From Bolinopsis microptera (lineage: Eukaryota > Ctenophora > Tentaculata > Lobata > Bolinopsidae), in the NCBI RefSeq assembly GCF_026151205.1, contig NC_087081.1:17463058-17527057 (forward strand): a stretch of 64,000 nucleotides of DNA. The letters run 5' to 3'. A program made the translations under genes and the position numbers. The notes under the pieces were generated by a model. That model did no database searches and was not told the origin of the DNA. It was given only the letters and a program-made list of their open reading frames with translations. How positions within the stretch are numbered: position 1 is the stretch's first letter; every line of letters begins with the position of its first letter. Below are positions 1 through 64,000 of the stretch, piece after piece.

Positions 1-1299
1 TGTGCGGCTTTATTCTACTTTGTGTGTGGTCGTTCTACGCAATATCTTTTTATACGGTGATAGAAGTTTGGTCACGCCCAGACTAGATACAGAAGCCAGA
101 TTACTAAAAGATTTTCAGATTGATAGTGAATAATCATAGTTAACCACATCTCACCTGGTAACCAAATCTATTTCTATTATATTATATATTATATCCCTTC
201 TCTCTGAGCATATTGATTAATTTCGAGCTGATCCAAATCCCAAGCTGTTTTCACCATATAAGGAATAATAAGGAGGCTTATTGGAGCTAGTTGTAAGATA
301 GAGCTGTAGTGAATGCTGCAACTGTTGTAATGGTCAGCGTGGTTACCTTTTCATGTGCACAGCAGCAGCTGCCTCTTACACGTGATGCCCAAATAAGGAG
401 CTGCCCTCTTACATCACCCTTGTTGGAGATCCAGTGCGCGTTAATAGCTTTCTTTGTGTAGCAGCTTGACGCACTGTTCGTGAGGTTCATTTTCTTGCTT
501 TGTCCTTTGTTAGCAACGTTTCTAGCTATTGTTTGGGTTCGAATATCAAAGATACCATCTTATATACCTTTATTATAATAAGGTACCTATATAAGATTCT
601 TAATAAAAAATATATGCAACAGTGTACCCACCCCCCCCCCCCCACAGTGTGCTCCGCTCATCCCGCATCCCATCTTGGTTTTACTGATGGATTATCTAAC
701 ACGATATTCTACATGATATATGATAAAATAATACTGACAATAGATTGCAGCCTTTCTCCGAGTAATAGATATTTACCACTGCTGCTACATACTTGTTAAT
801 GTTATCATGAAACAAGCCTGACGTTTGACAACTCAAGTGTACACTAGTTCTTAATAATAATGCACCACTGCGTGCTGTGCACTATGCTTGTTATCTCTCT
901 TTTCTCTACATGCTGTTATCTCAATAATAATAGATACGTGCTATACAATTCTTACATCTTAGATACGAATAGTTCTGCCACATTTCAGCGTTTTTATTTG
1001 TACTCTACGTTTATCTTTTGAAGAATGAGCGGAAAGGATAGTCCTCCTAAAATGAGTATCAGTAAGAAAGATAACTTTATTTTCTAACAGTAACACACTT
1101 AACTTCTCTTTTATTTACCATTCAAACATTGTTAACTTTAGTTTCTAACAGTAACACACTTAACTTCTCTTTTATTCTCTCGTGACGTTCACAATTTACA
1201 TTGTCTTCCAGTCTCTATTTCCATGAATTGTCTGTCTCGTTATTCACATCACTATTTGTTTATATAACCCCAGTATATAGTTATATATACTGTGTGCCA
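1..1299. other. AT-rich non-coding flank, no gene seen
   Basis: No open frame here looks coding on either strand. A poly-C tract lies near 630-645. A segment of about 35 bases (TAACAGTAACACACTTAACT core) occurs twice, near 1085 and 1145, as a local duplication. Confidence 0.6.
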
Positions 1300-1830
1300 T
1301 TGCGCACAGTGCGAGATGAAGCTTCAGTAAACTTCAATAGCACTGTGTTATCTTTTGTTGTACTTCTGTTTGGACGAGAGAAATTGTGGGATGTACTATG
1401 ATAGTGAAACTGATAGTGAAACCGATACTGTTGGTGCCGGTCATCTTTTTTCTGATTACGGCGGTTTCGGAGGTAAAGTTAAATTTATTGATTGAAATCC
1501 AAAATACCGATATTTATCATGCTACATTTATTATTGTCATGCTAAAAAGCTCTTGTTGTTTGTTTGTTTGTTTGTTTGTTTGTTTATAGAACCCGTCCCC
1601 AATCTCGTATCGGAAAATGACTAAATTCAGGTCTGAGTGTGAATACGGGTGGTACCTGCAAGAGTGTTCATTAAGCATTTAGAGTTTTGTAAAACTGCAG
1701 TTACAATTGTGCTAGAGTGTTTTTTTTAAAGCTCTTAGTCATCAAGATAAACAACTGTACCCCTTAAAAACGAATCATACCCAAACATTTAGACTGCAAC
1801 TACGTATCGTTCTACATTAAAACAGATTTA
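1300..1830 (+). repeat. First copy of a duplicated LINE-associated segment, internally deleted
   Basis: Bases 1300-1554 and 1731-1822 match 1870-2114 and 2109-2228 almost base for base. Both copies hold the same tiny frame beginning MYY[D/E]SETDSETDTVG. After the shared part this copy jumps straight to the motif TTTACTGCGCCCTCATTTA (about 1828), which in the longer copy lies about 1.1 kb further on, past the LINE reading frame (about 3317). It is therefore best read as a deletion derivative of the same element. Confidence 0.6.
1555..1727 (-). mobile_element. 173-bp SINE-like insertion with 9-bp target-site duplication
   Basis: The segment interrupts copy 1 of the duplicated block and is absent from copy 2. 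It is flanked by identical AAAGCTCTT at 1546-1554 and 1728-1736. It starts with a (GTTT)n run and ends in a T run, so on the minus strand it reads as a short retroelement with an (AAAC)n tail. I could not confirm a pol III A or B box. Confidence 0.55.
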
Positions 1831-1869
1831 CTGCGCCCTCATTTACCACAAATCCCCAGTGCTATTATA

Positions 1870-2228
1870 TTGCGCACAGTGCGAGATGAAGCTTCAGTAA
1901 ACTGCAATAGCACTGTGTTATCTTTTGTTGTACTTTCTGTTTGGAGAAATTGTGGGATGTACTATGAAAGTGAAACTGATAGTGAAACCGATACTGTTGG
2001 TGCCGGTCATCTTTTTTCCGGCGGTTTCGGAGGTAAAGTGAAATTTATTGATTGAAATCCAAAATACCGATATTTATCATGCTACATTTATTATTGTCAT
2101 GCTTAAAAGCTCTTAGTCATCAAGATAAACAACTCCACCCCTTAAAAACGAATCATACCCAAACATTTAGACTGCAACTACCAATCAGACTACATTACCA
2201 TTTCCACGTATCGCTCTACATTAAAATC
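1870..2228 (+). repeat. Second copy of duplicated segment, leading into LINE relic
   Basis: This is the uninterrupted partner of 1300-1830, lacking the 173-bp insertion. It runs directly into the open LINE frame that follows. Confidence 0.6.
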
Positions 2229-3166
2229 TCACTACACTAAACTTACCTTGGTATCGATACATAAAACCACTCCTTGAACTAGATGAAATTTACAAACTAG
2301 ATCACGTAACTGCGCACCGAATTCTCAATACAAATGCAGCTAACAAAGCCGCGCCCAACCCTGTAAGTGATCACAAATTATTAAAAGACTCCCTCATAAA
2401 TCAGTCAAATTTTAGTCAATCCATCAAACCACTATGCAGCAAAAAGTATAGAATTCCTAAAATCATCGAAGCTTTAACCAATCAATTCAAAAAATGTTGG
2501 CAATATCAAAAATCTACTTCTTCTAAACTCTCATTCTATCACTCAATCAAACACACCTTCAACCGAGAGCCCTACTTATACTTATGCAAAGGCTTTTCTC
2601 GTCGTTACAGTACCACAAAACTTAGAATCAGCGCACATGATCTCCATATTGAAAGAGGCAGATACTCCAACACACCCCGTGAGCAAAGACTATGTGGTTG
2701 GTGCCAATCAAGTATGGGCGTTGAGACCATCGAAGACGAGTCGCATGTTCTTTACATATGTGACTTGTATTCAAAACCGAGGTCGAAATTAGTCAAAAAT
2801 CTTTCTCAAATGCCAATCATTGAAATAAGCAATGAAATCACCGACTCCAGCAATATCAATGAAACAAATCTCAAAGATCATCTCATGGAAATTTTGTCTC
2901 CTTACTCAACTGTAATTCCTCAAAATCACCAGAGCCTCCATATTCACTGCCACCGCTCACTTGATATTCAACCAAACACCCCACAGTATACTCAATTTCA
3001 AGAAAGGCGCTCCTATGCTGTCAACTGTGTGTGCACTTTTTTCCTTCGCTGCTCCGAAGAGCGAAATAGCTTCACCGAAGATACGCGTCAGCGTAATTCA
3101 AATGCACGAAACTTAAACAATTTTACTATCAATTTGGTGAGAACCTCGCGAATTAGTCATAATTAA
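2225..3166 (+). mobile_element. LINE (non-LTR retrotransposon) ORF2 C-terminal relic
   Basis: An open frame of about 313 codons without its own plausible start is preceded by an in-frame TAA. It carries the motif set found at the C-terminal end of LINE reverse-transcriptase proteins: LRISAHDLHIERGRY, then RLCGWCQ, then EDESHVLYICDLY, a CxxC...H...C zinc-knuckle-like arrangement. The reverse-transcriptase core and endonuclease are missing, so this is a 5'-truncated, inactive copy. The frame is still uninterrupted, which suggests a fairly recent insertion. The clade (CR1, RTE or L2-like) cannot be settled from this portion. A short repeat of ATCCTGTGTA near 3280-3305 follows in the presumed 3' tail. 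Confidence 0.75.
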
Positions 3167-4066
3167 GACTCAAGGATAACCCTGGCCCTGATTTCAAGCA
3201 AAGATGATTGTTTTCATTAACTTCTGTAAACAATTATGACGGTCCATGATAATGGATCTATAATTTAATTTTAATCCTGTGTAATCCTGTGTAAAATCCT
3301 GTGTAATCCATAAACATTTACTGCGCCCTCATTTACTGCGCCCTCAGCTCATTTACAGGCCATCTCCTTCCCCCCAGCATTATCCGAACTATTAAAATCA
3401 AGATTTAATGTAAGTTTCGATTAAATGTGTTTCTATCCCCCAAACATATGGAAATAAGATAATGTGCCCCCCCCCCCCCCCATTTAAACATTACGGTTAT
3501 TCAACTCTTTATAGTTTTCATATTCACATGATGTTGTTTTGTTACTGCTGCCTATAATAGTGAGGTACTTGCTGCCCACTCTTCTGTATATACACTATAA
3601 GTATACATTGTAAGTATACATAGTACTATAAGTATACATTGTACATTGTTGATTGTACACACACACGTTCGGATCTGATCTGTTTCCGGAGTTTGTATCA
3701 AACTGAAATCTACTTAACCAACTTATTGGCTGCATTGAGACTAAATACTTTTATTACATCTTATAGCTCTGTATATAGAATCCAGTACGTTTGTGTGAAA
3801 CACATAAACATGCTTGTGTGAAACACATAAACATGCTTGGCTTATCTCCGAGATATCAGGACTGCCAAACTATTAATTACACACTAATTACACAATTAAT
3901 GACCGGACTTTGTATTGAGATATAGAGCTTTCCTTTACTGCCTACTTCTAAAGTAGCAGGGTGTAGTTGAGTGTGCTGCCTATACGTTTGTTGGGGTTCA
4001 GACTTTGTTTCTAATACCTTATTGTGCTTATCAATGTCAGTTAGATAGGCATTAATAGCTAATAGT
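3167..4066. other. Non-coding, microsatellites only
   Basis: No gene seen. There is a poly-C run at about 3466-3481, short repeats of TAAGTATACATTGTA near 3598-3645, and a doubled GTGTGAAACACATAAACATG near 3790-3835. Confidence 0.6.
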
Positions 4067-4746
4067 TGTGCTACCGAACCATAACTCCTAGGTGTGCTAC
4101 CGAACCATAACTCCTAGGTGTGCTACCGAACCATAACTCCTAGGTGTGCTACCGAACCATAACTCCTAGGTGTGCTACCGAACCATAACTCCTAGGTGTG
4201 CTACCGAACCATAACTCCTAGGTGTGCTACCGAACCATAACTCCTAGGTGTGCTACCGAACCATAACTCCTAGGTGTGCTACCGAACCATAACTCGTAGG
4301 TGTGCTACCGAACCATAACTCGTAGGTGTGCTACCGAACCATAACTCGTAGGAGTGCTACCGAACCATAACTCGTAGGAGTGCTACCGAACCATAACTCG
4401 TAGGTGTGCTACCGAACCATAACTCGTAGGTGTGCTACCGAACCATAACTCGTAGGAGTGCTACCGAACCATAACTCGTAGGTGTGCTACCGAACCATAA
4501 CTCGTAGGTGTGCTACCGAACCATAACTCGTAGGTGTGCTACCGAACCATAACTCGTAGGAGTGCTACCGAACCATAACTCGTAGGTGTGCTACCGAACC
4601 ATAACTCGTAGGTGTGCTACCGAACCATAACTCGTAGGTGTGCTACCGAACCATAACTCGTAGGTGTGCTACCGAACCATAACTCGTAGGTGTGCTACCG
4701 AACCATAACTCGTAGGTGTGCTACCGAACCATAACTCGTAGGTGTG
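4067..4746. repeat. 26-bp minisatellite, about 26 copies
   Basis: The tandem unit begins TGTGCTACCGAACCATAACT and ends CSTAGG. The first eight or so copies carry CCTAGG and all later copies CGTAGG, with scattered AGTGCT variants, so the array is polarised. No open frame crosses it. Confidence 0.97.
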
Positions 4747-7102
4747 GGGTTACTTTATTTATAAACAGGATGTGGTTGTTTCAAATACTAAATTGCATGT
4801 AAACTACTTTACTCTCAAGTTACCTGACCATTATTATAGCCCTATATAGCCAGGTTACTCAGTATTTAATGGATATCATAATATCAGCTGAAGTTACTAC
4901 TTACTTATAATGCTAACTGTTGTGATTACTATTATTTTAGTTACTGTTAACACTGTGAATTATGAAGTTCCTCAAACTTCACTACCTTATTATTTTATAA
5001 AATTTCAGAGAAACTGGACATCTTATTTTCGTCGTTGCCACGGCAACTGCTAAATTGTTAGTGGTTTTAGAGCATCTTGCAGTAACAGCTTAGTAATGAT
5101 AATTTCAAGAATAGAAAGTAGTTAATTAATTAATTAATTAGTTAATGGTATGGTTTAAATCAGTGAAGTTAGAAATAGAGTCGTAGCTGCGGGGAATGGT
5201 TTTTAGTGTCTTTTTCAACTTCAGTGATCTTTGATCTAATTAATAATACAATGGAATATGTGTTCATGTTGGCTACTTGAGCAGTGAGTACTGAGTATGC
5301 TGTCATGACCAAACCCAAAATTCCACAAATAATAAATACAATGGTTAAATTACAATAGTACATTGCATACAAATACAATGGTTAAATTACAATAGTACAT
5401 TGCATACATACATTACAATGATTTTAATAATCACAGTTAATTCTACTCAGTACAATTTGTTTCGTATTCTAGTTGTTTTGTTATATATTCTTATATTGCT
5501 TTACCCAGTCAACTAGCAATGATAGTGGTATTTAATATTTATTCCAACAAAACAGAATACTAGTAGTAACTAGTAGTTTAATTTGTGTTCCAGCATCTGA
5601 TTAAGAAGTGGATATTTCTGAAGATTCAATTGTTAAGCCTCCAAGTTATAGTATTTAAATGTAGACTATTAAACTAGAAATATTATAGGATTACTAAGAA
5701 ACTTCTTACCGCTGCAAAAAATGGATGATGCCATATTTTTTAATTTGATCGTAAGGTCGACTACTTGGGGCAGGGGTGTAGGAAGGGGGGGGGGGGGGGG
5801 GGGGGGGGCAGGGGGGTCGACTACTTGAGGATTAATCTCCAACAAACTGATATTTTACTTTCGATAGTGAACCATTCATCAAACCTTAAGCTTTTATCCT
5901 GGAATGTAGGACGTAGGTTTCAGCACTATATTAAGGCAGTACTGAACACTATATTGCTTAACTATTGTAGTACAGTGCAGTTTGCGCGCTTTATTACCAA
6001 AAGAATCGCATGATTCTCCTCAATAACCATACTCTAACTCTAAAAATAACCATACTCTAACCATAACCATACGTTTAACCATACTCTAACCATAACCCTT
6101 TACTTACCCAAACTAATGAGATCTGTTTCGTAATTATATACTGTGTAGAAACTATTTGGGACTCCCAAAAACTGTCTATTTATATAGTGTTTAGTGATAA
6201 CTGACCTTTTTTAGGACAGTTTGTCCAAATTGTCAGTCCGAGATAAAATTCAGATAATTGGGTGATATCGTAGTTATATTACAATATAATTATGGATACT
6301 TTATAATCTATAATGGATTATTCTTGTGGTACTGTATATACAGTAGGGCCATTAACATTATAACTACCATTTTATTAAATCTCTTCTACTCCATTTTACG
6401 ATCCAAGTACATATTATATCCTTTTGTCAATGAAAGTATTAACCACAGTAATAATGTTTCGTATGCAATATAGAGAAGACTATTCATGAATCATGATCAT
6501 TCCGCGATCAGTAGTGACGTTATACACACAATAATATATATCATAATAAAATATAATCAAAAATAATCAACTAGTTGGTGTTGTGAGCGTGTCGTACGTT
6601 TTGCTATGCGCTCATCTCAAAACTTGCTAGTAGTTGTACTGTTAAAGTTAAATTCTCATTTAATCAGGAATCAGATTAGAGGGTTATGGTTTCGAATAGT
6701 GTAGAGTGTAGAGTGTAGAGTGTAGAGTGATTAATCCTATTTTAACATCGTTACACTTACCTTATTTTTTAACTGAAGGCCCAAAATTAGAAAACCGATT
6801 TTATTAACAATCTGGTATGGTGCATAATAATGATAAACTATTTGTGTTTGTGTTATACTGGTGTATAATGGTCGCCATGGTAACGAAGCGTAAACTTCCT
6901 TAGTCTCACTTGATATATGTCACTTAACAGTTAACCCATATCAAATTTAGAAGATCATAAGTTAACAATGTGTTTACATTATTCGAGTATTATTGTTTGT
7001 AACTTTAACATTGTGTTTAACTTTACATCGTAACTACAACTTATTGTCAAGTTCACATGAACTTTTTCTTTTCGAACTCATGATAGTCAGAGACGAAACG
7101 GA
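4747..7102. other. AT-rich non-coding DNA, no gene seen
   Basis: Contains a TTAA microsatellite near 5120-5146, two tandem copies of a 36-bp AT-rich unit near 5337-5408, a poly-G tract at about 5787-5808, degenerate CCATACTCTAAC repeats near 6030-6100 and a short GTGTAGA repeat near 6700-6729. None of the small frames resembles a known protein. Confidence 0.6.
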
Positions 7103-10100
7103 ATCTCGTTAGCTTTTCGTGTTAAAAGCGATTTCTCAACGGTTATCACCTCTCTAGATGATTCTTAAAACATTTGGACACTATTGCATTTTTGAAAAAA
7201 ATGCAATAGTGGTGTTTTCGGCCACACCCTTTTTCAGGGTTTCGCGGTCAGTAGAATTTTTGTATTTCAGCCCAGGAAGGTCTTAAAGACTATTCCGATA
7301 CACCAAAATGTGCCTAATAGCCACATTTATATACAACTTATGAAGCAACATATACCTTAAAATGCTTCGTTTTGGAAATATGGCCGAAAAAACGGTTTTT
7401 GGCTAGACGCAGTTCATAATTTCCGTGATTTTTGGCATTTTCGCCTAGGAAGGTCGTAGAGACTATTCTGATACACTAAAATGTACATAATGGCCACATT
7501 AATATACAACTTATGAAGCAACATATACCCTAAAAGGCTTATTTTCGGAAATGTGGCTGAAAAACGGATTTTTGCTGAGCGAAAAATGACGATATTCACA
7601 AATGGGCTATTGGACTGTTAACTAGAACGGTCTTAAAGACTCATGAGCAACATAGCATTTGTAACAAGATGTAAGATGACTCACTTTGTGTCCAGAAACA
7701 CCTACAAAAATTGGAGAATGATCTACTTTATTGGGCATCTCTCTTAATGGGCCAGGCCAGCAGCATATTTGTGTCTTACGAAAGGGCAATTTTTCAAAAT
7801 TAAGGTTTCTTAAGGTCAAAGGGCCGGCTGCTAACAGCAAATTGTTTGCAATTGCCGACCCATGCACATCATATAGTTATACTGAAAAACGCTCACTTTA
7901 GGAGTCATCAGTAAATAAGTTTAACTACTGCGTGATTTATGAAAACTCCAACAATTAATTTTCATTGGCACCAATTTAGCCAAAATGTAATGACAAAAGT
8001 TCTACTTTTGATTTATTTATTCCTAATTCCATGAAACCATGATATGTTCTAAGAATACCGGGCCTAAAATAATTCGGCACTGGATCCGGGCCAGACTGTC
8101 GCTTGACCACTAACCAATACCCCACTTTATAATTATGATTTATTTCGCTGCCTCGACCAATGTTGGTCTTTAATCCCTGGATTGCGATCTGTTGGCTGCA
8201 GTTTAATTTAGCTCATAATTACCATAATAATAATACCGCAGTGGTTTGGTTCGCATATATTTTCCCATCGTATGATAATGTGTGTCATTCCCTCGTTTTT
8301 TAATCAATTGGTTACTCATGGCTGTCTCTTTTGTTATTACAGCTGCCTCGACATCTTATCTAGGGCGCTAATACATTAGTACTAGAACATTAGACCTGTA
8401 ATTCTAGAACTTCAGATTAAGATTTCTTGGCCGAATGGCAGGGTTCGAGATTCGACTTTAAAACACTCAGTTTAGGAGTGATTAGAAGATAACAACTGCA
8501 TGATATGGAAAAAATCCAACTAGTCAAGGACCATGCTGAATCAAAGTGTTCTTCGACTTGAACTTAAGTCTTGTAACCTACTGGAGTTTGGGCCACTGAA
8601 TCGAATACGACCTGATATTAATTTTAGGATGTCGGGAAATTCATTAAGAGTTTAATTCTTTGGTTTTTCAATTGTGCTACGAATCCGAGTTTGAGTTGAT
8701 AAGTGATAACACCGTTCTGTTTGACTCTCAAAGATAGCACCAAGGCTTAGGTTTTTCTTTTTGGCTCTGAAATCCAACTTTAAGATCGGACCTCGGAGAT
8801 CCTCGCATCGGAAATCGTGTAAGTGTAACATCGCAGTACCGGAGATCAGACTTTTTTGCTTGATATTGGAGTTGGACCTATAAATCTAATTATATATTCG
8901 AAACAGCACGGGATGTAACCAAGGTTAATTGAGATAAGATATACCAGCTTTCGGGGTTACAAAACCCCATGAAAGGCAGGCAGAGCATCCTGAATCCTCA
9001 TGCTATCCTCACGTTGACATCTAGGTCCATACTCCAGCCTCTCATTAAAAACTGGGTCAGCTATTAGGCCCGAGATCCGTAGTTTCCCGTAAGTAAGAGA
9101 TCGTTCAGATTTTGGTCATTAAGATCCCCTCCCCGCTCTAAATAAAAGTCCACTTTACCCAAAGCTGGAAAAATTTCACATGTGTAACCTAAATAGCTTA
9201 ATCAGCATCTCGAGACCTTCTATCATATATATAATATATATATAGCCCATGCCCCAGAAAAGATCTCGAGGCAGCTCACTGCTGTAATAACAGAAGAACT
9301 AACCAGTCACCATTTGATTAAAACGAGGGAATGACACGCAATGTCATACGATGGGAAAATCTATGCGACTGAAAAGAATATGGGGGTCATTCTGAAGTGG
9401 GAACCAAACCACTGCGGTATTATAGGAAATTAGCTAAATTAAACTGCAGCCAACAGATCTCAATCCAGGGATTACAGACCAATATTGGTCGAGGCAGCGA
9501 AATAAATCATAATTATAACGTGGGGTACTGGTCAGCGGTCAAGCAACAGTCTGGCCCGGATCCAGTGCCGATTTATTTTAGGCCCGGTATTCTTGGTACA
9601 TATATCATGGTTTCATGGCATGAATAAATAAAAAGTTTGAAGTTGAATTTTGGTCTGGCACACATTCTATTTAAATTGGTGCCAATGAAAATTAATTGTT
9701 GGAGTTTTCACAAATCATGCTGTAGTACTAGTTAAACTTATTTGCTGATGACTCCTAAAGTGAGCGTTTTTCAGTATAACTAAATAACTATATGATGTGC
9801 ATGGGTCGGCAATTGCAAACAATTTGCTGTTAGCAGCCGGCCCTTTGACCTTAAGAAACCTTAATTTTGAAAAATTGCCCTTTCGTAAGACACAAATATG
9901 CTGCTGGCCTGGCCCATTAAGAGAGATGCCCAATAAAGTAGATCATTCTCCAATTTTTGTAGGTGTTTCTGGACACAAAGTGAGTCATCTTACATCTTGT
10001 TACAAATGCTATGTTGCTCATGAGTCTTTAAGACCGTTCTAGTTAACAGTCCAATAGCCCATTTGTGAATATTGTCATTTTTCGCTCGGCAAAAATCCGT

Positions 10101-10560
10101 TTTTCAGCCACATTTCCGAAAATAAGCCTTTTAGGGTATATGTTGCTTCATAAGTTGTATATTAATGTGGCCATTATGTACATTTTAGTGTATCAGAATA
10201 GTCTCTACGACCTTCCTAGGCGAAAATGCCAAAAATCACGGAAATTATGAACTGCGTCTAGCCAAAAACCGTTTTTCGGCCATATTTCCAAAACGAAGCA
10301 TTTTAAGGTATATGTTGCTTCATAAGTTGTATATAAATGTGGCTATTAGGCACATTTTGGTGTATCGGAATAGTCTTTAAGACCTTCCTGGGCTGAAATA
10401 CAAAAATTCTACTGACCGCGAAACCCTGAAAAAGGGTGTGGCCGAAAACACCACTATTGCATTTTTTTCAAAAATGCAATAGTGTCCAAATGTTTTAAGA
10501 ATCATCTAGAGAGGTGATAACCGTTGAGAAATCGCTTTTAACACGAAAAGCTAACGAGAT
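7103..10560. mobile_element. Foldback element: 3.4-kb long inverted repeat
   Basis: The sequence starting ATCTCGTTAGCTTTTCGTG at 7103 returns as its reverse complement ending at 10560. The outer 0.8 kb of each arm (7103-7905 and about 9735-10560) is nearly identical. The inner arm continues with clear divergence and indels to about 8360 and 9260. The central 0.9 kb carries no open frame of useful size. Identical frames on opposite strands (7622-7867 and 9797-10042) are a mirror effect of the arms, not genes. No convincing target-site duplication was seen. It is probably a non-autonomous foldback-type DNA element, and a transcript would form a very long hairpin. Confidence 0.85.
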
Positions 10561-10810
10561 AGCCTTTTAGAACGGTTGGGATCCGACTATGAAGCCTCCG
10601 TGTGCGTACAAGAATGGGAGAAGGTGTTCAGGTAAATGAACGAATGAACGTCTTATTTAGACATCACGTGTCTGCATGATGTCTTGATGATCTGGGAACT
10701 ATTTCGTGACATTTTCTGATACACAAAATCAAAAGGGGCATGCATCTTTGTACCGCATGTTTGAAAGCAGAAAAGTAAACGGAACTCCGCAAACGTAATA
10801 ATATAAGCGC

Positions 10811-12434
10811 ATGAGAACTAAGTGAGGGTATGAGAACTAAGTGAGGGTATGAGAACTAAGTGATGGTATGAGAATTAAATGAGGGTATGAGAACTAAGTG
10901 AGGGTATGAGAACTAAGTGAGGGTGTGAGAATTAAATGAGGGTATGAGAATTAAATGAGGGTATGCGAATTAAGTGAGGGTATGAGAATTAAGGGGGCCG
11001 GGGGGTCTTCATCAAAATTCTCTCGAAATTGACTTTGTAGCTGTTTCTGATGGAGGGGAGTGATATCTATCAGCTGTTTTTGGTCCCATGGAAAAATATT
11101 GTTCCTAGCCGAAATAATTGCCGGTCAAAGGTCAGCGCTTATGTGTAATTGTATTGCGCGAGCGATTTTCAATCGCGCGCCCTGAAAATCGAGTCTAAAA
11201 ATCTATCTTCTCCTACATTTTTTGAGCAATCATCCTGAAACTTTCAGGATATGTCCTAAGGACCATTTAGAAGAGATTGTCGGGCCAGAATTTTGAGATC
11301 GGCCTTAGAAAATTTTTTATTCGATTTTGAAAATCTTTGACCTCGTATTTTGACGATTTTTTCAGGTCCAAGATTTTCAAAATCGAATAAAAATTTTCTA
11401 AGGCCTATCTCAAAATTCTGGCCCGACAATCTCTTCTAAATGGTCCTTAGAACATATCCTGAAAGTTTCAGGGTGATTGCTCAAAAAATGTAGGAGAAGA
11501 TAGATTTTTTAGACTCGATTTTCAGGGCGCGCGATTGAAATCGCTCGCGCAATACAATTACTCATAAGCACTGACCTTTGACCGGCAATAATTTCGGCTA
11601 GGAACAATAATTTTCCATGGGACCAAAAACAGCTGATAGATATCACTCCCCTCCATCAGAAACAACTACAAAGTCAATTTCGAGAGAATTTTGATGAAGA
11701 CCCCCCCCCCGGCCCCCTTAAGTGAGGGTATGAGAACTAAGTGAGGGTATGAGAATTAAGTGAGGGTATGATAACTAAGTGAGGGCATGAGAATTAAGTG
11801 AGGGTATGAGAAATAAGTGAGGGTATGAGAATTAAGTGAGGGTATGAGAACTAAGTGAGGGTATGAGAATTAAGTGAGGGTATGAGAATTAAGTGAGGGT
11901 ATGAGAACTAAGTGAGGGTGTGAGAATTAAGTGAGGGTATGAGAACTAAGTGAGGGTATGAGAATTAAGTGAGGGTATGAGAACTAAGTGAGGGTATGCG
12001 AATTGAGAACTGAGTGAGGGTACGAGAAATAACTGAGGGTATGAGAACTAAGTGAGGGTATGAGAACTAAGTGAGGGTATGAGAACTAAGTGAGGGTATG
12101 AGAATTAAGTGAGGGTATGAGAACTAAGTGAGGGTATGAGAACTAAGTGAGGGTATGAGAACTAGTGAGAGCATGAGAATTAAGTGAGGGTATGAGAACT
12201 AAGTGAGGGTATGAGAAGTAAGTGAGGGTATGAGAACTAAGTGAGGGTATGAGAACTAAGTGAGGGCATGAGAATTAAGTGAGGGTATGAGAACTAAGTG
12301 AGGGTATGAGAACTAAGTGAGGGCATGAGAAGTAAGTGAGGGTATGAGAACTAAGTGAGGGTATGAGAACTAAGTGAGGGTATGAGAACTAAGTGAGGGT
12401 ATGAGAACTAAGTGAGGGTATGAGAACTAAGTGA
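10811..12434. repeat. 19-bp minisatellite interrupted by a MITE
   Basis: The unit is GAGGGTATGAGAACTAAGT with C/T and A/G variants. About 10 copies lie left of the inserted element and about 37 to its right. Confidence 0.97.
10993..11717. mobile_element. 725-bp hairpin MITE with TTAA target-site duplication
   Basis: The two halves are near-perfect reverse complements (arms of about 350 bp, centre near 11355), starting GGGGGCCGGGGGG and ending with the complement. TTAA at 10989-10992 and 11718-11721 flanks it, and the host minisatellite unit contains exactly one TTAA there, so the empty site can be read from neighbouring repeats. TTAA duplication is known for piggyBac and Kolobok superfamilies; the assignment to either is inference. 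It has no coding capacity. Confidence 0.88.
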
Positions 12435-13462
12435 GCTAGTCTTCAGTACTCACAGTTCAATAGTGCACCGCACGTATTATGTATGTTTTGCAGGTGTCTT
12501 CAATTGATTACTGCACTAGAATTGAAAATATAATTTACTAGTGTAACCCGGCCTTCGGACGGGATTTCATTGCCGCAGTTAAAAGGGGTATGACTATTTA
12601 CCAGCTGAGTCAAAACCCGCACTAGGTGAGCAATTCTATTTGGAGTGCCCTCACGTATCCAATAGTATTTAACATCATCGCATAATCAGTTCTTTCTCGT
12701 GGATAATTAAGTCATTATTAGGCACCACATACCACGACTATTAGTATTACACCTCATCACTCCCATCTTGAACCGCTTTCTATTTTTATTAAAATCATTT
12801 TAGAAATTAACCCTTATTAACTCCGCACCACACCCGCCTATTATATCTGAAAACATGCATTACATTGTCGTATGAAAGTAAACAAACAGACCACAATGAG
12901 TGCTCCCTCCCCTAATAAGCTTATAGAATTACATGACAGTATATATCGAAGCTGACCTAATTATGATATATGTACCAACGCTACATAATATGCAGTAATG
13001 GGAGAGGGAGAAAATGTGAGCCATTTTATGTCACATTTGTGATACAAAACCATCAATTAAACCACTTACCGTCGGCCGATTTATAGAAAAATTGCTTTTT
13101 GGCTTCGTCAGAGTTTTGTCGGCACTATACCGAAAAAACCAGTCCCGTAACTCTTACCGTTTTTTTTTGATATAGCCGCTCGGAAATTTCCCGCACACAC
13201 ACACACACACAGATTTATTGAGATTATTATTTAAGATTACCTGCGCACTTGCGCAACTGGAAAATTGAGACCCTTTTTACAGCCTCTGCTTCATTTTCAT
13301 GTAACATTTAATGGGTTAAATTTCTTCGTGGCTAATAAATAATAATTCATCTCAAGACTATCATTTTAAATGAACCGTCCATTCTTTTAAGTCTTTATTC
13401 TTCCTTATTCTTCCTAATTAGCGTTTAATAAACTCTTTTGGCTAGAATTCTCAGGATATAGG
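12435..13462. other. Non-coding spacer with possible degenerate retroelement
   Basis: No gene seen. A small GC hairpin (CCCGGCCTTCGGACGGG, about 12547-12563) and a (CA)n tract followed by AGATTTATTGAGATTATTA at about 13192-13227 look like parts of an old dispersed element. I cannot classify it. Confidence 0.4.
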
Positions 13463-14336
13463 AAGCTCACACCACATTTCCCCTGACAGGATGTAGGAAG
13501 CTCACACCACATTTCCCCTGACACTTGACAGGATGTAGGAAGCTCACACCACATTTCCCCTGACAGGATGTAGGAAGCTCACATCACATTTCCACTGACA
13601 GGATGTAGGAAGCTCACACCACATTTCCCCTGACACTTGACAGGATGTAGGAAGCTCACACCACATTTCCCCTGACAGGATGTAGGAAGCTCACACCACA
13701 TTTCCCCTGACACTGCACTTGACAGGATGTAGGAAGCTTACACCACATTTCCACTGACAGGATGTAGGAAGCTCACACCACATTTCCCCTGACACTTGAC
13801 AGGATGTAGGAAGCTCACACCACATTTCCCCTGACAGGATGTAGGAAGCTCACACCACATTTCCCCTGACACTGCACTTGACAAGATGTAGGAAGCTCAC
13901 ACCACATTTCCCCTGACAGGATGTAGGAAGCTCACACCACATTTCCCTTGACAGGATGTAGGAAGCTCACACCACATTTCCACTGACAGGATGTAGGAAG
14001 CTCACACCACATTTCCCTTTACAGGATGTAGGAAGCTCACACCACATTTCCCCTGACAGGATGTAGGAAGCTCACACCACATTTCCCTTGACAGGATGTA
14101 GGAAGCTCACACCACATTTCCCCTGACAGGATGTAGGAAGCTCACACCACATTTCCCCTGACAGGATGTAGGAAGCTCACACCACATTTCCCCTGACACT
14201 GCACTTGACAGGATGTAGGAAGCTTACACCACATTTCCCTTTACAGGATGAGGGAAGCTCACACCACATTTCCCCTGACAGGATGTAGGAAGCTCACACC
14301 ACATTTCCCCTGACAGGATGTAGGAAGCTCACACAG
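13463..14336. repeat. 35-bp minisatellite ending at the first PRC1 exon
   Basis: The unit contains GGATGTAGGAAGCTCACACC followed by ACATTTCCCCTGACA, with occasional CTTGAC or CTGCACTTGAC insertions that give longer periods. About 24 copies. The last copy changes from CTCACACC to CTCACACAG and the PRC1 start codon follows immediately. Confidence 0.97.
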
Positions 14337-14423
14337 ATGACAGCGGGTGGTATTGACGATACTCTACACGAGTTAGGACTTTATATTAAACACGGAATAC
14401 TCCGACTACAGGAAACTTGGAAT
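14337..14423 (+). CDS. PRC1: PRC1 first coding exon
   Basis: An ATG directly after CACACAG opens 29 codons ending LRLQETWN, then donor GTGAGT in phase 0. The pattern matches the N-terminal helix of PRC1, where a conserved Trp follows LRE. A different minisatellite abuts it at each side: the 35-bp array ends at its first base and the G-rich array begins about 34 bp after its last. Confidence 0.7.
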
Positions 14424-17400
14424 GTGAGTATGGGGAAATTCAGCACTTCTCATATACGTGGTGGGGTGGAGGGCATTATCTAACGTGGTGGGGTGGGGGC
14501 ATTATCTAGTGTGGTGGGGTGGAGGGTATTATCTAACGTGGTGGGGTGGGGGCATTATCTAACGTGGTGGGGTGGGGGCATTATCTAGTGTGGTGGGGTG
14601 GAGGGCATTATCTAAAGTGGTGGGGTGGGGGGCATTATCTAACGTGGTGGGGTGGGGGCATTATCTAACGTGGTGGGGTGGAGGGCATTATCTAACGTGG
14701 TGGGGTGGAGGGCATTATCTAACGTGGTGGGGTGGGGGCATTATCTAGTGTGGTGGGGTGGAGGGCATTATCTAACGTGGTGGGGTGGGGGCAATATCTA
14801 ACGTGGTGGGGTGGGGGCATTATCTAGTGTGGTGGGGTGGAGGGCATTATCTAACGTGGTGGGGTGGGGGCATTATCTAACGTGGTGGGGTGGGGGCATT
14901 ATCTAACGTGGTGGGGTGGAGGGCATTATCTAACGTGGTGGGGTGGAGGGCATTATCTAACGTGGTGGGGTGGAGGGCATTATCTAACGTGGTGGGGTGG
15001 GGGCATTATCTAACGTGGTGGGGTGGAGGGCATTATCTAACGTGGTGGGGTGGAGGGCATTATCTAACGTGGTGGGGTGGGGGCATTATCTAACGTGGTG
15101 GGGTGGAGGGCATTATCTAACGTGGTGGGGTGGAGGGCATTATCTAACGTGGTGGGGTGGGGGCATTATCTAGTGTGGTGGGGTGGAGGGCATTATCTAA
15201 CGTGGTGGGGTGGGGGCATTATCTAACGTGGTGGGGTGGGGGCATTATCTAGTGTGGTGGGGTGGAGGGCATTATCTAACGTGGTGGGGTGGGGGCATTA
15301 TCTAACGTGGTGGGGTGGGGGCATTATCTAACGTGGTGGGGTGGAGGGCATTATCTAACGTGGTGGGGTGGAGGGCATTATCTAACGTGGTGGGATGGAG
15401 GGCATTATCTAACGTGGTGGGGTGGAGGGCATTATCTAACGTGGTGGGGTGGGGGCATTATCTAACGTGGTGGGGTGGAGGGCATTATCTAACGTGGTGG
15501 GGTGGAGGGCATTATCTAACGTGGTGGGATGGAGGGCATTATCTAACGTGGTGGGGTGGAGGGCATTATCTAACGTGGTGGGGCGGAGGGCATTATCTAA
15601 CGTGGTGGGGTGGGGGGCATATCTAGTGTGGTGGGGTGGAGGGCATTATCTAACGTGGTGGGGTGGAGGGCATTATCTAACGTGGTGGGGTGGGGGCATT
15701 ATCTAACGTGGTGGGGTGGAGGGCATTATCTAACGTGGTGGGGTGGAGGGCATTATCTAACGTAGTAGGGTGGGGGCATTATCTAGTGTGGTGGGGTGGA
15801 GGGCATTATCTAAAGTGGTGGGGTGGGGGGCATTATCTAACGTGGTGGGGTGGGGGGCATTATCTAACGTGGTGGGGTGGGAGGCATTATCTAACGTGGT
15901 GGGGTGGGGGCATTATCTAGTGTGGTGGGGTGGAGGGCATTATCTAACGTGGTGGGGTGGAGGGCATTATCTAACGTGGTGGGATGGAGGGCATTATCTA
16001 ACGTGGTGGGGTGGAGGGCATTATCTAACGTGGTGGGGTGGGGGCATTATCTACGTGGTGGGGTGGAGGGCATTATCTAACGTGGTGGGGTGGAGGGCAT
16101 TATCTAACGTGGTGGGATGGAGGGCATTATCTAACGTGGTGGGGTGGAGGGCATTATCTAACGTGGTGGGGTGGAGGGCATTATCTAACGTGGTGGGGTG
16201 GAGGGCATTATCTAACGTGGTGGGGTGGAGGGCATTATCTAACGTGGTGGGGTGGAGGGCATTATCTAACGTGGTGGGGTGGGGGCATTATCTAACGTGG
16301 TGGGGTGGAGGGCATTATCTAACGTGGTGGGGTGGAGGGCATTATCTAACGTGGTTGGGTGGGGGCATTATCTAACGTGGTGGGGTGGAGGGCATTATCT
16401 AACGTGGTGGGGTGGGGGCATTATCTAACGTGGTGGGGTGGGGGCATTATCTAACGTGGTGGGGTGGAGGGCATTATCTAACGTGGTGGGGGGCCATTAC
16501 GGGGGGGTGGAGGGCATTATCTAACGTGGTGGGGTGGGGGCATTATCTAACGTGGTGGGGTGGAGGGCATTATCTAACGTGGTGGGGTGGAGGGCATTAT
16601 CTAACGTGGTGGGGTGGGGGCATTATCTAACGTGGTGGGGTGGAGGGCATTATCTAACGTGGTGGGGTGGGGGGCATTATCTAACGTGGTGGGGTGGGGG
16701 GCATTATCTAACGTGGTGGGGTGGGGGGCATTATCTAGTGTGGTGGGGTGGAGGGCATTATCTAACGTGGTGGGGTGGAGGGCATTATCTAACGTGGTGG
16801 GGTGGGGGCATTATCTAACGTGGTGGGGTGGAGGGCATTATCTAACGTGGTGGGGTGGAGGGCATTATCTAACGTAGTAGGGTGGGGGCATTATCTAGTG
16901 TGGTGGGGTGGAGGGCATTATCTAAAGTGGTGGGGTGGGGGGCATTATCTAACGTGGTGGGGTGGGGGGCATTATCTAACGTGGTGGGGTGGGAGGCATT
17001 ATCTAGTGTGGTGGGGTGGAGGGCATTATCTAACGTGGTGGGGTGGAGGGCATTATCTAACGTGGTGGGGTGGGGGCATTATCTAACGTGGTGGGGTGGA
17101 GGGCATTATCTAACGTGGTGGGGTGGAGGGCATTATCTAACGTAGTAGGGTGGGGGCATTATCTAGTGTGGTGGGGTGGAGGGCATTATCTAAAGTGGTG
17201 GGGTGGGGGGCATTATCTAACGTGGTGGGGTGGGGGGCATTATCTAACGTGGTGGGGTGGGAGGCATTATCTAACGTGGTGGGGTGGAGGGCATTATCTA
17301 ACGTGGTGGGGTGGGGGCATTATCTAACGTGGTGGGGTGGAGGGTATTATCTAACGTGGTGGGCTGGGGGCCTATCTAACGTGGTGGGGTGGGGGCTATA

Positions 17401-20400
17401 TCTAACGCTGGTGGGGGTGGAGGGTATTAACTAACGTGGTGGGGTGGGGGGCAGTATCTAACGTGGTGGGGTGGCGGCATTATCTAACGTGGTGGGGGTG
17501 GAGGGTATTATCTAACGTGGTGGGGTGGAGGGGCATTATCTAACGTGGTGGGGGGGGGGCATTATCTAACGTGGTGGGGTGGGGGGCATTATCTAACGCG
17601 GTGGGGGTGGGGGCTTTATCTAACGCGGTGGGGTGGGGGCATTATCTAACGTGGTGGGGTGGAGGGCATTATCTAACGTAGTGGGGGCATTATCTAACGT
17701 TGTGGGTTGGGGGCATTATCTAACGTGTGGGGCGGGGGGCATTTTCTAACGTGGTGGGGTGGGGGCATTATCTAACGTGGTGGGGTTTTGGGGGCATTTT
17801 CAAAACGTTGGGGGTTGGGGGGGGCATTTTTCCCCTTTGGGGGAAGGGGGAATTAACGGGGGGGCGGTGGGGAAAATTTGCGTTTTTTAATTTTTTTTTG
17901 GGTTAAATTAAAAAACTAAAATTTTTTTTCTCACAGGAAAAAAGGTTTTGTTGGCCCCCACGGAGCAAGATGGGAAGGGAAAGGTGTTTTTGTTTTTTGT
18001 TTGAGGAGTAGGGCCCCGCGAAATTTTTTCGGAAAATTAGGGTTTTAAAAACACCCTTTTCAAAACCCCCCTTCCCACACACCCGCCCCAAACCCCTTGC
18101 CCCACCACCCTGCCCCCACAGGTGTCCACAGCCTGTAACCCCACCCTGTCCTAAAAGCGGGGTCCCACAGCCGGTCAAAAAAAAGGTCACAAAGCCTGTC
18201 CTCAGCTTTGCCCCCACCCCCTGTCACACAGCATGTCCACAGCCTTTCACACACCCGTCACATTTTTTTGTCAAACATGGGAAAACCCAATCTATATCGA
18301 ATTATTCTATGTTAAAAAAAAGGGCATAACACAATGGGCATTTTGGGTGATTTTTTTAAAACCTTGATCCCGGGCAAGTTTTTGGGAATTTTTTTTCATT
18401 TGGCCCAGGGGGGCAAGGGGTGTACAATTTTTTTTCTTTTGGTTTCAGGGGAGAAAGGTTTGGGACTTGTTTTACTTTTGGGTCGGGGACTGGTGTGACA
18501 TGTTTTAAAATTTGGTCGGGGGAAAAAAGGTGTGACATGTTTTAATTTGGTCGGGGGGGGAAAAGGGTTTTTGCATGTTTTACATTTGGGCAGGGGAAAA
18601 GGGTTTTTGACAGGTTTCTTTTGGTCAGTGGGAGCAAGGTTTTGGACTTGTTTACTTTTGGGGTCAGGGGGGGGGGCAAAGGTTTGTGACATGTTTTTTC
18701 CCCCCATTTGGTCAGGGGACAAGGGTGGCTTTTTTTTCCCTTTTTTTCGGGGACCCAAAGGTTTGCCCTTGTTTTTTTTTTGGGGGTCAGGGGGAGCAAG
18801 GTTTTGAAAAATTTTTTTTTACTTTTGGGTCGGGGGGGCCAAGGGGGGGGGACATGTTTTACATTTGGTCGGGGGACAAGGTGGGGGGACATTTTTTAAA
18901 CATTTGGTCGGGGAGAAAAGGTGGGGGACATGTTTTTCTTTTGGGTCAGGGGGGCAAGGTGGGGGACATTTTTTACTTTTGGTCAGGGGGGGCAAGGTTT
19001 TTTTGAAAAATTTTTTTACTTTTGGTCGGGAGAGAAAGGTTTTACTTTTTTAAAAATTTTTGGTGGGGGAGCAAGGGGTGCATGTTTTTAAATTTGGTCG
19101 GGGGAGAAGGTTTTGACATGTTTTTTTTTGGTCAGGGGGGCAAGGGGACATGTTTTAAAAATTTATCGGGGGAGCAAGGGTGACAGGTTTTTTTTAATTT
19201 GGTCAGGGGGGGGGAAAGGGATGTGACATTTTTTTACTTTTGGTAGGGGACCCAAGGTTGACTTGTTTTAAATTTTGGTTTCGGGGGGCCAAGGGGGGGA
19301 CATATTTTTTTTTTGGAAAGGGGAGAAAGGGTGTGTCATTTTTTTTAAAATTTGGCCCAAGGGGAGCGGGGTTTGTGCTTTGTTTTTTTTTTTGGGGCAG
19401 GGGAGCAAGGGGGTGAATTTTTTACATTTGGCCGGGGGGACGGGGGGTAAAAATTTTTTACTTTTTGGCCAGGGGAGAAAGGTGTCCCATGTTTTACTTT
19501 TGGGGCAGGGGGAAAGGGTTGGCTTTTTTTTACATTTGGCCGGGGGAGAAGGTGGGGGCATTTTTTACATTTGGTCAGGGGGAAAGGGTTTGTGACATGT
19601 TTTACTTTTGGGGTCAGGGGAGAAAAGGTGTGAAAATTTTTTTTTAACTTTTGGGTTTCGGGGGGGGAGAAAGGGTGTGGGGACCATGTTTTATATTTGA
19701 TCAGGGGGGGAAAGGGGTTTTGTTTGGTTTTTTTTTTTGGTTAAAGGGGAGCAAGGTTTTTGGGACATGTTTTACATTTGGCCCGGGGGGGGGCAAGGTT
19801 TTTGGATATTTTTTACTTTTGGTCGGGGGGACCCAAGGGTTGTGGGACTTATTTTACTTTTTCCCAGGGGGAAAGGGTGTGAAATTTTTTTTAATTTTGG
19901 GTCAGGGGGCAAGGGGAATGGGGCCCATTTTGGGGTTCCGGGGGAAAAAGGGGGGTTTTTTTTGTTTTTTTTTTTTTCCCTTTTGGGGCCAGGGGGAAAG
20001 GGTAAAAATATTTTTCCTTTTTTGGCAGGGGAGAAAGGTGTGGGCCATGTTTTTTTTTTGGGTTTGGGAGGAGGGGAGTAAACATGTTTTTCATTTAAAA
20101 GGGGAGCGAGCATGGAGGGAGTGTGGGAAAGGAGGAAATTTTTTCAACTAGCAGAGGGGTTTTGAAATTGAGCACACCCGGTTTACGGGGGGCCTTTTTC
20201 AAAAACGGGGAGGAGTAGTGAGGGGGGGTGATGGAAAATTGCTAGCAGGGGAAAAAGGGGGGGGGTTGGGCAGGGGGGGGTAAATGAACTTCGGGGACTT
20301 TGTGAAGAAAAAAAGGGGGGGTTATTTTAATACTTTTTCAGGGGGATTCTGGATACAAACAGGAGCACGGGGGGAAAGGGGGGGATTTTCCTTAAATTTT

Positions 20401-23400
20401 TAGCTTTTTATTTAATATTTTTTTAAAATTTTATTATATATTTATATAGGATTTATTAAGGGTTTTACCAAAGGGTTTACATTTATTTGAAATGAAAAGT
20501 GGAGGGGGGGGAGGAAGGTTTTAGGCGGGAAAAAGGATAGGTACCACCTGTCCTACCCCTCAATAAGTCCGAAAATTTAAAAACAAGCATTTTCCCTTTT
20601 TAATTTTCGGGCTGAGCTTGTGTTTGAACTTTCACTAAAAATTTTCCCAAATTTCACCGCCGAAGATTTCCTGTCTTTGTCTTACTATAAGCTTTTGGGG
20701 GGGGGGGGGGGCCACTCTTTCCCGGGTTTTTTTTGGAATTAAGAGAGAGTTATACTTCCATACGAAAATTATCAGGGTTTTTTTTCGAAATTTTAATAGG
20801 GCATAGGGGGTTTTTACTTGCATTTCAATTTCCCCCGGATGTCCCCGGGCCGTAGGCACAAAATTTGAATTTAGAGTACCCATCAATATTTTAATTCAAA
20901 AAAATTTAAAGTTTAGTAGAAGGTAGAATGTAGGAAAAAAACCCCCCGGGCAAATTGAAAAAAAAGGGGAAAGGGGTTGGGCATTTAACCAAGGGTAAAG
21001 TGTTAAAAAAAAACCCGAAAGTCCCAAGGAAATTTTTTTTGCAAGGGGCCCCTTTTTTGTGGGTTTTGGGGTTTAATTCTTTGTGTTCAGTGCGGTCTTT
21101 TTAATCGGCCCGGTATTTTTTGGTTGTGATGGTTTTTTTTTTTTGATGCGTTTTAAAAACGGGATCCCAAAAAAAATTTTTTGACCCCCCTCCCTGTGAC
21201 CACGGACTTTTTTGTAAATTTTTAATTAAAACACTTCGTTTTGGGTTTGGGCCGCTTTTTTAAATTAGATTTCTTTTTTTTCTTGTGTTTTGGGTTGGTT
21301 GGGAAATTTTAGCAGGGGTTTTTGGATGGATTTTTACAAAAAGGGCGCCCCTTTGGCGAAGGTTGGGATAATGGGGGTTTTTTTGGGTTTTTGGCTTTTT
21401 TTTGGGGGTTTTGGACTGGGAAAAACTTTTATTGGGGTTTAGGGGGAAAAGGGGTTAAATTAGTCTCTTTTGGGTTTTTTTTTTTTAAAACAGGGCCCCC
21501 TTTTTAGGGGGAAATTGTTAAAAAGGATATTTTTTGTTTAAAAATTTAAGGTTGTAACAAATTGAGTTGATCGGTTTTTTTAGCAATGGCCGGATTTTTG
21601 GGAGAAAGGGGAAAACCAAAGGGATTTTTTCCCAAATTACCGGGAGCTTTGGGGGAGTAATTTAAAATACCTGAAGGGGGTTTTTAAAATTGCCGGAGCT
21701 TTGGGGAGAAAATTTTTAAACTACCAAAAGGTTGTTTTTTTGGCAATAGCCGGATTTTGGGTGAATTTAAACTACCGGGGTTTTGGGTTTTAGCAAAAGG
21801 GGAAAGTTTTGGGTGAGAAAGGGGTAAATACCAAAGGTTGGGTCTTTTTAGAAATTTTCCCCGGATTTTGTGGAGAAGAAACCCCTCCCCCTTTAAAAAG
21901 GTTGTCTTTTGCAATAGCGGGCTTTGTGGAAAGTAAACTACTAAAGGGTTTGGGCTTTTTAAAAAGGCCGGAGCTTTTGTGTAAGTAAACCCCTAAAGGG
22001 TTTTGGCTTTTTAGAATAGCCGGGGCTTTTGTGATTTTAAGTAAACTACCTGGGGTTTGGGTCTTTTTTGCAATACCCGGGAGCTTTTTTGATAAGTAAA
22101 ACCCCTAAAGGGTTGTCGGATTAGAAATTACCCCGGAGTTTGTGGAAAGGGTAAACTACCAAAGGTTGGTTTAAATTAGCAATACCCCTCTGGCTTTGGG
22201 GGGAAAAAAGGTAAAACTCCCAAAAAGGTTTTTTCTTATTAGCTTTCCCGGGAGCTTTGGGAGAAAATTCTACCAAAGGGTTTGGTCTTTTTTTGCAATA
22301 GCCGGCTTTGTGGGGGTAAGTAAACTACCTGAAGGTTGGTTTATTAGCAAACCCGGAGCGGGGGGAAAGTAAGAAAACTCCCTGAAGGTTGGTTTTTAGC
22401 AATACCCGGGTTTTTTTTGGGGAGAAAGTAAATTTCCTAAAGGGGTTGTCTTATTAGCTTTTACCCCGGTTTTTGTGAGTAATTTTTAAACAACCAAAAG
22501 GGTTTGTCTTTTGGGCAGAAGGGGGGATTTGGAGTAAGTTAAAACCTGAAGGTTGTCTTTTAGAAATTTAGCCCGGAGTTTTTGTAAAGTAAGTAAACTA
22601 CCTGAATTTTTGTTTTAAATTAAAGAAAACCCGGGACCCGTTTGTGAGAAGGGTAAACACCTAAAGGGTTTTGTTTTTTTAAAAATAGCCGGGCTTTTTG
22701 GAAAGTAAAAACTACCTAAGGGTTGTCTTAAAAAGAAATTTACCCGGGGGCTTTGGAGAAGTAAAATCCCTGTGGGTTTGTCTTTTTTGCTTTTCCCGGG
22801 GGAGCTTTTGGTAAGAAAATTTTCCTAAAGGTTGGTTTATTACAATAGCCGGATTTTTGGGGGTAAGTAAACTACCTAAAGGGGTTGGTTTTTATTAGAA
22901 ATCCCCGGAGCTTTTGTGAAAATTTAACTCCCGGGGGGGTTTGTAATATTAGCTTTTGCCGGGTTTTGGGGGGGTTTGGAGTAAGTAAATACCTAAAGGT
23001 TTGGGTTTATTAGCAATCCCCCGGAGTTTGGGGTTTTTAAAGTAAATTTCCGGAAGGGTTTGTTTTTTTTGAAAATAGCCGGAGCTTTTTGGGGAAGTAA
23101 ACACCTAAAGGTTGGCTTTTTTTTAAATACCGGGGGGGGTTTTTGTGAAAAAGAAAAATCCCTGAAGGTTTGCTTTTTAGAAATTTAGCCGGAGCTTTGT
23201 GAGAAATTTTAAAAACTACCTAAAGGGTTGATTTTTAGAAATTGGGCCGGGGAGCTTTGGGGGAGTAAGTTTTTTCCTTTAAAGGGTTGGTTTTTAGCAA
23301 ACCGGGGAGCTTTGTGAGTAAAGTAAAAAAACCTGAAGGTTTCTTTTTGCAAATAGGGATTTGTGGGGAAAGAAACGCCAAAGGGTTGGGTTTAAATTAG

Positions 23401-26400
23401 AAATTTCCCGGGAGTTTTGGGGAAATTAAAGGTTAAACTACCTGAAGGTTGGTTTTTTATTAGAATACCGGGCTTTGTGAGAAATTTTAAACACCTAAAG
23501 GTTTGGCCCCCCCCTTATTAAATACCCGGGGAGCGGGGTTTGTGGAAAGGGTAAAAAAAGGGAAGGGTTGGGTTTTTTGCTTTGCCGGGGGCTTTGTGAG
23601 TAAGAAAACAAAATGAAGGTTGTCTTATTAGCAATAGCCGGGCTTTGGAGGAAGAAAAACTACCAAAGGGTTTTTTTTTTACCTTTCCCCCGGGGGAGCT
23701 TTGTGGTAAGAAAAAATTCCTAAAGGTTTTTTCTTTTAGAAATACCCGGGGGGGGCTTTGTGAGTAATTTAAACTCCAAAGGGTTTGGCTTTTTGCAATA
23801 GCCGGGGGTTTTTTTGTGAGTAAGAAAATTACCTAAAGGTTGGCTTTTAGCAAAAACCCGGGGGAGCTTGTGAGTAATTTAAAGGGGGAAACCCTAAAGG
23901 TTGGTTTTTTAGCAATAGGGGGGGAGCTTTGTGATTTAAGGGTAAATTTCCGGGAAGGTTGGTTTTTTTGAAATTTCCCGGGGTTTTTGGTGGGGGTAAT
24001 AAAACCCCAAAAGGTTGGGTTTTTCAATACCGGGGAGTTTTGGGTGGGGAGTAAACACCGGGAAGGTTGTCTTATTAGAAATAGCCAAAATTTTGTGGGG
24101 AAAGAAAAAACAACCTGAAGGTTGTCTTTTTAGAAATTACCCGGGGGGGAGCTTTGTGATTTAAAAAACTCCGGGGAATGTTGTCTTATTAGCTATAGCC
24201 GGAGCTTTGGGGAGGAAGGGAAACCCTAAGGGGGTTTGGGTTTTTTTTTGAATAGCCGGAGCTTTGTGAGTAATAAAAACTACCTAAAGGGTTGCCCCTT
24301 TTAGCTTTTAAAGCCGGAGTTTTGGGGGTTTAAAAAAACCTCCCTGGGGGTTGTTTTTTATTAGCAAAACCGGGGAGTTTTTTTGTAGAAATTTTAAATT
24401 ACCTAAAGGGTTTGGGCTTATTAGAATAGGGGAAAGCTTTGAGTAAAGTAAACCCCTTTGAAGGTTGTTTTTTTATTAGAAATTTGGGCCGGGGGCTTTG
24501 TGGGGAATTAAACTCCCTGAAGGTTGGTTATTAGAAATTTACCCGGGGAGTTTTGGGGAAAAGTAAAAAAACCTAAAGGGTTTTGGTTTTTTTAGCAATT
24601 TGCCGGGGGGGGTTTTTGTGAGTAAGAAAATTCCTGAAGGTTGCCCTTTTTTTTTTAGGGGTTTTTGTAAAAAGTAAATCCCTGAAGGTTTGGCTTTTTA
24701 TTTTTACCCGGGATTTTGGGGTAAAAGTAAGTAAACTCCCAAGGGGTTGGCTTTTTAGCAAAGCCGGGGCTTTGTGAGAAAGAAAAATTTACCTAAAGGT
24801 TTGTCTTATTGCAATAGCCGGGGGGCTTTGGGGATTTTTAAGTAAATTTACCTAAAGGGTTGGCTTTAATTAAAATTAGCCGGACCCCCCCCCTTTGTGA
24901 TTTAAGTAAACACCTAAGGTTGTCTTTTTTAGCAAAAAGCGGGGGTTTTTGTGATTTAAGAAAAACAAACCTAAAGGTTTGGGCCCTTTTTAAAATTAGC
25001 CCGGGGGGGGTTTTTTTGGGGGGTAAGTAAATCCCTAAAAGGTTGGCTTTTAGCAATACCCCGGAGCTTGGAGGAAGAAAATTACCGAAGGTTGTTTTTT
25101 TAACAATACCCGGGGGGAGTTTTGGGGTTAAGTAAACTACTGGGGTTTGGTCTTATTAGAAATTTAGGGGGGATTTTGGGAGAAAAGTAAATTTCCTTTT
25201 GGGGTTGTCTTTTTAGAAATTTACCCGGGGGGCTTTGTGAGTAAGTAAACTACCTAAAGGGGTTGTTTATTACCCAATAGCCGGAGCTTTGTAGTAAGAA
25301 AAACTACCTAAAGGTTTTTCCTCATTAGTAGAAGGGGAGCTTGGGTGGGGGAAGAAAAACTATTTTGAAGGTTTTCTCTTTTAAATACCGGGAGCTTTGG
25401 GGGTTAAAAAAACCCTACCTGAAGGGTCTTTTTTGAAATTCGGGAGTTTTGTGGTGGAAAAACTCCCTAAAGGGTTGGTTTAATTACCCAAATTCCCAAA
25501 ACTTTGTGATTTAAGTAAACTACCTGAAGGGGGCTTTTTAAAATTTAGCCGGGCTTTGTGAGAAAGGGTAAACTCCCTAAAGGTTGTCTTATTTGCTTTT
25601 GAGGGGGGTTTTTGGGTGTAATTTTAAACTTCCTGAAGGGGGGTTATTGAAAATTAGCCGGAGTTTTGTGAGAAATTTTTAAACTCCTGAAGGTTGTTTT
25701 TTTAAAGAAATTTTAGCCGGGGTTTTTGTGGGGTTTAAATTTTACCAAAGGGGTTTGGGGCTTATTAGAAATTTGCCCTTTGGGAGAAAGGAAAACAAAC
25801 CTAAAGGGTTTGGGCCTTTTTTGAAATTGGGCCCGGCTTTGTGATTTAAGAAAAAACTACCTGAAGGTTGTCTATTAGTTTAGCCGGGTTTTTTTTTTGG
25901 AGTAAGGAAACTCCCTAAAGGTTGGTTTTTTAATTGGGCCAATACCCGGGACCCTTTGTGAGGGGCTTTTGGGGTTGTTTTTTTCCCAATGGGGGGGGGG
26001 TGTTTTGGGGTGAGAAATTTTAATTTTTCCTAAAAGGGGTTGTCTATTAGAAAATACCCGGGGAGTTTGTGGGAAAGGGAAAACACCAAAGGGGTTTCTT
26101 TTTAGAAATAAGGGGTTTTTTGTGAGAAAGGGGTTAACCCTACCTGAAGGTTGGCTTTTTTGAAGCCGGAGCTTTGGGGAGTAAGAAAACAAACCCTGAA
26201 GGTTGTCTTTTTTAACAATAGAGGGGGAGTTTTGGGAAAGGGTTAAACCCAAAAAGGTTGTTTTTCTTTGGGAAAATAGCCGGGGATTTTTTGAGGAAAG
26301 TATACTACCTAAATTTTTTGGTTTTTAAAGCTTTTCCCGGGCTTTGTAAAGGTAAGTAAACTCCCTGTAAGGTTGTCTTTTTTGCTTTACCCGGGGGGAG

Positions 26401-29400
26401 TTTGGGGGGGAAAGTAAACTACCTGGGTTGGATGAGAAATTAGCCGGGGCTTTTGGGGGTTTTAAGAAAAACTCCCTGGGGGTTGGCTTATTGAAATTTG
26501 CCGGGCTTTGGGGGGGGGTTTAAGAAAAAAACCCCCCTGAAGGGGGGCCTTTATTAGAAATTAGCCGGGGGCTTTGGGTGGGGAATTTAAATTTTCCTGG
26601 GTTGTCTTATTAGAAAAACCCCGGGTTTTGGGGGGAGAAAGTAAATTCCTGAATGGTTTTTTTCTTATTAAATACCCCGAGGGGTTTGTGATAAGAAAAC
26701 TCCCTAAAAGGTTTGTTTTTTTGAAATTACCGGGCTTTGTGATAATTTAAACTCCCTGAAGGTTGGGGCTTTTTAAAAAAATTTGCCGGAGCTTTGTGGT
26801 AAGTAAACTACCTAAAGGGTTGGTTTTATTTGGATCGGGGCTTTTGGTGGCAAAAATTTTTGCAATTTTGGGATTTAATTTTTTATACAAATGTTATTTT
26901 TTTTTTTTTTTAGGTTTGGACTGTTTTTTGGGGTTTTTGGGGGGGGTTTCCCAAAACCTTTGGGAAAGACTTTGCGTTTTGGGGAACAATTTGTTAATAT
27001 TTTTTTTTGAGGAAAAAATTTTGGGAGGTAAAAATTGCTAAAATATTGATTACGTAATAATATGTGAACGACCCCTAAATACTAGTCATATCAAAACCTT
27101 TCGAATATAATAAACTCACCAATATATAAATAACTGATAAGCAATGTAAACTTTAACAGCAAACGGAACATACAATAAACTACGCCCTAAAATGAAATAT
27201 TTAACTAAAAATAACACGAAAATCATAACAAACTGAACAACAAACACTATTCAACTTATAAAATGTTAAAACAAAGGTTCGGCCAACCAACAAGTTTGTC
27301 CAGCCCTAAGTTTGGCGACAAACTGGATTTTCGGGAAAATCGTTCCTTGGGATTGATCAGCTTATATTTTCGGTCAGAAAAATGTAACATTTTTACGCAT
27401 TTGCAATAATCAAGAAAAAGACTTGGTCAAATATTTGGCCGGCCAAGAAGTCTGTCCAGCCCGATACTTATAGCCACAACAGCTGCAGTACTACCTGCAC
27501 TAAAGTATGTACTTATAGCCACAACAGCTACAGTACTATTTGTACTAAAGTATGTACTTATAGCCACAACAGCTGCAGTACTACCTGCACTAAAGTATGT
27601 ACTTATAGCCACAACAGCTACAGTACTATTTGTACTAAAGTATGTACTTTAATGGCTTACTGGTTACGCATAATGAGGAAAAAGTAAATTTCAGTTGGAT
27701 ATTGATTAACTTTACACCAAAACGAAAGTGAAAATGAAACACGAAAGTAAGATGGCTTTAAAATGTGGTTGTTGTCCCCGGTTTAAGAAGAAACGTGTCT
27801 CAGTGGAGGACCCTGTCAGCTCTCCTGAGGCTGTAGAGCAGCTCACTTTCTCTTCTAGTGTCCCGGACTTTGAGAGGAAGATATCACTAAAGAGAAACAG
27901 AAAGGTATATAAAATTGAAGATAGAAGGTTATTTAGGTAGTATAGGTATTTAGATATAGAAAAGTTTAGAGAAATTATCATCAATAAGTTCTGCTTTTAA
28001 CAGTTTTAAGTATTTCATTGATTGAACCTTGTAATTGGCTATTAGTGCTTTTCCATTTGCATCGTGTCATTCCAAGCAGTGGCGTGTAGTTTACCCTCCT
28101 TATATGGGCATCAGGGCGCCATTCGTGCCGGTAAAATGTATATCTTGTGATCTCGGTAAAAGAGTCGCAATTATATCTCAACTTCTTATCTACTATATAT
28201 AGTAGAACTATGTACACTAGTAACTTCTTATCGCGACATTTGTTGTAATTTCTATACAAATTGCAGCCGTCAAGTTAAATTCACATTCGCATATTTTATT
28301 CCTGTATTTTTTATTTTTTATTTTGTAGCCATACCCCCCCCCCCCCCCCCTCATCTTATTATTAAGGGGTGTAGGAAGAGGGCACCCCGGCTATTATTAA
28401 GGGGTGTAGGAAGAGGGCACCCCGGCTATTATTAAGGGGTGTAGGAAGAGGGCACCCCGGCTATTATTAAGGGGTGTAGGAAGAGGGCACCCCGGCTATT
28501 ATTAAGGGGTGTAGGAAGAGGGCCCCCCGGCTATTATTAAGGGGTGTAGGAAGAGGGCACCCCGGCTATTATTAAGGGGTGTAGGAAGAGGGCACCCCGG
28601 CTATTATTAAGGAGTTTAGGAAGAGGGCCCCCATCTTATTATTAAGGGGTGTAGGAAGAGGGCCCCCCGGCTATTATTAAGGGGTGTAGGAAGAGGGCAC
28701 CCCGGCTATTATTAAGGGGTGTAGGAAGAGGGCCCCCATCTTATTATTAAGGGGTGTAGGAAGAGGGCCCCCCGGCTATTATTAAGGGGTGTAGGAAGGG
28801 GGCACCCCGGCTATTATTAAGGGGTGTAGGAAGAGGCCCCCCGGCTATTATTAAGGGGTGTAGGAAGAGGGCACCCCGGCTATTATTAAGGGGTGTAGGA
28901 AGAGGGCCCCCATCTTATTATTAAGGGGTGTAGGAAGAGGGCCCCCGGCTATTATTAAGGGGTGTAGGAAGAGGGCACCCCGGCTATTATTAAGGGGTGT
29001 AGGAAGAGGGCCCCCATCTTATTATTAAGGGGTGTTGGAAGAGGGCACCCATGTTATTATTAAGGGGTGTAGGAAGAGGGCACCCCGGCTATTATTAAGG
29101 GGTGTAGGAAGAGGGCCCCCATGTTATTATTAAGGGGTGTAGGAAGAGGGCACCCCGGCTATTATTAAGGGGTGTAGGAAGAGGGCACCCCGGCTATTAT
29201 TAAGGGGTGTAGGAAGAGGGCACCCCGGCTATTATTAAGGAGTTTAGGAAGAGGGCCCCCATCTTATTATTAAGGGGTGTAGGAAGAGGGCCCCCCGGCT
29301 ATTATTAAGGGGTGTAGGAAGAGGGCACCCCGGCTATTATTAAGGGGTGTAGGAAGAGGGCCCCCATCTTATTATTAAGGGGTGTAGGAAGAGGGCCCCC

Positions 29401-32400
29401 CGGCTATTATTAAGGGGTGTAGGAAGGGGGCACCCCGGCTATTATTAAGGGGTGTAGGAAGAGGCCCCCCGGCTATTATTAAGGGGTGTAGGAAGAGGGC
29501 ACCCCGGCTATTATTAAGGGGTGTAGGAAGAGGGCCCCCATCTTATTATTAAGGGGTGTAGGAAGAGGGCACCCCGGCTATTATTAAGGAATGTAGGAAG
29601 AGGGCACCCCGGCTATTATTAAGGGGTGTAGGAAGAGGGCCCCCATGTTATTATTAAGGGGTGTAGGAAGAGGGCACCCATGTTATTATTAAGGGGTGTA
29701 GGAAGAGGGCACCCCGGCTATTATTAAGGGGTGTAGGAAGAGGGCCCCCATGTTATTATTAAGGGATGTAGGAAGAGGGCACCCCGGCTATTATTAAGGG
29801 GTGTAGGAAGAGGGTCCCCATGTTATTATTAAGGGGTGTAGGAAGAAGGCCCCCATGTTATTATTAAGGGGTGTAGGAAGAGGGCATCCCGGATATTATT
29901 AAGGGGTGTAGGAAGAGGGCACCCCGGCTATTATTAAGGGGTGTAGGAAGAGGGCCCCCATGTTATTATTAAGGGGTGTAGGAAGAGGGCACCCCGGCTA
30001 TTATTAAGGAATGTAGGAAGAGGGCCCCCATGTTATTATTAAGGGGTGTAGGAAGAGGGCACCCCGGCTATTATTAAGGGATGTAGGAAGAGGGCCCCCA
30101 TGTTATTATTAAGGGGTGTAGGAAGAGGGCACCCATGTTATTATTAAGGGGTGTAGGAAGAGGGCACCCCGGCTATTATTAAGGGGTGTAGGAAGAGGGC
30201 CCCCATGTTATTATTAAGGGGTGTAGGAAGAGGGCCCCATGTTATTATTAAGGGGTGTAGGAAGAGGGCACCCCGGCTATTATTAAGGGGTGTAGGAAGA
30301 GGGCACCCCGGCTATTATTAAGGGGTGTAGGAAGAGGGCCCCCATCTTATTATTAAGGGGTGTAGGAAGAGGGCACCCCGGCTATTATTAAGGAATGTAG
30401 GAAGAGGGCACCCCGGCTATTATTAAGGGGTGTAGGAAGAGGGCCCCCATGTTATTATTAAGGGGTGTAGGAAGAGGGCACCCATGTTATTATTAAGGGG
30501 TGTAGGAAGAGGGCACCCCGGCTATTATTAAGGGGTGTAGGAAGAGGGCCCCCATGTTATTATTAAGGGATGTAGGAAGAGGGCACCCCGGCTATTATTA
30601 AGGGGTGTAGGAAGAGGGTCCCCATGTTATTATTAAGGGGTGTAGGAAGAAGGCCCCCATGTTATTATTAAGGGGTGTAGGAAGAGGGCATCCCGGATAT
30701 TATTAAGGGGTGTAGGAAGAGGGCACCCCGGCTATTATTAAGGGGTGTAGGAAGAGGGCCCCCCGGCTATTATTAAGGGGTGTAGGAAGAGGGCACCCCG
30801 GCTATTATTAAAGGGTGTAGGAAGAGGGCACCCCGGCTATTATTAAGGGGTGTAGGAAGAGGGCACCCCGGCTATTATTAAGGAGTGTAGGAAGAGGGCC
30901 CCCATGTTATTATTAAGGGGTGTAGGAAGAGGGCATCCCGGCTATTATAAAGGGGTGTAGGAAGAGGGCACCCCGGCTATTATTAAGGGGTGTAGGAAGA
31001 GGGCCCCCATGTTATTATTAAGGGGAGTAGGAAGAGGGCACCCCGTTATTATTAAGGGGAGTAGGAAGAGGGCACCCCGTTATTATTAAGGGGTGTAGGA
31101 AGAGGGCACCCCGGCTATTATTAAGGGGTGTAGGAAGAGGTCACCCCGGCTATTATTAAGGGGTGTAGGAAGAGGGCACCCCCGGCTATTATTTTCAGAC
31201 AGCCTGTTGCAACTATTCTTGTGACCATACGAAGGATAATCATAGATTACTCTTATCTTACTGCTACGTTATCACAATAGCAAACTGTACAACAATACAA
31301 TCAACAATGCGAGCACCTAACAGCCTGTTCATTGGTTACCATATAAGTAACCACATATAGTAACTGACCATAGTAACCATAGTAACCATAGTAACCCCAT
31401 AGTAACTAACCATAGTAACCATAGTAACCCCATAGTAACTAACCATAGTAACCACATCATTCTTACCGTCATTGCTCATTAGTTTCACAATTCTTGGCAA
31501 AGTTAAAGGAATGATGACTAAAACCCACTAAATGGGCGGCTACAAAGTGTGTCGAACTATTGTACACTAGTAGTTCTGCTATAGCCTATATATAGTAGAA
31601 CTACAAGTATATATATATATATATATATATACTATAATGTTCCACTAATACTATATATATTGTGAAATGTATAATGTATAGAGTATTAGTAGAACTATCA
31701 GATTTGTTCCTGTAAGATCACCTAACAGCTCAACCCATACTTACACTCGTCATAGCAACTACAATACCAGTACAGTGTACTGAGTACACCTAACTAACAG
31801 CTCATTATCTTATCTTACTCTTTACGTTATCATGACAGCTACACTACCACTGTATATACTACTACATACTATATACTATATATACTATATATATACTATA
31901 TATACTATATATAATACTATATTAAATACTACTACGCAGTGTAATCAACAATTCCCGTCCTGATAAACCAGCACTAGTATTACTTGTGTATTATTTGTGT
32001 GTTCTGGTGTATTACTAGTGTATTATTGGTGTGGAGTAGGTTTCGTGTTACCCACGTGTTTTCTAATTCTTCTGTCATTTTGTATGGTCATATTCATAAA
32101 CTTCTCAAATTGTATATAAGTGATTAGGAAGGTTGCAGGGGCTGCCAAAGTTGCTACAGTTTTCGGAATTTTGACACGATTCTTTCAAATGAGATGAGGC
32201 ACTTGGCCCACAATTTTCCCAATCTACCCCCGTCCCCCCCCCCTCCCCCGATATGTCACTACATAACCAATCTACCTCCCCCCCCCCCATATGTCACTAC
32301 ATAACCAAGCTACCCCCCCCCCCCATATGTCACTACATAACCAATCTACCTCCCCCCCCATATGTCACTACATAGCCAAGCTACCCCCCCCCCCCATATG

Positions 32401-35400
32401 TCACTACATAACCAAGCTACCCCCCCCATATGTCACTACATAACCAAGCTACCCCCCCCCCCATGTGTCACTACATAACCAATCTACCCCCCCCCCCCAT
32501 ATGTCACTACATAACCAAGCTACCCCCCCCCCCATATGTCACTACATAACCAAGCTACCCCCCCCCATGTGTCACTACATAACTAAGCTACCCCCCCCCC
32601 CCCCCATATGTCACTACATAATCAAGCTACCCCCCCCCCCCCCCATATGTCACTACATAACCAAGCTACCTCCCCCCATAAGTCACTACATAACCAAGCT
32701 ACCCCCACCCCCCCCCCCCCCCCCATATGTCACTATATAACCAAGCTACCCCCCCCCCCCCCATATGTCACTACATAACCAAGCTACCCCCCCCCCCATA
32801 TGTCACTTCATAACCAAGCTACCCTCCCCCCCCCCATATGTCACTACATAACCAAGCTACCCCCCCCCCATATGTCACTTCATAACCAAGCTACCCCCAC
32901 CCCCCCATATGTCACTACATAACCAAGCTACCCCCCCCCCCATATGTCACTACATAACCAAGCTACCCTCCCCCCCCCCATATGTCACTACATAACCAAG
33001 CTACCCCCCCCCATATGTCACTTCATAACCAAGCATACCCCCCCCCCCCTATGTCACTACATAACCAAGCTACCCCCCCCCCCCCCCCATATGTCACTAC
33101 ATAACCAAGCTACCCTCCCCCCCCATATGTCACTACATAACCAAGCTATCCCCCCCCCCCCTCCCATATGTCACTACATAACCAAGCAACCCCCACCCCC
33201 CCATATGTCACTACATAACCAAGCTACCCCCCCCCATATGTCACTACATAACCAAGCTACCCTCCCCCCCCCATATGTCACTACATAACCAAGCTACCCC
33301 CCCCCCCATATGTCACTTCATAACCAAGCTACCCCCACCCCCCCATATGTCACTACATAACCAAGCTACCCCCCCCCCCATATGTCACTACATAACCAAG
33401 CTACCCTCCCCCCCCCCATATGTCACTACATAACCAAGCTACCCCCCCCCCATATGTCACTTCATAACCAAGCATACCCCCCCCCTATGTCACTACATAA
33501 CCAAGCTACCCCCCCCCCCCCATATGTCACTACATAACCAAGCTACCCTCCCCCCCCCCCATATGTCACTACATAACCAAGCTACCCCCCCCCCCCCCAT
33601 ATGTCACTACATAACCAAGCTACCCCCCCCCCCCATATGTCACTACATAACCAAGCTATCCCCCCCCCTCCCATATGTCACTACATAACCAAGCAACCCC
33701 CCCCCCCCCCATATGTCACTACATAACCAAGCTACCCCCCCCCCCATATGTCACTACATAACCAAGCTACCCCCCCCCCCCCCCCCCCATATGTCACTAC
33801 ATAACCAAGCTACCCCCCCCCCCCCCCATATGTCACTACATAACCAAGCAACCCCCCCCCCCCATATGTCACTACATAACCAAGCTACCCCCCCCCCCCC
33901 CCCCATATGTCACTACATAACCAAGCTACCCCCCCCCCCCCCCCCCCCCCCCATATGTCACTTCATAACCAAGCTACCCCCCCCCCCCCCCCCCCCATAT
34001 GTCACTACATAACCAAGCTACCTCCCCCCCCCCCCATATGTCACTACATAACCAAGCTACCTCGCTCATCACTCCAAGTATAACTCATCTCCGCGTTGTT
34101 GCTGTGCTGTACACTGCTGTACATTTAGTTCGTTTGTATAGCTACACAGATATCGCCTTCCCAGTTTAGCACACCGAATATAGTAAAACTGTCTTGACAC
34201 TTGCAGTGTAGTAGTTACCATAGTAACTGCACATTGACAGTACACTATAAATTATACATTATACATAGTGTATAATGTATACATTGACAGTACACAGATT
34301 AGTTACTGATAGTACACATTGACAGTACACAGATTAGTTACTGATAATACACATTGACAGTACACAGATTAGTTACTAATAGTATACATTGACAGTACAC
34401 AGATTAATTACTGATAGTACACATTGACAGTACACAGATTAGTTACTGATAGTACACATTGACAGTACACAGATTAGTTACTGATAGTACACATTGACAG
34501 TACACAGATTAGTTACTGATAGTACACATTGACAGTACACAGATTAGTTACTAATAGTACACATTGACAGTACACAGATTAGTTACTGATAGTACACATT
34601 GACAGTACACAGAGTAGTTACTGATAGTACACATTGACAGTACACAGATTAGTTACTGATAGTACACATTGACAGTACACAGATTAGTTACTGATAGTAC
34701 ACATTGACAGTACACAGATTAGTTACTGATAGTACACATTGACAGTACACAGATTAGTTACTGATAGTACACATTGACAGTACACAGATTAGTTACTGAT
34801 AGTACACATTGACAGTACACAGAATAGTTACTAATAGTACACATTGACAGTACACAGATTAGTTACTGATAGTACACATTGACAGTACACAGATTAGTTA
34901 CTAATAGTACACATTGACAGTACACAGATTAGTTACTAATAGTACACATTGACAGTACACAGATTAGTTACTGATAGTACACATTGACAGTACACAGATT
35001 AGTTACTGATAATACACATTGACAGTACACAGATTAGTTACTAATAGTATACATTGACAGTACACAGATTAGTTACTGATAGTACACATTGACAGTACAC
35101 AGATTAGTTACTGATAGTACACATTGACAGTACACAGATTAATTTCTGATAGTACACATTGACAGTACACAGATTAGTTACTAATAGTACACATTGACAG
35201 TACACAGATTAGCTACTGATAGTACACATTGACAGTACACAGATTAGTTACTGATAGTACACATTGACAGTACACAGATTAGTTACTGATAGTACACATT
35301 GACAGTACACAGATTAGTTACTGATAGTACACATTGACAGTACACAGATTAGTTACTGATAGTACACATTGACAGTACACAGATTAGTTACTGATAGTAC

Positions 35401-38400
35401 ACATTGACAGTACACAGATTAGTTACTGATAGTACACATTGACAGTACACAGATTAGTTACTGATAGTACACATTGACAGTACACAGATTAGTTACTAAT
35501 AGTACACATTGACAGTACACAGATTAGTTACTGATAGTACACATTGACAGTACACAGATTAGTTACTAATAGTACACATTGACAGTACACAGATTAGTTA
35601 CTAATAGTACACATTGACAGTACACAGATTAGTTACTGATAGTACACATTGACAGTACACAGATTAGTTACTGATAATACACATTGACAGTACACAGATT
35701 AGTTACTAATAGTATACATTGACAGTACACAGATTAATTACTGATAGTACACATTGACAGTAAACAGATTAGTTACTGATAGTACACATTGACAGTACAC
35801 AGATTAGTTACTGATAGTACACATTGACAGTACACAGATTAGTTACTGATAGTACACATTGACAGTACACAGATTAGTTACTGATAGTACACATTGACAG
35901 TACACAGATTAGTTACTGATAGTACACAATGACAGTACACAGATTAATTACTGATAGTACACATTGACAGTACACAGATTAGTTACTAATAGTACACATT
36001 GACAGTACACAGATTAGTTACTGATAGTACACATTGACAGTACACAGATTAGTTACTGATAGTACACATTGACAGTACACAGATTAGTTACTGATAGTAC
36101 ACATTGACAGTACACAGATTAGTTACTAATAGTACACATTGACAGTACACAGAGTAGTTACTGATAGTACACATTGACAGTACACAGATTAGTTACTGAT
36201 AGTACACATTGACAGTACACAGATTAGTTACTAATGCTGAAAAAGGCGCTTGTTATTTGTATGACTGAGAGATGAAACCGTGTTTTGGAGGTCTAAATAG
36301 TGCTCCTGGGGGAAGAAGGAAGAAGCTGAATGCGGTACGTAGTCACACTGTAGTGTACCCCCCCCCCCCCCCCCCCCCTCACCTTGTTTTAGCTATTTCA
36401 GAGTCCAGGCCCTCCCTTTACAATTAAATAATATGCTGTAATCGATTAAAAACTGAGAATCGTGTGAGTGTGATGTAGTCATGTACAAAATATACAATAT
36501 ACACATTATACATATACAATATACACATTGGCAGTACACAATATACAATATACACATTGACAGTACACAATATACAATATACACAGTACACAATAAACAA
36601 TATACACAGTACACAATACACAATATACACATTGACAGTACACAATATACACATTGACAGTGCACAACATACACAGTACACAATATACAATATACACATT
36701 GACAGTACACAATATACAATATACACATTGACAGTACACAATATACAATATACACAGTACACAATATACAATATACACATTATACATATACAATATACAC
36801 ATTGACAGTACACAATATACAATATACACAGTACACAATAAACAATATACACAGTACACAATATACAATATACACATTGACAGTACACAATATACACATT
36901 GACAGTGCACAACATACACAGTACCCAATATACAATATACACATTTACAGTACACAATATACAATATACACATTGACAGTACACAATATACAATATACAC
37001 ATTGACAGTACACAATATACACATTATACAATATACACATTGGCAGTACACAATATACAATATACACATTGGCAGTACACAATATACAATATACACATTG
37101 ACAGTACACAATATACAATATACACATTGGCAGTACACAATATACAATATACACATTGGCAGTACACAATATACAATATACACATTGACAGTACACAATA
37201 TACAATATACACATTGACAGTACACAATATACAATATACACAGTACACAATATACAATATACACATTATACATATACAATATACACATTGACAGTACACA
37301 ATATACAATATACACAGTACACAATAAACAATATACACAGTACACAATATACAATATACACATTGACAGTACACAATATACACATTGACAGTGCACAACA
37401 TACACAGTACCCAATATACAATATACACATTGACAGTACACAATATACAATATACACATTGACAGTACACAATATACAATATACACATTGACAGTACACA
37501 ATATACACATTATACAATATACACATTGGCAGTACACAATATACAATATACACATTGGCAGTACACAATATACACATTGACAGTACACAATATACAATAT
37601 ACACATTGGCAGTACACAATATACAATATACACATTGACAGTACACAATATGCAGTGTAATATGAACAGTTTTTTACAGAGTGTAAAATTAAAACATTGA
37701 AATGCACATGAATATACAGTGCTCCATTTCAGATCAAGGAGTTTGAGGATGATATGGAGAAGAGAACTAAACGTCTCCACTCTCAATTAGAGGAACTCAC
37801 TGATTTAGTGGACTCGCTCGAGATAGACAGGTTCTATACTATTACTTATTCAATGTGATTTAGTCTTATGGGAACCTATGCATGGTAGAGCACAGCAAGG
37901 CCGACCAAGACAAAGCTACTTGTATATGTTACTGAAGGAAGAACCCTGACACGGGACAGGGATTATCGAGGGGTTATCTGGTGTAGATCAGACTATTAGT
38001 TGAGCACTGTGCTATATTTGTATATAATATATTATATAATATATAGTTTTGTGGAACATCACTTGCCGACGATCGACCGTGGAATGGCTTCCAGGGAAGT
38101 GATGTTGCATATACAGTATACACATTATATAGTGTTACAAGTGTAGCAGAGCTGTAATTATCTTGGCAACTTCCCAGACACGAGCTGATAGGAGAAGGAC
38201 TGATAGCAGAGGATCCGGACACTCTGATACTATCTGACGAGGCGATACACCGGAGATACGATATCATCACTAAATACCGGTAACCAATAGTTACAAGCAA
38301 ATAGCTATTCCATACTAGTACTACAAGCAAATAGCTATTCCATACTAGTACTACAAGCAAATAGCTATTCCATACTAGTACTACAAGCAAATAGCTATTC

Positions 38401-41400
38401 CATACTAGTACTACAAGCAAATAGCTATTCCATACTAGTACTACAAGCAAATAGCTATTCCATACTAGTACTACAAGCAAATAGCTATTCCATACTAGTA
38501 CTACAAGCAAATAGCTATTCCATACTAGTACTACAAGCAAATAGCTATTCCATACTGGTACTACAAGCAAATAGCTATTCCATACTGGTACTACTGCCGT
38601 ACTGGCTTTTGTAAGATTGTAGCATTGTAACAAAGACTTTTTGCAGTGATTTAGTTACACCCCTGCTTAGTATAAACTGTACTGTGCACTGTGTACTGTG
38701 TACTGTGCACTGTTGGGCTACACTTAGTATAAACTCCACCCTCCCCAGGAGTGAAGTGTACTGTGTACTGTGTACTGTGTACTGTGTACTGTGTACTGTG
38801 TATAAACTCCACCCTCCCCAGGAGTAAGGTGTACTGTGTACTGTGTACTGTGTACTGTGTACTGTGTACTGTGTACTGTGTACTGTGTACTGTGTACTGT
38901 GTACTGTGTACTGTGTACTGTGTACTGTGTACTGTGTACTGTGTATAAACTCCACCCTCCCCAGGAGTAAGGTGTACTGTGTACTGTGTACTGTGTACTG
39001 TGTACTGTGTACTGTGTACTGTGTACTGTGTACTGTGTACTGTGTACTGTGTACTGTGTATAAACTCCACCCTCCCCAGGAGTAAGGTGTACTGTGTACT
39101 GTGTACTGTGTACTGTGTACTGTGTACTGTGTACTGTGTACTGTGTACTGTGTACTGTGTACTGTGTACTGTGTATAAACTCCACCCTCCCCAGGAGTAA
39201 GGTGTACTGTGTACTGTGTACTGTGTACTGTGTACTGTGTACTGTGTACTGTGTACTGTGTACTGTGTACTGTGTACTGTGTACTGTGTACTGTGTACTG
39301 TGTACTGTGTACTGTGTACTGTGTACTGTGTATAAACTCCGCCCTCCCCAGGAGTGAAGTGTACTGTGTACTGTGTACTGTGTACTGTGTACTGTGTACT
39401 GTGTATAAACTCCACCCTCCCCAGGAGTAAGGTGTACTGTGTACTGTGTACTGTGTACTGTGTACTGTGTACTGTGTACTGTGTACTGTGTACTGTGTAC
39501 TGTGTACTGTGTACTGTGTATAAACTCCACCCTCCCCAGGAGTAAGGTGTACTGTGTACTGTGTACTGTGTACTGTGTACTGTGTACTGTGTACTGTGTA
39601 CTGTGTACTGTGTACTGTGTACTGTGTACTGTGTACTGTGTACTGTGTACTGTGTACTGTGTACTGTGTACTGTGTACTGTGTATAAACTCCACCCTCCC
39701 CAGGAGTAAGGTGTACTGTGTACTGTGTACTGTGTACTGTGTACTGTGTACTGTGTACTGTGTACTGTGTACTGTGTACTGTGTACTGTGTATAAACTCC
39801 GCCCTCCCCAGGAGTGAAGTGTACTGTGTACTGTGTACTGTGTACTGTGTACTGTGTATAAACTCCGCCCTCCCCAGGAGTGAAGTGAACTGTGTACTGT
39901 GTACTGTGTACTGTGTACTGTGTACTGTGTACTGTGTACTGTGTACTGTGTACTGTGTACTGTGTATAAACTCCACCCTCCCCAGGAGTGAAGTGAACGA
40001 TAACATGTCCACTTCTATAGATCTGAAACACCACATCACAAGGCTTCACAGACTGCTGCTGAAAGGGGAGACACTACATGATTCCATATACCTCCACTTC
40101 GACTCTCCTAAGCCATCCTCCTTACAGGTTTCACTTTACTTCATAGGCAATACAACTAAAGAGAGCCCAACAAATGAGTGTCTTTGAAATGTGACAGTGA
40201 TCAAGGCTATCTGCAATTTAAATCGGTTTGAAGGATGTAAAGTTACAGGTTTATAACTCATAATGAATGTAAAACAAAGTGAATAAAAATAATAATTGTA
40301 ATCTTCTTGTCCTTTTACCACCCTGTCCCCCAGATCCTGAAGAGAGAGCTGTCCCGACTAGAACAACTGAAACAAGAGAAACTAGAGGCGTACGTGGGGG
40401 GTCTCAGGGAGGAGATAGTTAACTTCCAGAAACTGTGCTTCCAGACCAGATGCGAGGTAAGTGTTATATAGGCGTACGTGGGGGGTCTCAGGGAGGAGAT
40501 AGTTAACTTCCAGAGACTGTGCTTCCAGACCAGATGCGAGGTAAGTGTTATATAGGCGTACGTGGGGGTCTCAGGGAGGAGATAGTTAACTTCCAGAGAC
40601 TGTGCTTCCAGACCAGATGCGAGGTAAGTGTTATATAGGCGTACGTGGGGGGTCTCAGGGAGGAGATAGTTAACTTCCAGAGACTGTGCTTCCAGACCAG
40701 ATGCGAGGTAAGTGTTATATAGGCGTACGTGGGGGGTCTCAGGGAGGAGATAGTTAACTTCCAGAAACTGTGCTTCCAGACCAGATGCGAGGTAAGTGTT
40801 ATATAGGCGTACGTGGGGGGTCTCAGGGAGGAGATAGTTAACTTCCAGAGACTGTGCTTCCAGACCAGATGCGAGGTAAGTGTTGTATAGGCGTACGTGG
40901 GGGGTAGGTAAGTGTTATATAGGGGGGGGTGTCATGTCCGTCTATGTCCGCCTATGTCCTGTCCTTTTTGGATTCTATGAGACAACGGACGTGTTTTTTG
41001 GGACATAGGCGGACACGGACGGACATTGGCGGACTCGGACGGACATTGGCGGACTCGGACGGACATAGGCGGACCCGGACGGACATAGGCGGACTCGGAC
41101 GGACATTGGTGGACATTAGCGGACATTGGTGGACATTAACGGACAAACATTTTGAGAATTTTTCGCAACTTGTATTATAATCTTGTACAAAACAAACGAC
41201 TTATTAATCACCCTAAAGCTATTAATAGCTTTAACTTATTATATCAAATTATATAGGGACCCAGGAAAAGGCCCCAGGAGGAGGAGGAGGAGGATGACTG
41301 GGGAGGAGGAGGACTGTTGAGGACTGATGAGGAGGACTGAGGACGAGGAGGAGGAGTAGGAGGAGGACTGAGGAGGGGAGGAGGAAGAGAACTGGGGAGG

Positions 41401-44400
41401 ATCAGGAAGACCCAGGAGGAGGACCCAGGAGGAGGAGGAGAAGGACTCAGGAGGATGACTCAGGAGGAGGACTGAGGAGGACTGAGAAGGAGGAGGACTG
41501 AAGAGTACTGGAGAGTACTGAGGAGGATGGCTGAGGAGGATGGCTGAGGAGGATGGCTGAGGAGGATGGCTGAGGAGGATGACTGAGGAGGATGACTGAG
41601 AGGGAAGAGGAGGATCAGGAAGACCCAGGAGGAGGAGGAGGAGGAGGACCCAGGAGGACCTAAGAGGAGGAGGAGAAGAACTGAGGAGGATGACTCAGGA
41701 GGAGGAGGACTCAGGAGGAGGACTCAGGAGGACTGAGAAGGAGGAGGACTGAGAAGGATGGCTGAGGAGGATGACTGAGAGGGAGGAGGAGGAAGAGGAG
41801 GAAGAGGACTGAGGAGAAGGACTGAGGAGGAGAAGGAGGACCCAGGAGGAGGAGGACTCAGGAGGAGGAGGACCCAGGAGGAGGATGACTCAGGAGGAGG
41901 AGGACTCAGGAGGAGGACTCAGGAGGACTGAGAAGGAGGAGGACTGAGGAGGATGGCTGAGGAGGATGACTGAGAGGGAGGAGGAGGAAGAGGAGGAAGA
42001 GGACTGAGGAGAAGGACTGAGGAGGAGAAGGAGGACCCAGGAGGAGGAGGACTCAGGAGGAGGAGGACCCAGGAGGAGGACCCAGGAAAAGGCCCCAGGA
42101 GGAGGAGGAGGACTGGGGAGGAGGAGGACTGTTGAGGACTGATGAGGAGAACTGAGGACGAGGAGGAGTAGGAGGAGGACCCAGGAGGAGGAGGAGGAGG
42201 AGGACCCAGGAGGAGGACTCAGGAGGACTGAGGAGGAGGACTGACGATGACTGAGAAGGAGGACTGAGGAGTACTGAGGAGGATGGCTGAGGAGGATGGC
42301 TGAGGAGGATGGCTGAGGAGGATGACTGAGGAGGATGACTGAAAGGGAGGAGGAGGAGGACTCAGGAGGGGAGGAGGAAGAGAACTGGGGAGGATCAGGA
42401 AGACCCAGGAGGAGGACCCATGAGGAGGAGGAGGAGGACTGAGGAGGATGACTCAGGAGGAGGAAGACTCAGGAGGAGGACTGAGGAGGACTGAGAAGGA
42501 GGAGGACTGAAGAGTACTGAAGAGTACTGAGGAGGATGGCTGAGGAGGATGGCTGAGGAGGATGGCTGAGGAGGATGGCTGAGGAGGATGACTGAGGAGG
42601 ATGACTGAGGAGGATGACTGAGAGGGAGGAGGAGGATCAGGAAGACCCAGGAGGAGGAGGACTGTTGAGGACTGATGAGGAGAACTGAGGACGAGGAGGA
42701 CCCAGGAGGAGGAGGAGGAGGAGGACCCAGGAGGAGGAGGACTCAGGAGGACTGAGGAGGAGGACTGACGATGACTGAGAAGGAGGAGGACTGAGGAGTA
42801 CTGAGGAGGATGGCTGAGGAGGATGGCTGAGGAGGATGGCTGAGGAGGATGACTGAGGAGGATGACTGAGAGGGAGGAGGAGGAGGACTCAGGAGGAGGA
42901 CTCAGGAGGAAGAGGACTCAGGAGGAGGACTTAGGAGAAATGAGAAGGAGGACTCTGGACTGAGGAGAACTGAGGAGGAGGAGGAGGAGGAGGACTGAAT
43001 AGGAGGAGGAGAAGGAGGGGGACTCGGAGAGGACTGAGGACTCGGAGGACTGATGAGAAGGATGAGGAGGACTGAGGACCGAGGAGGAAGAGGAGGAGGA
43101 TGAAGAGGAGGAGGAGGACCCAGGAGGAGGAGGACTGAGGAGGAGGACTGAGGAGGATGACTGAGAGGGAAGAGGAGGAGGAGGAAGAGGAGGAGGACTC
43201 AGGAGGAGGAGGAGGAGGACTGAGGAGGACTGAGAAGGAGGAGGACTGAGGAGGAGGAGGAGGAGGACTGAATAGGAGGAGGAGGAGGGGGACTGGGGGA
43301 GGACTGAGGAGAAGGATGGAGGACTGAGGAGAAGGATGAGGAGGAGGACTGAGGAGGACTGAGGACTGAGGAGGAAGAGGAGGAGGATGAAGAGGAGGAG
43401 GAGGAGGACCCAGGAGGAGGACTCAGAAGGAGGAGGAGGACTGGGGAGGAGGAGGACTGTTGAGGACTGATGAGGAGGACTGAGGACGAGGAGGAGTAGG
43501 AGGAGGACTGAGGAGGGGAGGAGGAAGAGGACTGAGGAAGATCAGGAAGACCCAGGAGGAGGAGGAGGAAGAGTAGGAGGAGGAAGCATTTAAATGTTAT
43601 TTCCATTTTTGTCCGTTTTTGTCCATTTTTGTCCGTTTTTGTCCGCTCTATTTTTTGTCCGTTTTGAAAATATAGGGTACCGAACGGACAAAAAACATGA
43701 TCCCCCTATAACAGCAAAAATTGAACATTTTATTTAGCAATTTAGGTGTCCATTAATGTCCGCTAATGTCCGTCTATGTCCGCCTATGTCCGTCTATGTC
43801 CGTCTATGTCCGCCTATGTCCGCCTATGTCCGCCTATGTCCGCCTATGTCCTGTCCTTTTTGGATTCTATGAGACAAGCGGACATAGACGGACGTGACAC
43901 CCCCCCCCCCCCCTATATAGGCGTACGTGGGGGGTCTCAGGGAGGAGATAGTTAACTTCCAGAAACTGTGCTTCCAGACCAGATGCGAGGTAAGTGTTAT
44001 ATAGGCGTACGTGGGGGGTCTCAGGGAAGAGATAGTTAACTTCCAGAAACTGTGCTTCCGGACCAGATGCGAGGTAAGTGTTATATAGGCGTACGTGGGG
44101 GGTCTCAGGGAAGAGATAGTTAACTTCCAGAAACTGTGCTTCCAGACCAGATGCGAGGTAAGTGTTATATAGGCGTACGTGGGGGGTCTCAGGGAGGAGA
44201 TAGTTAACTTCCAGAAACTGTGCTTCCAGACCAGATGCGAGGTAAGTGTTATATAGGCGTACGTGGGGGGTCTCAGGGAGGAGATAGTTAACTTCCAGAA
44301 ACTGTGCTTCCAGACCAGATGCGAGGTAAGTGTTGTATAGGCGTACGTGGGGGGTCTCAGGGAAGAGATAGTTAACTTCCAGAAACTGTGCTTCCGGACC

Positions 44401-47400
44401 AGATGCGAGGTAAGTGTTGTATAGGCGTACGTGGGGGGTCTCAGGGAGGAGATAGTTAACTTCCAGAAACTGTGCTTCCAGACCAGATGCGAGGTAAGTG
44501 TTATATAGGCGTACGTGGGGGGTCTCAGGGAAGAGATAGTTAACTTCCAGAAACTGTGCTTCCGGACCAGATGCGAGGTAAGTGTTGTATAGGCGTACGT
44601 GGGGGGTCTCAGGGAGGAGATAGTTAACTTCCAGAAACTGTGCTTCCAGACCAGATGCGAGGTAAGTGTTATATAGGCGTACGTGGGGGGTCTCAGGGAG
44701 GAGATAGTTAACTTCCAGAAACTGTGCTTCCAGACCAGATGCGAGGTAAGTGTTATATAGGCGTACGTGGGGGGTCTCAGGGAGGAGATAGTTAACTTCC
44801 AGAAACTGTGCTTCCAGACCAGATGCGAGGTAAGTGTTGTATAGGCGTACGTGGGGGGTCTCAGGGAAGAGATAGTTAACTTCCAGAAACTGTGCTTCCA
44901 GACCAGATGCGAGGTAAGTGTTATATAGGCGTAAGTGGGGGGTCTCAGGGAAGAGATAGTTAACTTCCAGAAACTGTGCTTCCAGACCAGATGCGAGGTA
45001 AGTGTTATATAGGCGTACGTGGGGGGTCTCAGGGAGGAGATAGTTAACTTCCAGAAACTGTGCTTCCAGACCAGATGCGAGGTAAGTGTTATATAGGCGT
45101 ATGTGGGGGGTCTCAGGGAGGAGATAGTTAACTTCCAGAAACTGTGCTTCCAGACCAGATGCGAGGTAAGTGTTGTATAGGCGTACGTGGGGGGTCTCAG
45201 GGAAGAGATAGTTAACTTCCAGAAACTGTGCTTCCAGACCAGATGCGAGGTAAGTGTTATATAGGCGTAAGTGGGGGGTCTCAGGGAAGAGATAGTTAAC
45301 TTCCAGAAACTGTGCTTCCAGACCAGATGCGAGGTAAGTGTTATATAGGCGTAAGTGGGGGGTCTCAGGGAAGAGATAGTTAACTTCCAGAAACTGTGCT
45401 TCCAGACCAGATGCGAGGTAAGTGTTATACAGGCGTACGTGGGGGGTCTCAGGGAAGAGATAGTTAACTTCCAGAAACTGTGCTTCCAGACCAGATGCGA
45501 GGTAAGTGTTATATAGGCGTAAGTGGGGGGTCTCAGGGAAGAGATAGTTAACTTCCAGAAACTGTGCTTCCGGACCAGATGCGAGGTAAGTGTTATATAG
45601 GCGTACGTGGGGGGTCTCAGGGAAGAGATAGTTAACTTCCAGAAACTGTGCTTTCAGACCAGATGCGAGGTAAGTGTTATATAGGCGTACGTGGGGGGTC
45701 TCAGGGAGGAGATAGTTAACTTCCAGAAACTGTGCTTCCAGACCAGATGCGAGGTAAGTGTTATATAGGCGTATGTGGGGGGTCTCAGGGAAGAGATAGT
45801 TAACTTCCAGAAACTGTGCTTTCAGACCAGATGCGAGGTAAGTGTTATATAGGCGTATGTGGGGGGTCTCAGGGAAGAGATAGTTAACTTCCAGAAACTG
45901 TGCTTTCAGACCAGATGCGAGGTAAGTGTTATATAGGCGTATGTGGGGGGTCTCAGGGAAGAGATAGTTAACTTCCAGAAACTGTGCTTTCAGACCAGAT
46001 GCGAGGTAAGTGTTATATAGGCGTATGTGGGGGGTCTCAGGGAAGAGATAGTTAACTTCCAGAAACTGTGCTTTCAGACCAGATGCGAGGTAAGTGTTAT
46101 ATTGGCGTACATGTGTAATCATAATTTAATATAATTTGTTTCTGTCCAGCTTATTATGTTCTACTAATTAATATGATTGACAGAAAAAGTAGTCGCCCCT
46201 CAGTAGTATAGGATATACTGTATATATATATACTACTCCCCTCCCCAAGGTGTCCAGCAGCTCAGACACAGCCCTCGACAGAGATAGTGAGCTAAGGACC
46301 AGCTCCACAGATACCCTCGACCTGCCCGACATCATCCTGGGTGACATAGAGAACAAGGACCACCTCTCCAATACTAACCTCATATACGAGACTACAAAGG
46401 ACACAGATAACAATGAGGTGTTGTCCAGGGACAATGGTAGGATCTCAATAACGGAATATGTGCCTCAACTGGAAGAAGAGCTGGAGACCTGGGAATCCTT
46501 TTACAGAAGTAACTATGATGTGTTCGAGCTGATCAGAAAGTGGAAGGAGCTCAATGACAGGTTGGAAACAAGATTCTTATGATCGTATTACTAATAAAAT
46601 GACAGTGATGGGGGAACTACCCCCCCCCCCCCACTGTGAATACCCCCCACTGTGAATACCCCCCACTGTGAATACTTCCCCCACCCCCACTGTGAATACT
46701 TTCCCCACCCCCACTGTGAATACTCCCCCCCCCCACTGTGAATACTTCCCCCACTGTGAATACTTCCCCCACCCCCACTGTGAATACTTTCCCCACCCCC
46801 ACTGTGAATACTCCCCCCCCCCCCCCACTGTGAATACTTCCCCCACTGTGAATACTTCCCCCACCCCCACTGTGAATACTTTCCCCACCCCCACTGTGAA
46901 TACTCCCCCCCCACTGTGAATACTTCCCCCACTGTGAATACTTCCCCCACCCCCACTGTGAATACTTTCCCCACCCCCACTGTGAATACTCCCTCCATCC
47001 CCCACTGTGAATACTCCCTCCACCCCCCACTGTGAATACTCCCTCCACCCCCCACTGTGAATACTCCCTCCACCCCCCCACTGTGAAAACTCCCTCCACC
47101 CCCCCCCCCCCCTGTGAATACTCCCTCCATCCCCCACTGTGAATACTCCCTCCATCCCCCACTGTGAATACTCCCTCCACCCCCCACTGTGAATACTCCC
47201 TCCATCCCCCACTGTGAATACTCCCTCCATCCCCCACTGTAAATACTCCCTCCACCCCCCCCCCCCACTGTGAATAATTCCCCCACCCCCACTGTGAATA
47301 CTCCCTCCACCCTCCCACTGTGAATACTCCCTCCACCCTCCCACTGTGAATACTCCCTCCACCCCCCCACTGTGAATACTCCCTCCACCCCCCCCCCCAC

Positions 47401-50400
47401 TGTGAATACTCCCCCCACCCCCACTGTGAATACTCCCTCCACCCTCCCACTGTGAATACTCCCCCCACCCCCACTGTGAATACTCCCTCCACCCCCCCCC
47501 CCCCCCCACTGTGAATACTCCCCCCCCCCCCCCCCCCACTGTGAAAACTCCCCCACCCCCCCCCCCCCCACTGTGAATACTCCCTCCACCCTCCCACTGT
47601 GAATACTTTCCCCACCCTCCCACTGTGAATACTCCCCCCATCCCCCACTGTGAATACTCCCTCCACCCCCCCCCCCCCCCCCCACTGTGAATACTCCCTC
47701 CACCCCCACTGTGAATACTCCCCCCCCACTGTGAATACTTCCCCCACCCCCACTGTGAATACTCCCTCCACCCTCCCACTGTGAATACTCCCCCCACCCC
47801 CACTGTGAATACTCCCCCCCCCCCCACTGTGAATACTCCCCCCACCCCCACTGTGAATACTCCCCCCCCCACTGTGAATACTCCCCCCACCCCCACTGTG
47901 AATACTCCCCCCCCCCCCCCCCCCCCCACTGTGAATACTCCCCCCACCCCCACTGTGAATACTCCCCCCCCCCCCCACTGTGAATACTCCCCCACCCCCA
48001 CTGTGAATACTCCCCCCCCCCACTGTGAATACTCCCCCCACCCCCACTGTGAATACTCCCCCCCCCCACTGTGAATACTCCCTCCACCCTCCCACTGTGA
48101 ATACTTTCCCCACCCTCCCACTGTGAATACTCCCTCCACCCCCACTGTGAATACTCCCCCCACCCCCACTGTGAATACTCCCTCCACCCCCACTGTGAAT
48201 ACTCCCCCCCCCCCCCACTGTGAATACTCCCTCCATCCCCCACTGTGAATACTCCCTCCATCCCCCACTGTGAATACTCCCTCCCCCATCCCCCACTGTG
48301 AATACTCCCTCCCCCATCCCCCACTGTGAATACTCCCTCCATCCCCCACTGTGAATACTCCCTCCACCCCCCCACTGTGAATACTCCCTCCCCCCACTGT
48401 GAATACTTCCCCCACCCCCACTGTGAATACTCCCTCCACCCCCACTGTGAATACTCCCTCCTCCATCCCCCACTGTGAATACTCCCTCCATCCCCCACTG
48501 TGAATACTCCCTCCACCCCCCCACTGTGAATACTCCCTCCCCCCACTGTGAATACTTCCCCCACCCCCACTGTGAATACTCCCTCCACCCCCACTGTGAA
48601 TACTCCCCCCCCCCCCCCCCACTGTGAATAATTCCCCCACCCCCACTGTGAATACTCCCTCCACCCCCCACTGTGAATACTCCCCCCATCCCCCACTGTG
48701 AATACTCCCTCCACCCTCCCACTGTGAATACTCCCTCCACCCTCCCACTGTGAATACTCCCCCCACCCCCACTGTGAATACTCCCTCCACCCCCCCCCCC
48801 CCCCCCCACTGTGAATACTCCCTCCACCCCCCCCCCCCCCCCCCCCCACCCCCACTGTGAATAATTCCCCCACCCCCACTGTGAATACTCCCTCCACCCT
48901 CCCACTGTGAATACTCCCTCCACCCCCCCACTGTGAATACTCCCCCCATCCCCCACTGTGAATACTCCCTCCACCCCCCCACTGTGAATACTCCCTCCAC
49001 CCCCCCACTGTGAATAATTCCCCCACCCCCACTGTGAATACTCCCTCCACCCCCACTGTGAATACTCCCTCCACCCCCACTGTGAATACTCCCCCCCCCC
49101 CACTGTGAATACTCCCTCCACCCCCACTGTGAATACTCCCTCCATCCCCCACTGTGAATACTCCCTCCCCCATCCCCCACTGTGAATACTCCCTCCACCC
49201 CCACTGTGAATACTCCCTCCACCCCCCCACTGTGAATACTTCCCCCACCCCCACTGTGAATACTCCCTCCACCCCCCCACTGTGAATAATTCCCCCACCC
49301 CCACTGTGAATACTCCCTCCACCCCCACTGTGAATACTCCCCCCCCCCCCCCCACTGTGAATACTTCCCCCACCCCCACTGTGAATACTCCCTCCACCCC
49401 CACTGTGAATACTCCCTCCACCCTCCCACTGTGAATACTCCCTCCACCCTCCCACTGTGAATACTCCCTCCACCCTCCCACTGTGAATACTCCCTCCACC
49501 CCCCACTGTGAATACTCCCCCCCCCCCCCACTGTGAATACTCCCCCCACCCCCACTGTGAATACTCCCTCCACCCCCCCCACTGTGAATAATTCCCCCAC
49601 CCCCACTGTGAATACTCCCTCCACCCCCACTGTGAATACCCCCCCCCCCCCCCCCCCCCCATGTGAATAATTCCCCCACCCCCACTGTGAATACTCCCTC
49701 CACCCCCCACTGTGAATACTCCCTCCACCCCCCCACTGTGAATACTTCCCCCCCCCCCCCCCCCCCACTGTGAATACCCCCCCCCCCCCCCCCCCCCCCC
49801 CACTGTGAATAATTCCCCCACCCCCACTGTGAATACTCCCTCCACCCTCCCCCCCCCCCCCCCCCCCACTGTGAATACTTCACACTCCAGGTTTGCAGAG
49901 CTCGAGACGCCCTCGCCTGATAAATACAACAATCGAGGGGGTTCGTTGTTACAGTCACAGAAAGAAGCAGCTAAGATCTCTAAAGAAATACCCAAGATCG
50001 AGAGCAAAGTTCTGGCTGAAGTGGATAAAACTATTGGGGAGGTTAGTCTTTAGAGACATACGAATTAGGGGTCGTCACATATTACGTAATCAGCCGAGGG
50101 GGGAGGGGGGTTTCCAAATGATTACGCTAGTAGTAGTGTAATTTTGACACAATAGCTAAAGGGTTAAAATTGGCCAAAAAGTGATGACGTAATATGTGAA
50201 CGACCTCTTATTAATATTAGCTGAATAAAACTGTATAATTTTGTCCTCCATTTTCAAAGGTAAGGTATGTTTCATTAAGTTAACCACGTGACACCCTATT
50301 CCAGGAGATCCGAATAAACGGGTTGAGTTTAGAAGACTACTTTGTGGAGAACAGAGCCACCACTTCTCTCTCCCGGATCAACAGTTTGCGGAGGTCTCGT

Positions 50401-50661
50401 AACAAGTCAGGTAAAGGACCCAGACACTCCCCCTCAAGTGAGGATCACAGTATAGCCAGGACGCGGAGTCTACGTGAGAAGGCTAGCCCCGACACCAGGA
50501 ACTGTAGAGTGAAATCCCCCAGATCCAGTGTCAGCATTGCAGACAGTAAGAGTACTGTAGATGCCTTGTCCAGGAATTGTTACGGCCCCACGGCCACGTC
50601 TAGGAGGTCTATGAAAAAGAGGGTTTCAAGAGATGCTGGTTTGGACAAAGTTGGCCGTTGA
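14337..50661 (+). CDS. PRC1: PRC1/Ase1/MAP65-family spindle-midzone protein, multi-exon gene
   Basis: PRC1-family proteins cross-link antiparallel microtubules at the anaphase midzone and are needed for cytokinesis. Exons I can join: 14337-14423, 27859-27904 (or from 27734), 37733-37830, 38178-38279, 39986-40127, 40334-40456, 46250-46560, 49891-50041, 50305-50661. All junctions from 27.9 kb onward are phase-consistent GT-AG. The first exon gives the N-terminal helix (LHELGLYIKHGILRLQETW). The middle exons give coiled coil. The exons at 40334-50041 give the spectrin-like microtubule-binding domain: LREEIVNFQKLCF, then WESFYRSNYDVFELIRKWKE, then the family hallmark NRGGSLLQSQK followed by IPKIE. 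The last exon is a Ser/Arg-rich tail with three SP sites (possible CDK sites). Unlike human PRC1, there is a roughly 50-residue acidic insert in the 46250 exon. One or more early exons are probably lost in the degraded 17.8-27.0 kb sequence. From 27734 onward the exons total 1455 nt, an exact multiple of three. Confidence 0.85.
14457..17790. repeat. 26/27-bp G-rich minisatellite in PRC1 intron, about 125 copies
   Basis: The unit is GTGGTGGGGTGGAGGGC followed by ATTATCTAAC, with a one-base-shorter GTGGGGGC variant. The + (sense) strand is strongly G-rich, with four G-runs per unit. A higher-order repeat of 268 bp (ten units) recurs at about 16534, 16802 and 17070. Long open frames exist in several phases only because the unit lacks stops when its length shifts. 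Confidence 0.97.
17937..17983 (+). CDS. PRC1: Possible second PRC1 exon, sequence unreliable
   Basis: A well-formed acceptor (TTTTTTTTCTCACAG) precedes 47 bases rich in coding-like triplets, then AAAG and GTGTTT as a possible donor. It lies between two arrays, as other exons of this gene do. The translation cannot be trusted in any frame because of base-call degradation. Confidence 0.25.
18340..20100. repeat. Degraded minisatellite, original unit about 35 bp
   Basis: Cleaner copies read GGGGAGCAAGGTGTGACATG then TTTTACATTTGGTCA. Copies vary only by homopolymer inflation and neighbour-copy errors. A shorter degraded block of CACAGCCTGTCACA-like repeats lies just before it (about 18100-18260). 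Confidence 0.8.
20101..21540. other. Degraded non-array stretch between two arrays
   Basis: It is not visibly tandem. Possible acceptors (TACTTTTTCAG near 20341) are present, so it may hide a PRC1 exon or a transposon fragment. Nothing can be called safely because errors affect most triplets. Confidence 0.35.
21541..26830. repeat. Degraded minisatellite, original unit about 52 bp, roughly 100 copies
   Basis: Readable fragments recur in fixed order: GTAAGTAAACTACCTGAAGG, TTGTCTTATTAGCAATAGCC, GGAGCTTTGTGA. Almost every copy is distorted by homopolymer expansion. Confidence 0.88.
26914..27027 (+). CDS. PRC1: Possible PRC1 exon in degraded sequence
   Basis: A long T tract ending TTTAG is followed by 114 non-repetitive bases and then GGGAG with GTAAAA as a possible donor. 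Context (array, exon, spacer) fits this gene, but the bases are degraded and no family motif is readable. Confidence 0.25.
27041..27465. other. Clean intronic spacer with one MITE end
   Basis: Sequence quality is normal from here. GATTACGTAATAATATGTGA plus ACGACCCC at about 27048-27075 matches the terminal repeat of the small MITE at 50068-50207, so it is probably the right end of a related copy whose left end is in degraded sequence. No coding frame seen. Confidence 0.5.
27466..27650. repeat. 45-bp repeat, four copies as two alternating variants
   Basis: Units contain AGCCACAACAGCTGCAGTAC or AGCCACAACAGCTACAGTAC, alternating, so the true period is 90 bp repeated twice. Confidence 0.93.
27734..27904 (+). 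CDS. PRC1: PRC1 internal exon, or alternative first exon
   Basis: The frame ends VPDFERKISLKRNRK and a GTATAT donor in phase 0, matching the next exon at 37733. A strong acceptor (CTCACTTTCTCTTCTAG) inside it would make the exon 27859-27904 (46 nt). Otherwise translation could start at ATG 27734 or 27752, giving a coding-like N-terminus (MALKCGCCPRFKKKR). The 46-nt version fits the PRC1 alignment; the longer version would be an alternative promoter or an unrelated open stretch. Confidence 0.5.
27905..28369. other. Intronic spacer
   Basis: Start of a 9.8-kb PRC1 intron. Nothing recognisable apart from a poly-C run near 28335-28350 leading into the next array. Confidence 0.5.
28370..31192. repeat. 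35-bp minisatellite, about 80 copies, PRC1 intron
   Basis: The unit is AAGGGGTGTAGGAAGAGGGC, then ACCCCGG or CCCCATGT/CCCCATCT variants, then CTATTATT. Rare variants repeat at a distance (AGGAGTTTAGG at about 28611 and 29241; AGGGTCCCC at about 29814 and 30618). This shows blocks of about 0.63 and 0.8 kb were duplicated as units. Confidence 0.97.
31193..32221. other. Intronic spacer, microsatellites
   Basis: CCATAGTAA repeats at about 31360-31460, an (AT)n run at about 31610-31632, and TATATACTA repeats at about 31855-31925. No exon recognised. Confidence 0.5.
32222..34065. repeat. C-rich minisatellite with variable poly-C, PRC1 intron
   Basis: The unit is CATATGTCACTACATAACCA, AGCTA and then 7 to over 20 C. 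About 50 copies. Poly-C lengths differ in nearly every copy, partly natural and possibly partly sequencing error. Confidence 0.97.
34066..34282. other. Intronic spacer
   Basis: Non-repetitive except for the start of the next array. No exon recognised. Confidence 0.4.
34283..36234. repeat. 35-bp minisatellite, about 56 copies, PRC1 intron
   Basis: The unit is TGATAGTACACATTGACAGT then ACACAGATTAGTTAC. Copies are very uniform, with scattered ACTAAT, ATTAATT and AGAGTAG variants. Confidence 0.97.
36235..36484. other. Intronic spacer with poly-C
   Basis: Poly-C at about 36358-36378. No exon recognised. Confidence 0.4.
36485..37651. repeat. 29-bp AT/AC-rich minisatellite with 486-bp higher-order repeat
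   Basis: The unit is ACAATATACAATATACACAT then TGACAGTAC, mixed with shorter ACACAGTAC forms. The same order of variants recurs 486 bp apart (for example 36778 and 37264). Confidence 0.95.
37733..37830 (+). CDS. PRC1: PRC1 exon (coiled coil)
   Basis: Acceptor GCTCCATTTCAG; the translation begins IKEFEDDMEKRTKRLHSQLE; donor GTTCTA is weak; phase 0 to 2. The charged heptad-like sequence matches the MRKQKKER-type coiled coil of PRC1. Confidence 0.8.
38178..38279 (+). CDS. PRC1: PRC1 exon (coiled coil)
   Basis: Acceptor ACTTCCCAG; reads HELIGEGLIAEDPDTLILSD onward; donor GTAACC; phase 2 to 2. A 30-bp array begins about 10 bp after the donor. Confidence 0.8.
38290..38592. repeat. 30-bp minisatellite, ten copies, right after a PRC1 donor
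   Basis: The unit is CTACAAGCAAATAGCTATTC then CATACTAGTA, almost perfect in all ten copies; the last two have ACTGGTA. Confidence 0.97.
38680..39985. repeat. Compound array repeating a 3' splice acceptor 12 times
   Basis: Runs of the 7-bp unit ACTGTGT alternate with a 30-bp block ATAAACTCCACCCTCCCCAG then GAGTRARGTG. The block occurs at about 38731, 38804, 38947, 39062, 39177, 39334, 39407, 39522, 39686, 39794, 39860 and 39968. The last is the real intron end and acceptor of the PRC1 exon at 39986. The other eleven are decoys carrying the same pyrimidine tract, AG and the first bases of the exon. Confidence 0.93.
39986..40127 (+). CDS. PRC1: PRC1 exon whose acceptor is the last copy of an array
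   Basis: Reads SEVNDNMSTSIDLKHHITRL onward and ends KPSSLQ, donor GTTTCA; phase 2 to 0. It aligns with the segment around LWDRLQIP in PRC1. Confidence 0.85.
40334..40456 (+). CDS. PRC1: PRC1 exon: start of microtubule-binding domain, source of 84-bp array
   Basis: Acceptor CCTGTCCCCCAG; reads ILKRELSRLEQLKQEKLEAY, then LREEIVNFQKLCFQTRCE; consensus donor GAG|GTAAGT; phase 0 to 0. The last 70 bases plus the first 14 of the intron are the repeat unit of the array that follows. Confidence 0.9.
40922..43913. mobile_element. 3-kb terminal-inverted-repeat element inserted in the 84-bp array
   Basis: It begins with a G run then TGTCATGTCCGTCTATGTCC and ends with the inverted counterpart (ACGGACGTGACA then a C run). 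TATATA flanks it on both sides (40916-40921 and 43914-43919), matching the single TATATA of the interrupted 84-bp unit, so a 6-bp target duplication is likely. Subterminal zones are packed with GGAC[A/T]TAGGCGGAC-type repeats in inverted orientation. A block of about 33 bases (TCCTTTTTGGATTCTATGAG core) occurs near both ends in direct orientation. No transposase is present; the superfamily is unresolved. Confidence 0.8.
41265..43590. repeat. GAGGA-type homopurine minisatellite inside the element
   Basis: About 2.3 kb of the + strand is nearly all purine: GAGGAGGAGGACTGAGGAGG, GAGGATGGCTGAGGAGGATG and GACCCAGGAGGAG blocks, with larger duplicated blocks. Serine/proline-only frames on the minus strand are by-products of the composition. 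Confidence 0.95.
46250..46560 (+). CDS. PRC1: PRC1 exon: acidic insert and microtubule-binding helix
   Basis: Acceptor CTCCCCTCCCCAAG; starts VSSSSDTALDRDSEL, continues through a Ser/Asp/Glu-rich stretch, then ELETWESFYRSNYDVFELIR and KWKELND; donor GTTGGA; phase 0 to 2. The helix matches PRC1 (KNYYEVHKELFE...WEETW). The acidic stretch has no counterpart I know in human PRC1. Confidence 0.88.
46616..49872. repeat. C-rich minisatellite filling a 3.3-kb PRC1 intron
   Basis: Well over 100 copies of ACTGTGAATACT plus CCCTCCACCCCC or pure C runs of varying length. It occupies nearly the whole intron 46561-49890; the last copy becomes ACTGTGAATACTTCACACTC, followed directly by CAG, the acceptor. 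Three antisense frames of 1063-1138 codons are composition artefacts (no stop in the unit). Confidence 0.97.
49891..50041 (+). CDS. PRC1: PRC1 exon with NRGG hallmark
   Basis: Reads FAELETPSPDKYNNRGGSLL then QSQKEAAKISKEIPKIE; donor GTTAGT; phase 2 to 0. NRGG-LL-x3-K followed by K-x-PK-x-E is the most conserved stretch of the MAP65/Ase1/PRC1 family and contributes to microtubule binding. Confidence 0.93.
50068..50207. mobile_element. 140-bp MITE in the last PRC1 intron
   Basis: Imperfect terminal inverted repeats GGGGTCGTCACATATTACGT and GAGGTCGTTCACATATTACG (minus strand) are flanked by TTA at 50065-50067 and 50208-50210. A 3-bp TTA duplication and these ends suggest a PIF/Harbinger-related MITE (inference). 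Confidence 0.7.
50305..50661 (+). CDS. PRC1: PRC1 last exon, Ser/Arg-rich tail
   Basis: Acceptor ACCCTATTCCAG; begins EIRINGLSLEDYFVE, matching the VNGQKFMEYV segment of PRC1, then a basic disordered tail (RRSRNKSGKG, KSPRSSVS) ending KVGR and TGA. SP sites at PRHSPSS, EKASPDT and VKSPRSS are candidate mitotic kinase sites. Confidence 0.88.
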   Translation, partial: EIRINGLSLEDYFVENRATTSLSRINSLRRSRNKSGKGPRHSPSSEDHSIARTRSLREKASPDTRNCRVKSPRSSVSIADSKSTVDALSRNCYGPTATSRRSMKKRVSRDAGLDKVGR

Positions 50662-51140
50662 AGTGAATCCAGAAGCTGCTATTTTCAGATCTTAAGAAGC
50701 TAGAACGGTAACTGCTTCCATTATTTGCAATCAAGAGATAGAAAAGAAATAGCTATGTACAATATAGTACAGACAGTACTTATGTACCCATTTCAATGTC
50801 AACAGAATCACAGATCTGGTATAACAGAGGATAATGTCAGTTCAAAACGGTGGGCAGGATGTGAACTAGTAATATAGGGTTGATAAGGACGCGAACAAGA
50901 GGCGAGCAAGGGCTGTTGCTGGTTTTTGTTGTCTAAAATGAATTGTTGCGTACAGGCGATTTCAGTTGAGTTTTTAATGTACAGATTTGTTGTTCAGTGT
51001 GAAATAATTCTATTGTATGTAAAGATTGAGTGTACAAATTGAACAATATTTAAGCTATGCGTACTCAATAGGTTCAAAATACAAATATACAAAAACTATT
51101 AAATAACTTGAGTTAGGAAATAAATTATGACTGGAAAAAC
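50662..51140 (+). terminator. PRC1 3' UTR with AATAAA
   Basis: AT-rich non-coding sequence after the PRC1 stop. The hexamer AATAAA at about 51118-51123 is a plausible polyadenylation signal. The ATP synthase-like gene converges from the right, ending at 51314. Confidence 0.5.
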
Positions 51141-51313
51141 AAAGTTTAGCATTGAGGCCCAAAATTCACACAAAATAGTAATTGGAAAATGCAATCAAAC
51201 AAAAATGAGTGGTAAAAACTTCACTCCTCGAAAGGGTCCGTATAATAATTCTAACTCTTCTACAGGTGGTATCAGTCCCACATGGCTGTGTTTGTAACTA
51301 GTATTTCCAATAA

Positions 51314-51673
51314 TCAGTGGTGTTCCTTCCATGGTACTTGGTGCTTGTAGTTGAGGAGGAACCCAGTCCCCACCAACACGGCGCTAATGTGTAGGAAGGG
51401 CCGTATGGTGCTTTTGTTGGTTAAGTACTTCTGAAAAATTATTTATAATTTATTTAACGTCCTTTTTTGTCCGCTCGTAAGTTAACAATTTATCGTAATT
51501 TTACGCTATTTCTTATTTGAGAATTTCCCATATCTTCAAACCGAACATAAGATTGATACCTGGTTATAGAGGTTGGCCCATAGAGTTAACTGTCTTGTGA
51601 CTGGTTTGACCCCGAGGTTCTTCTCAGCCCACTTTCCCACATCCCTCAGAGGAACCTCTGATACGGGCTCCAT
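51314..51673 (-). CDS. ATP5MF: ATP synthase subunit f-like protein (76 aa, 2 exons)
   Basis: Exons 51560-51673 and 51314-51430 join in phase 0 (donor GTATCAAT, acceptor TTTTTCAG, intron 129 bp). Subunit f belongs to the membrane sector of mitochondrial F1Fo ATP synthase and has one transmembrane helix. Exon 1 gives a hydrophilic part (VGKWAEKNLGVKPVTRQLTL); exon 2 reads KYLTNKSTIRPF, a hydrophobic helix (LHISAVLVGTGFLLNY), then KHQVPWKEHH. Human subunit f has the same layout: YNKYINVKKG, one helix, SYKHLKHER. Length is slightly shorter than usual (88-94 aa). ATG 51671-51673 is the first in frame. Similarity is modest, so another small single-span mitochondrial protein is possible. Confidence 0.7.
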
Positions 51674-51783
51674 TACCTTATTTGGGCATAACGTGGTTAC
51701 ATTACCTTATTTGGACATAACGTGGTTACATTACCTTATTTGGGCATAACGTGGTTACATTGCCTTATTTGGGCATAACGTTA
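51671..51783 (-). repeat. 29-bp repeat, four copies, reiterating the start-codon region
   Basis: The unit on + is ATTACCTTATTTGGGCATAA then CGTGGTTAC. The first copy contains the complement of the start context AAGGTAATG of the ATP synthase-like gene, so three upstream copies carry AATGTAA (ATG-stop) and TTATGCCCAAATAAG (a three-codon frame) on the sense strand. Confidence 0.85.
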
Positions 51784-52351
51784 TTTCTAAATTGTGGTCA
51801 GTAGATTTACGCTAGAACGGTCCAATATAATAAGAAAATCAGCAAAACAGGAAGATTTTCAGTTTACATACTATTAATGTAATGTTAGCTACTAGCTACG
51901 TGGGGGGGGGGGTACAGTATGCAGTACACTACGTGATACTGATTAGTAATTAGCCCCCCCCCCCCCTCCCCCAACTCTTAGCAAGACAGTGAAACAAACA
52001 ATTAGAAACCAACAACTGATTTAACTTACACAGGTCAACTCTATTTCTGGGAATGTTCTATTCACAAATTTTAGAATCCTTATAAAATTCAAAATTAAAT
52101 CCAACCCTAAAAGATCGTTAACATTAAGAGAAAATCAGGAAAAAATAGTGAAAACTACCTTAGAAAACTTGAAGGAGGATAAGTAAATAAGTTACGTTCA
52201 AATACGCGGTACACAGAATTATAAATGGACTTGACCTGAATCCAACATATAAAGTTCGTCTAATTCAATGTATTGAATACGATGTATGATAAATTAATAT
52301 ATTAAAACAGTCTATAGTTGCATTGATATACACAGTAAACTGTAGTGGCAA
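51784..52351. other. Intergenic between U2AF1 3' end and ATP synthase-like gene
   Basis: A G run at about 51902-51911 and a C run at about 51955-51966 face each other and could form a hairpin. No AATAAA found for U2AF1 on the minus strand. No other gene seen. Confidence 0.5.
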
Positions 52352-55300
52352 CTAGTGCCTCCTCCGGTCCCTGTCTCTGTTCCTATCCTTGTCTCTGAAG
52401 CTATCCCTGATAATATTATGAAGTTAAGTTCAATGTGTTTATACGTATATCGTGTAGTCTGTCAATTTAAAAACAGCAGACTTCTTTCTCATTCATAGTG
52501 AACTGTAAAAAACAAGACAAGCTGGAGAATAGCTTGAGCGATGTAGTAACCACACACTCACCGACTGTCATGACCACCACGTGACCCCCACCCTCCGCCG
52601 CCTCCTCCACCTCCGCCGCCTCCTCCACGACCACCACCGCCTCCACCTCCACCTCCTCCGCCTCCTCCGCGGGGTCCTCCTCTACCGCCCTTGTTCCAAT
52701 CAGTGAAGTGCTGCACTGTTCTCACTCTGAATAGAAATTAATGTTAGTAGCAGGAATCTAGAAGTTTCCTCCACCAAATATGCACATGAATCTCTGTAGC
52801 CAACTGCAGCCTATACACTTTGTGTACCAGTAAAATGATTGGATCTGAGCTTAAAACTAGAGATGAGATACCAAGATTCAGGACTTACCCTAGAGTCTTC
52901 TGCATTTCTCTTGAAAGCGTCTTGATGTGCATGAAATTACAGAATCCACCTCTAGAACATTCCCTGCAATATGTTGTATATTACCCATCCAATATTCATA
53001 GATTTCCAAAAGCTTCGCTGTAACATTTGGCGGGAATTTGAATTTTGCAACTCCAACGGATACTTTTCACAAAATATGTAAATTTTCCAATCGGGTACTT
53101 ACGATAACTCGTGCTGTCTACAACTTGCTTCCCTGAAGAAATTTACTAAAGTTTTGACGTGAGACGATATCCCGGTAATAAGTTACAGCAGCCCAACTGA
53201 CGTGATAGGCAGATGATTTGGGAGGCAAACTAGTACTTCGCGCACTAGCGCGCGCTAAAAATGCGAACGGTACTCTGGGTTTGTGTGGATGTGAAAATGT
53301 GCGCGTTACGTAAAGAATGGTTTCCTTTGTCCCTATTTGGCGAATTTCTTCAGAGCTCAGAAATCCGAATGTCCTTATAAGCTGCAACTATAGAGTACAT
53401 ATAACATAGAATCCTTTATTAATCTAAGTCTATCATAAACTATATGATTACTTAACATTGACTTGACACTGCAGTGCCAAACTTAAAATACAAGATAATC
53501 TACTAACTAGGCTAGATTTTGAGCTACGAGTCTGAGGACAAATCCCTTTTTGTTTCATTTCATTTAATCTTCGCTTCATTTTCTATATAAAGTACCCATG
53601 AGTCATCTAAAAAAACTTGTATAAACGCTGCAATGCTGAACCATTGTCAGAAAAAGTGGACTGTGGAGAATGTTAGGACATGTTTTGCGGGGTCCTGTTT
53701 ATGGACCAGCGTTTTCCTCCCTCATTTTTGCAATTAATACGCTGAGCTTACCAGTTACACTCCCTAAAAGAATGTTATACCGATCAATGGGTATGTGGTA
53801 GTCTCTCTCAGAAGACAGGGGGGGAGGGGGACGCCCAACAGGGGGGGGGGTGGCGCCCAACAGGGGGGGGGGGGGACGCCCAACATGGGGGGGAGGCGCC
53901 CAACAGGGGGGAGGCGCCCAACAGGGGGGGAGGGGGCGCCCAACAGTGCAGGGGGGTGCCCAACAGGGAGGAGGGGCGCCCAACAGAACTTTTCCTCTTG
54001 AGGTGGGTCCTATATAAACTGTATCCTACACTGGAGGGACTCCATTAGACGCTACATTAGACGCTACAGGGGGGGGGGGCGCTATCTGTGATGACGCTGT
54101 GTTGAATTAAATTGAGGTATGTTTCGACTGAACGATTTTATACTTTTGCACCGTTCTAACTGCGAAAATGTAATACGTGTTTTCGAATATAATAGGCTAG
54201 GCGGGTTTATACTTTTGGAAGTTTGAGAATTCAGAATCTCCACCAGATAAAAATTACAAAGGATAAAATGAGACAATCACCTGAAATCAGTGACAGGGGA
54301 AAGTTCAGCATATATAGGGGATCCATTGTACCATCTGTTATTGAGAGCATCAACTGCTTTTTGAGTATCTTCTTCTCGCCGAAACTAAGGGTGTTTTAGC
54401 CTGTGATGAGTTATAATGATGTATACCATGATACCAGTATAAGATTATTTCTTGTATTTACAGTTTCTAAATATTAAGTAGATAATAACAGGGGGCCGGG
54501 CGGGCACACTGCACAGTCTATATTAGGCTACAAATTGAGTTTCTAGGTTTTACATGTTCAAAATGATCTGAGAAGCTTTTCCCCGTAGGATACAAGAACC
54601 AAATTTGAAAATTCCTGTCCGTCATACATCCGGAAAAAGGATTTACTGTGTGGTGCTCTACTACTGGTAAAACTCCAACCACTTGTTGCTTGTATTATCG
54701 ATAGTCAATGTGTCGTGGGAAGGCGTAGCTATATTTAATCAGAGAAGTCTCATTTTCGCCACTACTACTGCATATCATGGTTATTATTTATTAGTTACAT
54801 ATGTTTCTTAGGTAAAATTGAATACTGAAAGGATAATACTTTCAACACTTTCAATATAACAAATAATTTGAGATCATGAATACGATGTTGTCACATTGAA
54901 ACGTTGAATAATTCCTTTCCTGATAAGAGTATTTTCCTTGTCGCTTCAAACGTGATCAATAAAACTTGTACCTAAGAAACATAACAACTATGCGACTTAT
55001 AAATAATGTTCCGAATACCCCCCCCCCCTCCCCCCGAATATTACATTTCACATGTACTCTTACCTTGCAATACACATTACCAATCAAATGGTCGCCCAAA
55101 TTCTCACAAACGTTGAGTTCATCTATAGGCCCATACTGTGTGGTGAGATATGAAATGGTTTATAGCATCAGAGTTTAACCTAGAGGTTATGTAAACTTTA
55201 ATATTAGGTGCTGCCATATTACAGCACTTTAAATGATACTTCAGATTACTTTTTATTAACACCATTATTAATATGGAATACTAAGGACTAGACTCTAGCT

Positions 55301-56743
55301 AGCAGCTAGAGTGCTCTAGCTAGAGTACTCATTATTAAACTTATTATTAAACTCACCTTCTCTTCAAGTTCACAATAAATATCTGCGAAAAATTCGTCGA
55401 AATGTTTTTGAACCGCTTCTTCAGTAAATTGAACTCCTGAAAAATTAAAACATGAAGATAATAACATTTCCAATAAAGAAAAAATGAATGGAGTTATTTA
55501 ATAATTAGCTGTTACTACCTTAAAGTTTATATATACAAATTGAAACGACTGGTTGAGTCAGACAAATGTTTCAATCATGATACAAAACCATGATATCATC
55601 AGTGACAACTGAGGTAGGAACAATACTACTACTAGGGTTTAGATATATGAGTCATTAGTTTATAAAAGGAATTTCCGTTTATGGTGGCATTTTGTAAGGA
55701 TTTTGGGGGTCAGAGGACCGAAGTAAGATTTCTAATTTCTTAGACGTGCACAGATCGCAGCTGTTCTGGCCGGCTCTGTATCCGTGTCCACGTATAATTA
55801 TTGTCCATTCGATCTTCAATTCTAGCTCACGGTCTTTGAAGGACCAGATCTTCTCCGACAGTTTGGTTCTATTTCGGTACCGCTCCAGGCGAAATGATGA
55901 CGTGTGCCCGTTGTACCGTTCCTTGAATGTGCCCTCCGTCATTCCGATGTAGTGGTGTTTCTCATTTTCCGTACGGAGGGTCGCCATGTATACCACAGGT
56001 CATGCACGAGTCCATATAGCCGCTTGACTTCAAAGCATCCTCGTAGTAAGGCTTGGCGTCGTCGAACACCTCATTACAGGAGGATATGCTGTTGATTCGG
56101 TCAGCGATCATCTCCGGGATGTTACGGATGATGGACGGTGGGTGATTTGACTGGGGGTGTACATATTTCGTTACCTTCTCCGCTTTGCGGAATGGCCGGA
56201 AGGAGACGACGCCGTCAGCACACCCCCATAATAATATATAATATATATCAATATAACTACCTTGTTTTTGAAAGTGTACTGGGTTCTGGTACATGTGAAG
56301 CAGTAAGAGAGTCTGGCTGAAGGTTGGTTTATTGTGCTGTCTTGAACACCGCTCCCCGTGACAGCACGCTCCTATCTTGAAGTAGAACGGACAGTTTACC
56401 CTGCGATTTAGATCTCACAATTATCTAAAATAAATACGCAATTATCTAAAATAAATACTTAATTATCTAAAATAAATATTTAATGTGTGAAATGTGCTAG
56501 CAGGACATTTAGTTCAAAATCCATATCTGATCAATTAGTTATGAAACTGGCAGGTGCAGGATTACAAACAGCAGGGGTTACTGCAGGGGTTACTGCAGGG
56601 GTTACTGCAGCAGTAATACTGCTACTCCAGTAATCTGCCTAATCCTAATGTTGATCTCAGTCAAGAAAATGGCGATGACAATTTTAAAAGTTGTTATACC
56701 TATCTTTTTCAGTTCCAAATATTGAAGCTAAAAACTCAGCCAT
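52352..56743 (-). CDS. U2AF1: U2AF small subunit (U2AF35), 9 exons, 254 aa
   Basis: U2AF35 pairs with U2AF65 and reads the AG at the 3' splice site during early spliceosome assembly in the nucleus. Exons: 56700-56743, 56261-56400, 55357-55436, 55064-55135, 54281-54384, 53103-53132, 52889-52963, 52562-52726, 52352-52406; all GT-AG, all phases agree, 765 nt with stop. Order: [14 protein letters not shown]; zinc finger 1 (C18, C27, C33, H37); UHM domain ([46 protein letters not shown]); zinc finger 2 ([20 protein letters not shown]); Gly-rich stretch; short Arg/Asp tail RDRDRRRH. Human U2AF1 has 240 aa and a longer RS region. Residue 28 is Cys where human has Arg; Ser34 is kept. About ten residues before KHFDEFF are missing relative to human. 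An acceptor lies one base before ATG. Confidence 0.96.
53817..53990. repeat. G-rich minisatellite in a U2AF1 intron
   Basis: About nine copies of GGCGCCCAACA separated by G runs of varying length; it lies in the intron 53133-54280. Confidence 0.9.
55679..56240 (-). mobile_element. Penelope-like element 3' fragment with GIY-YIG nuclease, in U2AF1 intron
   Basis: Two overlapping minus-strand frames: an upstream part ([53 protein letters not shown]) typical of the region after the reverse transcriptase in Penelope-like elements, and a downstream part ([42 protein letters not shown]) that is a GIY-YIG endonuclease domain. A frameshift near 55990 separates them. The rest of the element is missing, so it is a dead fragment. 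Confidence 0.8.
56425..56660. repeat. Short intronic repeats in U2AF1 intron 1
   Basis: Three copies of AATTATCTAAAATAAATA at about 56428-56480 and three of GCAGGGGTTACT at about 56570-56607, in the first U2AF1 intron. Confidence 0.75.
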
Positions 56744-56861
56744 TCTGAATAATATGAAAATTAATGTAGGGAAAAGGGAGTGGCATGTTAAAATAATAGA
56801 TCCTAATTGATATTATAATTAATTAATTGATATCATAATTAATTGATTATGATTGATATTA

Positions 56862-58288
56862 CAGGGTGGCCCATAAGTGACTACCCACACGCAACCTCTT
56901 AATAACTCACGTAATTCGTCTCCAAATTGCACCAAAATTTCAGAGATTATAGATATGGGTCAAACTTAGATTTCCTGAAAGTTTCGTAAGCCACGCCCAA
57001 TTACAGTGGGCGTGGCGTGACACTCCCTCTTTTTCACTATTGTCTTCATAAAATGAGAACGCTTTAAGCTAAGAACTCAAAATTTTTTGCACACATTTGG
57101 CTTGATAATTGAAAACGTTTCCAAAAGTTTCAAGTTCATTGGTTAAAATATGGCTGAGTTATGACCATTTTAAAATCCATCGGATATGTGATCCGAGCAC
57201 TCAGTCAGTGATATTTGCACTCAATTAGTGATCTCGTCACCCAATCTGATCAAGAGTAAGGCGTTAGCGTGTATTAATGAGGTTCATTAGGCTTTGATTG
57301 GATACCGATGATGTCTTTGCTAGGAAGGAAAACACAAATTTTTAGGATAAATCAATAAATGAAATCAACTAATAAAAATTCCCACACAAAAACAATTCAA
57401 TAATTTCAATTAAGATGTTCAAGGAATGTGTTGGCGAAATCTATCCTCGATTGGAAATCACGGTCAAAAGTTTGTGTTTCTTTGTGATTCGGTAGGCCCG
57501 GATGTGTCCATCACGTCACCAACAACCATCGTGATGTTTTCTACAGTCCTCGCAGTTCGTCTTCTGCCGACTCTTCGCCGATCGTGTGCAGAAAACGTAA
57601 ACTTGATCTTGTGATGAATGTCAAAGCAGCTTTTCCGGCAAGGGGGTGGTCGGTTGAATTTCATCTGAAATTGTCGTTTAATCTGAGGGTAGAACTCCCC
57701 ATTTTCTTTCTTCAGGTAGACGAACAATCGTTGTTCTGCAGTAAAGGGAGGATAGTGAACCATTTTTATTGATTGTAAGGAACCTGTGACTAGCAGGGCT
57801 AACAAGCCCTGAAATGGTGACACCACCATAAATTCGTGTGATAGCGTTTTAGGTGCTGTCAGCTGTATAGGCCGGCCCATAAGCAGGCTGCAACCAATCA
57901 AGCGGTGCATGTGAGCCAAACAGGCCATTAACCAAGTGACGAGATCACTGACTGAGTGCTCGGATCACGTATCCGATGAGTTTTGAAATGGTCATAACTT
58001 AGCCATATTTTAACCAATGAACTTGAAACTTTGGGAAAGGTTTTCAATTATCAAGCCAAATGTGTGCAAAAAATTTGGAGTTCTTAGCTTAAAGCGTTCT
58101 CATTTTATGAAGACAATAGTGAAAAAGAGGGAGTGTCACGCCACGCCCACTGTAATTGGGCGTGGTTTACGAAACTTTCAGGAAATCTAAGTTTGACCCA
58201 TATCTATAATCTCTGAAATTTTGGTGCAATTTGGAGACGAATTACGTGAGTTATTAAGAGGTTGCGTGTGGGTAGTCACTTATGGGCC
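56862..58288 (-). mobile_element. Mariner-type (DUF4817) DNA transposon relic with long TIRs
   Basis: The left end CAGGGTGGCCCATAAGTGAC follows a TA. The right end is its complement but lacks the last six bases before a TA (58289-58290). Inverted repeats of about 370 bp (56862-57240 and 57935-58288) are nearly identical. Inside, minus strand 57464-57928, is the N-terminal DNA-binding helix-turn-helix (FTAEQRLFVYLKKENGEFYP; RRRVGRRRTARTVENI) known as DUF4817 from Tc1/mariner-like transposases. The catalytic DDE domain is absent, so this is a non-autonomous copy, placed just upstream of U2AF1. Confidence 0.85.
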
Positions 58289-58735
58289 TATGTGTAGTTA
58301 TAGACTACTGATTATAAGAATACAGTGTTGAAATTCAGGAATGAATGGAATTTTCGATTGTTAGTTCATTTTAACACAAGAAAAATGCGAAATTTTTACA
58401 TCAAATATATATCATTTGTAAAATTTAAATGATCCAGCATGATCTCAAGAATTAAATCAAATTTTAAGATAAAATAACACTTTTATAATTCAAGTCAGAC
58501 GGGAGAGCTTGGTTTGAGAACATGTTGAAAATGTTCTAACTAAAATTAGAGACTTGCATAAGTTTGTAAACATGGCTGTCGAAAGAGTAAATACATAAAG
58601 ACCATCAACACCGAGCCTGGCTAAGTAAGCAACCAGGGGGCTAAGGGACGTGTTTTGGTAAAATTAATGGAAATGTCTGTGACTTACAACCAGGGGAGAG
58701 GACCAGGGCTAGGACTAGCAGTTGTAAGAGAGGCA

Positions 58736-59842
58736 CTAGTAGTTGTAAGATGAAGCACGGTTGTCACGACCATACGAATCACTACGGCCTTGAGAATCAC
58801 GGCCATAACCCTCGGGTGCAGGAGCACGGCTATCACCACGACTGTATGTCTCCCTGCTCTCACCACCACGACTGTATGAGTCAGAACGGCTGTAAGGGTC
58901 GGCAGGACGGCTGTAGCCAGACGAGCTGGTGTTGTAATCTCGACTATAGCTGTCACTAGCGCCATATCCACCACTACTAGCACCATACCCACCACTACTT
59001 CCATACCCTCCTTTATCAGCTCCGTAAGCAGGCCTGTCATATGAGGAAGGAGGGTAGGAGGCAGGCGCAGAATAAGAAGCAGCCCCGTAGCCACCACGGT
59101 CCCCTCCATAGCTGCCACGTTCGTTTCTGTAGCTGCCTCGATCACCACCCCCGTACTTGTCACCCCCTCCATATCCACCTGAACCTCTGTCATCACCACG
59201 ACCACCACCACGACCACCTCCAGTTGAGAACCGCTCGTAATCCACGTTATAGTCCATGTGACCCCTCTCATCCTCGTACACGTCCTTTACCATCTCAGCC
59301 ACACAATCATCTACATTCTTTGTGTCCTCACTCTCTATAGTTATGATTCGTTCACGAAGGCCTTCGATGGCCTCTTCCTTTTTCATTGTACCAATCTTAA
59401 CATTGAACTGATCTTTCAAACGATTCACATTGGCTCCTGCCTTACCTATGATCTTCCCAACACTGGTATCAGGAACTACGATCTTACAGGTAGCTTTTCT
59501 AGCATCGTTCTGACTAGTATTGATATTTTTGACGTGTGGAGGGACCTTATCCGTACGAATCTTCTCTTGAACAAAAGCAATTACTTTATGCATGGATTCG
59601 AGCTCGCCAGATATTGATATGACTCGTTCATCAGTATTGGGAAATCGAACATTGTTTTTTGAGACCTGGATGTTAGCACCGGTTTCTTCTTTGATCTGTT
59701 TGATGGCTTCACCACCCTTACCAATGACTGCACCTGCACTGTAATAGGGACAAAGCACTTTGATGACTTTCTCATTTCGACGGTCTCTCTTGGCAAATTT
59801 CTGATCACCTTCATCATCATATGCACGCTTACGATCTCCCAT
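58736..59842 (-). CDS. Nova/PCBP-type two-KH-domain RNA-binding protein A (368 aa)
   Basis: A single coding exon. KH proteins of the Nova/hnRNP K/PCBP type bind short pyrimidine-rich RNA motifs and regulate splicing or stability. KH1 lies at about residues 26-96 with GKGG at 41-44 ([16 protein letters not shown], close to Nova KH1); KH2 at about 116-190 with GKAG at 133-136. A basic stretch (KRDRRN) precedes KH1. From residue 205 on, the tail is Gly/Ser/Tyr/Arg-rich with RGG and SYSR repeats, a low-complexity region of the kind that drives condensates. A strong acceptor (TTTCCCTTTCTAG) lies 17 bases before ATG, so the leader is spliced. The neighbour at 60596 is a paralogue. Whether it is Nova, PCBP or a lineage-specific relative needs a tree. 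Confidence 0.92.
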
Positions 59843-60595
59843 GATAACGGCTGAGCTGACTAGAAAGGGAAACAGTGGTGTGAGAAGGCTGTCATGTTTG
59901 TTTAAATGTAATGAACCATCATAAATTGCTGTTCATTGACTTTCAATTAGAATTTGCCGCGAGGTTGCTGCAAAAGCTGTAGGCATTAAATGTACGAACA
60001 GTTTCAAATTTAGTCTATTGATATTGATAAACATTGTTAGTCCACTGATAACGACTAACCAATCTGATATGTTTCAAGATAAAGATCAATAGAGTATACA
60101 GATTATATATAGAGATATATAACACTGGCATCACTTTACACACCTTGATACTTAGGGAAGAAATCAATCATGTATTGTTGAAATTTATTAGCTTCTTTCA
60201 TAGAAGTTTAGCTTGTCACTGACAATTCATATCATTTAGCATAAAAACTCGTGAACACTATTATTTAAGTATTAAAGTAAGATCAACAGTGCTTATACCA
60301 GGTATTCAAGTGAAACAGAAAGTCAAGAGCAAAATCCCAGCATATCTCCTGGTGCACAATTTACATGCTGCATTAAGAACTATATAGTACTTACTTATAG
60401 TATATACTCTTATTGCTTTACTAATCATCCAAATACAACGCAATGTCATTTACAAACTAACTTAGTCTGCATTCTGTTCTGTTTTAAATAACTACGTAAC
60501 AACAATATATAAATTATGACCTCTACCAAAACGGGAGAGCTCTATCTGACCATCTTCGATCCAAGATAACTTATAATGATAAAAACATGGTTAAC
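59843..60595. other. Spacer between the two KH genes
   Basis: Non-coding. It should contain the leader exon and promoter of KH gene A and the 3' UTR of KH gene B, both on the minus strand. The acceptor for gene A is at 59860-59861. No repeat or other gene seen. Confidence 0.5.
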
Positions 60596-61705
60596 TCAAT
60601 AATTATCTTTGTAATTAGACTGATTGCTAAAACTACCCTCCCTACTACCACCACTTTTATTGTCAGTAGCATAACCTGCTCCATATCCAGCAGCTTGGTT
60701 GCCATAACCAGCAGCTGGGGTGCCATAGCCAGCAGCTTGATTTCCATAGCCTTGATTTCCATAGCCACCTGCTTGGTTACTGTAACCACCACCTTGATTT
60801 CCATATCCCCCACCTTGATTGCCATAGCCGCCACCTTGGTTTCCATATCCAGCTCCTTGATTTCCATTGTATCCACCTCCTTGGCTGCCATATCCAGGTT
60901 GATTACCATAACCGCCCTGATTATCATAACCACCACTTTGGTTGCCATAACCACCATCTTGATTGCCATAACCGCTACCTTGATTTCCGTAGCCACCTTG
61001 GTTCCCATAACCCCCACCTTGACTTCCATAACCACCTCCTTGGTTACCATAACCACCACTGCTGTTATTGCTATAACCACCACGATCCATCTGAAATTGG
61101 TTATAGTCCAAATTGTAATCCATATTTACTCTGTCATCTTCATAAACTTCTTTTATAACATCAGCAACACAATTGTCAACCCCTTTATCATCACCCTCAA
61201 CAGAAACTATGCGCTCACTCAAACCAGCAACAGCATCAGCCGGTTTAGTCATGGTGATCTTCACTTGATGATCATCTTTTAGGCGGTTAACATTAGCTCC
61301 ACCCTTTCCAATAAGTTTCCCTACACTTTGATCTGACACAACAATTTTACAGATACTTTTACGAGCATCTACTTTGTCAAATCTGACTCCCTTTGCTTGA
61401 GGTGAAGGCTTTTCAGTACGGATTTTATCCTGAACAAACTGAATTACCTTCATTTGGCCTTCTAATTCTCCTGATATTGCTATAACTCGTTCATCAGTTT
61501 TAGGAAACCTAGCAGCTCCTTTAGAGACCTGAATGTTAGTACCGCTTTCCTGCTTGATTTGATCAATAGCTGCTCCTTTGGTTCCTATCACAGCACCTGT
61601 GCAATAGTAAGGACACAATATCTTGATAACTTTTCCAGTGCGGCGCTCCTTCCTAGGAAATTGTTGACCATCATCATCGTAGCTCCGTTTACGATCGTCC
61701 GACAT
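60596..61705 (-). CDS. Nova/PCBP-type two-KH-domain RNA-binding protein B (369 aa)
   Basis: Tandem paralogue of the gene at 58736-59842, also a single coding exon on the same strand. KH1 at about residues 26-96 with GTKG at 41-44; KH2 at about 116-190 with GKGG at 133-136, at exactly the positions of protein A. The start (MSDDRKRSYDDDGQQFPRKE) and the linker end (DRVNMDYNLDY) also match A, so the duplication included the whole gene. The tail differs: about 20 repeats of GGYGNQ or GGYGSQ, Gln/Asn-rich and prion-like instead of RGG-rich. An acceptor (CAATCCTTCAG) ends two bases before ATG. Confidence 0.92.
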   Translation of the reverse strand: MSDDRKRSYDDDGQQFPRKERRTGKVIKILCPYYCTGAVIGTKGAAIDQIKQESGTNIQVSKGAARFPKTDERVIAISGELEGQMKVIQFVQDKIRTEKPSPQAKGVRFDKVDARKSICKIVVSDQSVGKLIGKGGANVNRLKDDHQVKITMTKPADAVAGLSERIVSVEGDDKGVDNCVADVIKEVYEDDRVNMDYNLDYNQFQMDRGGYSNNSSGGYGNQGGGYGSQGGGYGNQGGYGNQGSGYGNQDGGYGNQSGGYDNQGGYGNQPGYGSQGGGYNGNQGAGYGNQGGGYGNQGGGYGNQGGGYSNQAGGYGNQGYGNQAAGYGTPAAGYGNQAAGYGAGYATDNKSGGSREGSFSNQSNYKDNY

Positions 61706-62869
61706 GGCTGAAGGATTGTCTATTATGCAACAATAGATTTGATATGGATAAATTTAAAACGAACAAATGACTCAAATAACTTCCTAAGAAAAGCATCCGT
61801 TAAGATGCACTTGAGAGTTCTTTACTATTTTTGATCTAAAGCCTAGCTTTAAGGAATCAACATTCATGATTTATCATCTGCAGTTTTGTGATTAAGGTAA
61901 ACTGTAAAGTGTAGTATAGCAATATGGTTTACAGTGCAATGTTGAAGAGTACCCTAATATTCTAAACAGTGGCGAAATGTTGCATGTTGGCACAATTCCT
62001 GAAACATCTCGCTAAAAAGATCAGCCTTAAGGCCTCAGGGAGGGTTCAAGGTCTTACCAGTTGGCAGACCACCTACTACCTGATGCTCGCGCACCACCCC
62101 TAGCCCTCCATAGAGCCTGGTTTGACGTAAAATTGAGGGTAACCATTACCAATTTATTCAGTTAACCTTGCAAATAACCGGTTCTTAACATTTTGTTGCT
62201 CCCAATAAACTTATCCATGGGTATCAATTGGCCATCCAACGTCAATAGAACTATAGAACTGTTATATGCCCTTAATTTGTTGAAAAATAGAGGTTAACAT
62301 ATATTTTTAAAAATCAGTCTTTTAGCTCCCCTGAGACCACCTTCAATTAATTAATTAATTCAAAACCTCATATCTCAGCTTTGGAGCAAAGAATCAAAAA
62401 TTGCTGCATTGACGAATAATGTTGCCAGTTAAAGGTCCCATGTCATAAACTGTAAAAGATAGATTTTATACAAAATGTCATAAATTAAAGTTTTTTCGGT
62501 CAGGACAAAAGCCCCTGTGGCCCCTGTGGACTTAAGAAAGGCCAAAGATTAGATTAGATTAGGTTGAGAATAATGACATAAACATCATCACTAGTTTTAA
62601 ACATTCTTTCTGATTTCCTCATTATCAGAACTGTGAACATTTCACAGCCTTCGTCATTAAAAACAAACAAATTCTATAACTAAAATAATTGTCATAATTT
62701 ATTTACATATAAAAAAGTGGACAAAAAATGTGAGTACAATGACAGAGTCCCTAATGTGGAGAAGGCTACCTTCTCTCCGTTCCTCACACACTCAAATTAC
62801 CTAATTGAACAAATAGACAAGATGGTGTAGACATCAGCCAGAGGTCGTTTTAAATAAAGCGATACAGTA
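61706..62869. other. Upstream region of KH gene B, non-coding
   Basis: No gene seen. A TTAA microsatellite near 62346-62360 and GATTA repeats near 62546-62566. The leader exon and promoter of KH gene B should lie here. Confidence 0.5.
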
Positions 62870-63233
62870 AAAATTAAACATTCTGCCATATAGACGACAA
62901 CTCCATCTGTCAAATTATATGTTTAGAATCATCCATGACAATTGTCCTACAAACTTTATGAACAAATTTAGTTACATATCAGGAGGTAGTAGGAGCTGCG
63001 AAAGCTGCAACCTATATGTTGATAGATCAACATCACATAAAAACTTTCAATACTTGGGGGCAAAATGTTGGAATAATGTTCCAACAGATCTACGAAATCT
63101 GCCCGATGTTAAAAGCTTTAGTGAAACGTATAAGAAACAGCTACTCTCATCTGTAACAACAGACCCTAATTATACCCTCGACAATTCATATGACAAATTT
63201 TACACTGCAATCATAGTCGACGATAACTAAGTA
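62870..63233 (+). mobile_element. LINE reverse-transcriptase C-terminal relic
   Basis: An open frame (preceded by an in-frame stop) reads ILPYRRQLHLSNYMFRIIHD, then FQYLGAKCWNNVPTDLRNLP and FSETYKKQLL. The pattern F-x-GAKxWNxxP-x-x-xR followed by Phe/Lys-rich residues is the common end of LINE ORF2 proteins (CR1/L2/Jockey-like). It is a different family from the relic at 2225-3166. Only the last 110 or so residues remain. Confidence 0.7.
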
Positions 63234-64000
63234 TCTTCTAATTCTTTTAAATCTGAGGCATATATAATTGATGTATCGAAAGGATATTCCCTTTTTTACC
63301 ACCTTACCATTCTGATTGATTTTTCACATGACTGACATGTTTTAACTGGAGAAGGGGTTCGCACAGTGGTAGTTTTATAGACCACATTTAATTTATTAAC
63401 TTATTATACTTAGTATTTATTTTTGGTGACTGTATCACCCAGTTTTAACATTTGATAATTGTACAGTTTATTGACGACACATTGACTGAATGTTATTTTA
63501 TATTCTAATCTATATTCTAGATATTTTATTTATTTTTCAACAGACGACAACTTCCTGTTTTTCTCTTCTATATTAGTTACTCATATCTCTTGTACAGACT
63601 GTTTTACAAGGACATTGACAGATGATACTCACATTAGGCATTCATTATTGCATCTAAATTATTTCACTTGCATTAGGTTTAGAGTTTTATTCTCTGGTTA
63701 ACAGATTTCAAATGTTTAATTAATTTGTAGTATGACAGTAATGTATATAAGAAGTTATTTAATTTTGCTTGGGCTATTATATTGACTATTGAGGTTTAAT
63801 GATGATATGGAATTTGAATTTTATATAAATTTACACTATGTGGTTGGGGCATTTTGCATAGTAAATATGGTTACTACTCCTATATATCATATTATTTGAT
63901 TGGTATTCGATTTCTGATTATTTCCCTAGGAATATGATTATTATATCTCAATTTGGCTTTAGGTAGGGTGCCCCGCTAAAAGAACTGGATTCTTCCAGGA
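63234..64000. other. AT-rich non-coding end of window
   Basis: Probably LINE 3' UTR followed by intergenic DNA. No gene or tandem repeat seen. Confidence 0.5.

Follow-up and report, generated by a model that had tools for sequence, protein, structure and literature searches.

In a PRC1 gene of the ctenophore Bolinopsis microptera, the end of one exon is repeated in tandem together with its 5' splice donor, and this raises the question of how such an array may have arisen, which of its donors is used, and whether the copies serve any function. The gene lies in a window of 64,000 nucleotides, which is the whole stretch of DNA that was analysed.

Splice-site arrays in a PRC1 gene

The initial annotation had assigned the host exon to PRC1, and this is borne out by the joined exons A-F (Table 1), which match the MAP65/ASE1 family PF03999 with an E-value of 6.9e-26 and 91.5 bits (cut-off 26.9), the match (residues 2-305) crossing the first-donor junction. 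Also the description of the unit as the last 70 exon bases plus the first 14 intron bases, amplified about 33-fold with the donor kept throughout, was correct. Starting at 40387, 33 units of 84 bp were counted, all of which begin with GGCGTA[CAT]; 31 of them have exactly 84 bp, unit 3 has 83 bp, and unit 7 (40890) is truncated to 32 bp and still retains AGGTAAGT. This word occurs 33 times on the + strand between 40381 and 46130, in 32 cases as GAGGTAAGT, and the sole further + strand occurrence in the 64-kb window is at 26350. When the 84-bp unit was searched in the whole assembly (264.65 Mb), at least 32 matches were found, every one inside the window; the copy number refers to this one assembly. 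Unit 1 is the genuine exon end. The later donors had been said not to continue the reading frame: the 7 of the 32 that were read all meet an in-frame TAG four codons beyond the first junction, and as this TAG sits in the first intron copy, the stop applies to the remaining later donors too. At both ends of the array, at 40387 and 46104, the heptamer GGCGTAC is found with 7 bp identical; this is consistent with the proposed seeding of the first duplication by microhomology, but such an origin is unprovable, because a 7-bp partial last copy would look identical.

The PRC1 units diverge by about 2%, neighbouring units have variants in common, and each of the 31 full 84-bp units is at most 4 bases away from the real exon end, the last unit differing from its neighbours solely at its last base. 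Merely 8 of the 84 columns vary, and the donor bases are all invariant (donor unchanged in 32 of 32 aligned units). The array is interrupted by a 2,992-bp transposon-like insert that is absent from the initial annotation and is flanked by TATATA copies (40916-40921 and 43914-43919). In a comparison that leaves out unit 3 and the truncated unit 7, G stands at column 45 in 3 of the 5 aligned units upstream of the insert but in none of the 26 downstream ones, while A stands at column 25 in none of the upstream and in 16 of the downstream units. These block-specific variants suggest that the array is older than the insert, and together with the alike units 30-33 they would fit concerted evolution inside the cluster, in the one array of one assembly. 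A related insert end is found upstream of an exon of a PRC1 paralogue on C1 (locus L010), which reads through without an intron near the array site, the local alignment stopping 5 residues short of that site.

The same gene carries a second splice-site array, in which the acceptor of exon C is present 12 times, the first exonic bases of the extra copies running from 38749 to 39878. Of these 12 acceptors, 5, including the real one, are followed by GAGTGAAGTG as exon start, and the other 7 by GAGTAAGGTG. Three extra copies (39704, 39812, 39878) are in frame and stop-free, and the remaining 8 run into a stop. Neither the Rfam and tRNA scans nor a scan for bacterial promoters yielded anything useful.

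Table 1. Positions of the features in the window.
Feature	Position	Strand	Remark
PRC1 exon A	37733..37830	+	within joined peptide matching PF03999
PRC1 exon B	38178..38279	+	within joined peptide matching PF03999
Intronic array, 30-bp x10	38292..38594	+	TRF
Acceptor array: 11 extra 3' splice site + exon-start copies, amid GTGTACT heptamers	38720..39985	+	
PRC1 exon C; real acceptor is the 12th, exon-proximal copy	39986..40127	+	
PRC1 exon D; last 70 bp are donor-array unit 1	40334..40456	+	
Donor array, block 1: units 1-6 and truncated unit 7	40387..40921	+	
Real 5' splice donor (GAG/GTAAGT) and first intron bases	40457..40465	+	first-donor junction inside Pfam match
Transposon-like insert: ~37-bp terminal inverted repeats, AGG-rich inner repeat	40922..43913	unassigned	
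Donor array, block 2: 26 units x 84 bp	43920..46103	+	
GGCGTAC, partial copy or seed microhomology	46104..46110	+	
PRC1 exon E; acceptor ends 46249	46250..46560	+	
PRC1 exon F, start region	49891..50050	+	Pfam match C10:17512943-17513086

Recurrence in the genome and known relatives

The array had been treated as singular, which does not hold, as other genes in this genome carry similar arrays and this type of repeat has already been named elsewhere. On C1, 15 AGGTAAGT clusters were listed, and in 8 of the 13 that were fetched (the two others being the low-complexity clusters C1:3543145 and 16704353), an exon end is repeated with its donor, the exons including sushi, ADAM-like, RNA-polymerase and dynein ones. 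Four clusters (L011, L012, L014, L015) showed no exon end, and the array of L007 is intronic and close to an opposite-strand donor. A protein match spans the first-donor junction in a total of four genes, namely PRC1, a disintegrin match (4e-6) and an RNA_pol_Rpb1_1 match (3.8e-8), both below the Pfam cut-off, and a dynein match in the PDB (8.8e-9). Two arrays, at an RNA-polymerase exon (C1:3037851) and at a sushi exon (C1:434528), have just two copies and look nascent, and arrays at an acceptor edge were found in PRC1 and at a copine-like exon. The automatic donor tallies for L005, L008 and L031 were excluded, as the donor was split at the unit edge or the wrong word had been counted; in a recount, the 39 units of L008 turned out to have mixed donors (GTAAGT 23, GTGAGT 9, GTTAGT 7).

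Arrays were also chosen via two non-splice words, from C1 to early C4 among the matches listed, with single pairs and arrays of ~10-bp units omitted. A splice junction is straddled in 3 of these 12 arrays, which were all retrieved with the same word, and in 0 of the 6 derived from GAGTATGA; 6 of the 12 show no exon. In tandem pairs, the three donor words all rank above seven control words. The donor pairs number 1648 against 38 for the reversed word, but this 43-fold enrichment could not be upheld, as 625, 302, 332 and 807 pairs were obtained with four further words of equal composition. The enrichment is reduced to about 4-5-fold (control mean 421 over five controls, median 302 over all seven), and some donor-word excess should arise anyway from random placement in short introns.

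Repeats of this kind are known as 'mirage' minisatellites from amphioxus, where they occur in Adh3 and in the globins BflGb6 and BflGb9 (PMC3087553). Like in the case of those repeats, the PRC1 array has a unit of minisatellite size that crosses an exon-intron boundary, and AG/GT splice signals in many units, here 33 AGGTAAGT per 33 units. BflGb6 has 3 and 6 units of 150-160 bp in two haplotypes and Adh3 has units of 10-72 bp, whereas the ctenophore, which is not a cephalochordate, has 33 units of 84 bp and arrays in several genes. In amphioxus, the clusters are also unstable in length and in the soma, and their units evolve in concert except for those at the edges. Also a VNTR of the human CBS gene, reportedly associated with reduced CBS activity by Lievers in 2001, is of a similar type. 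By its name, c.1444_1467+7(16_21), it has a 31-bp unit of 24 exon and 7 intron bases in 16-21 copies, and likewise comprises exon end and donor (PMC2630376, excerpt); it is listed as 'exon 13-intron 13' (PMC1395315, excerpt) and, unlike the ctenophore array, is human and polymorphic. In the Rogers model of intron gain by AGGT tandem duplication, exemplified by potato RdRp, the duplication likewise takes place around AG/GT (PMC4974935, excerpt; Rogers via PMC3087553), but there an exonic duplication creates a new intron, whereas in PRC1 donor and intron pre-existed and the copies lie inside the intron. In human segmental duplications, internal tandem repeats located at exon-intron boundaries likewise consist of minisatellite units that alter the exon-intron structure; according to excerpts of PMC2812944, they concern primate paralogues, average 4 units of 30 bp, and an alternative transcript that keeps the repeat in the exon is supported for 66% of the intron changes.

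Origin, tolerance and possible roles

It is likely that the PRC1 array is a 'mirage'-type minisatellite, which came from a local duplication across the intron edge, expanded and was tolerated, and most likely has no function of its own. A local tandem duplication would have happened to reach from the 3' end of exon D into a short intron (~160 bp before expansion), and unequal exchange or slippage could have led to 33 copies. The spliceosome would pick the exon-proximal donor, and the extra copies would leave with the intron; the array would be tolerated because this donor is taken and the protein is still made. The first-donor junction yields a conserved protein, and judged from the sequence, the first donor is probably the one used in RNA, presumably owing to exon definition, and the array appears to be neutral. 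Duplicated donors in vitro can favour the intron-proximal site, and if such a preference acted here, the array would be harmful. In amphioxus, regular splicing was reportedly undisturbed by mirages, as assessed by RT-PCR (PMC3087553). At six loci, the intron remainders without the array have 63, 113, 122, 160, 178 and 190 bp, and the edge-straddling share of intron-touching duplications, 2u/(L+u), is 0.34-0.92 by hand calculation for these loci, which were picked for their arrays. The invariant donor is within chance (~0.4, hand calculation) because so few columns vary, and it is compatible also with constraint. The ranking of the donor words and the GAGTATGA arrays would speak against this reading.

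A bolder view, which is quite doubtful, is that minisatellites of ctenophores preferentially arise or persist at splice junctions, with the exon-proximal copy always winning in what would by extrapolation be hundreds of genes, and that the arrays may even have a use, such as that of U1 docking ladders protecting repeat-filled introns from premature polyadenylation.

Splicing noise, in which later donors or weak unit acceptors are used and give truncated or altered PRC1 or new exons and introns, is unlikely. Each unit contains a weak acceptor, cttccag, that would give in-frame pseudo-exons of 27 or 12 nt, and the stop behind the later donors, the three stop-free acceptor copies, a model for the seeding of new exons or introns in amphioxus globins (PMC3087553) and the C1 paralogue, which lacks an intron near the array site and may have lost or never gained it, would agree with such noise; the amphioxus RT-PCR, however, suggested regular splicing. 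Recursive splicing via ratchet points was rejected, as AG/GTAAGT is preceded by ACCAGATGCG, by eye and unscored a stretch without pyrimidine tract.

It is very improbable that the donors act and are retained for this reason, be it by slowing splicing or titrating U1, as had been proposed, by pooling U1, or by keeping the 5.8-kb intron free of premature polyadenylation through U1 telescripting. None of the 33 donors has decayed, and the donor words outrank all controls, but donor conservation is no better than chance, and other arrays have mixed donors, sit at acceptors or lack a splice site. The cellular U1 pool is about a million, against which 33 sites are few, and global titration by a single gene is numerically implausible. 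Selection on the donors is likewise unsupported, given the 8 variable columns and the mixed donors of L008. A role of intronic repeats as CTEP loop anchors, which are described for ctenophores in PMC12221973, was considered and dropped; the words 'tandem repeat', 'minisatellite' and 'satellite' are absent from its text. Least credible is an array, or array length, created by the assembler: the published B. microptera assembly, if it is the one analysed, was according to an excerpt of PMC10232365 built from PacBio reads by wtdbg and then polished with short reads, a procedure that can misjudge arrays, but the unit variants are ordered, the blocks have their own variants, an insert lies between TATATA copies within the array, and independent arrays with different units exist elsewhere.

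Splice-site choice in a ctenophore

As the units are nearly identical to the exon end, the donor and the last 70 exonic bases cannot distinguish the real site from the decoys, and the position relative to the upstream exon is the only cue left. Several arrays at donors and acceptors in one genome are a natural experiment on exon definition and splice-site choice. The repeat kind is already known, and what is new is the phylum, together with the number of copies and the recurrence. Mirage minisatellites, which are known from cephalochordates, are now placed in a phylum that branches at or close to the animal root, and no description of them in ctenophores was found in the open-licence PMC literature, including two ctenophore genome papers.

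As a side observation that agrees with a ctenophore source, the genome has 55 aequorin matches, which are intronless, in 54 cases without internal stop, and many of them in tandem. One photoprotein gene has its best PDB matches in berovin (1.1e-123) and mnemiopsin (4.6e-121), as opposed to 2.5e-18 for obelin.

The PRC1 gene and its two arrays

The window corresponds to C10:17463058-17527057 in an assembly of 264.65 Mb. In its PRC1 (MAP65/ASE1) gene, exon D ends at 40456 with the donor GAG|GTAAGT, and its last 70 bases together with the first 14 intron bases form an 84-bp unit that is present 33 times between 40387 and 46103, which bears out the about 33-fold amplification of exon end and donor proposed in the initial annotation. 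A word count gives 33 copies of AGGTAAGT, 32 of which are GAGGTAAGT; 31 of the 33 units are exactly 84 bp long, a full unit shows at most 4 mismatches to the real exon end over its 84 bases, and the unit as query has at least 32 matches in the whole assembly, every one at this locus. After the truncated unit 7 the array is interrupted by a 2,992-bp insert. Its terminal inverted repeats contain runs of G and its interior an AGG-rich satellite, and an end related to it is found also upstream of an exon of the PRC1 paralogue (fetched piece L010, start to ~533).

When exons A-F are joined by first donors and last acceptors, a 312-residue peptide results, which PF03999 matches over residues 2-305 (E 6.9e-26). 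The paralogue at C1:10070623-10071577 outscores the window gene exon by exon; its frame continues, uninterrupted by an intron, past the place that matches the window intron, and its local alignment with exon D stops at LCF, five residues short of that intron. In the intron before exon C there are 12 copies of ATAAACTCC(A/G)CCCTCCCCAG|GAGT, and the real acceptor (39986) is the final one. Splicing to eight of the 11 others, all upstream, would lead to a stop; from those at 39704, 39812 and 39878 the frame would stay open into exon C. Also the in-frame stop expected after later donors was confirmed for the 7 of 32 that were read, with a TAG four codons beyond the junction. Decoy sites thus lie upstream of one acceptor and downstream of one donor, and both times the exon-proximal copy gives the protein.

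Tandem repeats over exon-intron boundaries have been named mirages in amphioxus, where they are reported from Adh3 and globin genes (PMC3087553), and the 31-bp VNTR of human CBS is described as c.1444_1467+7(16_21) (PMC2630376). The defining sequence features of the amphioxus mirage are present in the PRC1 array, which, judged by these features, is of the mirage type. The novelty lies in the phylum, in the number of copies and in the recurrence at several genes; searches of open-licence PMC papers turned up no report of mirage-type arrays in ctenophores.

Splice-edge arrays across the genome

Two copies of a word 12-42 bases apart were counted in the whole genome. The donor words AGGTAAGT, AGGTGAGT and AGGTATGT gave 1648, 1585 and 2225 pairs, the last count being inflated by a 9-bp simple repeat, and their reversals gave 38, 224 and 168; two words matching AGGTAAGT in base composition, each taken in both directions, gave 625, 302, 332 and 807. 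Some of the control arrays themselves contain splice sites. All three donor words thus exceed all seven controls, AGGTAAGT about fivefold relative to the control median, but as pairs and not arrays are counted, long arrays weigh heavily. At 43-73 bases AGGTAAGT had 1732 pairs vs. 22 for its reversal, and single occurrences were 10,772 vs. 7,977. The acceptor-like word TTTTGCAG stood at 269 vs. 34, in part owing to an 11-bp simple repeat.

Among the C1 matches listed there were 15 AGGTAAGT clusters, of which 13 were fetched; eight are an exon end with its donor and five are not. Two of the eight are paralogous loci, where CAG|GTACTTACCT reads as AGGTAAGT on the opposite strand. Pfam places one sushi exon above the cut-off and one below it, and disintegrin and RNA polymerase both below; the dynein assignment is supported by a PDB match. 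We take the RNA polymerase gene to be POLR3A. For the exons at C1:36576 and C1:4181600, identified by open frame and splice signals, no homologue was found. Seven AGGTGAGT arrays with at least 3 copies were among the matches listed, two of them already covered (C1:2508249, C1:4182436); the five fetched were by eye two exon ends, one donor without exon bases, one possible degenerate acceptor straddle and one neither. In L053 (~595-822, minus strand) an array starts at a donor and continues in 24-25-bp units, each GT...AG, without further exon bases.

Arrays picked by words unrelated to splicing were sampled from the matches listed, six by GAGTATGA and six by ATGGTGAA. Exons in this small sample were assigned by eye, from splice signals and an open frame. 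A splice junction is straddled by 3 of the 12 arrays, all from ATGGTGAA and none of the six from GAGTATGA; the exon at C1:2508648 is copine-like. Another array repeats a zinc-finger-like reading-frame end with its stop codon (C3:20654761; L023 ~570-1964), one is coding within an exon, one is intronic and six show no exon; at C3:16570196 and C4:1436747 one array end lies outside the fetched piece. The zinc-finger-like array follows the same principle as the splice-edge arrays, with the edge being that of a reading frame.

Arrays in the PRC1 gene (window positions) and junction arrays on other contigs
Position	Gene or exon	Feature	Word or copies
38720-39989	PRC1, upstream of exon C	acceptor array: acceptor copies with first exon bases, among GTGTACT heptamers	12 copies
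40922-43913	PRC1	transposon-like insert splitting the donor array; ~37-bp terminal inverted repeats, TATATA flanks	
C1:36576 (L005), C1:761375 (L006)	paralogous loci	common 32-bp exon-end array; real donor CAG|GTACTT on other strand	AGGTAAGT
C1:428574	sushi gene exon	exon end + donor	44 AGGTAAGT among the matches listed
C1:434528	another exon of the same sushi gene	exon end + donor	2 copies
C1:885211	dynein heavy chain	exon end + donor	AGGTAAGT
C1:3037851	RNA polymerase largest subunit	exon end + donor	2 copies
C1:4181600	unnamed exon	exon end + donor	AGGTAAGT
C1:14124772	ADAM-like disintegrin	exon end + donor	AGGTAAGT
C1:401054	sushi-like	exon end	AGGTGAGT
C1:9362580		exon end	AGGTGAGT
C2:13516976		exon end	ATGGTGAA
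C3:6531060		exon end	ATGGTGAA
C1:2508648, minus strand	copine-like	acceptor + exon start	ATGGTGAA

Origin of the arrays and choice of the splice site

The suggested titration of U1 snRNP by tandem donors is not supported: the donor is conserved no better than chance would allow, and an array in the fetched piece L008 has mixed donors over its 39 units (GTAAGT 23, GTGAGT 9, GTTAGT 7). Tandem repeats are abundant in this genome: in 13 pieces of 6 kb (from 8,000,001 of C1-C13) Tandem Repeats Finder assigns 16% of the sequence to them, arrays with a period of 10-150 and 2.5 copies or more accounting for 9%, and in the window the share is 44%. With the copies taken out, 160 bp of intron remain at PRC1; the remainders at five further loci are 122, 178, 190, 63 and 113 bp, all six loci being ones that have arrays. 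By a geometric argument rather than a fitted model, about 2u/(L+u) of those duplications of length u that touch an intron L bases long straddle one of its edges, which amounts to 0.69 for 84 and 160. A duplication wholly within an exon would alter the protein, and most of this kind are expected to disappear. With short introns and abundant tandem duplication many junction-straddling arrays should thus be expected without any special role of splice signals.

Given so few mismatches between the full units and the real exon end (at most 4 in 84), the real site cannot be marked by the donor or by enhancers within the final 70 bases of the exon. It is set apart by the acceptor of exon D and by that exon's first 53 bases, and exon definition, which would pick the exon-proximal donor, would be the natural explanation for the choice. 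The protein match crosses the exon-proximal junction in PRC1, the RNA polymerase gene, the ADAM-like gene and dynein, as is required if these proteins are made. Regular splicing is reportedly left intact also by the amphioxus mirages (PMC3087553).

Photoproteins of the genome and a pair of reading frames in the window

An aequorin search of the assembly gave 55 matches, 54 without internal stop and many in tandem. One C1 frame matches berovin (1.1e-123) and mnemiopsin (4.6e-121), the best hydrozoan photoprotein reaching 2.5e-18, which marks the genome as that of a ctenophore. Intronless photoprotein frames lie in tandem at C1:21999412-22006929, C5:17012730-17026401, C13:11082451-11094340 and C3:3415490-3427363. 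In the window, the adjoining open frames 58739-59932 and 60599-61753 (minus strand) resemble two paralogous KH-type RNA-binding proteins and have repetitive C-terminal parts.
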